From contig JAEEVC010000014.1 in assembly GCA_016287075.1 (NCBI GenBank), positions 1-64,000 on the forward strand: DNA of 64,000 nt, read 5' to 3'. Every line of letters begins with the position of its first letter. Position 1 is the first letter of the stretch. Shown piece by piece: positions 1-64,000 of this stretch. The notes under the pieces are model-generated. The model had not been told where the DNA came from. It saw only the letters and a list, made by a program, of their open reading frames with translations, and did no database searches. Source of the DNA: Bacteroidales bacterium. Lineage in GTDB: Bacteria > Bacteroidota > Bacteroidia > Bacteroidales > UBA932. The position numbers and the translations under genes are program-made.

Positions 1-87
1 CTTAATATCCGCCGCCACCCTCCGTCTGCCGACTCTTTGTCCCCAGCCGTGGCAGGTAAACACCGGCAAATCAAGTGATAAAGCATG

Positions 88-115
88 AGAGCCCCACCTC
101 TTTTTAGGGGGCTCT
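88..115 (+). terminator. Rho-independent terminator-like hairpin of an upstream gene
   Basis: AGAGCCCC-(12 nt)-GGGGCTCT stem followed by TTTG. Confidence 0.5.
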
Positions 116-210
116 TTGTGGGAAACAGCTGATAACAAGACGCTTATCCGCCACGGCCAATTCTGGCCAGTCCTGTTTGAAAGGGATGTCGGGTCGTCCG
201 GTGGCGTAGG

Positions 211-253
211 GACAGGGAGCCGGAGGAATTTCTTCTGACTCCGGTGCCCTGTC
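211..253. repeat. Long hairpin bordering a tandem repeat region
   Basis: GACAGGG..CCGGAG-(13 nt)-CTCCGG..CCCTGTC, 7+6 bp stems. Confidence 0.6.
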
Positions 254-467
254 CGGGAGCAAAACAGGATGGCCCTGCCTGAAGCAGTCCTGAAACAATG
301 CTTGGTAACCAGTCGAAACCTGTTCTGTCGCAATTACTTCTTGTCCCTACCGTGACTCCTCCCGGAGCAAAACAGGACGGCCCTGCTGAAGCAGTCCTGA
401 AACAATGCTTGGTAACCAGTCGAAACCTATTCTGCTGCAATTACTTCTTGTCCCTACCGTAACTTGT
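253..467. repeat. Two ~107-bp tandem direct repeats (253-360, 361-467), with degenerate partial copies to about 600
   Basis: Near-identical units beginning C[CG]GGAGCAAAACAGGAYGGCCCTGC and ending ...TTACTTCTTGTCCCTACCGT; core recurs at ~471 and ~560. Confidence 0.85.
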
Positions 468-674
468 CCCGGAGCAAAACCGGGCTGCTCTGCTGAACCC
501 TAACTCCTGACCCTGACCCTAACCCCGTAAACCGGGCGGCGCTGCCGAAGGCTATCCGTGGAGCAAACCTGGCTGTCCCTGCCGAACCTCTGCCTTATCG
601 CAAAACTGTCCGGCCCGGCCGAGACTTGTCTTCGAAGCGAAAAATGTGTAAATTCGCAGAAATGAATCTATCAG

Positions 675-1295
675 ATGCATACCATGAATAAGTTTCTTTC
701 CCTTTTGATTGCAGGCGTCCTGCCGCTGCTTGTGGCGGGATGTGCCGGGAAGGCACCCGCGGGCCCTTCTCTTGATGATGTGTTCGCTTCCAGGAGGAGC
801 ATCCGGGCCTATGATGCCGGAAAGACCGTTACGGAGGCGCAGGTCCGCGAGTTGATGGCGGCGGTGCAGAATGCCCCTTCGTGGGCCAACCAGCAGCCCA
901 GCAAGTACTATGTCGCCCTCAGCGCGGAGAAGCGGGCTGCCGTGCTGGAAATGATCGGCGGCAACAAGGAGCGCGTCGCCGAGGCTTCCGCTTTCCTCGT
1001 CTCGACCTTTGAGACGGGTAAATCCGGCTTTTTCCGCGGCCAGCAGACCAATGAGATCGGAGACGGTTGGGGCGCCTATGACAACGGCCTCAGCAACGCC
1101 TATCTGGTCCTGAAGGCCCGTGCAATGGGGATGGATACCCTGATCATGGGCATGCGGGATTCGGAGGCCCTCCGTGCATTGTTCTCCATCCCGGAGGAAG
1201 AGACCGTCATGGCGGTCATTGCCCTGGGATACCGGGCGCAGGAGCCGAAGGAGCCGGTTCACAGGCCTTTGGACGAGGTGGTCAAGTTCTTCTGA
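675..1295 (+). CDS. Nitroreductase family lipoprotein
   Basis: Lipobox LLVAGC; FASRRSIRAYD and NAPSWANQQPSKYYVAL nitroreductase motifs. Confidence 0.85.
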   Translation: MHTMNKFLSLLIAGVLPLLVAGCAGKAPAGPSLDDVFASRRSIRAYDAGKTVTEAQVRELMAAVQNAPSWANQQPSKYYVALSAEKRAAVLEMIGGNKERVAEASAFLVSTFETGKSGFFRGQQTNEIGDGWGAYDNGLSNAYLVLKARAMGMDTLIMGMRDSEALRALFSIPEEETVMAVIALGYRAQEPKEPVHRPLDEVVKFF

Positions 1296-1302
1296 TCCCG
1301 AT

Positions 1303-3177
1303 ATGGAAGGAACGCTGGCAAGGCGCCTGGCACCTGTGATCCTAGCCCTCCTCCTGTCTTGCGGGGGAGTGAAGGCCCATGTTGCAATTCCGCGGGAGTC
1401 TGTACCCCCATTGACGGACACATGGCTGAATGACCATTACGGCAAGCAGGATGCATATATCAAGATGCGGGACGGCGTGCGGCTCCATACCGCCGTCTAT
1501 GCCCCTTCAGACTCGCTGCGGCATCCGGTCATCATGATCCGGACCCCCTATGGCGTCGGATCTACCGGAGAGAAACTCCCCGGAAGCCTGCGGACCTGGA
1601 TGCGGATGTTTGCCCTGAACCGCTATATCATCGTGTTTCAGAGTGTCCGCGGAACATTCCTCAGTGAAGGGACTTACGAGAACATCCGTCCGATGAAACC
1701 GGAGGGTGCCCATTGGCTGGAAACCGACGAGGCGACGGACACCTTCGACACGGTCGAATGGCTGCTGTCGAACACCCGCACAAACGGGGCAGTCGGCGTC
1801 AAGGGCGTGTCCTATCCCGGGTTCTATGCGATGCTCGCGGGTCTTTGCGGGCATCCGGCCATCAAGGCCGTCTCGCCGCAGGCCCCTGTGACGAATTGGT
1901 GGCGCGGGGATGATTTCCACCACAACGGCGTCTGGATGCTGGACATGTACACCTTTGCCGCCTCCTTCTTCCGCGTCCGGCAGGGACCATCCGAGAAGGG
2001 GCCTGAATCCCTTGTGAAGATTGACCGCGATATCTATAGCTATTACAGGCAATTCCCTGATTTCCAGTCGTTGACGGCGAATTTCGGCGAGCGGATCCCC
2101 TTCTGGGAAGAGATGATGCAGCATCCTGATTACGACGACTGGTGGGCGGAACGGAACGTGGCGGACCGGCTGTATGGCGTCAAGCCCGCCGTCCTGGTGG
2201 TCGGTGGAAACTATGATGCGGAAGACTGCTACGGGGCAATCGAGACCTATGCCGCCCTCCGGCGCCAGTCTCCGGAAACCGATGCCTTTTTCGTCTATGG
2301 CCCCTGGTCCCACGGCGGCTGGCGCGATTCGAAATACACGGGACTCGGAGACAGCCGGTTTGGGTATGGCTCGACAGACTATTTTGTGGAAGAAATTGAG
2401 TATCCGTTCTTTGCCTACTATCTGGAAGGGAAGGGGACCAAGCCCATCCGTGTCCATGTCCTGCCATCGAGGGCCATGGAAGAGGGCGCCCGCCATGATA
2501 CGCGTCCGGACTGGCGCACCTACGACGACTGGCCTGTCTCCGGTCTGGAGGAATGGCGTTACCACCTCGACGGAAAGGTTCTCCTGGGACCGTCCGGCGC
2601 TCCGAAGAAACGGCGCTCCCGGAGTTATGTTTCGGATCCGGAGAATCCCGTCCCGTATATGGAGAAGCTGACAAACGGCCGCAGCAAGAACTATATGGCT
2701 GCAGACCAGCGCTTTGCCGAGGCGAGAAAGGATGTCCTGACCTATCGGGACAACCCCTTGCGGGCGGATTTGCTCGCGGAGGGACCGGTCCGTGTCCACC
2801 TGGAGGTAAGCCTTTCGACGACCGATGCGGATTTCATCGTCAAACTCATCGACGAACGGCCGGACGGCTACCAGATGCTCGTCCGGGGTGATGTCTTCCG
2901 CGCCCGTTACCGCAACAGTCTGCGCAATCCGGAGCCGGTGAAACCGGGAAAGAAGACCCCTGTCGAATTCACGCTCAACGACATCGCCCATCTCTTCCAG
3001 AAAGGCCACCGCATCGTGGTCCAGGTCCAGTCGTCCTGGTATCCGCTCATGGCGGTCTCCCCGCAGTTCTTCCAGGAGAATCCCTATACCGTGCCGGCTG
3101 CCGACTACCGGACCTGCCGGGTCACGGTCTGGAACGACTCCTGGATCTCCCTCCCTGTTGCGGCTGTCGGGGAATAA
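1303..3177 (+). CDS. CocE/NonD family (X-Pro dipeptidyl-peptidase-like) hydrolase
   Basis: IKMRDGVRLHTAVYAP, RTPYG, GVSYPGFYAML, C-terminal beta-sandwich; start reset from the ORF track to the ATG at 1303. Confidence 0.85.
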   Translation: MEGTLARRLAPVILALLLSCGGVKAHVAIPRESVPPLTDTWLNDHYGKQDAYIKMRDGVRLHTAVYAPSDSLRHPVIMIRTPYGVGSTGEKLPGSLRTWMRMFALNRYIIVFQSVRGTFLSEGTYENIRPMKPEGAHWLETDEATDTFDTVEWLLSNTRTNGAVGVKGVSYPGFYAMLAGLCGHPAIKAVSPQAPVTNWWRGDDFHHNGVWMLDMYTFAASFFRVRQGPSEKGPESLVKIDRDIYSYYRQFPDFQSLTANFGERIPFWEEMMQHPDYDDWWAERNVADRLYGVKPAVLVVGGNYDAEDCYGAIETYAALRRQSPETDAFFVYGPWSHGGWRDSKYTGLGDSRFGYGSTDYFVEEIEYPFFAYYLEGKGTKPIRVHVLPSRAMEEGARHDTRPDWRTYDDWPVSGLEEWRYHLDGKVLLGPSGAPKKRRSRSYVSDPENPVPYMEKLTNGRSKNYMAADQRFAEARKDVLTYRDNPLRADLLAEGPVRVHLEVSLSTTDADFIVKLIDERPDGYQMLVRGDVFRARYRNSLRNPEPVKPGKKTPVEFTLNDIAHLFQKGHRIVVQVQSSWYPLMAVSPQFFQENPYTVPAADYRTCRVTVWNDSWISLPVAAVGE

Positions 3178-3188
3178 TCGTACATTTG
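3158..3188 (+). promoter_or_regulatory. Bacteroidetes-type promoter (TTG-N20-TACATTTG)
   Basis: TAnnTTTG -7 at 3181-3188, TTG at 3158-3160. Confidence 0.5.
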
Positions 3189-3207
3189 TATGAAATACCA
3201 CCTGAAT

Positions 3208-5454
3208 ATGAAAAGAATAACACTGATCCTCGCATCGCTCCTCGCGCTGGCCATCCAGCCGGCAGATGCGCGGAAACAACCGAAAACCCAATCCAAAGCG
3301 CACAGCGTCGTGGCTGTCCCGGCCATCGAAAAGACCCTTGTGACGGTCGAAACGGACCACTCCCAGCTCGTTCTCGTCACCGACAGGAAAGGCACCCTCT
3401 ACAATTACCATTATGGTGCGAAACTTTCCGCGCCGGAAGACTTCCTTCGGTACGAGACACGGATCAACGCCGGCTACGGGACCGGGCCGATGGCCTATCC
3501 CACCCAGGGCGGTGCGTATGTGAACGAGCCGGCGCTCGCGGTGAAATATGCCGACAGCTACCGCAATACGGAACTCCGTTACCTCTCCCACACGCAACGC
3601 GCAAAAGGGAATGTCGTAACAACGGAAATCCTTCTGAAAGACTATGTTACGGAGCTTGAAGTCCGCCTGTTCTATGACGCATACCAGAAGGAGGATGTCA
3701 TCCTGGCCCATGCCGAGATCGTCAATGGCGGCAAGCAGCCGGTGACCCTGGTGAACTACGCATCCTCCGCGATGGTCTTCGATGCGGAGAAATACCTTCT
3801 GACCCATATGTACGGCGACTGGGCCGCGGAAATGCAGGTGGACCGGGAACTCCTGACCCATGACATGAAAGTCATCGAGACCAAGCGCGGCACCCAGGCA
3901 ACCCAGTGGAACAACCCTTCCTTCCTCCTGAGCCTCAATACGGAATCCTTCAGCGAGACCGAGGGCGAGGTCATCGCCGGTTCCCTCGCCTGGAGCGGCA
4001 ATTTCCGCCTGAGTTTCGAGCAGGACGTCACCCACCGGCTGACCGTCCTCGCCGGGATCAACCCCTTCTCCTCCGACTATCCGCTTGCGGCGGGGGAGAC
4101 CTTCACCACGCCGGAGATGATCTGGACCTGGTCCTGCCGGGGCGCCGGCCAGGCGAGCCGGAACCTCCACGCCTGGGCGCGCAATTACGGCGTCTATGGC
4201 GGAGACAAGGTCAACCCCACGCTGCTGAACAGCTGGGAAGGCGCCTATTTCTCCTTCACGACGAAGACCCTCACGGACATGATCGACGACGCCGCGGCGA
4301 TGGGCCTCGAGATGTTCGTCCTGGATGATGGCTGGTTCGCCACGAAGTACCCCCGCGACAACGACAAGCAGGGCCTCGGCGACTGGGAACTGAATACGTC
4401 CAAACTCCCGGAAGGAATTGATTATGTGGCTTCCTATGCCCATTCCAAGGGACTCAAGTTCGGCATCTGGATCGAGCCGGAAATGGCCAATCCGCGCAGC
4501 CGCCTCGCCGAGGAGCACCCGGACTGGATCGTCCGTGCCCCCGGCCGCGAGATCGTCCAGCGCCGCAACCAGTGGCTCCTTGACCTGACCAATCCGGCGG
4601 TCCAGGATTTCGTCTACGGAGTCTTTGACAATACGATGCAGCTTTCCGGCAAGATCGACTACATCAAGTGGGACTGCAACCGGCATGTGATGAACGTCGG
4701 TTCCGATTTCCTCGGTGCGGAGCAGAGCCGCTTCTATGTGGATTATGTCCAGGGCCTCTACAAGGTCATGCGCCGCGTCCGTGAGAAGTATCCGGACACC
4801 ATCGTCCAATGCTGCTCCTCCGGCGGCAGCCGCGTTGATTACGGCTCCCTGAAGTATTTCAACGAATACTGGGCGAGTGACGATACCGACGCGATGGAGC
4901 GGGTCAGGATCCAGTACGGTACGAGCCTGTATTATCCGGCGGGTACCATCGGTTCCCATGTTTCCGATGTCCCCAACCACCAGACGAAGAACGTGACGCC
5001 GCTGAAGTTCCGCTTCGACATCGCCTGCTCCGGCCGGCTCGGCATGGAACTCCAGCCGAAGAACCTCTCGGCGGAGGAGCGCGCCCTCGCGGACCGTTGC
5101 ATCCGCTCCTACAAACAGTACCGCGACCTCGTCTTCGGCGGCGACCTTTACCGTCTCCTGTCCCCGTACGAGGGCAATTATTACGCCCTGATGTATGTGG
5201 CGCCGGACAAGTCCCGGGCGGTCGTGTTCACCTATTGCACGAATTATCTCAACCGGGCGATCGGTGCCAAGCGGATCAATTTGCAGGGACTGGATCCCGA
5301 CCGTCGGTACAAGGTGACTGAACTGAATGTGGACAAATCCTGCTATTCCGGAAGCGGCCAGGCCTTCTCCGGCGGTTTCCTGATGAACGGCGGGTTCAAT
5401 CCGGTGCTGTTCAAAACCTTCGACAGCGCCGTGTTCCTGCTGGAAGGGGAGTAG
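3208..5454 (+). CDS. Alpha-galactosidase, GH36 family
   Basis: FVLDDGWF, GIWIEPEMANPRS, YIKWDCNR motifs; signal peptide begins at the second ATG (3208); ORF extends to 3190. Confidence 0.9.
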   Translation: MKRITLILASLLALAIQPADARKQPKTQSKAHSVVAVPAIEKTLVTVETDHSQLVLVTDRKGTLYNYHYGAKLSAPEDFLRYETRINAGYGTGPMAYPTQGGAYVNEPALAVKYADSYRNTELRYLSHTQRAKGNVVTTEILLKDYVTELEVRLFYDAYQKEDVILAHAEIVNGGKQPVTLVNYASSAMVFDAEKYLLTHMYGDWAAEMQVDRELLTHDMKVIETKRGTQATQWNNPSFLLSLNTESFSETEGEVIAGSLAWSGNFRLSFEQDVTHRLTVLAGINPFSSDYPLAAGETFTTPEMIWTWSCRGAGQASRNLHAWARNYGVYGGDKVNPTLLNSWEGAYFSFTTKTLTDMIDDAAAMGLEMFVLDDGWFATKYPRDNDKQGLGDWELNTSKLPEGIDYVASYAHSKGLKFGIWIEPEMANPRSRLAEEHPDWIVRAPGREIVQRRNQWLLDLTNPAVQDFVYGVFDNTMQLSGKIDYIKWDCNRHVMNVGSDFLGAEQSRFYVDYVQGLYKVMRRVREKYPDTIVQCCSSGGSRVDYGSLKYFNEYWASDDTDAMERVRIQYGTSLYYPAGTIGSHVSDVPNHQTKNVTPLKFRFDIACSGRLGMELQPKNLSAEERALADRCIRSYKQYRDLVFGGDLYRLLSPYEGNYYALMYVAPDKSRAVVFTYCTNYLNRAIGAKRINLQGLDPDRRYKVTELNVDKSCYSGSGQAFSGGFLMNGGFNPVLFKTFDSAVFLLEGE

Positions 5455-7773
5455 CTACCGCAGCAGCCTGTCCGCCGCCTGCAGGACCTTGTTCCGCAGC
5501 AGCGGCGGACAATCCGGATGTGCCGCCAGCCAGGTCTTGACCCGGTTGGCGGCTTCCGGACTGTCATGGCCGGACAGCAGGCAGACGACCCAGTTCTTGG
5601 GGAAGAAGATGTCGCCGGTCCGCTGGATTTCCGGAAGGATGTCCAGGGCCGGAACGATGTACGAGAGCGCCTCCGCCTGCCGGAGCGGATGGTTCAGGAA
5701 GCGGAGGCAATCCTCCGCCCAGGGCTCTGTGTGCCGGTTTTCGGCCCGTAGGAGGGCCTGGAAGACGGAATCGCGCACGGCCTGCTCCGGATGGACGGAG
5801 GGGAAGACGAAGTCGAAACGCGCCTGCCGGTCCGGGTTGTCGATCCGCGTCCGCTGGACGTTCCGGAGCGTTTCCAGGTCCTGCGGCCGCCGGATGGCCA
5901 GTTCAAAGGCCATCATCGTGTAATCCTCTGCCGTAATGACGAGACCCGGATACGGCGCCTGATGCCGCCAGATGGAGAACAGTTCGCCGTCCGTCCCTGC
6001 ATCGGCATGGAAGTGGACCAGTTTCCGGAAGGCGGACAGGCGGATCTGGCCGGGGACGGAAGGGTTGCGGGCCAGGTCATGCAGCAGGGTCTCCGTGCGC
6101 GCCGGCTGTCGGTGCCAGAGGTCGTCGAGGTAGCCGAGGGCGGCCGATGCGATGAGCGGCTCCTTCTCCGTACGGAGCAGGGTATCAAGGCATTCCGTCA
6201 TCCGGTCGGCCGGCACGTTGCCATGGAGCATGTTCTCGTACAGATTGGCGAGCGTAGAGAGACGTTCGTGGGGATTATCCAATTCCAGGACGGCGTGCAG
6301 GGCTTTCTTCACGAGGCCCTCGGACATTTCATAATAGCCGTAGCCCAGGGCCGACAGGTTCGGCAGTTCCGTTCCGGCCGTGTAATGCGGCATGCCGGCC
6401 TCTTCCACCCACCGGTGGCTCCAGGCCTTGAGATCCGCCGCCGTGTGTCGGTCCAGGATATCAATCAGTTCCGGCCAGGTCGCGTTGCGATAGAGATAGG
6501 TCTCCAGATACTCCCGCATCCCGGCCTGGAAGGCCTCCGTCCCCAGCGTGTCGGCGAGCATCCGCATCACCACGGGCGCTTTGTCATAGACGATGTTCCC
6601 ATAGACCAGGCCCGCGTCCTTGAGGTTGTCCAGCCGCTGGCGGACCGGATGGGTCCCGGCGGTCCGGTCCTCGGCATAGGCGGGGATGTTGAAATACTGG
6701 AAGTTCCGGAGGCGGAAGTCGGTCTCCGGAAACAGCGGTTCCGTAATCCTTGCGGCGAAGTAATTGGCAAAGACCTCCTTGGTCCAGACATCGTCGAACC
6801 AGCGCATCGTGACGGCGTCGCCGAACCACAGATGGGCCGTCTCATGGGAGATCAGTTCCGTTCGGTAGAGCCGCTCCGTGTCGGTCGGGGCCTCGCTGAG
6901 GAAGGTGCGGGAGGCGTTGTACAGGATGACGCCAGGGTGCTCCATCCCGCCGAACTGGAAGCCGGGGACCAGCACGCAGTCGTATTTCCCGAAGGGCATC
7001 GGGATCCCGGTGAAATCCTCCATCCAGTCCAGTGCATGGACGATCTGGCGGTGTATTTCAGGCAGTTGGGCCCGTTTCGCCGGATCGGTCTCCCGGTGAT
7101 AGATGGCGATGGGACTGCCGTTCCGGTCGAAGTCGGACCGCTCCCATTTCCCGGCGACGAAGGCGAAGAGATAGGTGCTGACCAGCCCGCTCGGTGAAAA
7201 GCGGACCTGCTTCCGCGTCCCTTCGGTGCGCTCCTCCGCGACCGGTCCGTTCGACACGGCGGTCCAGCCGGCGGGAATGTCCAGTTCCAGCGAGAAACGG
7301 GCCTTCAGGTCCGGCTGGTCGAAACAGGGGAACAGGGTCCTGGCCCGTTCCGGGACAAGCAGCGAGTAGAGAAACCCGTCGTGCCGGTTCAGCGGCGCAT
7401 CATCCGGTGTGAAACGGACCGTCACTTCGTTGGTCCCGCGGCGGAGCGCCCGGGCAGGCAGGAGGATGTGCTCATCCCGCACCTCCGCCTCCAGGATTTC
7501 CCCGTTGACGGTAAGGCCATGGACGGCCTCTGCGCCGGGACGGAAATCGAGCAGCAGGGGACCGCGTCCCTTGAGGTCGAAGGCAAGCGTGGCAGCCCCT
7601 TTGCAGGGCGCATCCAGGGTGTCTGGAATCTCGAAGGAGAGGGCGTAGGAAAGCCCGGAAATGCGTTCTGCACGCGCTTGGGCGAGGGTTTGGCTCACGC
7701 CCGGCTCCCAGTCGGGCGTGAGCGTACAGGCCGTCAGGAGGGCGGCCAGGAGGATGCAGCCGGCTTTCCGCAT
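5455..7773 (-). CDS. M1 family metallopeptidase lipoprotein
   Basis: Lipobox LLTAC; GGMEHPG and HETAHLWFGD...WTKEVFANYFA zinc site. Confidence 0.92.
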   Translation of the reverse strand: MRKAGCILLAALLTACTLTPDWEPGVSQTLAQARAERISGLSYALSFEIPDTLDAPCKGAATLAFDLKGRGPLLLDFRPGAEAVHGLTVNGEILEAEVRDEHILLPARALRRGTNEVTVRFTPDDAPLNRHDGFLYSLLVPERARTLFPCFDQPDLKARFSLELDIPAGWTAVSNGPVAEERTEGTRKQVRFSPSGLVSTYLFAFVAGKWERSDFDRNGSPIAIYHRETDPAKRAQLPEIHRQIVHALDWMEDFTGIPMPFGKYDCVLVPGFQFGGMEHPGVILYNASRTFLSEAPTDTERLYRTELISHETAHLWFGDAVTMRWFDDVWTKEVFANYFAARITEPLFPETDFRLRNFQYFNIPAYAEDRTAGTHPVRQRLDNLKDAGLVYGNIVYDKAPVVMRMLADTLGTEAFQAGMREYLETYLYRNATWPELIDILDRHTAADLKAWSHRWVEEAGMPHYTAGTELPNLSALGYGYYEMSEGLVKKALHAVLELDNPHERLSTLANLYENMLHGNVPADRMTECLDTLLRTEKEPLIASAALGYLDDLWHRQPARTETLLHDLARNPSVPGQIRLSAFRKLVHFHADAGTDGELFSIWRHQAPYPGLVITAEDYTMMAFELAIRRPQDLETLRNVQRTRIDNPDRQARFDFVFPSVHPEQAVRDSVFQALLRAENRHTEPWAEDCLRFLNHPLRQAEALSYIVPALDILPEIQRTGDIFFPKNWVVCLLSGHDSPEAANRVKTWLAAHPDCPPLLRNKVLQAADRLLR

Positions 7774-7779
7774 GGGGGA

Positions 7780-8946
7780 TTATTTTTCGATGTGGAGCAC
7801 CCAGGGGAGCTTCACATCCGCATCGGTGAAGAAGTTGTCGACCGTGTAGTGGAGGTCGAAGACATCGCTGTCGAGCGGCTCGCTCTTGTTGAGGCGGTAG
7901 AGGGTCAGGGTCTGGTGCTCGAACGGATGGAGGGTGACATGGCGGGAAATCTGCCACTGCTCGCTGCCGGGGGCCTTGTCGAGGATGACCGGGATGGAGC
8001 TGCAGTTGTACACCTCGATGGTGAGCTTCGTCTTGGTCTTGGTGACCTTTTTCACTACGATACAGGCATCGAGAAGCGGGGTCAGGAGCTCGGCGGCGCC
8101 ATAGACTTTCCCTTCTGCAAAGACGGCGGTACGCTGATTGTCAAGCGCTTCCCGCACGCCTCCCAGCGTACGCTCCTTCGCGAAGATCAGGGTGGCGGGG
8201 CGCAGTTCGCCGGCGAGGAAATCGATGTCCATGAACATCGGGTGGTGGCTGTCCGTGCCGCTCATCAGGGTGAGGCCGTTTTCGACGGCCCAGTGGTGGC
8301 CTTCCTTGCAGTAGCCGTCCCACCAGTTGTAGATTTCCACGCCGTTGATGATGCCTTCCTTCCGGTACTGTTCATGCTCGGGATAGATCACGGTCTTGTC
8401 CGGGGCCTGGCGGCACCAGTTCGGGTGGTTCCAGGTCACGAAGGCACCCTGGTTCCGGGCCACCCGCACGGCGGCGTCGGCGCCCTCCGGCTGCCGGTTC
8501 TTGCCCGCGGCGTCCATCGCTGCGCCGACGGGGTTGTTGTCGTTGACGAACAGGACGTTCATGTGCCCGGGAGGCATGATCTGGCTGGTGATTTCACCGC
8601 CGTGGACAACGAGGATGCCCTTGTCCCGGGCGTATTTCTCCATCATCCTGAAGGAGGTGTTCCGGTCCACCTTTTCCGGGTTGAAGGTGCCGTCGAGGGT
8701 ATATTTCTGGAGCCGGGCGTCCACATGGTCCGTGATGCAGAGGACGTCGATCCCTTCCCACACGCACTCGTCGATGCGGGTGGTCGGCCAGACGGTGCCG
8801 TCGGAAAAGGTCGTGTGGATGTGCATGTCGCCCTTGAGGGTGACGAATCCCGGGATGTCCGGGACGGTCATTTCGTGGCGCACCTGTGCGCTGAGGGCCG
8901 TCGCGGCAAGGAGAAGCGCGGCGGCGAGGGAAAGGATCCTTTTCAT
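7780..8946 (-). CDS. PHP domain protein (Sb-PDE-like phosphodiesterase)
   Basis: LKGDMHIHTTFSDG, CITDHVD, HGGEIT, GTDSHHP; start trimmed to MKRILSL. Confidence 0.85.
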   Translation of the reverse strand: MKRILSLAAALLLAATALSAQVRHEMTVPDIPGFVTLKGDMHIHTTFSDGTVWPTTRIDECVWEGIDVLCITDHVDARLQKYTLDGTFNPEKVDRNTSFRMMEKYARDKGILVVHGGEITSQIMPPGHMNVLFVNDNNPVGAAMDAAGKNRQPEGADAAVRVARNQGAFVTWNHPNWCRQAPDKTVIYPEHEQYRKEGIINGVEIYNWWDGYCKEGHHWAVENGLTLMSGTDSHHPMFMDIDFLAGELRPATLIFAKERTLGGVREALDNQRTAVFAEGKVYGAAELLTPLLDACIVVKKVTKTKTKLTIEVYNCSSIPVILDKAPGSEQWQISRHVTLHPFEHQTLTLYRLNKSEPLDSDVFDLHYTVDNFFTDADVKLPWVLHIEK

Positions 8947-9034
8947 GTCGTTCTGTGCCATTTTCCCGCGAATTTACGCGTTTTCGCCGAAAACTGCAAC
9001 AGGAACCTGTGCCCTTTTCCGGACGTGCCGCCGG

Positions 9035-10054
9035 TCAGGGACGGAGGATGGGCGTAAGGATGCCGGCAATCTGTCCGTGCTCCAGCAGGAACCCGTCATG
9101 GCCGAACTGCGAGGTGATGGTGTGGCGGACGACGCCCGGGATGAGGGCGGCATAGGCGTCGGCTTCCTCCGGCGGAAAGAGGTTGTCCGTGTCGATGTCG
9201 ACGACGTGGATGTCGCCCCGGAGGGTCTGCAGGGCGGCTGCAAGGCCGCCGCGTCCCCGTCCGGCATTGTGGCTGTCCAGCGCCCGCGTGAGATACCAGT
9301 AGGAATAGGCGTCGAAGCCGCGCCGGACGAGTTTTTCGCCCTGGTAGCGCTCATAAGAGGCGGCTCGGCCGGCGAACAGCGTGTCCGGGTCCTCTTCGTA
9401 CTGCGTGCGGAGGTACCCCGCGAAAGAACGGTAGGAAACCAGGCCCTGGGCCCGCGCGCAGCGGAGCCCGGCAAGGCCGCCTTCCGTGCTTCCGGCCGCC
9501 CGGAAGGTCGGATCGGCCTCGATGGCCATCCGCTGGGCTTCGTTCATGGCTGTGAGCCAGGGAGAAACCCGGGGAGCGGTCGCGATGTACACCTGGTGCC
9601 GGAAGACGCCGGGGGCGGCAAGGGCCATCTCGAAGGCCGTGAACCCGCCGAGGGAACTGCCGACCAGCAGGTCGACGGCCGCGAGGCCGAGCCTTTCCCG
9701 GACGGCCAGCCCTGCCGCGGCGATGTCCCGGATCGTAACCGCCGGGAAATCCAGCAGGTAAGGCCGCCCCGTCGCGGGGTTGACCGAGGCGGGGGAGGAG
9801 GAGCCATAGGGGGAGCAGAGGGTGTTGAAACAGACGACGAAATCCCGCTCCGTATCGATGCAGAGGCCCGGACCGATCAGGTCCGGCCACCAGTCCTCCG
9901 GATCGCTGTTGGCCGTCAGCGCATGGCAGATCCAGATGACTTTCTCGCCCGGCGTCCAGGCCGGTTTGGAGGTGTGGAAAACGACATCGGCTGGAGACAG
10001 CCTTCCGCCGGCCTCCAGCCTCATTTCTTTGATGGTCAGTTCGTTCCTTATCAT
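9035..10054 (-). CDS. metX: Homoserine O-acetyltransferase family alpha/beta hydrolase
   Basis: GSSLGGFTAFEMALAAP nucleophile region, FGHDGFLLEH; ATGA overlap with metY. Confidence 0.85.
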   Translation of the reverse strand: MIRNELTIKEMRLEAGGRLSPADVVFHTSKPAWTPGEKVIWICHALTANSDPEDWWPDLIGPGLCIDTERDFVVCFNTLCSPYGSSSPASVNPATGRPYLLDFPAVTIRDIAAAGLAVRERLGLAAVDLLVGSSLGGFTAFEMALAAPGVFRHQVYIATAPRVSPWLTAMNEAQRMAIEADPTFRAAGSTEGGLAGLRCARAQGLVSYRSFAGYLRTQYEEDPDTLFAGRAASYERYQGEKLVRRGFDAYSYWYLTRALDSHNAGRGRGGLAAALQTLRGDIHVVDIDTDNLFPPEEADAYAALIPGVVRHTITSQFGHDGFLLEHGQIAGILTPILRP

Positions 10055-11334
10055 GCGTAAGCGCTGTTGATGGCCTGGTCCAGGTCGGCGACGAGGTCGT
10101 CCGGATCCTCCAGTCCGATGCTCAGGCGCATCAGGTCCGGTGCGATGCCGGCCGCGCGGAGCTGTTCGTCCGTCAGTTGCCGGTGGGTGTGGGAGGCCGG
10201 GTGCAGGATGCAGGTGTAGCAGTCCGCGACGTGGGTTTCGATGGTCACGAGCCGGAGCGCGTCCATGAAGCGGTTGTCCACTTCGCGGCCGCCGTCGAGC
10301 GCAAAGGCCATCACGCCGCTGGTCCCTTTCGGAAGGTATTTCTGCGCCAGGGCATGATACGGGTCGCCGGGCAGGCCGGGGTAACGGATCCATGCTACGC
10401 GGGGATGCTTGCTCAGCCAGGTGGCGACTTTCAGCGCGCTGGCGCAATGGCGGGGGTAGCGGAGGTGGAGCGTCTGGAGTCCCAGTCCGATGTAGAAAGC
10501 GTTCTGGGGGCTCTGCGTGGAGCCGAGATCGCGCATGAGCTGGGCCGTCGCCTTCGTGATGAAGGCGAGTTTGCCGAATTTCTCCGTGTAGGTGATGCCA
10601 TGGTAGGAGGGGTCCGGGGTGCAGAGGCCGGGGAACTTGTCCGCATGGGCGTCCCAGTCGAAGCGGCCGCTGTCCACCAGGACGCCGCCGACCGTCGTGC
10701 CGTGGCCGTCGATGTACTTGGTCGTGGAATGGGTGACGATGTCGGCGCCGAATTCGAAGGGCCGGCAGCCGATGGGGGTGGCGAAGGTGTTGTCGATGAC
10801 AAGCGGGACGCCGTGCCGGTGGGCGATGTTGGCAAAGCGCTCGATGTCAAGGACTTCTACGCCGGGATTGGAGATGGTTTCACCGAATACGAGTTTGGTT
10901 TCGGGCCGGAAGGCCGCTTCGATCTCCGCATCCGGGGCCTTGGCGTCGACGAAGGTGACGCCGATCCCGAGTTTGGTCAGCGTCGTCCCGAGCAGGTTGA
11001 AAGTCCCGCCGTAGATGTTGTTGGCGCTGATGATATGGTCGCCGGCCTGGCAGATGTTGAGGCAGGCGAACAAGTTGGCCGCCTGGCCGGAGGAGGTCAG
11101 CATGGCGGCGACGCCGCCTTCCAGCGCGGCGATCCGCGCCGCGACGTGGTCGCAGGTCGGATTCTGGAGCCGGGTATAGAAGTAGCCGCTTTCTTCGAGG
11201 TCGAAGAGCCGGCCCATCTGGTCCGATGTCTCATAGCGGAAGGTGGTCGACTGGATGACGGGAATCTGGCGGGGTTCCCCCTTGCCGGGCTTGTAGCCGG
11301 CGTGGACGCAAAGGGTATCAATCGATTGGCTCAT
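10051..11334 (-). CDS. metY: O-acetylhomoserine aminocarboxypropyltransferase/cysteine synthase family
   Basis: Cys/Met metabolism PLP enzyme signature (VTHSTTKYIDGHGTTVGG). Confidence 0.92.
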   Translation of the reverse strand: MSQSIDTLCVHAGYKPGKGEPRQIPVIQSTTFRYETSDQMGRLFDLEESGYFYTRLQNPTCDHVAARIAALEGGVAAMLTSSGQAANLFACLNICQAGDHIISANNIYGGTFNLLGTTLTKLGIGVTFVDAKAPDAEIEAAFRPETKLVFGETISNPGVEVLDIERFANIAHRHGVPLVIDNTFATPIGCRPFEFGADIVTHSTTKYIDGHGTTVGGVLVDSGRFDWDAHADKFPGLCTPDPSYHGITYTEKFGKLAFITKATAQLMRDLGSTQSPQNAFYIGLGLQTLHLRYPRHCASALKVATWLSKHPRVAWIRYPGLPGDPYHALAQKYLPKGTSGVMAFALDGGREVDNRFMDALRLVTIETHVADCYTCILHPASHTHRQLTDEQLRAAGIAPDLMRLSIGLEDPDDLVADLDQAINSAYA

Positions 11335-11387
11335 GGCGGGAATGTTTTCTGCAAAGATAGCGGGTTGTGGAATGAAATCCTACGGTT

Positions 11388-11418
11388 TTTGAAAATTCGG
11401 AAAATAATTCTATATTTG
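11388..11418 (+). promoter_or_regulatory. Bacteroidetes promoter TTTG-N19-TATATTTG
   Basis: Consensus-spaced -33/-7 upstream of the Lrp gene. Confidence 0.7.
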
Positions 11419-11487
11419 CCACATATTGTGGAAAATGTAGAAAGATTTTCCGAGAAAAAGCCCGAAAGACAGAATGTTATTCTTCCT

Positions 11488-11958
11488 ATGAAAACCGAAA
11501 CGAAACTCGATGCCACCGACCTGGCGATCCTCCGCTGCCTCCAGTCCGACGCGCGGCTGACCACCAAGCAGCTGGCCGCCCGCGTCAACCTGTCCACGAC
11601 GCCCGTCTTCGAGCGGCTCAAGCGCCTGGAACGGGACGGTTTCATCCGCGGCTACGTCGCGATCCTGGACGCAGAAAAACTGGACCTGGGATTCACTGTC
11701 TTCTGCTCGGTCAAACTGAAGCAGATGACGCGCGGGGACGCCGACCATTTCGTTTCCTATGTCCGGAAAATCCCCCAGGTGACGGAATGCTACAACATTT
11801 CGGGGGAATTCGATTACCTGCTGAAGATCCTCGCGCCGAGTATGAAAGCCTATAACGAGTTCATCATCAATGTCCTCGGTGCCAACGACTCCATCGGAAG
11901 CATCCAGTCCTCGTTCGTCATGGACGAAATCAAGCACGAGGTGGGACTCTGCCTCTAA
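11488..11958 (+). CDS. Lrp/AsnC family transcriptional regulator
   Basis: Winged [44 protein letters not shown] plus RAM domain. Confidence 0.93.
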
Positions 11959-12635
11959 TCCTGCGTAAGCAGGCCGGGGCGGCGTTCGCGCGTACGGGCG
12001 AGCGCCTGTTCGTCCTGCCAGGCCCGGATCAGCTTCGGGTTGCCGCTGAGGAGCACGTCCGGAACCTTCCAGCCGTTGTACTCGGCGGGCCGGGTATAGA
12101 CCGGCGGCGCGACGAGTCCGTCCTGGAACGAGTCGGAGAGGGCGGAGGTCTCGTCGGTCAGGGCGCCAGGGATGAGCCGGACGATGCTGTCGGCGAGGAT
12201 GGCGGCGGGAATTTCGCCGCCGCTGACCACGAAGTCACCGACGGAGATCTCGCGGGTGACCAGATGCTCCCGGATGCGCTCGTCGATCCCCTTGTAGTGT
12301 CCGCAGAGGATGATGATGTTCTCCTTGAGGGACAGTTCGTTGGCGATGCCCTGGGTCAGGATCTCCCCGTCCGGGGCCATGTAGATGACCTCGTCGTAGT
12401 CCCGCTGCTTCTTCAGGTCGCCGATGAGGTTGAACACCGGCTCGCACATCATCACCATCCCTGCATCACCGCCGTAACTGTAGTCGTCGACGGTACGGCG
12501 GCTTCCGAGCCCGTATTCGCGGAGGTCATGGACATGGATCTCCACCAGTCCTTTCTTGATGGCCCGTGCCACGATGGAATACTGGAAAGGGCTCTCCAGC
12601 AGGCCGGGCACGACGGTGACGATATCGATTCTCAT
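11955..12635 (-). CDS. trmD: tRNA (guanosine(37)-N1)-methyltransferase
   Basis: [42 protein letters not shown]. Confidence 0.96.
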
Positions 12636-12758
12636 CTGGTTTTTCCTTTTGCTTTGCAAAATTAGCATTTTATCTCCAAAAGTTTGTTATATTTGCAGTC
12701 TGCCAGCCTGATTTTTACCCGGTCGGCACCGATTTTTAACAATTAACTCCTACTTATC

Positions 12759-14870
12759 ATGAGTGAAGAAATTAAGCCTGAGGTCCAGAACACTTCAGAT
12801 GTAGCACAAGAGGAACAGAAAACCTTGAAAGAAACCCTCGCCGAGGTCGTTGCCATGACGAAAGACGTCGTTTCCGACGCCGTCGCCGCCGCGAAGGACA
12901 AAGTCGCAGAGTATGCGGACGTCGCCGGCGACAAGCTCTCCGAACTGGCCGGCAAGGCCGCCGACGCCGTCGCCGACATCAAGGACGGCATCGCGGACGT
13001 GGTGGACGGCATCCAGGAGAAGGTCGCGGATGTGAAGGAAGAGCATGCGGAGCAGATCGCGGACGTGAAGGAAGAGGCGGCTGCCGTCAAGGAGACCGTC
13101 GTCAATTATGCCGAGAAGACCCTTGCGGAGCTCTCCGGCCTGTTCCAGAGCCTGTCGGAAAGCGTGGACAGGATGAAAAGATCGAAAGAGGCAGAAGCCA
13201 TCAAATCCGCCTTCTACAAGCGTCTCTCCAAGGAGAAGGCCGACGCCGGTCTTGCCGACGCGGTCGAGGAACCGACGGAGGATATGCCGGCCGAGGAGCC
13301 TGCCGCCGCAGCTGCGGAGGCGCCCGCCGAGGCCCCTGCCGCCGAGGAAGGGAAGGGGATCGAGAATCCCTTCACCGCGATAGAAGCCGGTTTCAAGTCC
13401 CTTTACAATAATTATAAGAAGGAGCGCGCCGAGTACAACCGGCAGCTCGACGCCGAGCGCGAGGACAACCTCGTGAAGAAGCAGGCCGTCATCGAGGAAC
13501 TGAAAGCCCTGATCGAAGAGCAGGGCGAGATGCGGGATGCCTTCCCGAAGTTCCGCGAGATCCAGAACCGCTGGCGCGAAATCGGCCCGGTTCCCGTCAC
13601 GGCCTTCCGGGACATCAACGACACCTACCAGCTCTACGTGGAGAAGTTCTACGACCTGGTCCAGATCAACCGCGACCTGCGCGACCTCGACTTCAAGAAG
13701 AACCTGGAAGCCAAGGAGCAGTTCTGCGAGCAGGCCGAGAAGCTGGCGGAGGAAGAGAATGTCGTCTCCTCGTTCAAGGAACTCCAGAAACTCCACGAGC
13801 AGTGGAAGGAATACGGCCCCGTCGCCAAGGAATACCGCGATGCCATCTGGGACCGCTTCAAGGCGGCGACGGCTGTCATCAACAAGAAATACCAGGCCTA
13901 TTTCGAGGGCCTGAAGGGCCAGCAGGCCGAAAACCTCGCCGCCAAGACGGCGCTTTGCGAGCAGGTCGAGGCCATCGCCGCGAAGGAGATCGGCAGTTCC
14001 AGTGAATGGAACACCCTGTCCCGGCAGATTGAGGAGATCCAGGCCAGCTGGCGCAAGATCGGCTTCGCCTCCAAGAAGGAGAACCAGAAGGTCTATGACC
14101 GCTTCCGTGCCGCCTGCGACAAGTTCTTCGAGCGCAAGCGCGACTACTACGCGCAGTTCAAGGACAGCATGAACGTCAACATGGAGAAGAAGCTCGCCCT
14201 CATCGAGCAGGCGGAGGCCCTCAAGGACAGCACGGACTGGAAGAAGACGACCGACCAGCTGATCGCCCTCCAGAAGCAGTGGAAGGAGATCGGTTCCGTC
14301 CCGCGCAAGAAGTCGGAGCAGCTCTGGAAGCGTTTCCGCGCCGCCTGCGACGCCTTCTTCAACGAACGCGACAAGCAGGCCAAGCCCGAGAACGACTATT
14401 ACGGCAACCTCAAGGCCAAGAAGGCCCTCATCGCCGAGATCGAGGCCTATGCGCCCTCCGGTGACGCCGATGCCGACCAGGCGGCCGCCCGCGACTTCGC
14501 CGAGAAGTGGGGCGCTATCGGTTTCGTCCCGTTCAAGGAGAAGGAAGCCGTCTCTGCCGCATACCGGGATGCGATGAATGCGAAATTCCCGTCCTTCAAC
14601 GCCCGCGCCCCGCGTGGCGGTGAGCGTCGGGAAGGCCGTCGCCCCGCCGCCCCGAAGACGGAGAAGGACATCCTGGTCCAGAAATACGTCCAGCTCCAGC
14701 AGGACATCGCCACCTATGAGAACAACATCGGCTTCTTCTCCGCCTCCAAGACGGCGGAGTCGATGATCAAGCTGATGCAGGAACGGATCGATGCCGCCAA
14801 GGAGGAACTGAAGGCCCTCGAAGGGAAGATCCGTGAGCTCGAGGCGAAGGAAGAGGCTGAAAACGAGTAG
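12759..14870 (+). CDS. DUF349 repeat protein with LEA/apolipoprotein-like N-terminal helix
   Basis: Repeated ~70-aa FRx3DxF/W-rich DUF349-type blocks; N-terminal AAAKDKVAEYADVAGDKLSELAGKAADAV repeats. Confidence 0.85.
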   Translation: MSEEIKPEVQNTSDVAQEEQKTLKETLAEVVAMTKDVVSDAVAAAKDKVAEYADVAGDKLSELAGKAADAVADIKDGIADVVDGIQEKVADVKEEHAEQIADVKEEAAAVKETVVNYAEKTLAELSGLFQSLSESVDRMKRSKEAEAIKSAFYKRLSKEKADAGLADAVEEPTEDMPAEEPAAAAAEAPAEAPAAEEGKGIENPFTAIEAGFKSLYNNYKKERAEYNRQLDAEREDNLVKKQAVIEELKALIEEQGEMRDAFPKFREIQNRWREIGPVPVTAFRDINDTYQLYVEKFYDLVQINRDLRDLDFKKNLEAKEQFCEQAEKLAEEENVVSSFKELQKLHEQWKEYGPVAKEYRDAIWDRFKAATAVINKKYQAYFEGLKGQQAENLAAKTALCEQVEAIAAKEIGSSSEWNTLSRQIEEIQASWRKIGFASKKENQKVYDRFRAACDKFFERKRDYYAQFKDSMNVNMEKKLALIEQAEALKDSTDWKKTTDQLIALQKQWKEIGSVPRKKSEQLWKRFRAACDAFFNERDKQAKPENDYYGNLKAKKALIAEIEAYAPSGDADADQAAARDFAEKWGAIGFVPFKEKEAVSAAYRDAMNAKFPSFNARAPRGGERREGRRPAAPKTEKDILVQKYVQLQQDIATYENNIGFFSASKTAESMIKLMQERIDAAKEELKALEGKIRELEAKEEAENE

Positions 14871-14873
14871 GGA

Positions 14874-16760
14874 ATGGACAGGAATTCAGTTATCGGATTC
14901 ATCCTCATCGGCCTCATCATGATTGGTTTCTTCGGATACCAGTCGAGGCAGATGCAAAAACAGATGGCCGTCCAGGCGGAGATCGATTCCCTCGCGCGTG
15001 TCGAACAGGCCCGGCAGGACAGCATCCGCCAGGCCTGGCTCCTCGAGCATCCGGAAGATACGGTCCACCTCTCGCAGCCGCTGGCCGCGGGTTCTGCGCC
15101 CGCTGCGGTGTACAGTGATACGCTCCTGAATGCCGCGGTTTCCGGCGAGGAACAGTTCATCACCCGGGAGAACGGGAAGATCGAGGTGGTCTTCAGCACC
15201 CGGGGCGGACAGCCGTATTCCGTGCGGGTGAAGGACTATACCAATTACGACAAGTCCGACCTCTATCTGTTCAGGGACGGCGCCGGCCAGCTCGGCTTCG
15301 TCGTCTATGCCCCGACGGCGGTCGACACCCGGAAGTTCAACTTCCAGTATGTCGAGGAAGCATCTGACGACCATACGGTTGTGATGCGTCTTCCGTTCTC
15401 CGGCGGCGGCTACATCGAGCAGCGTTACACGCTCTCCGAGGATGCCTACACGGTGGACGAGCAGCTCTCCTTCGTCGGGATGAGCGGCCTGATTCCCCGG
15501 AACGTCCTGTCGATGGACGTGGATTTCAACGTCACGATGCCGCGGATGGAGAAGGGGTACAAGAACGAGACCCAGTACTCCCGCCTGAACTATTATTTCC
15601 CGGGCGAGAAGAAGCCCGAGAACATCGGCAACGGCCGCAGCGGCAGCAAGCGCTTCGACAACCGCATCGAGTGGTTCTCGTTCCAGCAACAGTTCTTCTC
15701 GGTCATCATGCGCGCGCCGCAGGGCTTCTCCTCCGGTGAGTTCCAGCTGAATTTCGTCCCGAAGGACGATCCGTCGCACAACCTGATGACGGCCGGCGCC
15801 GCGATGCGTGCGGACTTCACCCCGGGTTCCGACGAGATCCGCATCCCCTTCGAGTTCTATTTCGGCCCGAACCACTTCCAGACCCTCAAGGCGTTTGACC
15901 ACAAGTACGAGAAGACCATCCCGCTGGGCGGCTGGCTCGTCGGCTGGTTCACCCGCTTCGTGATCATCCCCCTGTTCAACTGGCTCCACAAGTACATCCT
16001 GAACTTCGGCCTGATCATCCTCCTGATGACCGTCTTCATCAAGATCGTCGTCCTTCCGTTCGCCTTCAAGTCCTATTCTTCCTCCGCGAAGATGCAGGCG
16101 GTGAAGCCGGAAATCGACAAGATCAATGCGAAGTACCCGAAGCAGGAAGATGCGATGAAGAAGCAGCAGGCGACCATGGACCTGTACAAGCGGGCCGGCA
16201 TCTCGCCGATGGGCGGTTGCCTCCCGATGCTCCTGCAGTTCCCGATCCTGTGGGCGATGTTCCGCTTCTTCCCGGCCTCCATCGAGCTGCGCCAGCAGCC
16301 GTTCCTCTGGGCCGAGGACCTGAGCGCCTATGATGACGTCCTCCACTGGGGGACGAGCATCCTCGGCATGGACCACATCTCCCTGTTCGCCCTCCTGATG
16401 GCGGTGTCGATGTTCTTCTATTCGAAGGTCATTTCGGGCAGCCAGATGACCGGGGACGATCCCAATGCGAAGATGATGAAGTTCATGAGCATCTACATGA
16501 TGCCGATCATGATGTTCTTCATCTGCAACAACCTCTCGTCCGGCCTGAGCTACTACTACCTGCTCTCCAACCTCATCACGATGGTGGAGACCTGGGTCAT
16601 CAAGAAGTGGTTCGTCCACCCGGAGGAGATCCAGGCGAAACTGAAGGAATCGGCGAACAAGCCGGTCCCGAAGTCCAAGTGGCAGCAGCGGCTCGAGGAA
16701 GCGCAGAAGATGCAGCGCCAGATGCAGCAGCAACAGAGCAAGAATGGAAAGCGTCGCTAG
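14874..16760 (+). CDS. yidC: Membrane protein insertase YidC
   Basis: C-terminal 60KD_IMP region (FKSYSSSAKMQAVKPEIDKINAKYPKQ), periplasmic domain. Confidence 0.96.
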   Translation: MDRNSVIGFILIGLIMIGFFGYQSRQMQKQMAVQAEIDSLARVEQARQDSIRQAWLLEHPEDTVHLSQPLAAGSAPAAVYSDTLLNAAVSGEEQFITRENGKIEVVFSTRGGQPYSVRVKDYTNYDKSDLYLFRDGAGQLGFVVYAPTAVDTRKFNFQYVEEASDDHTVVMRLPFSGGGYIEQRYTLSEDAYTVDEQLSFVGMSGLIPRNVLSMDVDFNVTMPRMEKGYKNETQYSRLNYYFPGEKKPENIGNGRSGSKRFDNRIEWFSFQQQFFSVIMRAPQGFSSGEFQLNFVPKDDPSHNLMTAGAAMRADFTPGSDEIRIPFEFYFGPNHFQTLKAFDHKYEKTIPLGGWLVGWFTRFVIIPLFNWLHKYILNFGLIILLMTVFIKIVVLPFAFKSYSSSAKMQAVKPEIDKINAKYPKQEDAMKKQQATMDLYKRAGISPMGGCLPMLLQFPILWAMFRFFPASIELRQQPFLWAEDLSAYDDVLHWGTSILGMDHISLFALLMAVSMFFYSKVISGSQMTGDDPNAKMMKFMSIYMMPIMMFFICNNLSSGLSYYYLLSNLITMVETWVIKKWFVHPEEIQAKLKESANKPVPKSKWQQRLEEAQKMQRQMQQQQSKNGKRR

Positions 16761-17406
16761 TCGTCTCGAAAGGATCCTATCCGAACTGCCGTCAGGGGTA
16801 CGCCTGGCGGCAGTTTCGAAATTCCATCCCGTGGAACGCCTGATGGAGGCCTATGAGGCCGGGCAGCGCGTGTTCGCGGAGAGCCGCCCGCAGGAATTCG
16901 CGGCCAAGGTGCCGCAGCTGCCCGCGGACGTGGAATGGCACTTTATCGGCCATTTGCAGACGAATAAGCTCAAACTGGTCCTGCCGTACGCAACGCTTGT
17001 CCAGTCAGTCGATTCCGAGCGCTTGCTTCAAGCAATTGAACAATGGGGCTCCGTCCATGAACGGACCGTTTCCATCCTGCTCGAAGTGCACATTTCTTCC
17101 GATGCGGCGAAGCAGGGTTTTACCGATGCGGAAATCCTCTCCGTGCTTGGGCGCACCGCCGGGTTCCCCCATGTCCGCTTCCGCGGCCTGATGGGCATGG
17201 CAACCTTGACGGAGGACACGGCGGTCATCGCCGGCGATTTCGCCCGGATTGCTGCGCTGAAAGCGCTTGTAAATGAAATATTTCCGGACCTGACGGATTT
17301 TACGGAACTCTCCATCGGCATGTCCGGTGACTGGCGCCTGGCCCTCGAGGCCGGCTCCACGATGGTGCGCATCGGCACCGCGATCTTCGGCCCGCGGGAG
17401 TATTGA
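16744..17406 (+). CDS. YggS family PLP homeostasis protein
   Basis: FAESRPQEFAAKVPQL, WHFIGHLQTNK, LSIGMSGDW..AL..GSTMVRIGTAIFG. Confidence 0.95.
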   Translation: MESVASRLERILSELPSGVRLAAVSKFHPVERLMEAYEAGQRVFAESRPQEFAAKVPQLPADVEWHFIGHLQTNKLKLVLPYATLVQSVDSERLLQAIEQWGSVHERTVSILLEVHISSDAAKQGFTDAEILSVLGRTAGFPHVRFRGLMGMATLTEDTAVIAGDFARIAALKALVNEIFPDLTDFTELSIGMSGDWRLALEAGSTMVRIGTAIFGPREY

Positions 17407-18570
17407 TCAGCGCAGCGCCTGGACCATGGCGCGGGCGACGGCGGAGGAAGCGCCGGTGCCGCCGAGTCCCCGGCGGATTTCCCCGTAATCGGCAAGCATG
17501 CGGGCGCGGTAGGCGCGGTCTTCCAGGATGCGGCGGATTTCGGCCGTGACATTCTCCGGCGTAAAGTAAACCTGGATCAGTTCGCGGAAGGCGGAGCGGC
17601 CGAGGATGAGGTTGCCGAGACTGATGAACGGCGTCCGGAGAAGCAGGCGGCCGAGGCAGTAGCTCAGGTTGCCGGCGATGCCGTAGCAGACGACCTGCGG
17701 GGTGCCGATGAGAGCGGCCTCGAGGGAGGCGGTGCCGGAATTGATGACGGCCGCTTCTGCGTGTTTCAGCACGGCGTATGTCTCGCCGAAGAGGATGGAG
17801 ACGGGGAGGTCAGAGCCTTCCAGAAAGGGTGTGTAATCCGCTTCCGAGCGTGCTGGAGCCGCTGCTATGACGAACTGGTAGTCAGAATATTCCGGAATCG
17901 ACTTGAACTGTTGCATGAAGTAGCGCAGCTTCGGCATCATCGTCTTGATCTCGCCGCTGCGGGAGCCGGCGAGGAGGGCGATGTAAGGCTTGTCCGCGAG
18001 GCCTGTGCGCGCGAGGAAATCCGCGCGGGTTTCCTGCAGGGCGGGGGAGCCGTCAATGGCATCGACGAGCGGGTTGCCCGCATAGGTGTAGGCGACGCCT
18101 TTCCGGTCGAAATAGGCCTTTTCGAAAGGGAAGATGATGAAGAGCCGGTCCACATGGGCCTTCAGTTTCCGGATCCGGTTCTCGCGGGAGGCCCAGACTT
18201 TCGGGGCGATGTAATAGAAGACCTTGAAACCTTTTTTGTGGGCGAATCCGGCGATGCGGAAGTTGAAGCCGGGATAGTCGATGAGGATGACCACGTCCGG
18301 CCGCCAGGCGAGGATATCTTCCTTGCAGCGGCGGAGTTTCCCCAGCAGCGAACCGGCCTTGCCGATGAGTTCGATATACCCCATCACGGCGCCGTCCCGG
18401 TAGTCGTGGACGAGTCCGGTCCCGTCCTGGTGGGCATGGAAGACCGCGTCCATCCGCTCGCCGCCCCAGAAGCGGCAGTCGGCTTCCGGATCCTCGGCAT
18501 AGAGCCCTTTCATCAGGTTGGATCCGTGCAGGTCCCCGGACGCCTCGCCCGCGATCAGGTAGTACTTCAT
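17407..18570 (-). CDS. lpxB: Lipid-A-disaccharide synthase
   Basis: YLIAGEASGDLHGSNLMKGL, IDYPGFNFRIA, KVWASRENRI, LAGSRSGEI. Confidence 0.96.
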   Translation of the reverse strand: MKYYLIAGEASGDLHGSNLMKGLYAEDPEADCRFWGGERMDAVFHAHQDGTGLVHDYRDGAVMGYIELIGKAGSLLGKLRRCKEDILAWRPDVVILIDYPGFNFRIAGFAHKKGFKVFYYIAPKVWASRENRIRKLKAHVDRLFIIFPFEKAYFDRKGVAYTYAGNPLVDAIDGSPALQETRADFLARTGLADKPYIALLAGSRSGEIKTMMPKLRYFMQQFKSIPEYSDYQFVIAAAPARSEADYTPFLEGSDLPVSILFGETYAVLKHAEAAVINSGTASLEAALIGTPQVVCYGIAGNLSYCLGRLLLRTPFISLGNLILGRSAFRELIQVYFTPENVTAEIRRILEDRAYRARMLADYGEIRRGLGGTGASSAVARAMVQALR

Positions 18571-19406
18571 CTTCCGGCTTTTTTCTGCCGCGTCAGTTCG
18601 GCGTAATGGGTGCGGTCCAGGGTGTTGGGGGTGATGGTGACGTAGCCCTCGGCGAGGAGGCAGTGGTCCGCGTCTGCCGCGGAGGCTTCCGTCTCGTCAT
18701 CGACGAAGGTCCCGATCATCATATAGCCCTTCTCGCCCGGCTCGAGGGGCCTGTCGACGGCCTGCCAGTAGAATTCGTCGTTGAGGTTCAGTTTCTCGAG
18801 ATAGGCATTGTCCCATTCCAGGAACTCCTTGATCCAGTGGCCTTTCCCCTGGTGGGAGAAACGGACTCCGCGGATCTCGGAAAGCGGCAGGGCGGGGAAG
18901 TTGACGTTGTAGATCAGCCCGTAACCGTCCTCCGGCCAGTTCTCCATCAGCATCCGGAAGATGTCCGGGAAAAGGGCTTCCACGGCGCTGAAATCGGCAT
19001 CCGGACGGAAATCGCAGAGAGAGACGCCTATGGCGCGGCAGCCGTTCAGGGCGCCTTCATCGGCCGCCCCGAGGGTGGCGGAATAATTGGCGGCGGTCGC
19101 CGCGTTCGTGCCGTGGTTGATGCCCGTCACGACGACGTCGGGATGGTGTTCGCGGAATTTGTAGTTGAGGGCGAATTTGACGCAGCTGGCCGGGGTCGCG
19201 TCGAGGTAGGACCACTCTCCCGGACCTTCTTCCGGCAGGGCCTTCCAGGCCAGTTTCTTCAAGCCCAGGGAAACGGCCATCGACATCGCGCTCTGGTGGT
19301 GCTTGGGCGCGATGACGGTTACGTTGCCGAAACCGGCCATGATACGGGCCAGGGTGTGGATGCCTTTGGACTTGAATCCGTCGTCGTTCGTGATCAGTAT
19401 TTCCAT
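18567..19406 (-). CDS. surE: 5'/3'-nucleotidase SurE
   Basis: ILITNDDGFKSKGI, VVTGINHGTNAATAANYSATLGAADEG. Confidence 0.96.
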   Translation of the reverse strand: MEILITNDDGFKSKGIHTLARIMAGFGNVTVIAPKHHQSAMSMAVSLGLKKLAWKALPEEGPGEWSYLDATPASCVKFALNYKFREHHPDVVVTGINHGTNAATAANYSATLGAADEGALNGCRAIGVSLCDFRPDADFSAVEALFPDIFRMLMENWPEDGYGLIYNVNFPALPLSEIRGVRFSHQGKGHWIKEFLEWDNAYLEKLNLNDEFYWQAVDRPLEPGEKGYMMIGTFVDDETEASAADADHCLLAEGYVTITPNTLDRTHYAELTRQKKAGR

Positions 19407-19531
19407 TCGATGAGAAAATCTTTTAAAAACGTTCGCAAATATAGTGATTTATCATCATTTTTTCGTAAATTTGCGACGCTTTCCGGAAGGCTCCGGGGCA
19501 TTTGACTGGAAATGTTCAACACAAACAATAA

Positions 19532-20539
<1,008 letters not shown>

Positions 20540-20557
20540 GACCCTTCAACCCATTGA

Positions 20558-20588
20558 AAAAGACCGGCTTAACAAGTCGGTCTTTTTT
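20558..20588 (+). terminator. Rho-independent terminator of gapA
   Basis: AAAAGACCGGCTT-AAC-AAGTCGGTCTTTT plus T tract. Confidence 0.9.
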
Positions 20589-20656
20589 TTGTCGGCAGGG
20601 CTATCCGGGGGTGGACAAGCCCCCGGACACCCCATACCCCGGCCCGCCCAAAGGAG

Positions 20657-21484
20657 TTACGGCGCAGTGACGACGGAGAGGTCGACGTAGCCGCGGATGC
20701 CGTGGATGACGGCGCGGTCGGTGAACTGCCACATCGTGCAGGCGGGGCTGTCCGGCGTTTTTCCGCCGTAACGGGCAATCCAGAGCGGGTAGTGCTCCGT
20801 TATGTCGCTGGAGAGGATATCGAGGGCGAAACGGTCGGAGGTGTAGATGACCGGGCGGCGTCCGTAGTGCTTCTCGACGGCTTTCAGCCAGGTCAAGGCG
20901 CGCTGGTTCAGCGTGTCCTTCGTGCAGCCCCGGTGCAGGGTCTCGATGTCCAGGACAGGGGAGAGGTCGCCGTGACGGAGGGGGCCGACGGTGGCGATGA
21001 AGTTTGCGGCCTGTTTTTCCGGATCGGCAGAGGAACGGAAGAAGTGGTAGGCGCCCCTTTGTGCGCGGAGCCGGCCAGCCGCTTCCCAGTTCTGGGCAAA
21101 GCGCCTGTCGCGGAAAGAGGTCCCTTCCGTCGCCTTGAGGTAGATGCGCGAAACGGGGAGGATTTCCCGGGCACCCAGCAGGTCTTTCGATGTCCTGCCG
21201 CGGGTGTCGATGACCACGCGCAGCGAGTCCCATGCAATGGCGGTTCCGTTGTGATGTGAGAGGTCGATGCAGTAGCTGTGGTATCCTTTCGGGACGGACG
21301 CTCCTGTTTCGGCAAACCGTCCGCTGCGGATGTAAGGGAACAGGACCGTGAGGAGGACGGCCGAGAGAGCGGTGGCGACAATCCATGGGCTCAGCCGCCT
21401 TTTGACGGTCTTTTTCCGTCTTTTGGACGGCTTTTTGGCTTGTAACTTTTTTGTTACGCCATATAACTTATTTGTTTTACCCAT
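20657..21484 (-). CDS. GH25 family lysozyme
   Basis: YCIDLSHHNGT..W, YLKATEGTSFRD, GAYHFFRS; N-terminal basic region and TM. Confidence 0.9.
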   Translation of the reverse strand: MGKTNKLYGVTKKLQAKKPSKRRKKTVKRRLSPWIVATALSAVLLTVLFPYIRSGRFAETGASVPKGYHSYCIDLSHHNGTAIAWDSLRVVIDTRGRTSKDLLGAREILPVSRIYLKATEGTSFRDRRFAQNWEAAGRLRAQRGAYHFFRSSADPEKQAANFIATVGPLRHGDLSPVLDIETLHRGCTKDTLNQRALTWLKAVEKHYGRRPVIYTSDRFALDILSSDITEHYPLWIARYGGKTPDSPACTMWQFTDRAVIHGIRGYVDLSVVTAP

Positions 21485-21555
21485 TGATTATCAATGTAAA
21501 AAATAATATCTTCTGTGATATGCAGAATTATAGGACAAAATTACGGAAAAAAGTG

Positions 21556-21563
21556 TAACTTTG
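21556..21563 (+). promoter_or_regulatory. -7 element TAACTTTG upstream of rubrerythrin
   Basis: Matches TAnnTTTG. Confidence 0.5.
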
Positions 21564-21602
21564 CCCAAAACCGAATACAAAACAACAAAACAATCGCATC
21601 TT

Positions 21603-22142
21603 ATGGAACTCAAAGGATCCAAAACCGAGGCCAATCTGAAGACCGCTTTCGCCGGTGAGTCCCAGGCCCACACCAAGTATCTCTATTACGCCTCCAAGGC
21701 CAAGAAGGACGGCTATGTCCAGATTGGCGAACTGTTCGAGGCGACGGCCCTGAACGAGAAGGAACATGCCAAGATCTGGTTCAAGTTCCTCCACGACGGC
21801 GGCATCCCTTCCACCGAGGAGAACCTCGCGGACGCGGCTTCCGGTGAAAACTACGAATGGACCGACATGTACGAAGGTTTCGCAAAGACCGCCGAGGAAG
21901 AGGGCTTCAAGGAGATCGCTTTCCTCTTCAAGAAAGTCGGTGCCATCGAGAAGACCCACGAGGAGCGTTACCGCAAGCTCCTGACCAACATCCAGGAAGG
22001 CCTCGTCTTCTCCCGCGACGGGGACATGATGTGGGAATGCGCCAACTGCGGCCACATCGTCATCGGCAAGAAGGCGCCCGAAATCTGCCCGGTCTGCAAG
22101 CATCCGAAGAGCTATTTCATGCTCCGTCCGGATAATTACTGA
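21603..22142 (+). CDS. Rubrerythrin
   Basis: Ferritin-like diiron domain and C-terminal rubredoxin knuckle [27 protein letters not shown]. Confidence 0.96.
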
Positions 22143-22168
22143 TCCTTTGATGCTTATTTGGGAATTGT

Positions 22169-22251
22169 GAAATAATAACCCGCATCACCGGTGTCTGCTG
22201 CTTCGCAGCCCTGTCCGGGTAAATGCCACCGGTGATGCGGGTTATTATTTC
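22169..22251. repeat. 25-bp perfect inverted repeat around a 33-nt centre
   Basis: GAAATAATAACCCGCATCACCGGTG (22169-22193) / CACCGGTGATGCGGGTTATTATTTC (22227-22251); centre holds GCTGC-TTC-GCAGC. Confidence 0.95.
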
Positions 22252-22271
22252 TGTTTCACTCAGTTAAAACG

Positions 22272-22303
22272 AACGGCCTGAAGTTTTGCTTCAGGCCGTT
22301 TTT
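22272..22303 (+). terminator. Rho-independent terminator
   Basis: AACGGCCTGAAG-TTTTG-CTTCAGGCCGTT plus TTT. Confidence 0.9.
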
Positions 22304-22328
22304 AAGGTATCGCTTCAACTATTCCGCC

Positions 22329-23048
22329 CTATCTTTTGAACGGGGCGCAGGCGAGGTTTTCGAGAATGTAGAAGGAGAAAATGAGCAAGGGAGCCAAGCT
22401 CCAGTGCGCACGAAGGATCACGGTCAGGAAGATGGCCAGCGCCGCGAAAGCGAAGAACACGATGCGCTTCGCGTCCAGGAGCCGGTGCCCCTTCTTGATC
22501 TTCATGCCGAACATCGGGATCTCACTCACGAGAAGGATGGCAAGGGCAGTGAAACCAGGCACGAAGTACGGCGACTCGACCCAGGAGGCGAGGGCGCTCC
22601 CCGGCGTCCGGAAAACATATAGGGCGAGCGATCCGCAGACCATGGCACAGGCCGGGGTCGGCAGGCCGATGAAATCGAGGGTCTGGCGCTCGTCGGTGTT
22701 GAATCTGGCGAGGCGCAGGGCCGAGAAGACCGCGATGACAAGCGGCAGGAAAGCCGGCCAGCCGGCCGTCGTCAGCGGCGCGTCGCCGGCCATCGTCTTG
22801 CACAGCATCAGCGCGGGCAGGAGCCCGAAGCTGACCAGGTCCGCAAGGGAGTCCAGTTCCTTCCCGATGGGGGAGTAGGCGTGGAGGGCCCTCGCGGCGA
22901 GCCCGTCGCAGAAGTCGAAGACGGCGGCGGCGAGCATCAGCGGGAAGGCGATGTCCATCCGTCCTTCCAGGGTAAAAACCACTCCCACGGCCCCCGAAAG
23001 GAGGTTCATGGAAGTGATCGTGTTCGGGATGTGCCTGGAAATCTGCAT
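22329..23048 (-). CDS. pssA: CDP-diacylglycerol--serine O-phosphatidyltransferase
   Basis: CDP-alcohol phosphatidyltransferase motif DFCDGLAARALHAYSPIGKELDSLADLVSFG. Confidence 0.92.
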   Translation of the reverse strand: MQISRHIPNTITSMNLLSGAVGVVFTLEGRMDIAFPLMLAAAVFDFCDGLAARALHAYSPIGKELDSLADLVSFGLLPALMLCKTMAGDAPLTTAGWPAFLPLVIAVFSALRLARFNTDERQTLDFIGLPTPACAMVCGSLALYVFRTPGSALASWVESPYFVPGFTALAILLVSEIPMFGMKIKKGHRLLDAKRIVFFAFAALAIFLTVILRAHWSLAPLLIFSFYILENLACAPFKR

Positions 23049-24292
23049 TATCGGCGCGGGCGGTTGGTCTTGCCGTAATTGTACAGGCCGAGCTTCTTCT
23101 GGATATCGACCGGAATGGCGTTGCGGTTGACCACGTAGTTGAGGGTCTTGGCCTTGGCGAAATTCTCGGACATGTACCAGATGCCCTTGAAGGCGCCGGT
23201 CTCGCCCCAGGAATTCTTAATCAGGTAGTATTTCGTGCCGTTCTGGTCCTTGGCTATGCCGAACAGGTGCATGCCGTGGTCGTCGGTGCTCGTCTTGTTG
23301 TCGAACATCTCCTGGCGGACCTCCTGGGTGACAGCGAGTTCCTTCATCGTGGCGGGTGCGGCGGACTTCTCGTCGGCCTTGCCGACCCAGCGCTCCTGGT
23401 CGGAACCCGCAGAAACCTTGGCCGCCTTCGGGTCGAGCAGGACGGCGATGCCGTCGCGCGTGAAGCCGAGTTCGCTCACGTCGCCGCCCCAGAGCACCGT
23501 GTGGCCGTTTTCAATGGCGTTGTCGATGACGGCCATGAACTCGTCCAGCGGGAGGTTGTAGGAGGGCGTCCAGCGCCAGTTGTCCTCGACCTCGATGGCG
23601 AAAGGCTTGTAGAAGGGATGGTGGGTGTAGGAGGTGATGCTGACGAAGTCGTCGGTATTGATGCCGAGTTCATCCCTGTAAGTAACAGGCGTATAGGTCT
23701 TTCCGTCCACTTCGAATTCCGCGGGGATCTCGCCGAGATAGGCATTGAGGATCCCGTCGAAGCCTTTCGGCCACACCGGGGTGAGGGTCTTGTTGGGATT
23801 CCGGACGACGGCCTCGACATAGCCGCGGAGGACGGCGTCCAGCTCGCCCTGGACCGGCAGGTCCGTGCCGTAATTCATGCCGGAGAAGACCGATTGCGGG
23901 ACGATGCCGTACGTGGCGATGACGTCCAGCACGTCGCCGAAGTCGCTGCCGGCGGCCATGTTGAGCTTGCCGTCGAGACGGACGTACTTGATGGCCCTGT
24001 CATGGTAGGCGTTCCGGACGACGAACATCTCGGAAAGGTCCGGGAAGCGGGTCGTGTCCTGGATCCCCTTGGCCTTCATGATCTCGGATTCGAGGAAGGA
24101 GAGGGAGGAAAAACACCAGCAGGTGCCGCTGCGGTACTGGTTCTTGACAGAGGTGACGGGGATGGACTTCACCGTCGTGAACTGGTAGTCGGCGGCTCTC
24201 GGGGCACCGGGCTTCGGCTGGGAAACGGCCGCGAGGGGGAGGAGGACCGCGGCGGATGCCGCGAAAAAGAGTTTTCTCATCATATCTTTCAT
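23048..24292 (-). CDS. C1 family (bleomycin hydrolase/aminopeptidase C-like) cysteine peptidase, secreted
   Basis: SVKNQYRSGTCWCFSSLSFLESE, DDHGMHLFGIAKDQNGTKYYLIKNSWGE. Confidence 0.92.
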   Translation of the reverse strand: MKDMMRKLFFAASAAVLLPLAAVSQPKPGAPRAADYQFTTVKSIPVTSVKNQYRSGTCWCFSSLSFLESEIMKAKGIQDTTRFPDLSEMFVVRNAYHDRAIKYVRLDGKLNMAAGSDFGDVLDVIATYGIVPQSVFSGMNYGTDLPVQGELDAVLRGYVEAVVRNPNKTLTPVWPKGFDGILNAYLGEIPAEFEVDGKTYTPVTYRDELGINTDDFVSITSYTHHPFYKPFAIEVEDNWRWTPSYNLPLDEFMAVIDNAIENGHTVLWGGDVSELGFTRDGIAVLLDPKAAKVSAGSDQERWVGKADEKSAAPATMKELAVTQEVRQEMFDNKTSTDDHGMHLFGIAKDQNGTKYYLIKNSWGETGAFKGIWYMSENFAKAKTLNYVVNRNAIPVDIQKKLGLYNYGKTNRPRR

Positions 24293-24361
24293 CTAAGCTT
24301 TGTTCCTTTCGGGTGCATGATTTTACAAAATTAGGGATTTAATCGTAAATTTGCAATCGAG

Positions 24362-25024
24362 ATGGCCGGGAATGATCCAATCCATGTCCTGTATATCCAC
24401 GGGATGGGCGGGGGGAGCGACAGCCGGATCCCCCGTTTGCTCTCCGCATGGTTCGCGGAGCACGAGCCCCGTGTCCGGGTGATTGCGCGTACCTATTCTT
24501 TCGATCCTGCGGTCGCGGCGGGGCAGATCGGCGCCTGGCGGGAGGAACTGCGGCCCGCCCTGGTCATCGGGGAGTCGCTCGGATGCATCCATGCCATCCG
24601 TCTCCGGGGAATCCCGCATATCCTTGTCTCGCCGGCCCTCGGCGCCCCCGGCTATCTCTACCGGCTCGCCCCGCTGATGTTCATTCCGGGCATCCCCTGG
24701 CTCTGCGGCTGCATCTGGCGGCCGAGGGAAGGGGACCGGCAGCCCCTGCGGTTCCGCTATCGGACCCTCCGGAATTACAAGGCCCATTGGGCGGACGCCC
24801 TGGCCAATACGGCGGCGGCCGGAAGCACGGATCCTTTCTTCGCTTTCTTCGGAACCCGGGACCATTACCGCCGGACGGGCATCGTTCGGATCAGCGCCTG
24901 GAGGAAATATTTCGGTGACTCATTCCAAGTATATGATGGAACGCACTTTATGGAAGAAGAATATGTGTATTCCATGCTTGCTCCGAAGATCCTGTCCACG
25001 CTGCATCTGCCTGCCATTCCCTAA
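24362..25024 (+). CDS. Small alpha/beta hydrolase
   Basis: VLYIHGMGG, VIGESLGCIHAI, ILVSPAL. Confidence 0.75.
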   Translation: MAGNDPIHVLYIHGMGGGSDSRIPRLLSAWFAEHEPRVRVIARTYSFDPAVAAGQIGAWREELRPALVIGESLGCIHAIRLRGIPHILVSPALGAPGYLYRLAPLMFIPGIPWLCGCIWRPREGDRQPLRFRYRTLRNYKAHWADALANTAAAGSTDPFFAFFGTRDHYRRTGIVRISAWRKYFGDSFQVYDGTHFMEEEYVYSMLAPKILSTLHLPAIP

Positions 25025-25157
25025 GGTGCGCGCGTGCGCCCGTTCAAAAAATAACGCGCAACGCTTGCATAGTTCCGTGATTCTTCCCATTTTTGTAATA
25101 GGGTACGACAAAACATTGGATTAACCACTATTCATTTTTCACTCATAAACCCTTTTT

Positions 25158-28100
25158 ATGAAAGCCAAAATCAGTCTGTTTTTGACGCTGGCGCTCCTGT
25201 TGCTTTCCGTTCCTGCCTTCACGCAGGACCGCGGACAGGGCTCCGGCAAGATGACGGTATCCGGCCGGGTCCTGGATGAACAGGGCTTTCCGGTTATCGG
25301 AGCTGGTGTCATTGTGAAGGGATCCACCCTCGGGACGGCGACCGACATCGAAGGCCGCTACACCCTCTCGGTCCCGTCCAATGCCACGCTACTCGTCCAG
25401 AGCATCGGCTACCGGACGGCGGAGATCCCCGTCGGCGGCCGCAGCCGGATCGATGTGACGCTCTCTTCCGACAGCACCCTGCTGGAGGAAACCGTCGTGG
25501 TCGGTTACGGTACGCAGAAGAAGGCCAACCTGACCGGGGCTGTGGACCAGGTCGGCGAAGAGACCTTTGACGGCCGTCCGAACGCCAACCTGGCGCAGAT
25601 GCTCCAGGGCCGTGTCGCCAACCTGAACCTCAAGTTCACCGACGGCCGGCCGAACTCCTCCCCGTCGTTCAACATCCGCGGCCGCACCTCCATCGGACAG
25701 GGCGGCAGCGCGCTGGTCCTGATCGACGGTGTCGAAGGCAATGCGAGCCTGTTGAACCCGAACGACATTGAAAGCGTATCCGTCCTCAAGGATGCCGCTT
25801 CCTCTGCCATCTACGGATCCCGCGCCCCTTACGGCGTCGTCCTCATCACGACGAAGAACGCCAAGAAGGGTACCGCTACGATCAGCTACCAGTCCAACCT
25901 CTCCTTCGAGACCCCGACGGCGATGCCGGATGTCGTGTCCGACGGTTATACCTGGGCGAAGCATTTCTATGACGCCTGGTACAACTACAAGGGCAGCAAC
26001 CCGACCGCCATCAACAAGACCATGGAATTCTCCATGGCCTGGCTGGACGAGTACCGCCAGCGTGCGGAAAGCGGCAATTTCGAGACCCTCGTCTCCGACG
26101 GCGGTATCGGTACGAAGGGCCGCTGGGTCTATTACCACAAGGGCACGGACTATTACGATGCCCTGTACAAGGATTTCACCTTCACCCAGACCCACAACCT
26201 CTCCATCTCCGGCGCGGACGAAAAGTTCGACTATTACGTGTCCGCCCGTCTGTATGACAACAACGGTTTGTTCGACTCCGAGGTGAACCCCGACTCCTAC
26301 AAGATGTACAATGGCCGCGTCAAGGTCGGATACCAGGTAACGCCCTGGCTGAAGATTACTTCCAACACGGATATCGCGTACAGCCATTATGTGATGCCCG
26401 AGACCCAGAGCGAAGGCGGCGGCAACATCTGGCGCAACATCGCGGATGAGGGCCACCCCTGCTCGCCGATCATCAACCCGGACGGGACCCTCTCCTACAG
26501 CGGCGTCTATTCCGTCGGCGACATCCTTTACGGGACCAGCAACCGCAAGTACACCAACCGCCAGGCCCAGAACACCATCGCCGCCAAGGCGACGTTCTTC
26601 GGGAACCGGCTGCGGCTGAATGCGGATTTCACCTACCGGGCCCGTTCCTACGACACCCATGTCCACCGTCTTCCTACCCCGTTCACGCGGTATGAAGGCC
26701 TCACGGAGTCCCTTGCGGAAATCAAGGCCCTTGCCGATTACATCAGCGAGACCCTCCGGACCTATGACTACGTCGCGACGAACGAGTACATGGAGTATGA
26801 GGACAATATCGGCCAGCACAACTTCAAGGCCCTCGTCGGTTACAACTACGAACGGCAGACCTACCGGAACACGTATGCCTACAACGACGGCCTCCTCGCC
26901 CCGAACGTGGACAACATCAACCTGGCCCTCGGCCTCGACAACAAGAACATCACCGGCGACTTCTCCCGCTGGCGCACGGCCGGCGCGTTCTTCCGCTTCA
27001 ATTACAATTATGGTGAAAGGTATCTGCTCGAAGTGAACGGCCGTTACGACGGTTCCTCCAAGTTCCCTTCGAGCCAGCGCTGGGCATTCTTCCCGTCCGT
27101 CTCCGCCGGCTGGCGCATCAGCCAGGAACCCTGGTTCAAGGTGGACAACCGCATCGTCTCGAACATCAAGATCCGCGGCTCCTACGGTGCGCTCGGCAAC
27201 AGCAACGTGGGCGTGTATGCGTATGACGAGACCTTCGAACCGTCATCGGGCCGCATCATCAACGGCCAGAAAGTCCGCTACTTCAGCGCCCCGGCCCCGA
27301 TTCCCGAGTCCCTGACCTGGGAAACCGCCCAGACCCTCGACGGCGGTATCGACCTGAGCTTCCTCGCCGGCCGCCTGACCTTCACCGGCGACATCTACAA
27401 GCGCCGTACCCTGAACATGTACACGGTGGGACCGACCCTCCCGGACGTGTTCGGCGCTTCTTCCCCGAAGGGCAACTTCGCCGAAATGACCACCCGCGGC
27501 TATGAAATCGCCCTCGGCTGGGATGACTCCGGTACCCTTCTGGGCAAGCCGTTCAAGTATGGCTTCCATGCGACCCTTGCCGACTATTACTCCGTCATCG
27601 ACAAGTACAACAACGCCCTCAAGTCCCTGAGCAACAATGCATACCAGGGATCTACCTATTATGAGGGGATGCGTCTCGGCGACCTCTGGGGCTATGTCTG
27701 CAACGGCCTCTATCAGACCCAGGCCGAGATCGACGCCGACGAGGCGATGGCGCGGGCTGCCGGACAGGAGCATTACAATCCGCTCATGCAGCAGACCGAA
27801 CTCTACAACGTCCTGCCGGGCCAAATGCGCTTCGAGGACCTGGATGGGGACGGCTACATCTCCCGTGGCAAGAACACGGCCGACGAGCCCGGTGACCGCA
27901 AGATCATCGGCAACAGCGAACCCCGCTACATCTATTCCTTCGGGATCGACCTGGAATGGGCCGGCATCTTCGCCAACGCCTTCTTCCAGGGCGTGGGCAA
28001 GCAGGACTGGTATCCTGACAACGAGTCCTCCGCCTTCTGGGGCATGTACAACCGTCCGTACAACCAGATGCCTTCCTGGCACCTCGGCAACTACTGGACG

Positions 28101-28475
28101 CCCGAGAATCCCGATGCCTACCTCCCGCTGTACACCGGTTATTTCGCGCCTTTCTACAAGGGCCGCGTCAATGCCAATACGCGTTACCTGCAGGATGCAT
28201 CCTACATCCGTCTCAAGAGCGTCCAGCTCGGTTACAACTTCCCTTCGAAGCTGACCCGCCGGGCCGGATTCGAAAAGGTTTCGCTTTTTGTGGCAGGGGA
28301 GAACCTCTGGGCCTGGTCGCCCGTGTACAAGTGGACCCGCGACGTGGACGTCACGGCCAATATCTATGGTGCTGACAGCACGCTGGAAACCACCGGCGAC
28401 GGCTACAACTTCCCGACGATGAAGAGTGTCAGCATCGGTCTCAAGGTTACCTTCGGTCATATGGATAAAAAATAG
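25158..28475 (+). CDS. SusC/RagA family TonB-linked outer membrane protein
   Basis: CarboxypepD_reg N-domain, VVVGYGTQKKANLTGAVDQV plug, ESVSVLKDAASSAIYGSRAPYGVVLITTK. Confidence 0.97.
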   Translation: MKAKISLFLTLALLLLSVPAFTQDRGQGSGKMTVSGRVLDEQGFPVIGAGVIVKGSTLGTATDIEGRYTLSVPSNATLLVQSIGYRTAEIPVGGRSRIDVTLSSDSTLLEETVVVGYGTQKKANLTGAVDQVGEETFDGRPNANLAQMLQGRVANLNLKFTDGRPNSSPSFNIRGRTSIGQGGSALVLIDGVEGNASLLNPNDIESVSVLKDAASSAIYGSRAPYGVVLITTKNAKKGTATISYQSNLSFETPTAMPDVVSDGYTWAKHFYDAWYNYKGSNPTAINKTMEFSMAWLDEYRQRAESGNFETLVSDGGIGTKGRWVYYHKGTDYYDALYKDFTFTQTHNLSISGADEKFDYYVSARLYDNNGLFDSEVNPDSYKMYNGRVKVGYQVTPWLKITSNTDIAYSHYVMPETQSEGGGNIWRNIADEGHPCSPIINPDGTLSYSGVYSVGDILYGTSNRKYTNRQAQNTIAAKATFFGNRLRLNADFTYRARSYDTHVHRLPTPFTRYEGLTESLAEIKALADYISETLRTYDYVATNEYMEYEDNIGQHNFKALVGYNYERQTYRNTYAYNDGLLAPNVDNINLALGLDNKNITGDFSRWRTAGAFFRFNYNYGERYLLEVNGRYDGSSKFPSSQRWAFFPSVSAGWRISQEPWFKVDNRIVSNIKIRGSYGALGNSNVGVYAYDETFEPSSGRIINGQKVRYFSAPAPIPESLTWETAQTLDGGIDLSFLAGRLTFTGDIYKRRTLNMYTVGPTLPDVFGASSPKGNFAEMTTRGYEIALGWDDSGTLLGKPFKYGFHATLADYYSVIDKYNNALKSLSNNAYQGSTYYEGMRLGDLWGYVCNGLYQTQAEIDADEAMARAAGQEHYNPLMQQTELYNVLPGQMRFEDLDGDGYISRGKNTADEPGDRKIIGNSEPRYIYSFGIDLEWAGIFANAFFQGVGKQDWYPDNESSAFWGMYNRPYNQMPSWHLGNYWTPENPDAYLPLYTGYFAPFYKGRVNANTRYLQDASYIRLKSVQLGYNFPSKLTRRAGFEKVSLFVAGENLWAWSPVYKWTRDVDVTANIYGADSTLETTGDGYNFPTMKSVSIGLKVTFGHMDKK

Positions 28476-28486
28476 GAGGAATCAAC

Positions 28487-30322
28487 ATGAAACATCTCTT
28501 ATATCTTCTTTCTTCGCTGGCCGTCCTGACCTTCGCGGCCGTTTCCTGTGACCTCTCGGAAGCGCCCCAGGCGGAAGCCGGACGCGCCATCGTTTTCGGT
28601 GACGAGGCCGGCCTGAAGCTGTTCACATACGGTTTCTACCAGTATCTTCCGGATTATTCGAATGCGCACAAGACCAATGTGATGCATGACCATTCCGCCA
28701 AGATGAACATCGGTACGTACGAGCAGGGCGCCTACCTGGCCACCACCTCCACGTCCTGGGGCTGGGGCAGCATCCGCAATGTCAACTATTTCATCCAGTA
28801 CAATACGGATCCTTCGGTCCCGGAGGAAATACGGAACAACTATACGGGCATCGCCCGCCTGTTCCGCGCCCTTCTGTACTATGACAAGCTGGTCACATAC
28901 GGCGCTGTTCCGTGGATCGACAAGCCGCTGGACCCGACCGATGAGGCCCTCTACAAGGCCCAGGACAGCCGTGACGTGATCATCACCCACATCATGGAAG
29001 ACCTGGATTACGCCTTCGACCACATCACCACCGCCGGCATCACGCCTTATTCCAACACGGTGAACAAGTGGACCGCCCTCGCCCTGAAGAGCCGCATCTG
29101 CCTGTTCGAAGGTACTTTCCGCAAGTACCATGCAAACGGCGGCAGCAAGTTCGGCAGCGCCTACCTGGAGGGATGCACCATTTCGGCGGAAGAACTGCTG
29201 AAAGCGGCGGCCGAGGCGGCCGGGAAAGTCATCGACGAAGGCCCTTACAAGCTCCACACGGGAACTGTGTATGAGACGGGCGGACGCGGTGCCTACCGTG
29301 ACCTGTTCATCAGCGACAACCCCGTGACCGAGGAAGTGATGCTGGCCTATTCCCAGAGTAACGAGCTTTCCGTCCTCGGTGAGGCGAACTGGTACTACAA
29401 TTCCGCTTCCTACGGCCCGCACCTGTCCATGACTCGCGCCTTTGCGAAGACGTACCTGAACATCGACGGTTCCCTCTACAACGAAAAGAACGGTACGGGT
29501 TCCTACAAGTCCTTCGTGGAGGAGACCACCGGCCGTGACGCCCGTCTGTGCCAGACGATCCGCGGTGCGGATTACACCCGCAAGGACAAGGACGGGGTAT
29601 ACGTCAAGACGCCGCCGGACATGGTCCTCTCACTGACCGGCTACCAGTACACGAAATACGTGATGGACGACAGCGGTTATGACAACGCCCGTTCCAACGA
29701 CAACGACGTCCCGCTGCTGCGCTACGCCGAGGTCCTGCTGAACTACGCAGAAGCCAAGGCGGAACTCGGGACCATCACGGCCGACGACTGGTCGAAGACC
29801 ATCGGCGCCCTCCGCCGCCGTGCAGGCATTACCGGCGGTGACCTGGACAAGCTCCCGACAAAGGTGGACACGTATCTCCAGCAGACCTTCTATCCCAATG
29901 TCACCGACCCGGTGATCCTGGAAGTGCGCCGCGACCGTGCCATCGAACTCATCCTCGAAGGTTTCCGCCTGAACGACCTCAAGCGCTGGGCTTGCGGAAG
30001 CAACTGGCAGAACGCCCCTTGGGACGGTATCTATGTTCCTGCCCTCGAGTCGCCGATCGACCTGAACAACGACGGCAAGGTGGACCTGTATGTGACCTCC
30101 GACCCGAATTACCAGAAGAACGGGACGCACAAGTCCGTCGCCATGACCCTGGGTGTCAGCCAGAAGGCCGTCAAGGTCCCCGACGGGGAAGGTTACCTGC
30201 TGGGTTATGAACTGAACCGCAGATGGAACGACAACATGTACATCTATCCGATTCCGGAGAACGTCATCCAGAAGAACACGAATCTCAAGCAGAATCCCGG
30301 CTGGAGACCGGAGGACAAATAA
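28487..30322 (+). CDS. SusD/RagB family nutrient-binding lipoprotein
   Basis: Lipoprotein N-terminus; LLRYAEVLLNYAEAKAELG, RDRAIELILEGFRLNDLKRW; immediately follows susC. Confidence 0.96.
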   Translation: MKHLLYLLSSLAVLTFAAVSCDLSEAPQAEAGRAIVFGDEAGLKLFTYGFYQYLPDYSNAHKTNVMHDHSAKMNIGTYEQGAYLATTSTSWGWGSIRNVNYFIQYNTDPSVPEEIRNNYTGIARLFRALLYYDKLVTYGAVPWIDKPLDPTDEALYKAQDSRDVIITHIMEDLDYAFDHITTAGITPYSNTVNKWTALALKSRICLFEGTFRKYHANGGSKFGSAYLEGCTISAEELLKAAAEAAGKVIDEGPYKLHTGTVYETGGRGAYRDLFISDNPVTEEVMLAYSQSNELSVLGEANWYYNSASYGPHLSMTRAFAKTYLNIDGSLYNEKNGTGSYKSFVEETTGRDARLCQTIRGADYTRKDKDGVYVKTPPDMVLSLTGYQYTKYVMDDSGYDNARSNDNDVPLLRYAEVLLNYAEAKAELGTITADDWSKTIGALRRRAGITGGDLDKLPTKVDTYLQQTFYPNVTDPVILEVRRDRAIELILEGFRLNDLKRWACGSNWQNAPWDGIYVPALESPIDLNNDGKVDLYVTSDPNYQKNGTHKSVAMTLGVSQKAVKVPDGEGYLLGYELNRRWNDNMYIYPIPENVIQKNTNLKQNPGWRPEDK

Positions 30323-30333
30323 ATCCCAAGGAT

Positions 30334-32283
30334 ATGAAAAGAATGGAAAAAATCATCCTCTCCGCGCTTTCCCTGCTTGCCCTCGCGTCCTGCGTCCGGC
30401 AGCCGGTCGTCTCGGTGAACGCCGATTTCACGACCAACAAGGAAGTGTACGAAATCTATGAGGACGTCATCATCACGAACGTTTCCACGGCGACCAACGA
30501 CATCATCGTGGCCTGCAAGTGGGAATGGGGTTCGGAATATGTCTGGGGCAAGCAGCTCGAAAAGCCGCTGTCCTTCGATTCCGTCGGTGAGAAGGAAATC
30601 AAGCTCACCGCGGTGACCAACAGCAACGTATCCGGAACCTGCATCAAGAAGATCATGGTACAGGATACGAACATCCGCCCTGTCGCCGACTTCGACTGGT
30701 CGCCGAAGGAAGGCATCACCGCCGGCGACGAGGTCCAGTTCACCGACAAGTCCACCGATGCCGACGGTACGATCACCGCCTGGGAGTGGAAGATCGGCGC
30801 CAATACCGTGACCGGACAGAATCCGAAGTTCACCTTCAACGAGTTCGGTGACATCGAGGTCACCCTGACCGTTACCGACAACCAGCGGGGCAAGGGTTCC
30901 GTCACCAAGGTCGTCCATGTGGAGAAGAACGCGACTTCCATCGAACTCCTCTGGTCCGCCGCCTATGACAGCGATTCCGAGGCACGCGTGTTCTTCACGT
31001 CACCTGCCGTCAGCCCTGACGGGAATACCGTGTACGTCTTCTCGAGCGGCAACCATCTCGTGGCCTTCGGCAAGGATGGCACCCAGAAGTGGAGTTTCGA
31101 TGCCGGTATCCATAATCCCGGTACGACCAAGAGCTTCGTGTCCTGTTCTCCTTCCGTCGATGCCGACGGGACGATCTTCCTGGCCATCGGCAATCAGGAT
31201 ACCCAGGACAAGACGGATATCAACCGTCACGGCATCTATGCGGTCAATCCGGACGGCACCCAGAAGTGGTACAGCCCTTACGGCTACGGCTGGTTCATCA
31301 ATGTGATCCCGCTGGTCCTGCAGGACAAGATCTTCGTTGCGACGAAGCGGAATCCTTCAGCCACTGATTATCCGGATCTCTGGTCGGGCGGTGCGGACAA
31401 CGGCCGTTTCGTGAACAAGGGCGACGGCTCCTATGCCGGTTATCTCCAGGTCAAGCGCGGCTCCCATGGCGGCGTCGCTGCGACGAAGGAGGAGAATTTC
31501 ATCGTCCATACCGACTCCAAGTACGGTTCCCGTGTCTTCTGGAAAGAGGGCGACGGTTGGAAGTACTACGGTGCGGCCGCCGGACAGAATGCTTACATGC
31601 TTGGCTATACCGGCGTCACCAACACGGAGATCGGCTTCACCAGCTTCATGTCCATTGATGCGTCCGGCAAGGTCTATATCCTTTACGGTAAGGCGGCAGG
31701 CGCGGGTTCCCTCTCGTCGGAGGCCGTCCTGTTCTGCTACGACCTGACCAAGTACAACAAGGAGGCGGGCACGTCGCCCGAATGGACACTGGATCTGGAC
31801 GGTGAGAACAAGATGTGCTACGGCCTCGGCACCGTTATCGGAGAGGACGGAACCATCTATGTCTCCACGTCGACCGGCATCACCGCCGTGAATCCCGACG
31901 GTACGAAGAAGTGGTTTGCATCCGCTTCCGGCAACGAGGTTTGGGGATGCCCTGCCGTGGACAAGAGCGGCAATGTCTATTACAGCGAGATTACCAGCGG
32001 CCTCCTCGTCGTCCTGAACGGCAGCCAGCCGGGCAGCATCAACGATGCGTCCGTCACGGCCGGCAAACTTGTCAAGCTCAACCCTGACGGTTCCAGGGCG
32101 TCTGAAATCACGCTCGGTCAGTCCCTGTGTTCCTCTCCGGCCATCGCTCCGGACGGCACCATCTACTGCAACAGCGTGAAGGACGGCAAGCCGACCATCT
32201 CCGCCGTGAAGGGTACGGCTCCCGCCGCCTCCGGCTGGTCACAGTTCGGCGGCAATCCGCGCAAGACCTGCAAACAGGAATAA
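30334..32283 (+). CDS. PKD domain plus PQQ-like beta-propeller lipoprotein
   Basis: Lipobox LALASC; PKD repeats (VADFDWSPKEGITAGDEVQFTDKSTDADGTI); NPDGTQKWYS/NPDGTKKWFA repeats. Confidence 0.85.
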   Translation: MKRMEKIILSALSLLALASCVRQPVVSVNADFTTNKEVYEIYEDVIITNVSTATNDIIVACKWEWGSEYVWGKQLEKPLSFDSVGEKEIKLTAVTNSNVSGTCIKKIMVQDTNIRPVADFDWSPKEGITAGDEVQFTDKSTDADGTITAWEWKIGANTVTGQNPKFTFNEFGDIEVTLTVTDNQRGKGSVTKVVHVEKNATSIELLWSAAYDSDSEARVFFTSPAVSPDGNTVYVFSSGNHLVAFGKDGTQKWSFDAGIHNPGTTKSFVSCSPSVDADGTIFLAIGNQDTQDKTDINRHGIYAVNPDGTQKWYSPYGYGWFINVIPLVLQDKIFVATKRNPSATDYPDLWSGGADNGRFVNKGDGSYAGYLQVKRGSHGGVAATKEENFIVHTDSKYGSRVFWKEGDGWKYYGAAAGQNAYMLGYTGVTNTEIGFTSFMSIDASGKVYILYGKAAGAGSLSSEAVLFCYDLTKYNKEAGTSPEWTLDLDGENKMCYGLGTVIGEDGTIYVSTSTGITAVNPDGTKKWFASASGNEVWGCPAVDKSGNVYYSEITSGLLVVLNGSQPGSINDASVTAGKLVKLNPDGSRASEITLGQSLCSSPAIAPDGTIYCNSVKDGKPTISAVKGTAPAASGWSQFGGNPRKTCKQE

Positions 32284-32286
32284 ACC

Positions 32287-33306
32287 ATGACACTTAGAAA
32301 AGCATTCCTTTCCTTTTTCCTGCCCGCGGCGCTGCTTGTCGGCGCCTGCGGGCCGGAAAATGTCGTCAATCCGGTGACGCCTCCGGCTCCCAAGGACGAT
32401 CCGGAACCGGAAACCCCGGATACGCCCGGCACCCCGGACACCCCTGGTGACGGCGCCGTGTCCATGACCATCTGCACGTTTAATATCCGCTATGAGAACA
32501 GCGCGGACAAATATCCGGACGGCTCCAGCGCCGCCTGGTCGGTCCGTGCCCCCGCGGTGAAGAAGTTCATCGACGAGACGAAGCCCGACCTCATCGGCTT
32601 GCAGGAAATCCGCAAGGGACAGTCGCAGTGGTTTTCCTCCCAGCTCAGTTCCGATTATGGCTACTATGATGTCAGCCGCGACAATGCGTCCGGCACGACG
32701 GTGGCCAGCGCGGGCGGAGAAGGCGTCGGCTTCCTTTATAAGAAAGACCGTTTCGAACTGGTGATGAAGGATTTCTTCTGGCTGGATGAGAATCCCCGGA
32801 CGCGCCCGGCCCAGAATTCGGACGGGACCTACGGGGCCTGGAATTCGGCCTGCCGCCGCGTCACGGTGTACGGTGTGTTCAAGGACAAGAAACACGGCAA
32901 TTCCTACGTCTATTTCTTCCCGACGCACTATGACCACAAGAGTGCCGCGGCGCGGCAGAATGCCGCAGACCTCATGGTCGCGCAGATGAAGTCGATCTGC
33001 AAGGTGGACAACCTGAAAGATCCCGGCAACGTCGTCATCTTCCATGTGGGCGACCTCAATGTCACGTACGATTCCGTCCAGTTGAAGAGCCTCAAGGACA
33101 ATATGTCCTATGCCAGGACCGCCATCGACGGACCCGACAAGGGAACGGCGACCTTCAACGGTTTCGGCAACAGCAACAGCATCATCGACCACATCTTCTA
33201 CGGCGGGAACGTGAAACCCGTCAAGTACTGGGTGGTGTCGGGCGGTTACGGGCTGCCGTACCTGTCGGACCACAATCCGGTGCTGTTCACCTGGGAATAC
33301 CAGTAG
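32287..33306 (+). CDS. Endonuclease/exonuclease/phosphatase family lipoprotein
   Basis: Lipobox LLVGAC; TFNIRYENS, DLIGLQEI, GDLNVTYDS, SIIDHIFY, LSDHNPV. Confidence 0.9.
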   Translation: MTLRKAFLSFFLPAALLVGACGPENVVNPVTPPAPKDDPEPETPDTPGTPDTPGDGAVSMTICTFNIRYENSADKYPDGSSAAWSVRAPAVKKFIDETKPDLIGLQEIRKGQSQWFSSQLSSDYGYYDVSRDNASGTTVASAGGEGVGFLYKKDRFELVMKDFFWLDENPRTRPAQNSDGTYGAWNSACRRVTVYGVFKDKKHGNSYVYFFPTHYDHKSAAARQNAADLMVAQMKSICKVDNLKDPGNVVIFHVGDLNVTYDSVQLKSLKDNMSYARTAIDGPDKGTATFNGFGNSNSIIDHIFYGGNVKPVKYWVVSGGYGLPYLSDHNPVLFTWEYQ

Positions 33307-33308
33307 CC

Positions 33309-34466
33309 ATGAAAAGAAGCTGCTGTCTTTCCCTTCTCCTGATACCGGCAGTCGTTCTCTCCTGCCGGCAGAGCGAAACTGCCGGCAGGGAGACGATTCC
33401 GTTCGTGCGGCAGGTCGCCGCGGATTCCGCAGGGGCTTTCTCCATTGTAAAATCCTACCGGGAAAGCGGTCCCAGGGGGAGTATCGCCGTAATCGGCGAA
33501 CCCGAAAGCACGTTGCTCCTGACGGAACGCTTCCTGACCGCGGATGTCTTCGACAACATCGACGGACGGCGGAAGCCGGACGGCCTCCCGGATTTCTCCG
33601 GCGAGGTGTTCGACATGCTGATGGACCGGATGTACGAGCCCTATGAGCATTTCGTCGGAAGCGACCTGGACAGTCTCCGGGAGATGACCGTGCGGTATGC
33701 GCTCGCGGCCGTGGACACGGTCTGCCTCTCCAGTCCTTTCAATCCGGACCTGAAACTCAGGAAGCATTCGTCGAAAATCCTGGTCCTGACCTCTTCCCTG
33801 TGCTCCGAGTACGGCCATTTTGACGTGGATACCCTGTTCCAGATGGCCGGGAAGCGGATTTCGCTCATCGACCCGGTCCGTGCGATGTTCACGGCCGCGT
33901 CCGACGGGCGGGTCGGCGTGCAGCACTTCGGCGTCTGGGCGAGCCGGGAAGTCATCGATGCCGGCGCCTACCAGGCGGTTTTCCGCCGCAGATACCACGA
34001 CGGTTCGACGCTTTCCGCGTTCTGTCCGGCTGCGGAAGGCGACCTGGCCGCCCGTTTCCGGGATTTCCTCCGGCAGTACCGCGAGGGCGCTTCCGGCCCG
34101 CTGACGGCCTTGCTGCTGGACGATTATGGCGTGGACCCGTCGTTCATCGCGCGGGAAATCGACCGGATCCGGACGCAGGCGACGGAGGAAGATGTCGCGC
34201 TGAGCCGGATCATCTCTCCGGAGTTCCGCTGCATCGAGCCCATGGGTGCGATCACTTCGGCCTGTTACCGTATCCTTCGCCGGGACAACCGTTTCACCCA
34301 CGATATCGCCTACCCGAGGGCCCGCTTCTACCAGACGGAGGAATCGGAAAACGGCGATCCGGTGATGATTGAACTGAGCGACCGCTACCTGGCATCGGAA
34401 ATTGACAGTTTCATGGATGTCAATACCTTAACGACCAAGGCCTTCTATGTTCAAGATCAGTATTAG
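33309..34466 (+). CDS. Hypothetical lipoprotein
   Basis: Lipobox VVLSC; long ORF in the operon; no family recognised. Confidence 0.75.
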   Translation: MKRSCCLSLLLIPAVVLSCRQSETAGRETIPFVRQVAADSAGAFSIVKSYRESGPRGSIAVIGEPESTLLLTERFLTADVFDNIDGRRKPDGLPDFSGEVFDMLMDRMYEPYEHFVGSDLDSLREMTVRYALAAVDTVCLSSPFNPDLKLRKHSSKILVLTSSLCSEYGHFDVDTLFQMAGKRISLIDPVRAMFTAASDGRVGVQHFGVWASREVIDAGAYQAVFRRRYHDGSTLSAFCPAAEGDLAARFRDFLRQYREGASGPLTALLLDDYGVDPSFIAREIDRIRTQATEEDVALSRIISPEFRCIEPMGAITSACYRILRRDNRFTHDIAYPRARFYQTEESENGDPVMIELSDRYLASEIDSFMDVNTLTTKAFYVQDQY

Positions 34467-35305
34467 TGCCGAAGAGATCGAGGCGTTGGAACTGCGCTCC
34501 TTCCCGGGGAAAATCATTGTCGTGGATGACGAAGGCCCCGCATTCCGGGAGGGAATCCGCTATCTGAAACGGCAGAAGGTGCTCGGGTTCGATACGGAAA
34601 CGCGTCCGTCCTTCGATGCCCGCCGCGGGCAGTACGGGACGGCGCTCCTGCAACTCTCCGGGCCCAGTCAGGCCTATCTTTTCCGCCTGAAGAAACTCGG
34701 CATGCCGCAGGCGCTGTGCAAGATCCTCGCCGATCCGGGCATCGTCAAGGTGGGCGCGGCCACGGGCGGCGATATCCACGGCCTGCAGAGCCTGCACGGG
34801 TTCAAGGCCCAGTCCTTCGTCGATCTCCAGCAGATTGCCTGGCAATACGGCATCCGGGACATGGCCGTGAAAAAACTGACCGCCATCATCCTGGGTTTCA
34901 AGATTTCCAAGGCCCAGCAGCTCTCCAACTGGGAGGCGGAGACCCTTTCCGCCCCGCAGCAGCTGTATGCGGCGACGGACGCCTGGGTCTGCCGGGAAAT
35001 GTTCCTGAAACTGTCGCGTTCCGAAAGGCATCCGTTGACAGCCGAGGAGCGGATTCCGCCGCAAGCCCTTGAAAACCAGCGCCGCCAGGCCGAAGAACGG
35101 GCGGAGGCCATTGCGCGGGGTGAAATCCCTGCCCGGAAAGAGGCCCCCGCGCGGAAGAAGGAAGCGCCGCGGCAGCGGAAGCGCACCGAGGGCGGGGAGG
35201 CGAAGCGCCTGACCCGCTCCCAGCGCCGTCGCCGCCAGCGTGCGCGCAGCAAGCAGCGCAACCGCGACCGCAAGGCGCTGGAGGCGCTGAACAACGAAAA
35301 CAACA

Positions 35306-35313
<8 letters not shown>
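34447..35313 (+). CDS. 3'-5' exonuclease domain protein
   Basis: KVLGFDTETRPSFDARRGQYGTALLQLS, LQSLHGFKAQSFVDLQQIA, AATDAWVCREMFLKL; basic C-terminal tail. Confidence 0.88.
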
Positions 35314-36499
<1,186 letters not shown>

Positions 36500-36526
36500 C
36501 GGATTCCCCGCTGCAACCACTTGAGA

Positions 36527-37750
36527 ATGACCGACTATTCGCCAATCTATCTCCCCGAGACGGACGTGTACCGGATGGATGGGTTCCGTCCGCCGCTCGT
36601 GGATGCCGCCTATCTGGGCCGGCTGGGTGTCAAGGCACAGCCTTCGCCTTCCATGCTGGAAGGGCTGGAGCGGGGGTCCCGGATTTTCGCCCGGCGGCTG
36701 GAGGAGCGGAAACTGCTCCCTCGTACGCGGTTCGAACTCGTTGACATCGAACCGGCGGAGGTCGTCCCGGAAATCCACAATTATACCGGGCGCTGTCCGA
36801 CCCTGACCTATGAAATCAACCCGGTCCGCGGCTGCGGCGTCGGCTGTCAGTACTGCCTGGTCACGGACGGCGTGCATGAGCAGCCCCTGACGGCTGTCCG
36901 CAACTATCACCTCTATGTCCGCCGCCTGCTCGAGGAAAAGAACGGCGCGGGCAGCGAGAACCGGAACCATTATTATTATTTCTCGCCGAAGACGGAGGCC
37001 TTCCAGGAAGCGACCCTGCTCACCGGGATCGCCCACCGGATCCTGCGCGAGTTCATCGACCATTTCCGGCGTCACCCCGGCTCCCGGGCGCGCCTTTTCA
37101 TCGCCTCGAAGGCCGGTGCGCGCCATCTGGCGGTCGCCGACGGGGGAGAGACGGTCCTTGACCTTTTCGCCCGGCTGAAGGACCGGATGCAGTTCAATAC
37201 CAGCGTCTCCATCATGCCGAAGCCGTTCCGGGACCTGCTGGAACCCTATGCCGCCCCGCTGGAAGCGCGCATGGCCGCCGTCCGCCTTTGCCGGGAGCGG
37301 GGGATTCCCGCCGATTCCGCCCTCGTGCAGCCGATTTTCACGCCCTATCTGACGGAGGAGCATATCCGCAGCTTTTTCGATGCGCTCCATCGGGAGGGCA
37401 TCGTCAACTACAAGCCGGAATTCCTGACGGCCTGTATGGAAAACCTGGCCATGCTCGGTCCGCTGCTGGGACTCACCGATCCCCGGATGGAGCGCCAACT
37501 CTATGAGGATTACCTGCTTCCGTCCAACGAGGACCATCGCAAGCAGCGCGCCCGTACGGCCCCGGACCGCCGGCTCAGCCTGGAGGGGATCCGCCGGATG
37601 ATGGCCTATACCGACACGCTCGGGATGAGCGTCAGCATCTGCTACTGGGTGCGCCGCCAACTCGACATCCCCGAGTCCCTGATCCCGCTGGTCAACCGCA
37701 ACGGCTTCCAGTGCCTGGGCTACCAGTCGAAACTATTCGGCCATGTATAG
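36527..37750 (+). CDS. Radical SAM protein of unknown function
   Basis: INPVRGCGVGCQYCLV (CxxxCxxC); TIM-barrel-like remainder; no C-terminal SPASM-like Cys cluster. Confidence 0.8.
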   Translation: MTDYSPIYLPETDVYRMDGFRPPLVDAAYLGRLGVKAQPSPSMLEGLERGSRIFARRLEERKLLPRTRFELVDIEPAEVVPEIHNYTGRCPTLTYEINPVRGCGVGCQYCLVTDGVHEQPLTAVRNYHLYVRRLLEEKNGAGSENRNHYYYFSPKTEAFQEATLLTGIAHRILREFIDHFRRHPGSRARLFIASKAGARHLAVADGGETVLDLFARLKDRMQFNTSVSIMPKPFRDLLEPYAAPLEARMAAVRLCRERGIPADSALVQPIFTPYLTEEHIRSFFDALHREGIVNYKPEFLTACMENLAMLGPLLGLTDPRMERQLYEDYLLPSNEDHRKQRARTAPDRRLSLEGIRRMMAYTDTLGMSVSICYWVRRQLDIPESLIPLVNRNGFQCLGYQSKLFGHV

Positions 37751-38924
37751 CGATCTCGCCGACTACTACCTCCGCTGGTATCACGAGCGGCCCGTCGGCA
37801 TCACCTCTGCCCGGCGGGACGAGCTCCGGCGTCTCCATGCCATCCTCTATCGCTGCATCGACTTTTTCATCCATCATTATGAGGAATACGTCCCGCGGTG
37901 GATGCCGATGTATTTCGACAAGGAGATGGAAATCCTTGAGATCCAGAAGGATTATCCGTTCCGTGCGGGAACCTTCCGCCCCGATTACCTGGTGACGGAA
38001 GACGGCCGGTTGAAACTCTGCGAGATCACGTCCCGTTTCTTCGCCCACGGCATTTTCAGCAACTGGTTCTCCGAGCGGGCGGCGGAACGGTTCATGGGCC
38101 GCTTCCCGGACCGTGTGCGGGAGACCCGCTATGAAGAACTGCTTGATTACATGGCCGGTATCATCGGGAACCGCCGCAAGGTCTATGTGTTCAAAAGCGA
38201 TGACAGGACCCACGAGATCCGGCTTTACCGGCGCTTTTACGAAGCGATGGGGTGCCGTGTCGAGGTGCTGGAGGCGGGCGAGATCGACGCCCGGCGGAAA
38301 GAGTGGTCGGGCGGGGCCTTCCTTATCAGTGCGCTCAATCAGCGCGACATTTACCAGAAATGTTCGATGGACAGCATCAAAGCGATGGTTGAGGCGGGCA
38401 TGTATAATGATTTCCGGACCATTTATCTGCTTCATGACAAGCGCTTTATGCGCCTTTGGTTCCAGGATTGCCTCACGTCCCGCTGCCTCTCCGCCGAGGA
38501 GACGGCGTTCCTCCGGTCCCATGCCATTCCGACCTGGGTGCCGATGGAGGACTCCGCCCCGCTGGGGGATTATATCCGGGAGAAGGACCGGTACATCCTG
38601 AAGCCCGCCCGTGCCGGCAAGAGCGTTGGCGTCTATGCCGGACCGCTGACCGCGGAGAGCACCTGGCTTGGTCTCTGGGAGCATGAAGTGGACAGCATGG
38701 TCATCCAGCCCTTCCTCCCGCAGCGGACATATCCGGCGGTCTGGGAGGGACAGTCTTTCGACGATTATCTCTGCGGGATGATGCTCTGTGTCGATGACCG
38801 TTATTTCGATTCGGGCATGTTCCGCTGTTCCAGTTACCCCATCACCAATGTCCGGGACGACCGGAAGGCCTGCCCGCTCCATACGGACGATCCGGAACTC
38901 CTTTCCTGCTGCGACATGCTATGA
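37743..38924 (+). CDS. ATP-grasp-like (glutathionylspermidine synthase-like) protein
   Basis: DRYILKPARAGKSVGVYAG and VIQPFLPQRTYP resemble ATP-grasp nucleotide-binding segments. Confidence 0.6.
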   Translation: MYSDLADYYLRWYHERPVGITSARRDELRRLHAILYRCIDFFIHHYEEYVPRWMPMYFDKEMEILEIQKDYPFRAGTFRPDYLVTEDGRLKLCEITSRFFAHGIFSNWFSERAAERFMGRFPDRVRETRYEELLDYMAGIIGNRRKVYVFKSDDRTHEIRLYRRFYEAMGCRVEVLEAGEIDARRKEWSGGAFLISALNQRDIYQKCSMDSIKAMVEAGMYNDFRTIYLLHDKRFMRLWFQDCLTSRCLSAEETAFLRSHAIPTWVPMEDSAPLGDYIREKDRYILKPARAGKSVGVYAGPLTAESTWLGLWEHEVDSMVIQPFLPQRTYPAVWEGQSFDDYLCGMMLCVDDRYFDSGMFRCSSYPITNVRDDRKACPLHTDDPELLSCCDML

Positions 38925-39625
38925 TCCTCGCCGGCAACCAGCCCTATTTCCTCCCGTATCTGGGTTACTGGCAGCTGATTGCAGCGGCGGACCTGTTCCT
39001 CCTTGGCGACGACTACTGCTACATCCGGCGCGGCTGGGTCAACCGCAACCGGATTCTCGTGGACGGGGCCCCGCGTTATTTCCGCGTGGAAGTACGGAAG
39101 AATCCCGTCTCCCGGCTGATTTGCGACAAGGTGCGGGTGATGGACCCGAAACTGGACCGGAACCGCCTGAGGACCCTGGAAATGACCTATCACCGGGCGC
39201 CCTGTTTCGATGCAGGCTATGCGCTCGCGGAGCGGATCTTCGCCTGCCAGGATCCCGGCCTGCTTCCCTTCCTGGAGCACTCCATTCGGGAAGTATGTCA
39301 GTATCTGGAGATTACGACGCCCGTCGGCCGGATGTCGGAACTGGAGGGCAATGCCGCCTTCCGGCGGGAGGAGCGGATCTATGATGCCTGCCGCCGCCTG
39401 GGTGCCGACACCTACATCAACGCCGTCGGCGGCCAGGCAATATACCGTTTCCCGGAATTTGCCCGGCGGGGGATCCGCCTCCGTTTCCTGCGCAGCGGCC
39501 TGCCGCCCTATCCGCAGTTCGGCCGCCCCTTCGTCCCGAGCCTCTCCATCCTCGACGCCATCATGTTCAATCCGCCGGAGCGCCTGCAGGAAATGCTCCG
39601 GGACTATACCTGGATCGATGGATGA
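38921..39625 (+). CDS. WbqC family protein
   Basis: MILAGNQPYFLPYLGYWQLIAAADLFLLGDD.YIRRGWVNRNRI is WbqC-like. Confidence 0.85.
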   Translation: MILAGNQPYFLPYLGYWQLIAAADLFLLGDDYCYIRRGWVNRNRILVDGAPRYFRVEVRKNPVSRLICDKVRVMDPKLDRNRLRTLEMTYHRAPCFDAGYALAERIFACQDPGLLPFLEHSIREVCQYLEITTPVGRMSELEGNAAFRREERIYDACRRLGADTYINAVGGQAIYRFPEFARRGIRLRFLRSGLPPYPQFGRPFVPSLSILDAIMFNPPERLQEMLRDYTWIDG

Positions 39626-40418
39626 AGTAATCATGGTCAGTGTGCTGTGCATCACGTACAACCACGCGCCCTATATTCGGGATGCGCTGGATGGTTTCGT
39701 GGGACAGCGGACGGATTTCCGCTTCGAGGTGCTGGTCCATGATGACGCCTCGGAGGACGGCACGGCCGATATCGTCCGGGAATACGCCGCCCGCTATCCG
39801 GACCTGATCCGTCCGGTCCTCCAGACCGCCAACCAGTATTCCCGGGGCCTCCAGCCGACCCGGACCTTCCTGCGGCCCCTGGTCCAGGGCCGCTATGTCG
39901 CGTTCTGCGAGGGCGACGATTACTGGACCGATTCCGGTAAGCTGCAGAAACAGGTCGATGCCCTGGAAGCGCATCCGGAAGCCGATATCTGCGCCCACCC
40001 GGCGCTCTCCCTCTGGCCGGACGGCTCCCGGCACATCATGGGACCGAAGCGGGGAGGAAAGGTCATCCCGGCGGAGCGGGTCATCCTCGGCGGCGGCGCC
40101 TTCGTGGCAACCGCATCGCTGCTCTGCCGTTCTTCCATCTACCTGAAGGACAGCCGCATGCGAGATATTCTCTTCAATGACTATACCCTCCAGATCCAGG
40201 GCTCGCTCCGGGGCGGCATGCTGTATCTGCCGGATTGTATGAGCGCCTACCGTTTCCGCCATCCCGGTTCCTGGACGGCTTCCCACCGCGCAGAGGACCC
40301 GCTCCTGCTCGCCCGAGCACTCGACGCGCTGGACGCCGAGACTGCCGGCCGCTTCCATCGCGCCATCCGCCGCCGCGAGCGCCGCGACCGCCTGGAACAG
40401 TGGCTCAAACGCCGCTGA
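39618..40418 (+). CDS. Family 2 glycosyltransferase
   Basis: VSVLCITYNHAPYIRDALDGFVGQ, VLVHDDASEDGTADIVREYA, YVAFCEGDDYWTD. Confidence 0.93.
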   Translation: MDEVIMVSVLCITYNHAPYIRDALDGFVGQRTDFRFEVLVHDDASEDGTADIVREYAARYPDLIRPVLQTANQYSRGLQPTRTFLRPLVQGRYVAFCEGDDYWTDSGKLQKQVDALEAHPEADICAHPALSLWPDGSRHIMGPKRGGKVIPAERVILGGGAFVATASLLCRSSIYLKDSRMRDILFNDYTLQIQGSLRGGMLYLPDCMSAYRFRHPGSWTASHRAEDPLLLARALDALDAETAGRFHRAIRRRERRDRLEQWLKRR

Positions 40419-40475
40419 CAGACCGCTGTAGAGGGCTTTTACGCCTTGAAAGGCAATTTTTTCCGATTTTTTTCT

Positions 40476-40483
40476 TAAATTTG
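40476..40483 (+). promoter_or_regulatory. -7 element TAAATTTG upstream of the lipoprotein triad
   Basis: Matches TAnnTTTG; no convincing -33. Confidence 0.4.
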
Positions 40484-40515
40484 TACAATTTAAGCCACGC
40501 AATTTAAGCCATACA

Positions 40516-43500
40516 ATTACGCATCGTGTTTCTTCTTATCTTTTCGGCCTTCTGGCAGGTGCCTCTGTTCTCTTGTCAGCTTGTGCCCGACAGGAAGACC
40601 ATCCCGCTTCTGCGGACGCCGACCGGTATCTCCGCAGTTTTTCCATGGACATAGAATCTGTTTCGACGCGGGCGGCGATCGATTTCACCAGCGGTTCCGT
40701 TACCTGGAACGACGACGACCGTGTCCTGGTCTATGTCCCCGGTACGGCCCAATCCGCTGAATATAAATACGAAGGGGGCGTCTTTGTCCCCGTTGGTTCC
40801 GAACCGCTTGAAACAGGCGATGCGCTCGCATATGCCTACTATCCCGCGGATGCCTTTTCCATCGACGGGGGCACCGTCACCCTCGCGATGCCTGCCTCGG
40901 TAACGGCTGATCCCGGCAACAAACTGCCGATGGGCGGCATCATTCCCGCCGGGCAGATCGCCGGCGGGAAACCCCGGCCGGAAGGGACTTTCAAGAGCCT
41001 GGGATCCATCATCTGGCTCAAACTGACGGCCGTCGAGGGCAAGGAAGGCACCGTGACGGCGGTCCGGATCGAAAATTCCTCGCTCGCCCTGACGGGTTCG
41101 GCCCCGGTGAGCTGGAACGACGATACGCCCGCTCTGGGTTCGCTCGACGGCGAAAAGGCCATAGAAGTGGCTTGCTCTAAGATACTTACGACTTCCGCTC
41201 CGGCCGAGTTCTATCTTTTCGTGCCTGCCGGCGACCAGCAGGACCTCAGCCTGGAACTGACCCTCGAGGAGGTAGCCGGATACAAATCCTCCGTCAAATA
41301 CGCGCGGACCGGCACCCTGGCCCTTGCGCGCAACAAGGTCCTTCCCATCAGCCTCGACGTGAACGGCAAAGTGCCGAGAGGCATCGCTACGGCGGCCGAT
41401 TTCAAGGCCTTCGCCGCGGCGGTGAATGCCGGCGCTTCCACCGCTGAATGGGAGAATGCGGAAGGATGGGTGAACTTATTGAATGACATCGATTTCGAAG
41501 GCGTCTCCGACTTTGTGCCCGCCGGTTTCGCCAAGGCTCCCTGGAACAGCAGCATGGAGCCCGTCTTCTCGGCTGGGACCCATCCCTTCACCGGCAAGTT
41601 CGACGGCAACGCCTTCCATATCAAGAACCTCCATCTGGTTTGCAATGAGACCGCCGCCGGGAAACACTACGGCCTGTTCGGTTCCCTGGGCCCGGGCGCC
41701 GTGGTCCAGAATTTCGTGATCGAGGACAACTGCTCCCTCACCGTTTCTTCCAGCGTCTCCCTGAGCGCCGGCCTGATCGCCGGCCTGGTCTATGACGCCG
41801 AGGTGCGGGATGTCACCAGCTATGCGCCGCTCACCTACGACGGCGCCGCGACCGGCTTCGTGCACATGGCCCTCATCGGCGGCTGCTTCGCCAAGAATCA
41901 GGGCACGACCGTCGACAGCGTGCACAACCGGGGTGAGATTTCGGCCATGAACACCGCCAACGACAAGGGCAACGTACAGGCTATCCATATTGCGGGCATC
42001 GTCGGCTTCACGAACGCCCCTGCCGACGGAAAGGCGACCACGACCATCGCATCCTGCAACAACTACGCGGACATCGTCTCCCAGGCCGGCCGCACCGCCG
42101 GCATCGTTGCGGCCGCCAACCGCTGCACGGAGATCAACGACTGCGAGAACCACGGCGACCAGGCCAACAGCATGCCCGCCTCCGGCGCCGGCCGGCTGGG
42201 CGGGGTCGTCTGCTTCGTCAACGGTTCCAACATGTCCGCCTGCAAGAACTACGGCAACATCTCCTCCAGCACCAATGCCTGCGTGGGCGGCATCTTCTGC
42301 CTGCCCAACGCCGGCACCTACAAGAACCTGGAGAATTACGGCGAAGTGGTCACGGACAATGCCAACCGCGGCGTCTTCTTCGGCTATGTCAACCAGGCCG
42401 CCGTGTTCGAAGGCGGCATCGCATCCGGGCGTGTGGGCACCTATAACAACGGTTCTCCCGTCTGGGACGTCTATTCGGAGGCCGACAAGGTGGCGTACCT
42501 CGGCGTGCAGCAGAACAGCAAGGGCTCCGGATACAACACCATCAACATCACCATCGCGACTGGGGATGTGCCCTCGGGTGATCCTTCCTTCAACGTGGAG
42601 GCCGGACTGCGGATCTTCTTCATCGGCAACAGCTTCACCAAGGACGCCGTGGAGCATCTTCCCGGTATCCTGGATGCCGCCGGCATTACGGACGTGCAGA
42701 TGGTCCACATGTATTACGGCGGACGCACCATCCCGGAATACAACAGCGGCTACAGCTCCGCCACGGACTACCATTGCTATATCTGCAACCCGGGGGCGAC
42801 GAACTGGACCGATGTGTCCGGCAAGAGCCTCGAAGTTGTCGCCAAGAGCGCGAACTGGGACATCATCACCATCCAGGAGCATACCGGCAGGCAGCTCGCC
42901 TGGGGTTGGACCTCAACGGAGAAAGCGGCCGTGGACGGCCTTCTGAACAAGCTCAAGGCCAATCAGGACGCCCGCGGCGCCTCCCCGAAATACTACTACA
43001 TCCTCTCGCAGGCCTACCATGACCTCTCCAAGGCCCAGAATGTCTCCAAGCCGTTCACGGACACGGATACCATGTGGCCGGTGATCGCCGCCCAGGCGCG
43101 GAGCGCCGTCACCGAATGCGGCTTCGACGGAATCATCTCCACCGGCGCCATGTTGCAGAACCTGCGCACCAGCTGGGCCAACAACGCCATGGGGCTGACC
43201 CGCGACGGATACCACATGGACCTGGGCCTGGCCCGCTATGGCGCCTCCTGCACCGTTTTCGAGACCATCATCGGCCCCAATCACAAGCAGGAACTGCTGG
43301 ACAACAATACTTTCCATCCCAATGTGGGAACTCCGGTCACGGAGTACAATGCCCCGCTGGCCCTGAAAGCGGCCCGGCATGCCATCGCCCATCCCTATGA
43401 CGTGACGGATATGAGCGGGGAAACGGATCCCACCCCGGTCAGCGACATCCGGATCTCCAATGCGGCGCAGCTGCTGGAGTTCGCCTCGCGGGTCAACAGC

Positions 43501-44661
43501 GGAGACGCCGCCGCAGCAGCAGCCTCGGTCACCCTGACGGCTGACATCGACTGCGCCTCCGTGAGCGACTGGACGCCGATCGGCAACGCAACGATGTCCA
43601 CCTGGACGGCCACGAGCCTGGCGCTCTCCGGCCCGTCCTTCACCGGCACCTTCGACGGAGCCGGGCACAGCATCAAGAACCTCCACATGCAGTTCACGCC
43701 CACGGAGGCGTCCCGCTGCTGGGGCTTCTTCGGATCCGTCGGCAACGGCGCCACGATCAAGGACCTGACCTTCGACAGCTCCTGTTCGCTGTCCCTGTCC
43801 TCCGGCGTATCCGGCGTCTTCGGCGTCCTCGCCGGCCTGGTGCAGGGTGCGACCATCGAGAATGTGAAGAACTATGCCCGGGTCGGCGGCGGCGCCACTT
43901 CCGCCATCGCCGACAACACCGCGGCCGGCCGGGTCTATACCGGCGGTCTCGTGGGCATGGTCATGGCCACTTCGGAGGCCCGTCTGACGAATCTGCTCAA
44001 TGCGGCCACCCTCGGTTCGGAGACCAACCCCTTCTCGGGCGGGAAGAACACGGGCAACGGCGCCAACGGCATCCACCTGGGCGGCATCGTCGGTTTCGTC
44101 ACCAATCCGAACAACCAGTCGCTGGTGAAAATCACCGGCTGCCGCAACACGGGCGACATCTACAGCTCGGCGGCCCGGACCTCCGGCATCGCCGCGGCCC
44201 TCAACCGCTACGGCTACCTGAAGGACTGCGAAAATACCGGCAATGTGGTGCACAGCGGCACCAACCCCAATTACCGCCTGGGCAACATCACCTGCATCGC
44301 GGCGGCCGGCTGCACGCTGGAAGGCTGCATCAACCGGGGCGACCTGGTGAGTTCGGGCGGCTGCTCCGTCGCCGGGGTCATCTGCCTGGTCAACCATGAC
44401 GACGTGACCATCAAGGACTGCGCCAGCCTCGGCGCCGGCATCGTCTCGGATTCCGTCAATCCCGACGGGGACCAGACCTACACCGGCGTGCTGTATGGCC
44501 GCTGCCAGAAGAAGGCGACCTTCAGCGGCTGCTCCGTCAGCGGCAGCATCGGCCGCTACGGCGCGACTCCCGTCACCCTCACGGCGGAGAACTACCGCCA
44601 GTATGTCGGCGAGAAATATGCATCGAATACAAGTCTGAATACAATTACCTTTGCAGAATAG
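40516..44661 (+). CDS. Surface lipoprotein: fimbrillin-like N-domain, duplicated GLUG-like beta-helix lobes flanking a DUF4886 (SGNH-like) module
   Basis: In-frame signal peptide THRVSSYLFGLLAGASVLLSAC precedes the track ORF (40573) but lacks ATG; LRIFFIGNSFTKDAVEHL...DIITIQEHTG DUF4886 motifs. Confidence 0.8.
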   Translation: MTHRVSSYLFGLLAGASVLLSACARQEDHPASADADRYLRSFSMDIESVSTRAAIDFTSGSVTWNDDDRVLVYVPGTAQSAEYKYEGGVFVPVGSEPLETGDALAYAYYPADAFSIDGGTVTLAMPASVTADPGNKLPMGGIIPAGQIAGGKPRPEGTFKSLGSIIWLKLTAVEGKEGTVTAVRIENSSLALTGSAPVSWNDDTPALGSLDGEKAIEVACSKILTTSAPAEFYLFVPAGDQQDLSLELTLEEVAGYKSSVKYARTGTLALARNKVLPISLDVNGKVPRGIATAADFKAFAAAVNAGASTAEWENAEGWVNLLNDIDFEGVSDFVPAGFAKAPWNSSMEPVFSAGTHPFTGKFDGNAFHIKNLHLVCNETAAGKHYGLFGSLGPGAVVQNFVIEDNCSLTVSSSVSLSAGLIAGLVYDAEVRDVTSYAPLTYDGAATGFVHMALIGGCFAKNQGTTVDSVHNRGEISAMNTANDKGNVQAIHIAGIVGFTNAPADGKATTTIASCNNYADIVSQAGRTAGIVAAANRCTEINDCENHGDQANSMPASGAGRLGGVVCFVNGSNMSACKNYGNISSSTNACVGGIFCLPNAGTYKNLENYGEVVTDNANRGVFFGYVNQAAVFEGGIASGRVGTYNNGSPVWDVYSEADKVAYLGVQQNSKGSGYNTINITIATGDVPSGDPSFNVEAGLRIFFIGNSFTKDAVEHLPGILDAAGITDVQMVHMYYGGRTIPEYNSGYSSATDYHCYICNPGATNWTDVSGKSLEVVAKSANWDIITIQEHTGRQLAWGWTSTEKAAVDGLLNKLKANQDARGASPKYYYILSQAYHDLSKAQNVSKPFTDTDTMWPVIAAQARSAVTECGFDGIISTGAMLQNLRTSWANNAMGLTRDGYHMDLGLARYGASCTVFETIIGPNHKQELLDNNTFHPNVGTPVTEYNAPLALKAARHAIAHPYDVTDMSGETDPTPVSDIRISNAAQLLEFASRVNSGDAAAAAASVTLTADIDCASVSDWTPIGNATMSTWTATSLALSGPSFTGTFDGAGHSIKNLHMQFTPTEASRCWGFFGSVGNGATIKDLTFDSSCSLSLSSGVSGVFGVLAGLVQGATIENVKNYARVGGGATSAIADNTAAGRVYTGGLVGMVMATSEARLTNLLNAATLGSETNPFSGGKNTGNGANGIHLGGIVGFVTNPNNQSLVKITGCRNTGDIYSSAARTSGIAAALNRYGYLKDCENTGNVVHSGTNPNYRLGNITCIAAAGCTLEGCINRGDLVSSGGCSVAGVICLVNHDDVTIKDCASLGAGIVSDSVNPDGDQTYTGVLYGRCQKKATFSGCSVSGSIGRYGATPVTLTAENYRQYVGEKYASNTSLNTITFAE

Positions 44662-44665
44662 TTAA

Positions 44666-47600
44666 ATGAGGAAAACGGTTTTTATCTTGGCATTTGCTGC
44701 AGCTGCCACGCTGTGCGGCGGATGCGGCAGGGAGCAGGAAACCCAGACCCAGCCGGGGAAGTGGGACAACCTGGATCCCGTCACCTACCTTACGGCATTC
44801 GACATGCGGGTCGAAGACGCGCAGACCCGCGCCGACATCGATTTCACCAGCGGTGCCATCAGCTGGAACAGCGGTGACGAGGCGCTGGTCTATGTGCCCT
44901 CGACCGGCAGGTCGTCCGTTTACACCTACAACGGCTCCTGCTTCGAGCCGAAGAACACGCCGCTCCAGATCGGGACCGGCGAGGCCTACGCCTATTTCCC
45001 CGCGTCGGCCTATTCCATCTCCGACGGCAAGGTGAACTTCACCATGCCGGAATCCGTGACGGAAGACCCGGGCAACAAGCTGCCCATGGGCGGCATCATC
45101 CCCTCCGGCGGCATTCCCTCCGGCAAGGAGCGCCGGGAAGGTACGTTCAAGAGCCTCGGCGCCCTTCTCTGGGTCCGCCTGACGGCCGTGGCCGGCAAGG
45201 AAGAGACCCTTTCGGGCATTACCCTGGAGAACACCAAGCTCGCGCTGACCGGCCAGGGCGAGGTGACTTGGAACGGCACGACGCCTTCCCTGTCCGCCCT
45301 GGGCGGCGGCAAGTCCATCCAGGTATCCTGCAACAAGCAGCTCAGCGCCTCTGAGGCGGCCGAGTTCTTCCTTTTCGCCCCCGCCGGCACCCTGGAAGGC
45401 CTCGCACTGACCGTCACGTTCCAGGAAGTGGCGGGCGTCAAGCCCTATACCCGCCTGACCCGTGACGGCGCCCTGACCCTGGAGCGGAACCATGTCGTCC
45501 CGGTCTCCTGGAGCCTGGACGGCCACAGCAACACGGATTCCGCGAAGGGCGATCCCATCGCCGTGAAGGACGGGAAGGTCCTGTTCTTCCTGGAGATCCC
45601 TGCGGAGGGGAGTGCCGTCCGCACGGCCCTCGGCCTCGAGGGCGGCTCCTTCGCCGGCAGCTCCGTCCTGGTCAACGGTACCGCCTATGAGATCCTGATC
45701 AACCCGGGTGGGGAACCCTACGTCGAGGTGGCCGAGGCGGCCGATGGAAAGTACGAGGCTGCGCTCCTGAAAGGGGAGTCCCTGGGCCTGTACGGCGCTT
45801 CCGCCGACAAGGACGTGGTCCTGCCGTTCTCGCAGCTGTACCGGGACACCGCGGCTGATTTCGAGCACTATCCCCGTTACGCCGCCTACTCCGAGGCCAC
45901 GGGCAATGTCCTTTCCTTCAAGGAAGCCGTCGCCCTGCTGGACCTGAAGTTCACCGGCCTGGTCAAACTGTCCTCCGTGAAGGTCCGTTCCCTCGGTGGG
46001 GAGACCCTCAGCGGCCGGGCCGACTATTCCTACGCCGCGTCCGCCTTCTCCCCGAAGGAAAGCCTGGACGAGGCGGTCGTCAACTGCACCAACCAGGGCA
46101 GTTTCCTGCAGCTGTTCAGCTCCGGCAAGAACGTCCCCGTCCTCATCGCCCCCGGTACCTTCTCCGCCGGCCTGGAAATCACGGCCGTTACGGACAATCA
46201 CCTGGTCATGCACAAGACCATCACGCCGGGAACGGTCCAGGCGGGCAGCGTCTATGCGGAGACCATTCCCTGGGTGGCCGACGAGGATGTCGTGTTCTTC
46301 GAGGGCTTCGACAACTTCACCTGGGGCGGCAACGTGATGGCCGGCAGCCAGGGCTTCGGTTACGCGCCGGATGCCTCCGACATGACCATTGAAAGCGGAC
46401 GGGACCGCGACGGTTATGCGCGCGCATATACCAAAGTAGATTACAACGTCGCCGGGACCGGGTACATCCAGCCCAACACCTGGGATGCGGTCAAGAATGC
46501 GACGGTCGGGTCCTCCCATGTCCTGTCGGACTCCTACCTGAAGAGCCGCAACCTCTCCGATTGGTTCATCCTCTACCGCACGCAGGAATACCAGGGCGTC
46601 GTGGCGCTGGGTACGGCCGAGACGTCCCGCGGCGTCCTCCGGACCCCGCTGTTCCGCAATATCCAGGGACCCTGTGACCTGAAGGTCAGCTTCGACATCT
46701 GCCTGCAGGACGGCAATGCTTCGGGCGTCCAGCTGCAGATCTACAACGGCGGTCATTTCGATTCTTGCACCATCGACGGTGCCCCCGCCAATCCCAAGAA
46801 CTATACCTACAAGGCCAATTTCGCCGAGATCCTGTTTGAAGACAATGCGATCCCGGCGGCCGCCTCGATGGAGTCCGCCAAGACCTGGCACAGAGTCGAG
46901 GTGACGGTCCGTGACGCCACCGACGCCACGGCCCTCGACATCCGCAGCGCCGTCGCTTCGGGCGCCACGCTGGGCCTCTGGGTGGACAACATCCTGGCCA
47001 GGCAGATCAAGAACACCAAGGACAAGGGCAACCTCCGCATCCTGTACTGGAACATCCAGAACGGCATGTGGTGGGACCAGGGCAACAACTACGACAATTT
47101 TGTCGCCTTCGTGAAGAAATACGATCCGGACATCTGCATCTGGTGCGAAAGCGAGAGCATCTACAAGACCGGTTCGGATGCCTACGAGAACACGGGCGAC
47201 CGCTACCTGTATTATTCCAGGCCCGGCAACTGGACCGCGCTCGCGAAGCGTTACGGCCACAGCTATGCATCCATCAGCGGCCGCACGGACAGCTATCCGC
47301 AGGAGGTGACTTCAAAGTATCCGATCACCCGGGTGCAGGCGTTCTCCAACAGTTCCAACCTGTTCCACGGCGGCGGCCATTTCCAGATCACGGTCAACGG
47401 CACCCTGCTCAACATCGTGACCACGCACCCGTATCCGAAGAATTCCGGCGACGGCAACCACTCGTCCAGCGCCCAGATCGAGTCGGACAACCTGCGCGTG
47501 AAGGAAATGACGTACCTGCTCGCCCAGACCGTCAACAAGAGCACGTATTCCTCCGAAAAGAACTGGGTGATGGCGGGCGACATGAACGCCAACAGCCCCC

Positions 47601-47914
47601 TGGACTGCTGGTACACCGGAGCCGACCCCAATAATATTGCGTTCAAGGCCCAGGGATACGTCCTGGAGCATTCGGACCTGAAGGATTCGGTCTACGAGTT
47701 CTGGAACGCCGGGACCCCCGACACCTTCTGCAGCTCCACCAACGGTTCCAAGGACCGCCGGGATTTCGTCTATCTCTCGCCTGCGCTGATGGGGAAGACC
47801 GTGCGCGCCATTTCCCTCAACGACAGCTGGACCTACAGCATCAAGTCGCTGAATATCTCGAACTTCAAGAGCCCGTCCGACCACCGGCCCATCCTTGTTG
47901 ACATTCAACTGTAA
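44666..47914 (+). CDS. Surface lipoprotein: fimbrillin-like N-domain with C-terminal EEP phosphoesterase domain
   Basis: Lipobox LCGGC; N-domain clearly homologous to the preceding gene; C-terminal LRILYWNIQNGMW, AGDMNANSPLD, SDHRPILVDI. Confidence 0.88.
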   Translation: MRKTVFILAFAAAATLCGGCGREQETQTQPGKWDNLDPVTYLTAFDMRVEDAQTRADIDFTSGAISWNSGDEALVYVPSTGRSSVYTYNGSCFEPKNTPLQIGTGEAYAYFPASAYSISDGKVNFTMPESVTEDPGNKLPMGGIIPSGGIPSGKERREGTFKSLGALLWVRLTAVAGKEETLSGITLENTKLALTGQGEVTWNGTTPSLSALGGGKSIQVSCNKQLSASEAAEFFLFAPAGTLEGLALTVTFQEVAGVKPYTRLTRDGALTLERNHVVPVSWSLDGHSNTDSAKGDPIAVKDGKVLFFLEIPAEGSAVRTALGLEGGSFAGSSVLVNGTAYEILINPGGEPYVEVAEAADGKYEAALLKGESLGLYGASADKDVVLPFSQLYRDTAADFEHYPRYAAYSEATGNVLSFKEAVALLDLKFTGLVKLSSVKVRSLGGETLSGRADYSYAASAFSPKESLDEAVVNCTNQGSFLQLFSSGKNVPVLIAPGTFSAGLEITAVTDNHLVMHKTITPGTVQAGSVYAETIPWVADEDVVFFEGFDNFTWGGNVMAGSQGFGYAPDASDMTIESGRDRDGYARAYTKVDYNVAGTGYIQPNTWDAVKNATVGSSHVLSDSYLKSRNLSDWFILYRTQEYQGVVALGTAETSRGVLRTPLFRNIQGPCDLKVSFDICLQDGNASGVQLQIYNGGHFDSCTIDGAPANPKNYTYKANFAEILFEDNAIPAAASMESAKTWHRVEVTVRDATDATALDIRSAVASGATLGLWVDNILARQIKNTKDKGNLRILYWNIQNGMWWDQGNNYDNFVAFVKKYDPDICIWCESESIYKTGSDAYENTGDRYLYYSRPGNWTALAKRYGHSYASISGRTDSYPQEVTSKYPITRVQAFSNSSNLFHGGGHFQITVNGTLLNIVTTHPYPKNSGDGNHSSSAQIESDNLRVKEMTYLLAQTVNKSTYSSEKNWVMAGDMNANSPLDCWYTGADPNNIAFKAQGYVLEHSDLKDSVYEFWNAGTPDTFCSSTNGSKDRRDFVYLSPALMGKTVRAISLNDSWTYSIKSLNISNFKSPSDHRPILVDIQL

Positions 47915-47929
47915 ACATATCGGCAGTCT

Positions 47930-48076
47930 ATGAAAAGAGAACAGTATTCCGCCCCGGCCCTGCGTATCGTGGACCTCGCCCTCTCCGGGCAGTTCCTCGT
48001 CGGCTCGGCCAACCTGGATTCCAGCATCGAACCCCTCGTGATCCTGGAGGACGATTCGTCGAACTGGTCGATCTGA
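47930..48076 (+). CDS. 48-aa YSAP-motif small peptide
   Basis: MKREQYSAPALRIVDLALSGQFLVGSANLDSSIEPLVILEDDSSNWSI*; below the ORF-track size cutoff, shares motifs with 48122-48274. Confidence 0.7.
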   Translation: MKREQYSAPALRIVDLALSGQFLVGSANLDSSIEPLVILEDDSSNWSI

Positions 48077-48121
48077 TCGTTTCGAATCAAAGTAATTAAT
48101 AATATAAATAACTGATTTTCA

Positions 48122-48274
48122 ATGCGTATGAAAACAGATCCCTATTCTGCTCCAAACGCCGAAGTTTTGTTCCTGCGCCTGGAAGAAACCATTTTGAGCG
48201 GGGAAATCCGCCCAGGTAACAAGCCCACGGAAAACTTCGATGGGCCCGTTGAAGATGATGAAAATTGGATGTAA
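48122..48274 (+). CDS. 50-aa YSAP-motif small peptide
   Basis: MRMKTDPYSAPNAEVLFLRLEETILSGEIRPGNKPTENFDGPVEDDENWM*. Confidence 0.7.
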   Translation: MRMKTDPYSAPNAEVLFLRLEETILSGEIRPGNKPTENFDGPVEDDENWM

Positions 48275-48289
48275 AAAGGAGGAAAGAGT

Positions 48290-51241
48290 ATGAAAAAGAA
48301 TTTGAAACTTTTCGGGCTCATCGCCCTTTTTGCCATCGCTTTCTCCTGTTCCAAGGAGGCAAACCAGGACGTGGCAACCCCCGAAGGAAACGATCCAGAG
48401 GAGCAGACTGTTCCCGTCACCGAAGAACCGGCGGCAGACGGAAATCTTCTTACAAGTTTCAGCGTTACCTTTGAGAACGACGCTGAAGGAGCCCCGACCA
48501 AGGTTTCCGTGGATCTGGGAACCGGAGTGACCGATATCGAGTCGGATGACGAAGTTCTCGTTGTCAGCAGCAGCGAATCTGCTGTCTATAAGTATAACGG
48601 AGAAGTGTTCGTGCCCAAGACGGCTGGCAGCGAAGTCACGATTTCCGATGCGGGCGTGAGTGTCTATTATCCGGCTGGCGAATTCGAATTGACGGGTAAT
48701 CAAGTACTGTTCACCATGCCTGCTGCGATTTTGGCCGCTGATTACGGCACAATCAATCCCATGGCCGGCCAGATTACCGAATCTGAGGGAGCTTACACGG
48801 TTCAGCTTTGCAACATGGTCTCTGTGCTGAAAGTGAATGTAACTGCAGCCTCTGAAATTCAGTCGGTTACACTGAACTATGGCTCTGTGAATGACGCGGC
48901 TTTGAACTACGGAACCGGCTCCAAGTGGTCCGTTGATGCGGCGAACAAGACACTGATGTTTGTTGAGGGATCCGCAACTGAAACGGCTGTTTCCGTTTCC
49001 GAGACCTCGGCTGAAGTGGCATTCATCCTCCCCGCCGTTGAACTCGGGAAACTGACCGTTACGGCCAATCAGACCACAGGACAATCCATTTCTATATCCA
49101 GAGCTGGTTTTACGCCGACAAAGAATACCATCTCCACGATGTCTTTCAATGCCCTCTTCTCGGGTGGTAAAGGCACAGAAAAATCGCCTTACAAGATTGC
49201 CACTGCCCAGGACTTCAAAGACATCTCAGTTCACGCAGCCAACGGCTTTGCCGGACTGGAGGCCAGCTATTTCCTCGGAGCCTATTACATCCAGACTGCA
49301 GTTATTGATTTCAATGGTGAAGACCTCAGCGGCTACATGATTGCCTCGGCTTCCGCTCCTTTCACCGGCACTTATGATGGTGACAGCAAGACCCTGAGCA
49401 ACTTCAGCATTGAAGGCTCTCCCAGCGGCAACGAGGGCGTAGCTCTTTTCAAGGCCATCAATGGCGCTACGCTTCAGAACATCTCCATCTCTGGTGCTAA
49501 CGTCACTGGTGGCAAGTTTACCGCGGGCCTGGTTGGCTACGCAAATGGTGCAAGCCTTACAATCACCGGATGCTCCATTTCCTCTTCCACCATTTCAGCC
49601 AGTGGTGACTACGGAGCTGCCGGTCTTATCGGCGGTCTGTATGCCGGCACGGTTTCAAGTTGCTCCGGTACTGACCTTACCATTGGTGCAACCAATACAT
49701 CGGGCAACAAGAGGTATTATGGCGGACTTATCAGCTATGCTCGCGGTACAACCACCGTATACGGTTGTTCGCTCAATGGAACCACTACCGTAAACGGCAC
49801 TCCTGCCTATTTCGGCGGTATTGCCGGCCAGACCAACGAAGATGAGACCACCATTACCGGCTGCGAAAACCACTCCGACATTTCCGGCGCAGGCAACTTT
49901 GCCGGTGGCATTGTCGGCATTAAGACCAAGGGCTCGATTGAAGGTTGTACCAATGACGGCAGCGTCGGCGGCGCTCAGTATGTGGGCGGCATTGCAGGGA
50001 GAAATGAGGCCGGAAATATCCTTGGCTGCACCAACGAAGGTGATATCGTATCGACTGGTATTGCCGGTGGTATTGCGGGGCAGGTCACAGGCGGTACCAT
50101 TAAGGACTGCACCAATGAAAGCAGCGCCACCTTCTCTGTCAGCGGTGCTACAGTAGGCGGAATCGCTGGCACCCTCACCGGTGGTACCATTACCGCTTCC
50201 GATGGCAGATATACGGAGAACAAGGCCGATATCGATCTCGGTGTTGTTGAAGGAAAGAATAACGTCGGTGGCATTGTTGGTCAGCTTGAAGGCGCTATCA
50301 CCAATGTCAAGAATTCGGGTGCAATCACCGGTTATTACAATATCGGCGGCATCGGCGGCACTATTACTACAAACGCTTCTGTAGAGAATGCCCTTTCTTC
50401 GGGAAATGTCTCCGGCTATCAGAATGTCGGCGGCATTTCAGGAAAGCATGGTCATAATGCAAATGCTGCGATAACCAAAAAGATCACTCTCAAAAACTGT
50501 CATGTGGATGGCGCAGACATCACGGCAAGCGCCGATGACGGACGTGCCGGCGGTATTGCAGGTCTTGTTTTTGCTGGTTCCTGGATCGAAGGCTGCACCG
50601 CATTCCGCGGGTCGGTTTCCGGTCATCAGGATGTGGGAGGTGCCATCGGTCACCTGCAGTATGCCAGCAGCAGCACCGACAAGAGCAACCGTATATATGT
50701 CGGAGCCAATCTGGTCTCTATGGACGTTTCCGGTCTTACTCCTATTAACAATACTTCCAGGATCGGCGGATTCTTTGGCTGGTTCCAGAATAACAAGGAT
50801 GCCTATACCTTCGCTTATCAGAACGGTGTTGTCGGTGGCAGCATTATTGCTGAGGGGTGCCAGTATGTGGGTTCCTTCGTCGGCTATGCAAGCGTTTCCA
50901 GCAATAAGGGCCGTATCTGGGATTCTTACTCCCTCATTGAAGACTCCAATTTCCATGTGACTACCACAAATGCCAATATCGGTGGCTTCGCCGGAGGGTA
51001 TGGTAATGCGAATGTCAATTCCGTCCGTAACGCTCATGTGAACTCGCAGAACACTTCAGCTGCTACCAGCGGTATTACCAAAACTACGGTTGCAGACATC
51101 CGCACCGTCAATTTGGGTACTTCGGAAACTCCGTCCTGCAATGTCGATGGCTCGGCTTACACAACCACTACCTGGTCCAACCCTAGCGATGTGAATTATC
51201 CCGTTCCGACAATCCTTGTTACGTACGGACACTACAAATAG
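48290..51241 (+). CDS. Surface lipoprotein: fimbrillin-like N-domain with GLUG-rich beta-helix
   Basis: Lipobox IAFSC; repeated GGIAG.......I..C.N.G.I motifs. Confidence 0.9.
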   Translation: MKKNLKLFGLIALFAIAFSCSKEANQDVATPEGNDPEEQTVPVTEEPAADGNLLTSFSVTFENDAEGAPTKVSVDLGTGVTDIESDDEVLVVSSSESAVYKYNGEVFVPKTAGSEVTISDAGVSVYYPAGEFELTGNQVLFTMPAAILAADYGTINPMAGQITESEGAYTVQLCNMVSVLKVNVTAASEIQSVTLNYGSVNDAALNYGTGSKWSVDAANKTLMFVEGSATETAVSVSETSAEVAFILPAVELGKLTVTANQTTGQSISISRAGFTPTKNTISTMSFNALFSGGKGTEKSPYKIATAQDFKDISVHAANGFAGLEASYFLGAYYIQTAVIDFNGEDLSGYMIASASAPFTGTYDGDSKTLSNFSIEGSPSGNEGVALFKAINGATLQNISISGANVTGGKFTAGLVGYANGASLTITGCSISSSTISASGDYGAAGLIGGLYAGTVSSCSGTDLTIGATNTSGNKRYYGGLISYARGTTTVYGCSLNGTTTVNGTPAYFGGIAGQTNEDETTITGCENHSDISGAGNFAGGIVGIKTKGSIEGCTNDGSVGGAQYVGGIAGRNEAGNILGCTNEGDIVSTGIAGGIAGQVTGGTIKDCTNESSATFSVSGATVGGIAGTLTGGTITASDGRYTENKADIDLGVVEGKNNVGGIVGQLEGAITNVKNSGAITGYYNIGGIGGTITTNASVENALSSGNVSGYQNVGGISGKHGHNANAAITKKITLKNCHVDGADITASADDGRAGGIAGLVFAGSWIEGCTAFRGSVSGHQDVGGAIGHLQYASSSTDKSNRIYVGANLVSMDVSGLTPINNTSRIGGFFGWFQNNKDAYTFAYQNGVVGGSIIAEGCQYVGSFVGYASVSSNKGRIWDSYSLIEDSNFHVTTTNANIGGFAGGYGNANVNSVRNAHVNSQNTSAATSGITKTTVADIRTVNLGTSETPSCNVDGSAYTTTTWSNPSDVNYPVPTILVTYGHYK

Positions 51242-51266
51242 TCGAAGTCCATCTCATTCCTCCCAG

Positions 51267-51287
51267 AGCCGCCCATCCCGGGCGGCT
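51267..51287 (+). terminator. Hairpin downstream of the GLUG lipoprotein
   Basis: AGCCGCCC-ATCCC-GGGCGGCT. Confidence 0.55.
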
Positions 51288-51328
51288 GCAGTTTCGGTGG
51301 GGGTGGGTGTGGGCATTCGGAAAAATAT

Positions 51329-51359
51329 TTTGCATTTTCCGGAAAGCTTCGTATCTTTG
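51329..51359 (+). promoter_or_regulatory. Bacteroidetes promoter TTTG-N19-TATCTTTG of tRNA-Cys
   Basis: Consensus elements and spacing, 9 nt before the tRNA. Confidence 0.75.
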
Positions 51360-51368
51360 CATTCCAAT

Positions 51369-51442
51369 GGTGCTATGGCCGAGCGGTTAGGCACAGGTCT
51401 GCAAAACCTGCTACAGCGGTTCGATTCCGCTTGGCACCTCCA
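51369..51442 (+). tRNA. tRNA-Cys (anticodon GCA), CCA encoded
   Basis: Acceptor GGTGCTA/TGGCACC, anticodon stem CAGGT-CTGCAAA-ACCTG, T arm AGCGG-TTCGATT-CCGCT, TCCA 3' end. Confidence 0.95.
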
Positions 51443-51443
51443 A

Positions 51444-51473
51444 AATCCCCTACAGCCCTTCCTGTGGGGGATT
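51444..51473 (+). terminator. 12-bp stem-loop directly after tRNA-Cys
   Basis: AATCCCCTACAG-CCCTTC-CTGTGGGGGATT. Confidence 0.6.
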
Positions 51474-51483
51474 GTCCGATTTT

Positions 51484-51915
51484 ATGATGGAGAACAAACG
51501 CGATCTTGGTTTTTACGGCATCCTTGCCGCCGCCCTGCTGGCTGTCGCCGGCGCGGGCTGGTTCTTCTTTTCAAAGGCCCGTGGAGGCGCTGCCCCGGCT
51601 CCGGCGGAGGCCCCGGCGGAGACCGTCCGGGACATGACCTGGTTGTCCGAGCTGGAGGGCAATTACGCCGTTCGGGAGATTTCGGCCGGCGATACGACCT
51701 ATTCGTCCGCCTCCCTGCGCAAGCTTCCCGAAGGGGCGTATGAACTCGTCAAGATAACCGTTTATGGCCCCGTCCATTACCCCGTCCAGGTTTTCGGGGA
51801 CGGATCGCTCCTTTCGGAGGATCTCGGCGCGGGATTTGCAGGATATGATCCGGCGCTGGGCGTATATACCCTCCGCTTTGAAAAGGATAAAACCGTATGC
51901 GAACTCACAAGATAG
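51484..51915 (+). CDS. Membrane-anchored hypothetical protein
   Basis: N-terminal TM GILAAALLAVAGAGWFFF then small beta-rich domain. Confidence 0.7.
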   Translation: MMENKRDLGFYGILAAALLAVAGAGWFFFSKARGGAAPAPAEAPAETVRDMTWLSELEGNYAVREISAGDTTYSSASLRKLPEGAYELVKITVYGPVHYPVQVFGDGSLLSEDLGAGFAGYDPALGVYTLRFEKDKTVCELTR

Positions 51916-52685
51916 CGCTGGCTGCGCTTTCGGCCGCCCTGCTTTCCTGCGGCCCCCAGCAGGGATATGTCTCCCGGGAGGAATATGACGCCCTCCGCAA
52001 TGATTACAAGGAACTTCAGGCCAGTTCTGCCGCCACCCGCGACCAGTATGTCGAACAGGCGCTGGCGATGGACGGCATCTTCCAGGAACTCGCGCAGGTG
52101 TCCGGCAGCACGGTCGTGCTCCGGAGCGACGTCGAGCACGGAACAGCCCGGATCACCCAGGCCGAGCAGATCGAAAAGAGCATTGACGACATCAAATCGA
52201 AGCTGAACCAGCTGGAATCGATGACCCGGGACAACGCCTCCCTGCGCAAGATGGTTGCGAGCCTCAAGCAGGTGGTCGCCGAGAAAGAGCAGGAAATCGA
52301 TGCGTTGAAGGCGGAAATCCAGGCAAAGGACCGGACCATCCGGGAGCAGAACAAGACCATCACCGAACAGAGCGGCACCATCTCGGAGCAGAGCGGGACC
52401 ATCTCCAGCCAGAAGGCCACCATCGAGGGCCAGCAGGAGCGGCTCCGCCTGGCGGTCCAGGAGCAGGCCCAGATGCTGTTCCAGGCCGGCGTCGATTTCG
52501 AGGAACTCGGCGACCAGTCGCCGACCGTGTCCCGCCGCCGCGACAAGGCCAAGGTCAAGAGCCTGACCCGGGAGATGTACGAGAAATCCATCCTCTACTA
52601 TTCCAAGGCGCAGGAGACCGGCTATCCCGAAGCCGGCTACCGCATCAACGCCGTCCAGCAGAAGATGGCCTCCCTGGGGGAATAA
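51897..52685 (+). CDS. Coiled-coil lipoprotein, hypothetical
   Basis: Lipobox AALLSC; heptad run TIREQNKTITEQSGTISEQSGTISSQKATIEGQ. Confidence 0.75.
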   Translation: MRTHKIALAALSAALLSCGPQQGYVSREEYDALRNDYKELQASSAATRDQYVEQALAMDGIFQELAQVSGSTVVLRSDVEHGTARITQAEQIEKSIDDIKSKLNQLESMTRDNASLRKMVASLKQVVAEKEQEIDALKAEIQAKDRTIREQNKTITEQSGTISEQSGTISSQKATIEGQQERLRLAVQEQAQMLFQAGVDFEELGDQSPTVSRRRDKAKVKSLTREMYEKSILYYSKAQETGYPEAGYRINAVQQKMASLGE

Positions 52686-52708
52686 GCTGCCAATCAATCC
52701 GTTGAAAT

Positions 52709-53890
52709 ATGATCAAAACGATTTCCGAAAGCGTGCGATACATCGGGGTCGACGACCTCGGCCTTGACCTGTTTGAAAGCCAGTACGTCGTCCCGGAAGG
52801 GATGGCGTACAATTCGTATGTCATCCTGGATGAGAAGGTTGCCGTAATGGACACGGTCGATGCCCGCTGCGGGGCGGCCTGGATGGCCAACCTCGCGGAG
52901 GCGCTCGGCGGCCGCCGGCCCGACTATCTTGTCGTCCAGCACATGGAGCCGGACCATTCCGGCCTCATTGCGGAGGCGATGGCCAGGTATCCCGGCCTGA
53001 CCCTTGTCGCATCGGCGAAAGCCCTCCAGATGCTCTCCGCGTTCACCGGACAGGATTATGCCGGCCGGACCCTGGCCGTCCAGGAAGGGGAGACCCTCCC
53101 GCTCGGGACGCATACCCTGCGGTTCCTGATGGCGCCGATGGTGCACTGGCCGGAAGTCATGGTCACTTTCGAGGAGCGGGAGAAGATCCTTTTCGCCGCC
53201 GACGCGTTCGGCAAGTTCGGCGCGCTGTCCAAGTGCGGCTGGTTCGGCGAGGAAGACGGCGACTGGGCCTGCGAGGCGCGCCGTTACTATTTCAATATTT
53301 GCGGCAAGTACGGCCAGCCCGTGCAGGCGCTCCTCAAGAAGGTCGTTCCGCTTGCACCGGCGGTCATTGCGCCGCTTCATGGCCCGATCCTGCGGGAAAA
53401 CCTCGGCTATTATCTCGACCTCTACCAGACATGGAGTACCTATGGTGTTGAGACTGAGGGCGTTTTCGTCGCCTATGCCTCCATCCACGGCGGTACGGCC
53501 GAAGCGGCGGAAAAGTTGGCGGAGATCCTGACGGCGAAGGGTTGCCCGAAGGTCGCGATGGCGGACCTGACCCGCGATGACCAGGCGGAGGCTGTGGAAG
53601 ACGCCTTCCGCTATGGAAAAATGGCGGTCCTGGCCGCATCCTATGACGGCGGCCTTTTTTCGCCCGCCTACAATTTCCTCCACACCCTGCAGATGAAGGC
53701 CTACCAGCAGCGTCGCGTCGCCCTTGTGGAGAACGGCTCCTGGGCTCCCTCTGCCGGGCGTGTGATGAAGGAACTGTTCGCTGCGATGAAGGCGGTGGAG
53801 GTGGTCGGGCCGCTTGTGACCATCCGCAGCCGGATGAAGGCGGAGGACATCCCCGCGCTCGAAGCGCTCGCCGACGCGCTGCTCGCGTAG
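52709..53890 (+). CDS. FprA family A-type flavoprotein
   Basis: Metallo-beta-lactamase VVQHMEPDHSG plus flavodoxin domain VAYASIHGGTAEAAEKLA. Confidence 0.93.
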   Translation: MIKTISESVRYIGVDDLGLDLFESQYVVPEGMAYNSYVILDEKVAVMDTVDARCGAAWMANLAEALGGRRPDYLVVQHMEPDHSGLIAEAMARYPGLTLVASAKALQMLSAFTGQDYAGRTLAVQEGETLPLGTHTLRFLMAPMVHWPEVMVTFEEREKILFAADAFGKFGALSKCGWFGEEDGDWACEARRYYFNICGKYGQPVQALLKKVVPLAPAVIAPLHGPILRENLGYYLDLYQTWSTYGVETEGVFVAYASIHGGTAEAAEKLAEILTAKGCPKVAMADLTRDDQAEAVEDAFRYGKMAVLAASYDGGLFSPAYNFLHTLQMKAYQQRRVALVENGSWAPSAGRVMKELFAAMKAVEVVGPLVTIRSRMKAEDIPALEALADALLA

Positions 53891-53968
53891 TTTTTTGCGG
53901 GTGTACATGCAAGATTCTCCCCGTTCATGGATTCAACAGGGGAGTGAAACATAAAAACTGGAGGCCGT

Positions 53969-55273
53969 ATGAAAAAGATTACCATCGTTTTCGGCATGCT
54001 GGCGCTTACGCTCGCGTGCGAAAAAGCGCCGTCCGGTCCATCCGGCGACGTTACCTTCCCGGTTCCTGACGAGCCCATCGAAATCACCTCTCCTACGCCC
54101 GCGACTGTCCTGGCGAAAGTGGATCTTTCCGCGACGCAGCAGCGGTATGTCAAGTCCGGCAATGCGCTGGCATTCCGTTTGTTACAAGGTCTCTACGCGG
54201 CGGATCCGGCCAATATGGTCTGCTCTCCGCTCTCCTTGCAGTATGCGCTCGCCATGACGGCGAACGGCGCGGCGGGGGAGACCCTGAATGAGATCATCAC
54301 CACCCTTGGCTACGGTTCCGAGGGGATCGATGCGCTCAACGCCTACTGCAACCTGCTGATGAACCAGCTTCCCGCCGTGGACCCGGACGTTGTCCTCAAG
54401 GTGGTCGATGCCATGCTGGTCAAGGAGGATTATCCCGTCCAGGAGGCGTTCCGTCAGGTGCTTGCGTCGTCCTATTATGCGCCCGTGGAATACATGTCCT
54501 TCGCCGACCCGATGGCCGTTCTCTCCCGGATCAACGACTGGGCGAGCCGCAATACGAACGGCCTGATCAACCCGATCCTCCGGGAGATTTCCCCCGACGC
54601 GGTCGGCTTTATCATGAACGCCTTGTATTTCAAGGCGAAATGGGCGGACGAGACCCTGTTCAAGCCCAATATGACCCTTCCCAGGGACTTTACCCGCAAG
54701 GATGGGAATAAGGTGAAGGTCAATATGATGGCGGCGAGTGAATACCTGCCTTACGGCAAGTTTGACGGATTCCAGGCGGTCGGCATCCCGTATGCGAACG
54801 GGAAATACAGCATGTACGTCCTGCTGCCGGATGCGGGCGCGGATTTCGGGAAATGGGTAGCCGGGCTGGACAAGAAGGATTTCTCCACCATCCTCGGCGG
54901 GATGAAGAAGAACGTGAACGTCGAACTGCTCCTGCCGAAGTTCGACGTGTCCGGCGATTTCCTCCTGAACGATGTCCTGCAGGCGATGGGCATCCGGCTG
55001 GCATTTGACGCCGATTTCGCGGATTTCTCCCGGATGTTCGACAAGCCCGGCGAATCGTTCCGGATCAGCCGTGTCATCCAGAAGGCGAAACTCTCCCTTG
55101 CGGAGTGGGGGACCGAGGCGGCGGCCGTCACGGTCGTCGAGATGGAAAAGGCGACCTCCGTCGGCCCTGGCGGCGAGTCGGTGAAATTCTACGCCAATCA
55201 CCCGTTCGTATTCGTCCTAGCGGAGAACACATCGGGGGCGATTCTCTTCGAGGGCGTTTATCAGGGAGATTAA
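53969..55273 (+). CDS. Serpin family protein (lipoprotein-like N-terminus)
   Basis: Serpin fold motifs; hinge EWGTEAAAVTVVEM; HPFVFVLAENTSGAILFEGVYQ. Confidence 0.93.
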   Translation: MKKITIVFGMLALTLACEKAPSGPSGDVTFPVPDEPIEITSPTPATVLAKVDLSATQQRYVKSGNALAFRLLQGLYAADPANMVCSPLSLQYALAMTANGAAGETLNEIITTLGYGSEGIDALNAYCNLLMNQLPAVDPDVVLKVVDAMLVKEDYPVQEAFRQVLASSYYAPVEYMSFADPMAVLSRINDWASRNTNGLINPILREISPDAVGFIMNALYFKAKWADETLFKPNMTLPRDFTRKDGNKVKVNMMAASEYLPYGKFDGFQAVGIPYANGKYSMYVLLPDAGADFGKWVAGLDKKDFSTILGGMKKNVNVELLLPKFDVSGDFLLNDVLQAMGIRLAFDADFADFSRMFDKPGESFRISRVIQKAKLSLAEWGTEAAAVTVVEMEKATSVGPGGESVKFYANHPFVFVLAENTSGAILFEGVYQGD

Positions 55274-56461
55274 CTAAATCACTTTCAACGCCTTGCCGAC
55301 CTTGATGAAGGCGGCGACGGCGCGGTCCAGATGCTCGCGTCTGTGTCCGGCGGAAAGCTGGACGCGGATGCGGGCCTGGCCTTTGGGCACGACCGGATAG
55401 TAGAAGCCGGTGACGAAAATCCCTTCCTTGGCCATCTCGGCGGCGAATTCCTGCGAGAGCTTGGCGTCATAGAGCATGACGGCGCAGATGGCGGACTGGG
55501 TCGGTTTGATGTCGAAACCGGCGGCGAGCATCTTTTCGCGGAAGTACGTCACGTTTTCCTGCAGGCGGTCGTGGAGTTCGTTGCTCTCCGCGAGGATCCT
55601 GAAGGTCTCGATGCCGGCACCCACGACCATCGGGGGCAGGGAATTCGAGAAGAGATACGGGCGGGAACGCTGCCGGAGCATGTCGATGATCTCCTTCCGG
55701 CCGGTGGTGAAGCCGCCGACGGCGCCGCCGAAGGCCTTGCCGAGCGTGCCGGTGAAAATGTCGATACGGCCGTAACAGTCAAATTGTTCCGCCACGCCGT
55801 GGCCGGTCGGGCCGACGACGCCGGCGGAATGGCTCTCGTCCACCATGACGAGGGCGTCGTATTTCTCCGCAAGGTCGCAGATCCGGTCCATCGGGGCGAC
55901 ATTGCCGTCCATCGAGAAGACGCCGTCCGTCACGATGATGCGGAAACGGCAGGCCTGGGCCTCCTGGAGCCGGGCTTCCAGGTCGGCCATGTCGGCGTTG
56001 GCATAGCGGAAACGCTGGGCCTTGCAAAGGCGTACGCCGTCGATGATCGAGGCGTGGTTGAGCGCGTCGGAGATGATGGCGTCCTCTGCCGTCAGAAGCG
56101 GCTCGAACACACCGCCGTTCGCGTCGAAGCAGGCAGCGTACAGGATGGTGTCTTCGGTGCGGAAATAGTCGGAAACGGCTTTTTCAAGCTGTTTGTGGAG
56201 ATCCTGCGTCCCGCAGATGAAGCGGACGGAGGACATGCCGTAGCCGCGCGCCTGCATCGCCTTCTCCGCCGCGGCGATGAGCCGCGGGCTGTCGGCGAGG
56301 CCGAGGTAGTTGTTGGCGCAGAAGTTCAGGGCCTTGCTTCCGTCCTCGAGGGTGATTTCCGCGCCCTGGGCGGAGGCGATGTTGCGTTCTTTCTTGTAGA
56401 GGCCGGCTTCCTCGATGGCGGCGAGCTCTCCGGCGAGATGTTGCTTGAATGATCCGTACAT
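55274..56461 (-). CDS. kbl: Glycine C-acetyltransferase
   Basis: ALNFCANNYLGLADSPRLI, DALNHASIIDGVRLCKA, DESHSAGVVGPTGHG, GTLGKAFGGAVGGF. Confidence 0.95.
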   Translation of the reverse strand: MYGSFKQHLAGELAAIEEAGLYKKERNIASAQGAEITLEDGSKALNFCANNYLGLADSPRLIAAAEKAMQARGYGMSSVRFICGTQDLHKQLEKAVSDYFRTEDTILYAACFDANGGVFEPLLTAEDAIISDALNHASIIDGVRLCKAQRFRYANADMADLEARLQEAQACRFRIIVTDGVFSMDGNVAPMDRICDLAEKYDALVMVDESHSAGVVGPTGHGVAEQFDCYGRIDIFTGTLGKAFGGAVGGFTTGRKEIIDMLRQRSRPYLFSNSLPPMVVGAGIETFRILAESNELHDRLQENVTYFREKMLAAGFDIKPTQSAICAVMLYDAKLSQEFAAEMAKEGIFVTGFYYPVVPKGQARIRVQLSAGHRREHLDRAVAAFIKVGKALKVI

Positions 56462-56572
56462 GGTAGTGTCTGCTGTTTGACTTCCCAAATGTACCGTTTT
56501 TTCCGGGGAAATACTATTATTATTGCCCGAATTCTTCTAAATTTGTATGCGTTTGAAAGATTCCGCGGAAAA

Positions 56573-57532
56573 ATGAAGAATGTCCTCGTTATCGGCTCCA
56601 CGGGCCAGATCGGATCGGAACTGACGATGAAAATCCGCCGGGAGATTCCCGGAAGCACGGTTGTCGCCGGATACATCCCCGGCGCTGAGCCGAAAGGGGA
56701 GCTCCTCGAAAGCGGCCCGGCCGAAGTGGCGGATGTGCGGAATGCCACGCAGCTCGCCGACATCGTGTCCCGCTACCGGATCGACACCGTCTATAACCTT
56801 GCGGCCCTCCTGTCGGCCGTCGCCGAGCGGAAGCCCCTGATGGCCTGGGATATCCAGATGAACGGCCTGCTGAATATCCTCGAAGTCGCCCGCGAGAAAG
56901 GCTGTGCCGTCTTCACGCCGAGTTCCATCGGCTCCTTCGGCCCCGAGACGCCCCGGGTGAACACGCCGCAGGACACGATCCAGCGCCCCCGGTCGATGTA
57001 CGGGGTGACCAAGGTGGCGACGGAACTGCTGAGCGACTATTATTTCCATAAATACGGTGTGGACACGCGCGCCGTCCGTTTCCCCGGCCTGATTTCCAAT
57101 GTCACCCTTCCGGGCGGCGGGACGACCGACTATGCCGTCGAGATCTATTATGCCGCCGTGAAAGGGGAGGAGTTCGTCTGCCCCATCGCGCCGGGGACCT
57201 ATATGGACATGATGTACATGCCCGATGCGCTCAAGGCGGCCGTGGACCTGATGCAGGCCGATCCGTCCCGGCTTATCCACCGCAATGCCTTCAACGTCGC
57301 GGCGATGAGCTTCGAGCCGGAGACCCTTGCCGCCGAGATCCGCCGGCATATCCCGTCCCTCCGCGTCCGCTACGAGGTCGATCCGGTCCGCCAGGCCATC
57401 GCCAATTCCTGGCCCGACAAGATGGACGATTCCTGCGCCCGCGCCGAGTGGGACTGGTGTCCTTCGTACGACCTGCCGGCCATGACAGTGGACATGATCG
57501 CAGCGCTCAAAAAGCGGTTTGATACGGAATAA
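56573..57532 (+). CDS. NAD-dependent epimerase/dehydratase-type L-threonine 3-dehydrogenase
   Basis: VLVIGSTGQIGSEL; MYGVTKVATELL; divergent from kbl. Confidence 0.85.
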   Translation: MKNVLVIGSTGQIGSELTMKIRREIPGSTVVAGYIPGAEPKGELLESGPAEVADVRNATQLADIVSRYRIDTVYNLAALLSAVAERKPLMAWDIQMNGLLNILEVAREKGCAVFTPSSIGSFGPETPRVNTPQDTIQRPRSMYGVTKVATELLSDYYFHKYGVDTRAVRFPGLISNVTLPGGGTTDYAVEIYYAAVKGEEFVCPIAPGTYMDMMYMPDALKAAVDLMQADPSRLIHRNAFNVAAMSFEPETLAAEIRRHIPSLRVRYEVDPVRQAIANSWPDKMDDSCARAEWDWCPSYDLPAMTVDMIAALKKRFDTE

Positions 57533-57545
57533 AGCCGCATTCTGA

Positions 57546-57586
57546 ACAGATTGAAAGCGTTTTTGTTTAATTTGCTTTCAATCTGT
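57546..57586. repeat. 13-bp perfect inverted repeat downstream of the threonine dehydrogenase
   Basis: ACAGATTGAAAGC-(15 nt)-GCTTTCAATCTGT. Confidence 0.85.
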
Positions 57587-57664
57587 AATCAAATACCCTT
57601 GTTTCCTCTTATTTGAAATCCTGTAAACGGCGTTCTGTGCCGTTAAAATGTTATTATCAAAAAC

Positions 57665-57693
57665 AAGCGAACCTCCGAATGGGAAGTTCGCTT
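57665..57693 (+). terminator. Terminator-like hairpin
   Basis: AAGCGAACcTCC-GAATG-GGAaGTTCGCTT then TATTTAT. Confidence 0.65.
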
Positions 57694-57764
57694 ATTTATA
57701 TTCTGCTGAAAATCAGCCACATAAAACTATTTTCAAAAATTTTCAAAAAAATCTTTTGAAAAAA

Positions 57765-57795
57765 TTTGCAAATACGGAAAAAAGCCGTACCTTTG
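57765..57795 (+). promoter_or_regulatory. Bacteroidetes promoter TTTG-N19-TACCTTTG
   Basis: Consensus -33/-7 with correct spacing in an AT-rich intergenic region. Confidence 0.7.
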
Positions 57796-57799
57796 TATC

Positions 57800-57921
57800 C
57801 GGAATGAGGAAGCAGGGTTCTCCTCGCGGAATCATTCTATTGGTTATTAGTTTTAGTGTTATTAATTATGTGGTTAGCATGAGTGGTCCGCGCGGGATGC
57901 GTCGACGACTCATTTTTTTTT
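57800..57921 (+). ncRNA. Candidate small structured RNA (alternatively a small membrane-peptide mRNA)
   Basis: Own promoter; long-range stem TCCTCGCGGA (57821-57830)/TCCGCGCGGG (57887-57896); terminal hairpin ATGAGT..ACTCAT followed by T8. Confidence 0.45.
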
Positions 57922-58114
57922 ATCCCTGTTCCTGCTTCGTTCCGGCAACGGAATCAGTAGCCTGGGTCGCCCGCGTCCCGGCTTCTGCGGCGGTCGTGTC
58001 GACGGCAGTCGTCGTTCCGGCTTTCTGCGTCTGGGCCGCCTGCTGGGCCTCCTCTTTCGGAGGGCGCTTGATGATGACGACCTTGGAAGATGATTTGGTT
58101 GGTTTCTGGCTCAT
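57920..58114 (-). CDS. 64-aa low-complexity hydrophilic hypothetical protein
   Basis: MSQKPTKSSSKVVIIKRPPKEEAQQ...; codirectional 24 nt downstream of the 58139-58786 gene. Confidence 0.45.
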   Translation of the reverse strand: MSQKPTKSSSKVVIIKRPPKEEAQQAAQTQKAGTTTAVDTTAAEAGTRATQATDSVAGTKQEQG

Positions 58115-58138
58115 GGTGGAAAAGGATTTGAAGGTGAA

Positions 58139-58786
58139 TTATTTCAGGTATGCATCAATGGCGTCGATGGCCTCCTGGATTTCGCTGGTGTCGGTGAACT
58201 GGCCCGCCTGGGACGCAATCCAGCGGACCGTGTAGATCCCGTAGTCCGTTTTGAGATACTCCCGGAAGGGAAGGCCTTCCTTGCTGGCGAAGATCCCCAC
58301 GGTCTCCCCGTTGATGGATTCCTCGAACTGGCGGCTCCGGTTTGCGAAATGCCGGTTCAGGCCGGACACGATGTTCCCGCAGCAGTCATAGGCGCGGATG
58401 ATCTTCATGGACAGGGCGTTATCCCCGATCTTCTGGAAGAGGGAGGAACTTTTCAGGAGTTCCAGGGCATCGCTGCTCGTCGTGAGCGAGATTTCCGCAA
58501 GCAGGACGGAGCCGTGGTATTCGATGGAATCTTCGGGGCAGGCGTCCAGTTCTTCGCTGTGCCGGAGGAAATAGAGGGCCGACCGGTTCGCTTCCAGGAG
58601 GTAATCGTGCATGACGTTGATGTCCTCGATGTTCGTGGCGAGTTCCGTCCGGACCAGTTCCATGGCGGAACGTACGTTCTTCCTGTCCCGGGACCGGTCG
58701 ATGAGCCCCTGGATCGCAAAAGTGATAACGATACCCAGGATGACGGACAGGACATCCAGGAAGAAATGGAAGGCGGATTCTTTCAT
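58139..58786 (-). CDS. Membrane-anchored hypothetical protein (DUF6090-like layout)
   Basis: N-terminal TM FFLDVLSVILGIVITFAIQGLID then helical domain. Confidence 0.65.
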   Translation of the reverse strand: MKESAFHFFLDVLSVILGIVITFAIQGLIDRSRDRKNVRSAMELVRTELATNIEDINVMHDYLLEANRSALYFLRHSEELDACPEDSIEYHGSVLLAEISLTTSSDALELLKSSSLFQKIGDNALSMKIIRAYDCCGNIVSGLNRHFANRSRQFEESINGETVGIFASKEGLPFREYLKTDYGIYTVRWIASQAGQFTDTSEIQEAIDAIDAYLK

Positions 58787-58854
58787 GGCGCGGTGGGATG
58801 GACCTTCAAATATAGGCATTTCCACCGGAATTGCCGCTTATTTTCGGGAAAAAC

Positions 58855-59469
58855 CTACCGTCGGACGTATTCGGCGATCTCGGTCGCGGCGTTCCACATG
58901 GCCTGCGAGCCGTCGATGACGAGGATGTCGCCCCGGAAGCGGCGGGCCTTGCGGGAGATTTCCAGGGGGTTGAAGCCCGGAGAGACGAGGATGAGTCCGG
59001 CGGCCAGTTTCGGATGGTCGAAGAAGGTGAGGGAGGCCGTCATGCAGCCGTTGCTCTCGCCAAGCAGGTAGATCCGGTCCGCATCGACATGGCGCTGGTT
59101 GCGGATGCCTTTGAGAACGGCGGAAAGATCCTCCGAACGGGCCTTTTCCCCGTCCCCGGCGAAATCGAAACTGTAGCAGAGGAAACCCTTGCCGGCCAAG
59201 GCTTTGCACCAGCGTTCCCCGTACGCCATGTTCTGGCAATAGACGATGGCGGGCATGTTCCCGGCCTCTTCCAGGACCGGCCGGTAAACGCGCCCGAAAA
59301 CCTTCCCTTCGCCCCGGTAGAAACTCATCGGCTCCACTTCGACTTCGACGCCGGTATAGGATGTGACGGTGGTCCGCGGAGCCAGTCCGTGGATGAAATG
59401 ATAGGCGACCCCGCCGAGGATGGCAAGGACGGCGGCCGTGATAAGCGTGCCTTTGAGGAACTTCTTCAT
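58855..59469 (-). CDS. Secreted/membrane-anchored alpha/beta hydrolase
   Basis: N-terminal TM; YLLGESNGCMTASLTF, ILVIDGSQ. Confidence 0.8.
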   Translation of the reverse strand: MKKFLKGTLITAAVLAILGGVAYHFIHGLAPRTTVTSYTGVEVEVEPMSFYRGEGKVFGRVYRPVLEEAGNMPAIVYCQNMAYGERWCKALAGKGFLCYSFDFAGDGEKARSEDLSAVLKGIRNQRHVDADRIYLLGESNGCMTASLTFFDHPKLAAGLILVSPGFNPLEISRKARRFRGDILVIDGSQAMWNAATEIAEYVRR

Positions 59470-59476
59470 ATACAAA

Positions 59477-59501
59477 ACGCCTGGCATTCTGTGCCAGGCG
59501 T
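59477..59501 (-). terminator. Terminator of gpmA (minus strand)
   Basis: ACGCCTGGCA-CAGAA-TGCCAGGCGT followed by TTT on the minus strand. Confidence 0.8.
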
Positions 59502-59529
59502 CGGTTGCTGCAAAACCAGTGCCGCGTCC

Positions 59530-60276
59530 TTATTTCGCTTTGCCCTGGTTGGCGACGGCGTTCATCTTGGCGGCGATGGCTTCCTGGTCGCCGAGGAAGT
59601 AATCCTTTACGACGTTGCCGGCCTCGTCGAACTCGAAGACATACGGGACGGCGGTCGGCAGGTTGAGGCTGACGATGTCCGTGTCGGAGATGTTCTTGAG
59701 GTATTTGATGATGCCGCGGAGGGAGTTGCCGTGGGCGACGACGATGAGGCTGTCGGCGGTCTGGAGGTTCGGGAAGATCACTTCCTTCCAGTACGGGACG
59801 GCGCGGGCGATGGCGTCCTTGAGGGACTCGGTGCGCGGGATGTCGCTGTCCGCGACGCCGGCATAGCGGGGATCGAACTTCGGGTTGCGCTCGTCATCCT
59901 CGGCGAGGGGCAGCGGGGCGACGTCGTAGCTGCGGCGCCAGATCTTGACCTGGGCGTCGCCGTACTTCTCGGCGGTCTCGGCCTTGTTGAGGCCCTGGAG
60001 GTTGCCGTAGTGCTTTTCGTTGAGGCGCCAGCTCTTCTCGACCGGGATCCAGTCCAGGTCCATGTTGTCCAGGATGTTGTTGAGGGTCTTGACCGCCCGC
60101 TTGAGGTAGGAGGTATAGGCCTTTTCGAAGGTGAAGCCTTCCGCCTTGAGCAGTTTGCCGGCCTCGATGGCCTCGTTCACGCCCTTGGGGCTGAGGTCCA
60201 CGTCGGTCCAGCCCGTGAAACGGTTTTCCTGGTTCCAGACACTTTCGCCGTGCCTGACGAGTACGATTCTTTTCAT
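59530..60276 (-). CDS. gpmA: 2,3-bisphosphoglycerate-dependent phosphoglycerate mutase
   Basis: [43 protein letters not shown]. Confidence 0.97.
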
Positions 60277-60358
60277 ATTGTGCAGAATAATGAGTGTGTT
60301 TTCCTTAAAAAGCGAGGCAAAATTACGCATTTTCCGGGGAATAATCTAAAATATTCCG

Positions 60359-60366
60359 TAAATTTG
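60359..60366 (+). promoter_or_regulatory. -7 element TAAATTTG 9 nt before the ATG at 60376
   Basis: Matches TAnnTTTG; divergent TAATTTTG for gpmA at 60318-60325 (-). Confidence 0.45.
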
Positions 60367-60375
60367 ACCTCACTT

Positions 60376-61260
60376 ATGAGAAGGACCGTTTTCATGCTCG
60401 CCTTGTTGGCCATGGTTATGACGGGCTGCCGCCGCACAGGGATCGTCAATGCGGATACGGCGGCCTCCGAAATATGCCTGCAGCAGCTTCTGGAGGGGTT
60501 CGAAAGTGTTCCGGACAGTATCCCGGACGGTCGTCGCACCTATTTGGCCTCCCGGGGCGTCCCCGTCGCGGACATCCTGTTTTACCGCGGGGACGGAGCG
60601 GATGCAACGGCGGAACTGCCTGCGGTCCCGACCGGATTCAACGCCGCCTTCATCGGGACGGATGCCCTTCTTGACAGCCTCAAGGTCGCCCATGGAATCC
60701 TCTATGACGGGTCCGGCGCCAATTACCGGGTGCTGGTCCTGCTCGACGGTTGCCTTTCCTTCCCGGTGCTGAACAAGATTTCGGACCTGGCTGGAGGCGG
60801 CGCCGTCATCGCCGGCGTACGGCCCACCGCGCTGTCCGGCCCCGGGGACGCCGCCGCCTTTCAGGACACGGTGGACCGTCTCTGGCGCAGCGGCAACGTC
60901 ATTTCCGGCGTGACCCTCCGGTCCGTCCTGTCCGCCGCCGGCGTTCGTCCGGACCTGAAATCCCGCCGTCCCGTCGTCTTCAGGCACCGCCACCTGCCCG
61001 AGGCGGATATCTACTGCATCGCCAACCCGGACAGCCTTCCGCTGAAAGGCCGGCTCAAGTTCCGTGTCATCGGCCGGCGTCCCGCGCTTTGGGACCCTGC
61101 GACGGGCGGGATCCGTCCGCTTTCCTATAAGATCAGGAAATGGAAGACCAAGGTGGATCTTCCGCTGGATGCGGGCGAGGAGGCCTTCGTCGTTTTCGGG
61201 CCGGTCGCCGACCGGAGGAAACTGCGGATCCGGCCTGCTGAAACGGAGAATAAACACTGA
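60376..61260 (+). CDS. Lipoprotein resembling the non-catalytic C-terminal part of GH106-like glycoside hydrolases
   Basis: Lipobox MVMTGC; RHRHLPEADIYCIANPDSLPLKGRLKFRVIGRRPALWDPATGGIRPL. Confidence 0.6.
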   Translation: MRRTVFMLALLAMVMTGCRRTGIVNADTAASEICLQQLLEGFESVPDSIPDGRRTYLASRGVPVADILFYRGDGADATAELPAVPTGFNAAFIGTDALLDSLKVAHGILYDGSGANYRVLVLLDGCLSFPVLNKISDLAGGGAVIAGVRPTALSGPGDAAAFQDTVDRLWRSGNVISGVTLRSVLSAAGVRPDLKSRRPVVFRHRHLPEADIYCIANPDSLPLKGRLKFRVIGRRPALWDPATGGIRPLSYKIRKWKTKVDLPLDAGEEAFVVFGPVADRRKLRIRPAETENKH

Positions 61261-61269
61261 CGCGTCGCG

Positions 61270-62034
61270 ATGCACACTGGATTCCGAGCCCTTGTCCTTT
61301 CCCTCCTGCTGGTCCTTCAGGGCACGCTTCTGGGGGCACAGACGGCGGTCCCGCTGACAAGGCGGACCGATACCCGCCTTCCCTCGGAACAATTCCGCTG
61401 GACGCAGCTGGTCGTCCCCGGGATCCTATTCACCGGAGGCGCGATCGGCGTACGGAGCGAATGGTATGCCGCGCGGATCAATGAGCCTGTCCGGGACTAC
61501 GCCGCCCGTCTCCGGGGCGACAATTACCTCCATTTCGACGATTATATCCAGTACATCCCTTCCGCCGCTTATCTGGGAATCGGCTTCGGCCGGCCGTGTG
61601 ACCACGGTTTCGGCGAACGCGCGCTTGTCGCCTGCACGGCTTGGGCGACGACCGCGCTCCTGACGCTTCCTGTCAAGCATTTCGCCGCCGAACTCCGGCC
61701 CGATGGCTCGGCCTTCAATTCCTTCCCGTCCGGACACACCGCCACGGCCTTTGTCGGTGCGGAAATGGTCCGCCGGGAATATGGAGGATGGTGGGGGGCC
61801 GGCGCCTATGCCGTCGCCGTCACGACGGGCGTCATGCGCCTGTACAACAACCGCCACTGGGTGAACGACCTGCTGGGCGGTGCCGCCATCGGCATCCTGT
61901 CGGCGAATGTCGGATACTGGCTGCTCCCCCTGGAACGCCGCCTGTTCCGTCTGGAACGGGAGGACATGGCCATCCTTGCCGTTCCGTTCAGCAGCGGGCG
62001 GGCTTCCGGTATCACCCTGGCCATGACCTTCTGA
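61270..62034 (+). CDS. PAP2 family phosphatase
   Basis: KHFAAELRPDGSAFNSFPSGHTATAFVGAE...YNNRHWVNDLLGGAAIG. Confidence 0.93.
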   Translation: MHTGFRALVLSLLLVLQGTLLGAQTAVPLTRRTDTRLPSEQFRWTQLVVPGILFTGGAIGVRSEWYAARINEPVRDYAARLRGDNYLHFDDYIQYIPSAAYLGIGFGRPCDHGFGERALVACTAWATTALLTLPVKHFAAELRPDGSAFNSFPSGHTATAFVGAEMVRREYGGWWGAGAYAVAVTTGVMRLYNNRHWVNDLLGGAAIGILSANVGYWLLPLERRLFRLEREDMAILAVPFSSGRASGITLAMTF

Positions 62035-62040
62035 CGCGGG

Positions 62041-62718
62041 ATGGAACTGAAACCGGTGGCATATTACAGGGGCCCGTTCGGCTCGAAATTCGGGATTCCG
62101 CGCCAGAGCGGTCTTGCCGGAGCCGTGACCGGGCGCATCGTCTTCGAGCCTGCCTTCCGCGACGCCAACGCCGTCCGCGGCCTGGAAGGGTTCGACCGGA
62201 TCTGGCTGATCTGGGGCTTTTCCGCCAACCGTCCGGCGAAAGGGGAGTGGCAGCCGACGGTCCGCCCGCCCCGCCTCGGCGGCAATGCCCGCCTCGGCGT
62301 CTGGGCGACCCGTTCCCCCTTCCGCCCCAACCCGCTCGGCCTTTCGGCGGTCCGGCTTCTCCGGGTGGAAGCCGAGGGTCCCGAAGGCCCTGTGCTCCAT
62401 GTCTCCGGCGCCGACCTGATGGACGGGACGCCCGTCTATGACATCAAGCCCTATATCGTCTATGCCGACAGCTTCCCGGACGCCGCTTCCGGTTTCGCCG
62501 CCGGCGCCCCCGTCCCGGTCCTGCAAGTGGTATTCCAGGCGGAACCTCCTTTCCCTGAAGAGGATACGGAGGCGCTCCGGCAGATTCTGTCGCTGGATCC
62601 CCGGCCTGCCTGCCAGCAGGATGCGGAGAAGTCGTTCGGCTTCCCGTTCCAGGGCTTCGACATCCGTTTCCAGGTCAGCGGCCCGGTCCTGACCGTCACT
62701 GAAATCCTACCCTTATGA
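62041..62718 (+). CDS. tRNA (N6-threonylcarbamoyladenosine(37)-N6)-methyltransferase TrmO
   Basis: KFGIPRQSGLAG, GFDRIWLIWGF, VWATRSPFRPNPLGLSAVRLL, GTPVYDIKPYI. Confidence 0.94.
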   Translation: MELKPVAYYRGPFGSKFGIPRQSGLAGAVTGRIVFEPAFRDANAVRGLEGFDRIWLIWGFSANRPAKGEWQPTVRPPRLGGNARLGVWATRSPFRPNPLGLSAVRLLRVEAEGPEGPVLHVSGADLMDGTPVYDIKPYIVYADSFPDAASGFAAGAPVPVLQVVFQAEPPFPEEDTEALRQILSLDPRPACQQDAEKSFGFPFQGFDIRFQVSGPVLTVTEILPL

Positions 62719-63461
62719 CCGCAGATATCCGTTTCGTGATCGGCCTGGCCATCCTGCCGGTCCTGATCCTCCTCTATTACACCTACCAGCAGGACAAGCT
62801 CCAGCGCGAGCCGGTCAAGGAAGTCGTGAAGGGCTTCTTCTACGGCTGGCTGTCCGTGCTCTGCTCCTTCTTCATTTCGGTCCCGGCCCGCACCCTGGGC
62901 CTTTTCCCCGCGGAAATCAACTCCTTCTTCGGCGCGGCGGCGACGGCCTTTTTCGGCGCGGCCATCCCCGAGGAGACGGCCAAGCTCTTCTGCCTGTGGC
63001 TTTTCCTGAGGAACAACCGCCATTTTGACGAGCGCATGGACGGCATCGTCTATGCCGTCGCCGTCGGCCTGGGCTTCGCGGCGTTCGAGAACATCGAGTA
63101 TCTCTTCGCCGCCGGTACTGATTGGGTGACGACCGGTATCGGACGGTCCTTGACGGCCATTCCTGGCCATTTCGGCTTTGCCGTCATCATGGGATACTAC
63201 TATTCCATGAACCATTTCGACCGCTTCCGCGCGCCGAAGGCCGGCCTGAAAATGTGGCTGTACCCCGTCCTGGCCCATGGCCTGTATGATACCGTTGCGA
63301 TGATGGCCGCCGTGACCCCGGAACTCTCCGGCTGCATTACGATCGCCATCCTGCTCTTCTGCTTCTGGATGCTCAAACAGGCGCGCGGCGCCATGCAGCG
63401 GCACCTGATCGCGGATGCGTCCGATGACACGACCGGCGGCGGGGTGGACATCCAGGGTTGA
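62715..63461 (+). CDS. PrsW family intramembrane protease
   Basis: AAIPEETAKLF, DGIVYAVAVGLGFAAFENIEYL, HFGFAVIMGYYY multi-TM. Confidence 0.93.
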   Translation: MTADIRFVIGLAILPVLILLYYTYQQDKLQREPVKEVVKGFFYGWLSVLCSFFISVPARTLGLFPAEINSFFGAAATAFFGAAIPEETAKLFCLWLFLRNNRHFDERMDGIVYAVAVGLGFAAFENIEYLFAAGTDWVTTGIGRSLTAIPGHFGFAVIMGYYYSMNHFDRFRAPKAGLKMWLYPVLAHGLYDTVAMMAAVTPELSGCITIAILLFCFWMLKQARGAMQRHLIADASDDTTGGGVDIQG

Positions 63462-63496
63462 TGCAAGATTTCGGCGCTTCCGGATTTCAACAGGGT

Positions 63497-64000
63497 ATGA
63501 GAAAATGGATTTGCGCGGGTGCGGCGCTCCTGGCCGTCCTGTCCGCCGCGGCGCAGCCCCGGGGGACCGCCACGGTCAGCGGTTATATCACCGACCTCAG
63601 TTCGAGCGAAACGCTCATCGGCGCGGGTGTCCTGCTGGATAACGGCGCCCGCGTGCCGGTCGGTGCCGTGACCAATCCCTACGGTTACTACACCCTCACC
63701 ATCCCGAAGGGCGACGTCCGGCTCCAGTTCAGTTATGTCGGCTATGAGAGCCAGATGCGCCGGTTCAGCCTCCAGCGGGATACGGTTATCAATATCACGC
63801 TTGCTCCTTCCGAAGTACTCAGCGAGTCCCGCATTGTCGCGAGCAAGGACGCCGGCATCCAGTCCACCTATCTCGGCGCCATCGAGGTCCCGCTGGCCCA
63901 GATCCAGAATACGCCGGTCATTTTCGGCGAGGCGGACGTGCTCAAGGCCATCCAGATGATGCCGGGCGTCCAGGGCGGCACGGAAGGTACGGCCGGCCTG
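63497..64000 (+). CDS. TonB-dependent receptor, N-terminal part (runs off window)
   Basis: MRKWICAGAALLAVLSAAAQPRGTATVSGYITDLSSSETLIGAGVLL...PVIFGEADVLKAIQMMPGVQGGTEGTAGL; absent from the ORF track because it has no stop. Confidence 0.92.
   Translation, partial: MRKWICAGAALLAVLSAAAQPRGTATVSGYITDLSSSETLIGAGVLLDNGARVPVGAVTNPYGYYTLTIPKGDVRLQFSYVGYESQMRRFSLQRDTVINITLAPSEVLSESRIVASKDAGIQSTYLGAIEVPLAQIQNTPVIFGEADVLKAIQMMPGVQGGTEGTAGL

Follow-up and report, generated by a model that had tools for sequence, protein, structure and literature searches.

In the window, that is, the whole stretch of 64,000 nucleotides analysed here, two small ORFs lie one behind the other between two genes for surface lipoproteins. 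Both are found on the forward strand where the original prediction had placed them, with the sequences it gave. The features of the locus are as follows.

44666..47914, + strand: upstream lipoprotein, similar in its N-terminal region, that ends in an endonuclease/exonuclease/phosphatase domain (PF03372, 2.1e-5); included in alignment A6
47930..48076, + strand: peptide 1, MKREQYSAPALRIVDLALSGQFLVGSANLDSSIEPLVILEDDSSNWSI, 48 aa (own-genome profile match, 2.6e-10)
47930..48004, + strand: putative leader of peptide 1, through residue 25, with Y-x-A-P at 47945-47956 (boundary predicted from the 83-member alignment)
48122..48274, + strand: peptide 2, MRMKTDPYSAPNAEVLFLRLEETILSGEIRPGNKPTENFDGPVEDDENWM, 50 aa (profile match, 2.8e-16)
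48122..48202, + strand: putative leader of peptide 2, through ILSG, with Y-x-A-P at 48143-48154 (boundary predicted from the 83-member alignment)
48290..51241, + strand: partner lipoprotein of peptide 2, with an SPII signal and GLUG repeats (GLUG, 2.9e-15); included with the other partners in alignment A6

The upstream lipoprotein gene is separated from peptide 1 by 15 nt, peptide 1 from peptide 2 by 45 nt, and peptide 2 from the GLUG lipoprotein gene by 15 nt; the start of this last gene is preceded by AAAGGAGGAAAGAGT. Since the GC3 of peptide 2 (0.52) resembles that of the downstream gene (0.55), peptide 2 may have come in along with its lipoprotein; the values for peptide 1 and the upstream lipoprotein gene are 0.83 and 0.86, respectively. 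No family model was found for either peptide in a Pfam and NCBIfam scan. The window also contains a DUF4886/fimbrillin-like ORF (40516-44661), which is listed from a TTG at 40573 and stays open in frame further upstream; its extension carries lipoprotein-signal-like residues with no ATG, GTG or TTG, so that an ATT start or a sequence error is possible.

The two peptides belong to a large, unnamed family of gut and rumen Bacteroidales. Its signature consists of a K-rich start and Y-x-A-P-x3-[VIL]-x2-[VIL]-x-[LFT]-E-x2-[IL]-[LA]-x-[SG], after which comes a core that is short, variable and acidic. Y and P define the family and served as anchors for aligning 83 members; here, the leader showed K at -3 in 59%, A or S at +3 in 76%, E at +14 in 69% and S or G at +20 in 69%, along with hydrophobic residues at +8 (V/I/L), +11 (V/L/I), +17 (I/F/L) and +18 (L/A). 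The core has a median length of 20 residues, with 27% D/E and 3% K/R, and W occurs within the last 8 residues in 55% of the members. Across the family there is no strictly conserved single cleavage site; likewise, a conserved Thr near the leader end, corresponding to the Thr (or Ile) at position -2 of lasso leaders, is absent from the 83 members. Of the two motifs that the original prediction saw shared between the peptides, the N-terminal one proved to be the family signature, while the DDxxNW ending is not conserved across the 83 members.

The more general expectation, namely a genuine family whose ends are conserved while its middle varies, with homologues in related genomes, was borne out. 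Profile searches, with loci read individually, revealed 20 members in the same genome, a count that may miss diverged members; they are located on contigs C5, C7, C16, C20, C23 (two), C36, C37, C39, C48, C51, C53 (two), C58 (two), C60 (three), C64 and C65. A first search of this genome had given two loci besides the pair in the window, both immediately 5' of a lipoprotein gene. Beyond this genome, profile searches found members in 47 of the 61 genomes of the genus and, within the order, in about nine further families. Five loci (L027, L028, L051, L054 and L080) were judged to be false peptide matches. The dN/dS-type check that had been proposed also came out in favour of the family: pN/pS is mostly below 1 by pair and 0.38 when homologous pairs are pooled (p=2e-14), with one very close pair, L067/L074, above 1. 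Judging from these substitution ratios, the peptides are under purifying selection.

Some members appear to be mosaics. The paralogues L067, L068 and L074 of the same genome have an identical core but differ at the leader start, while L007 and L011 have a common leader and different cores. Core and leader thus seem to move independently, and such a mixture of cores and leaders suggests recombination at the leader/core border.

For 19 of the 20 peptides of this genome, the next gene encodes a lipoprotein whose N-terminal domain is fimbrillin-like; only peptide 1 departs from this, its next gene being that of peptide 2. The original prediction had staked itself on the co-occurrence of the motif with fimbrillin/GLUG lipoprotein genes, and this co-occurrence holds: across all loci, we counted 58 unique peptide-lipoprotein pairs with a median gap of 16 nt, including one secreted, non-lipoprotein gene of genus g108 (L085) that passed the pattern. 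Common to the partner lipoproteins is a T-[RK]-T...W...GD motif after the lipobox Cys, itself invariant in the alignment. Mfa_like_1 was matched by 5 of 40 partners. Because a PDB sequence search with the lipoprotein profile gave weak matches only, the fold was predicted with AlphaFold2 for the shortest complete partner (L102, 284 aa), which was aligned with 39 others, including both lipoproteins of the window. The best PDB match of this model (mean pLDDT 82.6) was a putative adhesin of Bacteroides (4k4k, E 4.9e-10), with Mfa2, Mfa3, Mfa4 and FimA among the lower matches; besides 4k4k, the matched entries are 5nfi, 5nf4, 5dhm and 4q98. Together with the family alignment, this A6-guided model of another family member indicates that the N-terminal region of the 48290..51241 lipoprotein is fimbrillin-like. 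By the predicted fold, the partners fall within the type V fimbrillin superfamily in the sense of an SPII lipoprotein with a fimbrillin-type domain. Their C-terminal domains vary, comprising GLUG, BspA-type LRR, M64 peptidase and BACON domains.

A different arrangement is seen in genus g108 of family f106 (L081-L086), where YxxP peptides lie directly downstream of secreted proteins and not upstream of a lipoprotein. The peptide cores of this genus end in RSxLWGDDE, and the secreted proteins have C-termini that, by eye and unscored, resemble T9SS sorting domains (GxYIVNGKKVIxK).

At the loci read, a set of five genes recurs, encoding an HprK-like kinase, a SEC11/SipW-like S26 peptidase, PqqD, NTP_transf_5 (NTP5) and an ABC exporter. 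In the genome under study, the module S26-PqqD-NTP5-ABC is located on another contig than the window (C60:43138-46646), and no HprK gene was found beside it. Three of the peptide-lipoprotein pairs lie on the same contig C60 (at about 55.0, 57.8 and 60.9 kb), 9-15 kb from this operon. The S26-like protein matches SEC11A/C by profile and, like the S26B signal peptidases (SEC11, SipW, archaeal), has G-x-S-M-x-P, H-R and G-D-G; G-x-S-M-x-P-F-I, H-R and G-D-G are kept in all rows of its alignment. It differs from these peptidases in that no transmembrane segment was found, the maximum 19-residue hydropathy being 0.8-0.9 in three members. The only PDB matches of the PqqD profile were the lasso B1/PqqD chaperones 9x90, 6jx3 and 5v1u, and a model of the HprK-like kinase (pLDDT 90.6) matches PEPCK and HprK/P folds. 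It is also worth mentioning a locus at a contig edge (L106:8129-12664, G057:C3), where an FxxP peptide with a Cys-rich core, QCGAAWCDSCFTDM, adjoins a radical SAM enzyme and HprK/S26/PqqD genes; it is possibly a radical-SAM RiPP served by the same HprK/S26/PqqD module.

PqqD (PF05402) is present in 53 of the 61 genus genomes and in 245 of the 394 genomes of the order, and since it is too unspecific alone, the S26-like protein was used as the module marker. Over the 394 genomes, peptides were called at E<=0.01 (20 genomes) and the S26-like protein independently. With a cut-off for strong S26 matches chosen after the table was seen, 17 of the 20 peptide genomes (E<=5e-26) had such a protein against 12 of the 374 others (below 1e-17; p=2e-19). 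The association persists at the level of families (p=7e-10), on removal of the genus under study (p=3e-16) and when every S26 match at E<=1e-8 is counted (p=1e-12). Among the three peptide genomes with no strong S26 match, G092 and G220 look like false peptide matches, and G337 is 89% complete.

Linkage points in the same direction. A scan of GTDB contigs for the S26-like protein gave 342 relatives; the best 80 among them all come from Bacteroidales or Bacteroidia, mostly from rumen and forestomach MAGs. Within 4 kb of these 80 genes, HprK is present in 80, PqqD in 77 and ABC in 66, and the 80 loci (1.06 Mb) contain 15 YxAP peptides versus about 1.9 expected (p=2e-9). For ten of these 15, at rumen loci, peptide and S26 share a strand, with the peptide 1495-1575 bp downstream and the gene order HprK-S26-PqqD-NTP5-peptide within a single operon; in the four of the ten that were read gene by gene (L192, L176, L172 and L158), a lipoprotein comes after the peptide, as it also does in L142. 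Other arrangements are peptide-lipoprotein-PqqD-NTP5 (L103) and peptide-lipoprotein-HprK-S26-PqqD-NTP5-ABC (L090). Operonic linkage between precursor and RRE protein genes, a general trait of RRE-dependent RiPPs, is thus found in L103, L090, L142 and others. Inside the genus the association is weaker: peptides occur in 44 of the 53 genomes with PqqD versus 3 of the 8 without it (p=0.012), many of these genomes being incomplete. Exceptions are G007, G018 and G051, with no PqqD or S26 match, and G032, with 10 peptides and a PqqD match but no S26 match. Most peptides of the genus lie far from the module, and their raw linkage to PqqD, estimated by eye from the tables, looked only marginal; hence, we base our claim on the order-wide table together with the operons named above.

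Taken together, these data lead us to consider it likely that the two ORFs encode RRE-guided precursor peptides, matured in trans by a module of PqqD, S26, tailoring enzymes and ABC exporter, and paired with fimbrillin-like lipoproteins. The family, its purifying selection, the one-to-one pairing with lipoproteins, the co-occurrence and operonic linkage with the module, the intact S26 motifs and the lack of a lasso B2 are observed. YxxP is the RRE recognition motif of lasso leaders, read by PqqD proteins (PMC12710340), and phosphorylated and glycosylated lasso peptides are tailored by K kinases and N nucleotidyltransferases, with paeninodin and pseudomycoidin as reported cases (PMC8498205). 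In the simplest reading, the leader (the approximately 25 N-terminal residues with the K-rich start, YxAP, alternating hydrophobics, E and I-L-x-S/G) would be bound by the stand-alone PqqD encoded on C60. The soluble SEC11/SipW-like S26 Ser-His peptidase would then cut it off near ILSG, and the core might be modified by the HprK-like kinase (in most relatives) and NTP_transf_5, as by the lasso K and N enzymes. Passage of the acidic core through the inner membrane would fall to the dedicated ABC exporter. Once outside the cytoplasm, the peptide would work with the neighbouring fimbrillin-like lipoprotein, probably as a bound companion or ligand, which is the least certain step of this scheme. 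One maturation/export module could in this way serve about 20 scattered loci in trans.

The same maturation system might instead release a secreted antimicrobial or signalling peptide, with the lipoprotein as its receptor or immunity protein. The lasso-like tailoring set with its exporter, the short variable cores and the presence of one lipoprotein per peptide would all suit such a product. Yet about 20 peptides per genome would demand 20 self-protection proteins, partners ending in GLUG, BspA-type LRR, M64 peptidase or BACON domains are unlike an immunity family, and in another Bacteroidales genus the proteins encoded ahead of the peptide are secreted ones whose C-terminus is T9SS-like. We regard this alternative as unlikely: with about 20 pairs in each genome and partners so varied in function, a bound companion seems to us the better reading than an antimicrobial and its immunity protein.

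The other explanations seem much less probable still. The median gap of 16 nt 5' of the lipoprotein start is what one would expect of an upstream leader ORF that controls lipoprotein translation by coupling or stalling, the peptide itself being of little importance; conservation at the amino-acid level, co-occurrence with the PqqD/S26 module and the downstream position of the peptides in another genus make this very improbable. A RAPP-like ribosome-stalling leader in particular was rejected by reasoning only, as YxAP at about residue 8 is too close to the N-terminus for the exit tunnel. The original prediction had offered a chaperone, an assembly tag or a signal. Comparative evidence speaks against this, since the peptides have no hydrophobic segment and their conserved N-terminus reads as an RRE/PqqD-type leader tied to a maturation/export module, a tie that the original prediction had no means of seeing; a cytoplasmic chaperone or assembly tag would fit the one-to-one pairing with lipoproteins but leaves the YxxP motif and the module association unexplained, and its chances are slighter again. 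Double-glycine export, suggested by the ILSG ending, was discarded: the C39 exporter-peptidase (PF03412) is absent from this genome, though present in 5 of the 61 genus genomes. The least credible reading of all is that of ordinary lasso peptides, in spite of the YxxP leader, PqqD, kinase, nucleotidyltransferase and ABC exporter, for the B2 transglutaminase-like leader protease (PF13471) is absent from this genome and over cut-off in only 1 of the 61 genus genomes, and no Asn-synthetase-like cyclase was recognised among the module genes on inspection and HMM scan.

The RRE-guided precursor reading joins RiPP-type leader/RRE machinery to the fimbrillin-like surface proteins that Bacteroidales of gut and rumen carry, two subjects that are unconnected in the literature we found. 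No paper describing a system with PqqD and fimbrillin, or with PqqD, HprK and Bacteroidales, was found in the open-licence literature; the literature searched gave no description of a small companion peptide for fimbrillins; and a survey of Bacteroidales RiPPs makes no mention of S24-type peptidases, HPr or fimbrillin (PMC10352776). On this reading, ORFs of 40-70 aa that lack annotation gain a testable role, each genome is predicted to process and export many peptides by one pathway, and one RRE comes with a ready set of natural leader-core pairs. It is tempting to go further and suppose, tentatively and at somewhat less than even chances, that Bacteroidales supply surface lipoproteins, as a class, with companion peptides of their own that are made on ribosomes and phosphorylated or glycosylated. 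The roughly 20 scattered pairs of a genome would then be served by one trans-acting module of PqqD, S26, kinase, nucleotidyltransferase and exporter, with peptide export separate from Sec and T9SS.

Finally, we would like to compare this system with known ones. In fold, the partners resemble the type V fimbrial proteins of Bacteroidales (FimA, Mfa2-4, Mfa_like_1), from which they differ by their long and varied C-terminal domains. The HPr-rel-A system (TIGR04352 kinase, TIGR04353 PqqD) likewise combines an HprK-related kinase with PqqD, but the profile matches are weak and far below the NCBIfam cut-offs; PqqD_rel_X comes nearer, yet also stays below (20.7 vs 35 bits). A lasso-like cluster does exist in one member of the genus (L107 and L153, G013:C1), with two Asn-synthetase-like ORFs, HprK-like, sulfotransferase and PqqD genes and the only over-cut-off B2 match mentioned above. 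With the tailored lasso clusters of paeninodin (K) and pseudomycoidin (K and N), the present system shares the YxxP leader, a stand-alone PqqD (B1), an HprK-like kinase, a nucleotidyltransferase and an ABC exporter; both the motif and the PqqD profile, closest to B1 structures, predict leader binding of the lasso type. The differences are that there is no B2 and no cyclase in the module, that an S26 signal-peptidase-like protein is present instead, and that each genome has about 20 mostly unlinked precursors. Overall, we might describe the system as lasso-peptide-like without the lasso-making enzymes, one that probably trims and exports its peptides.
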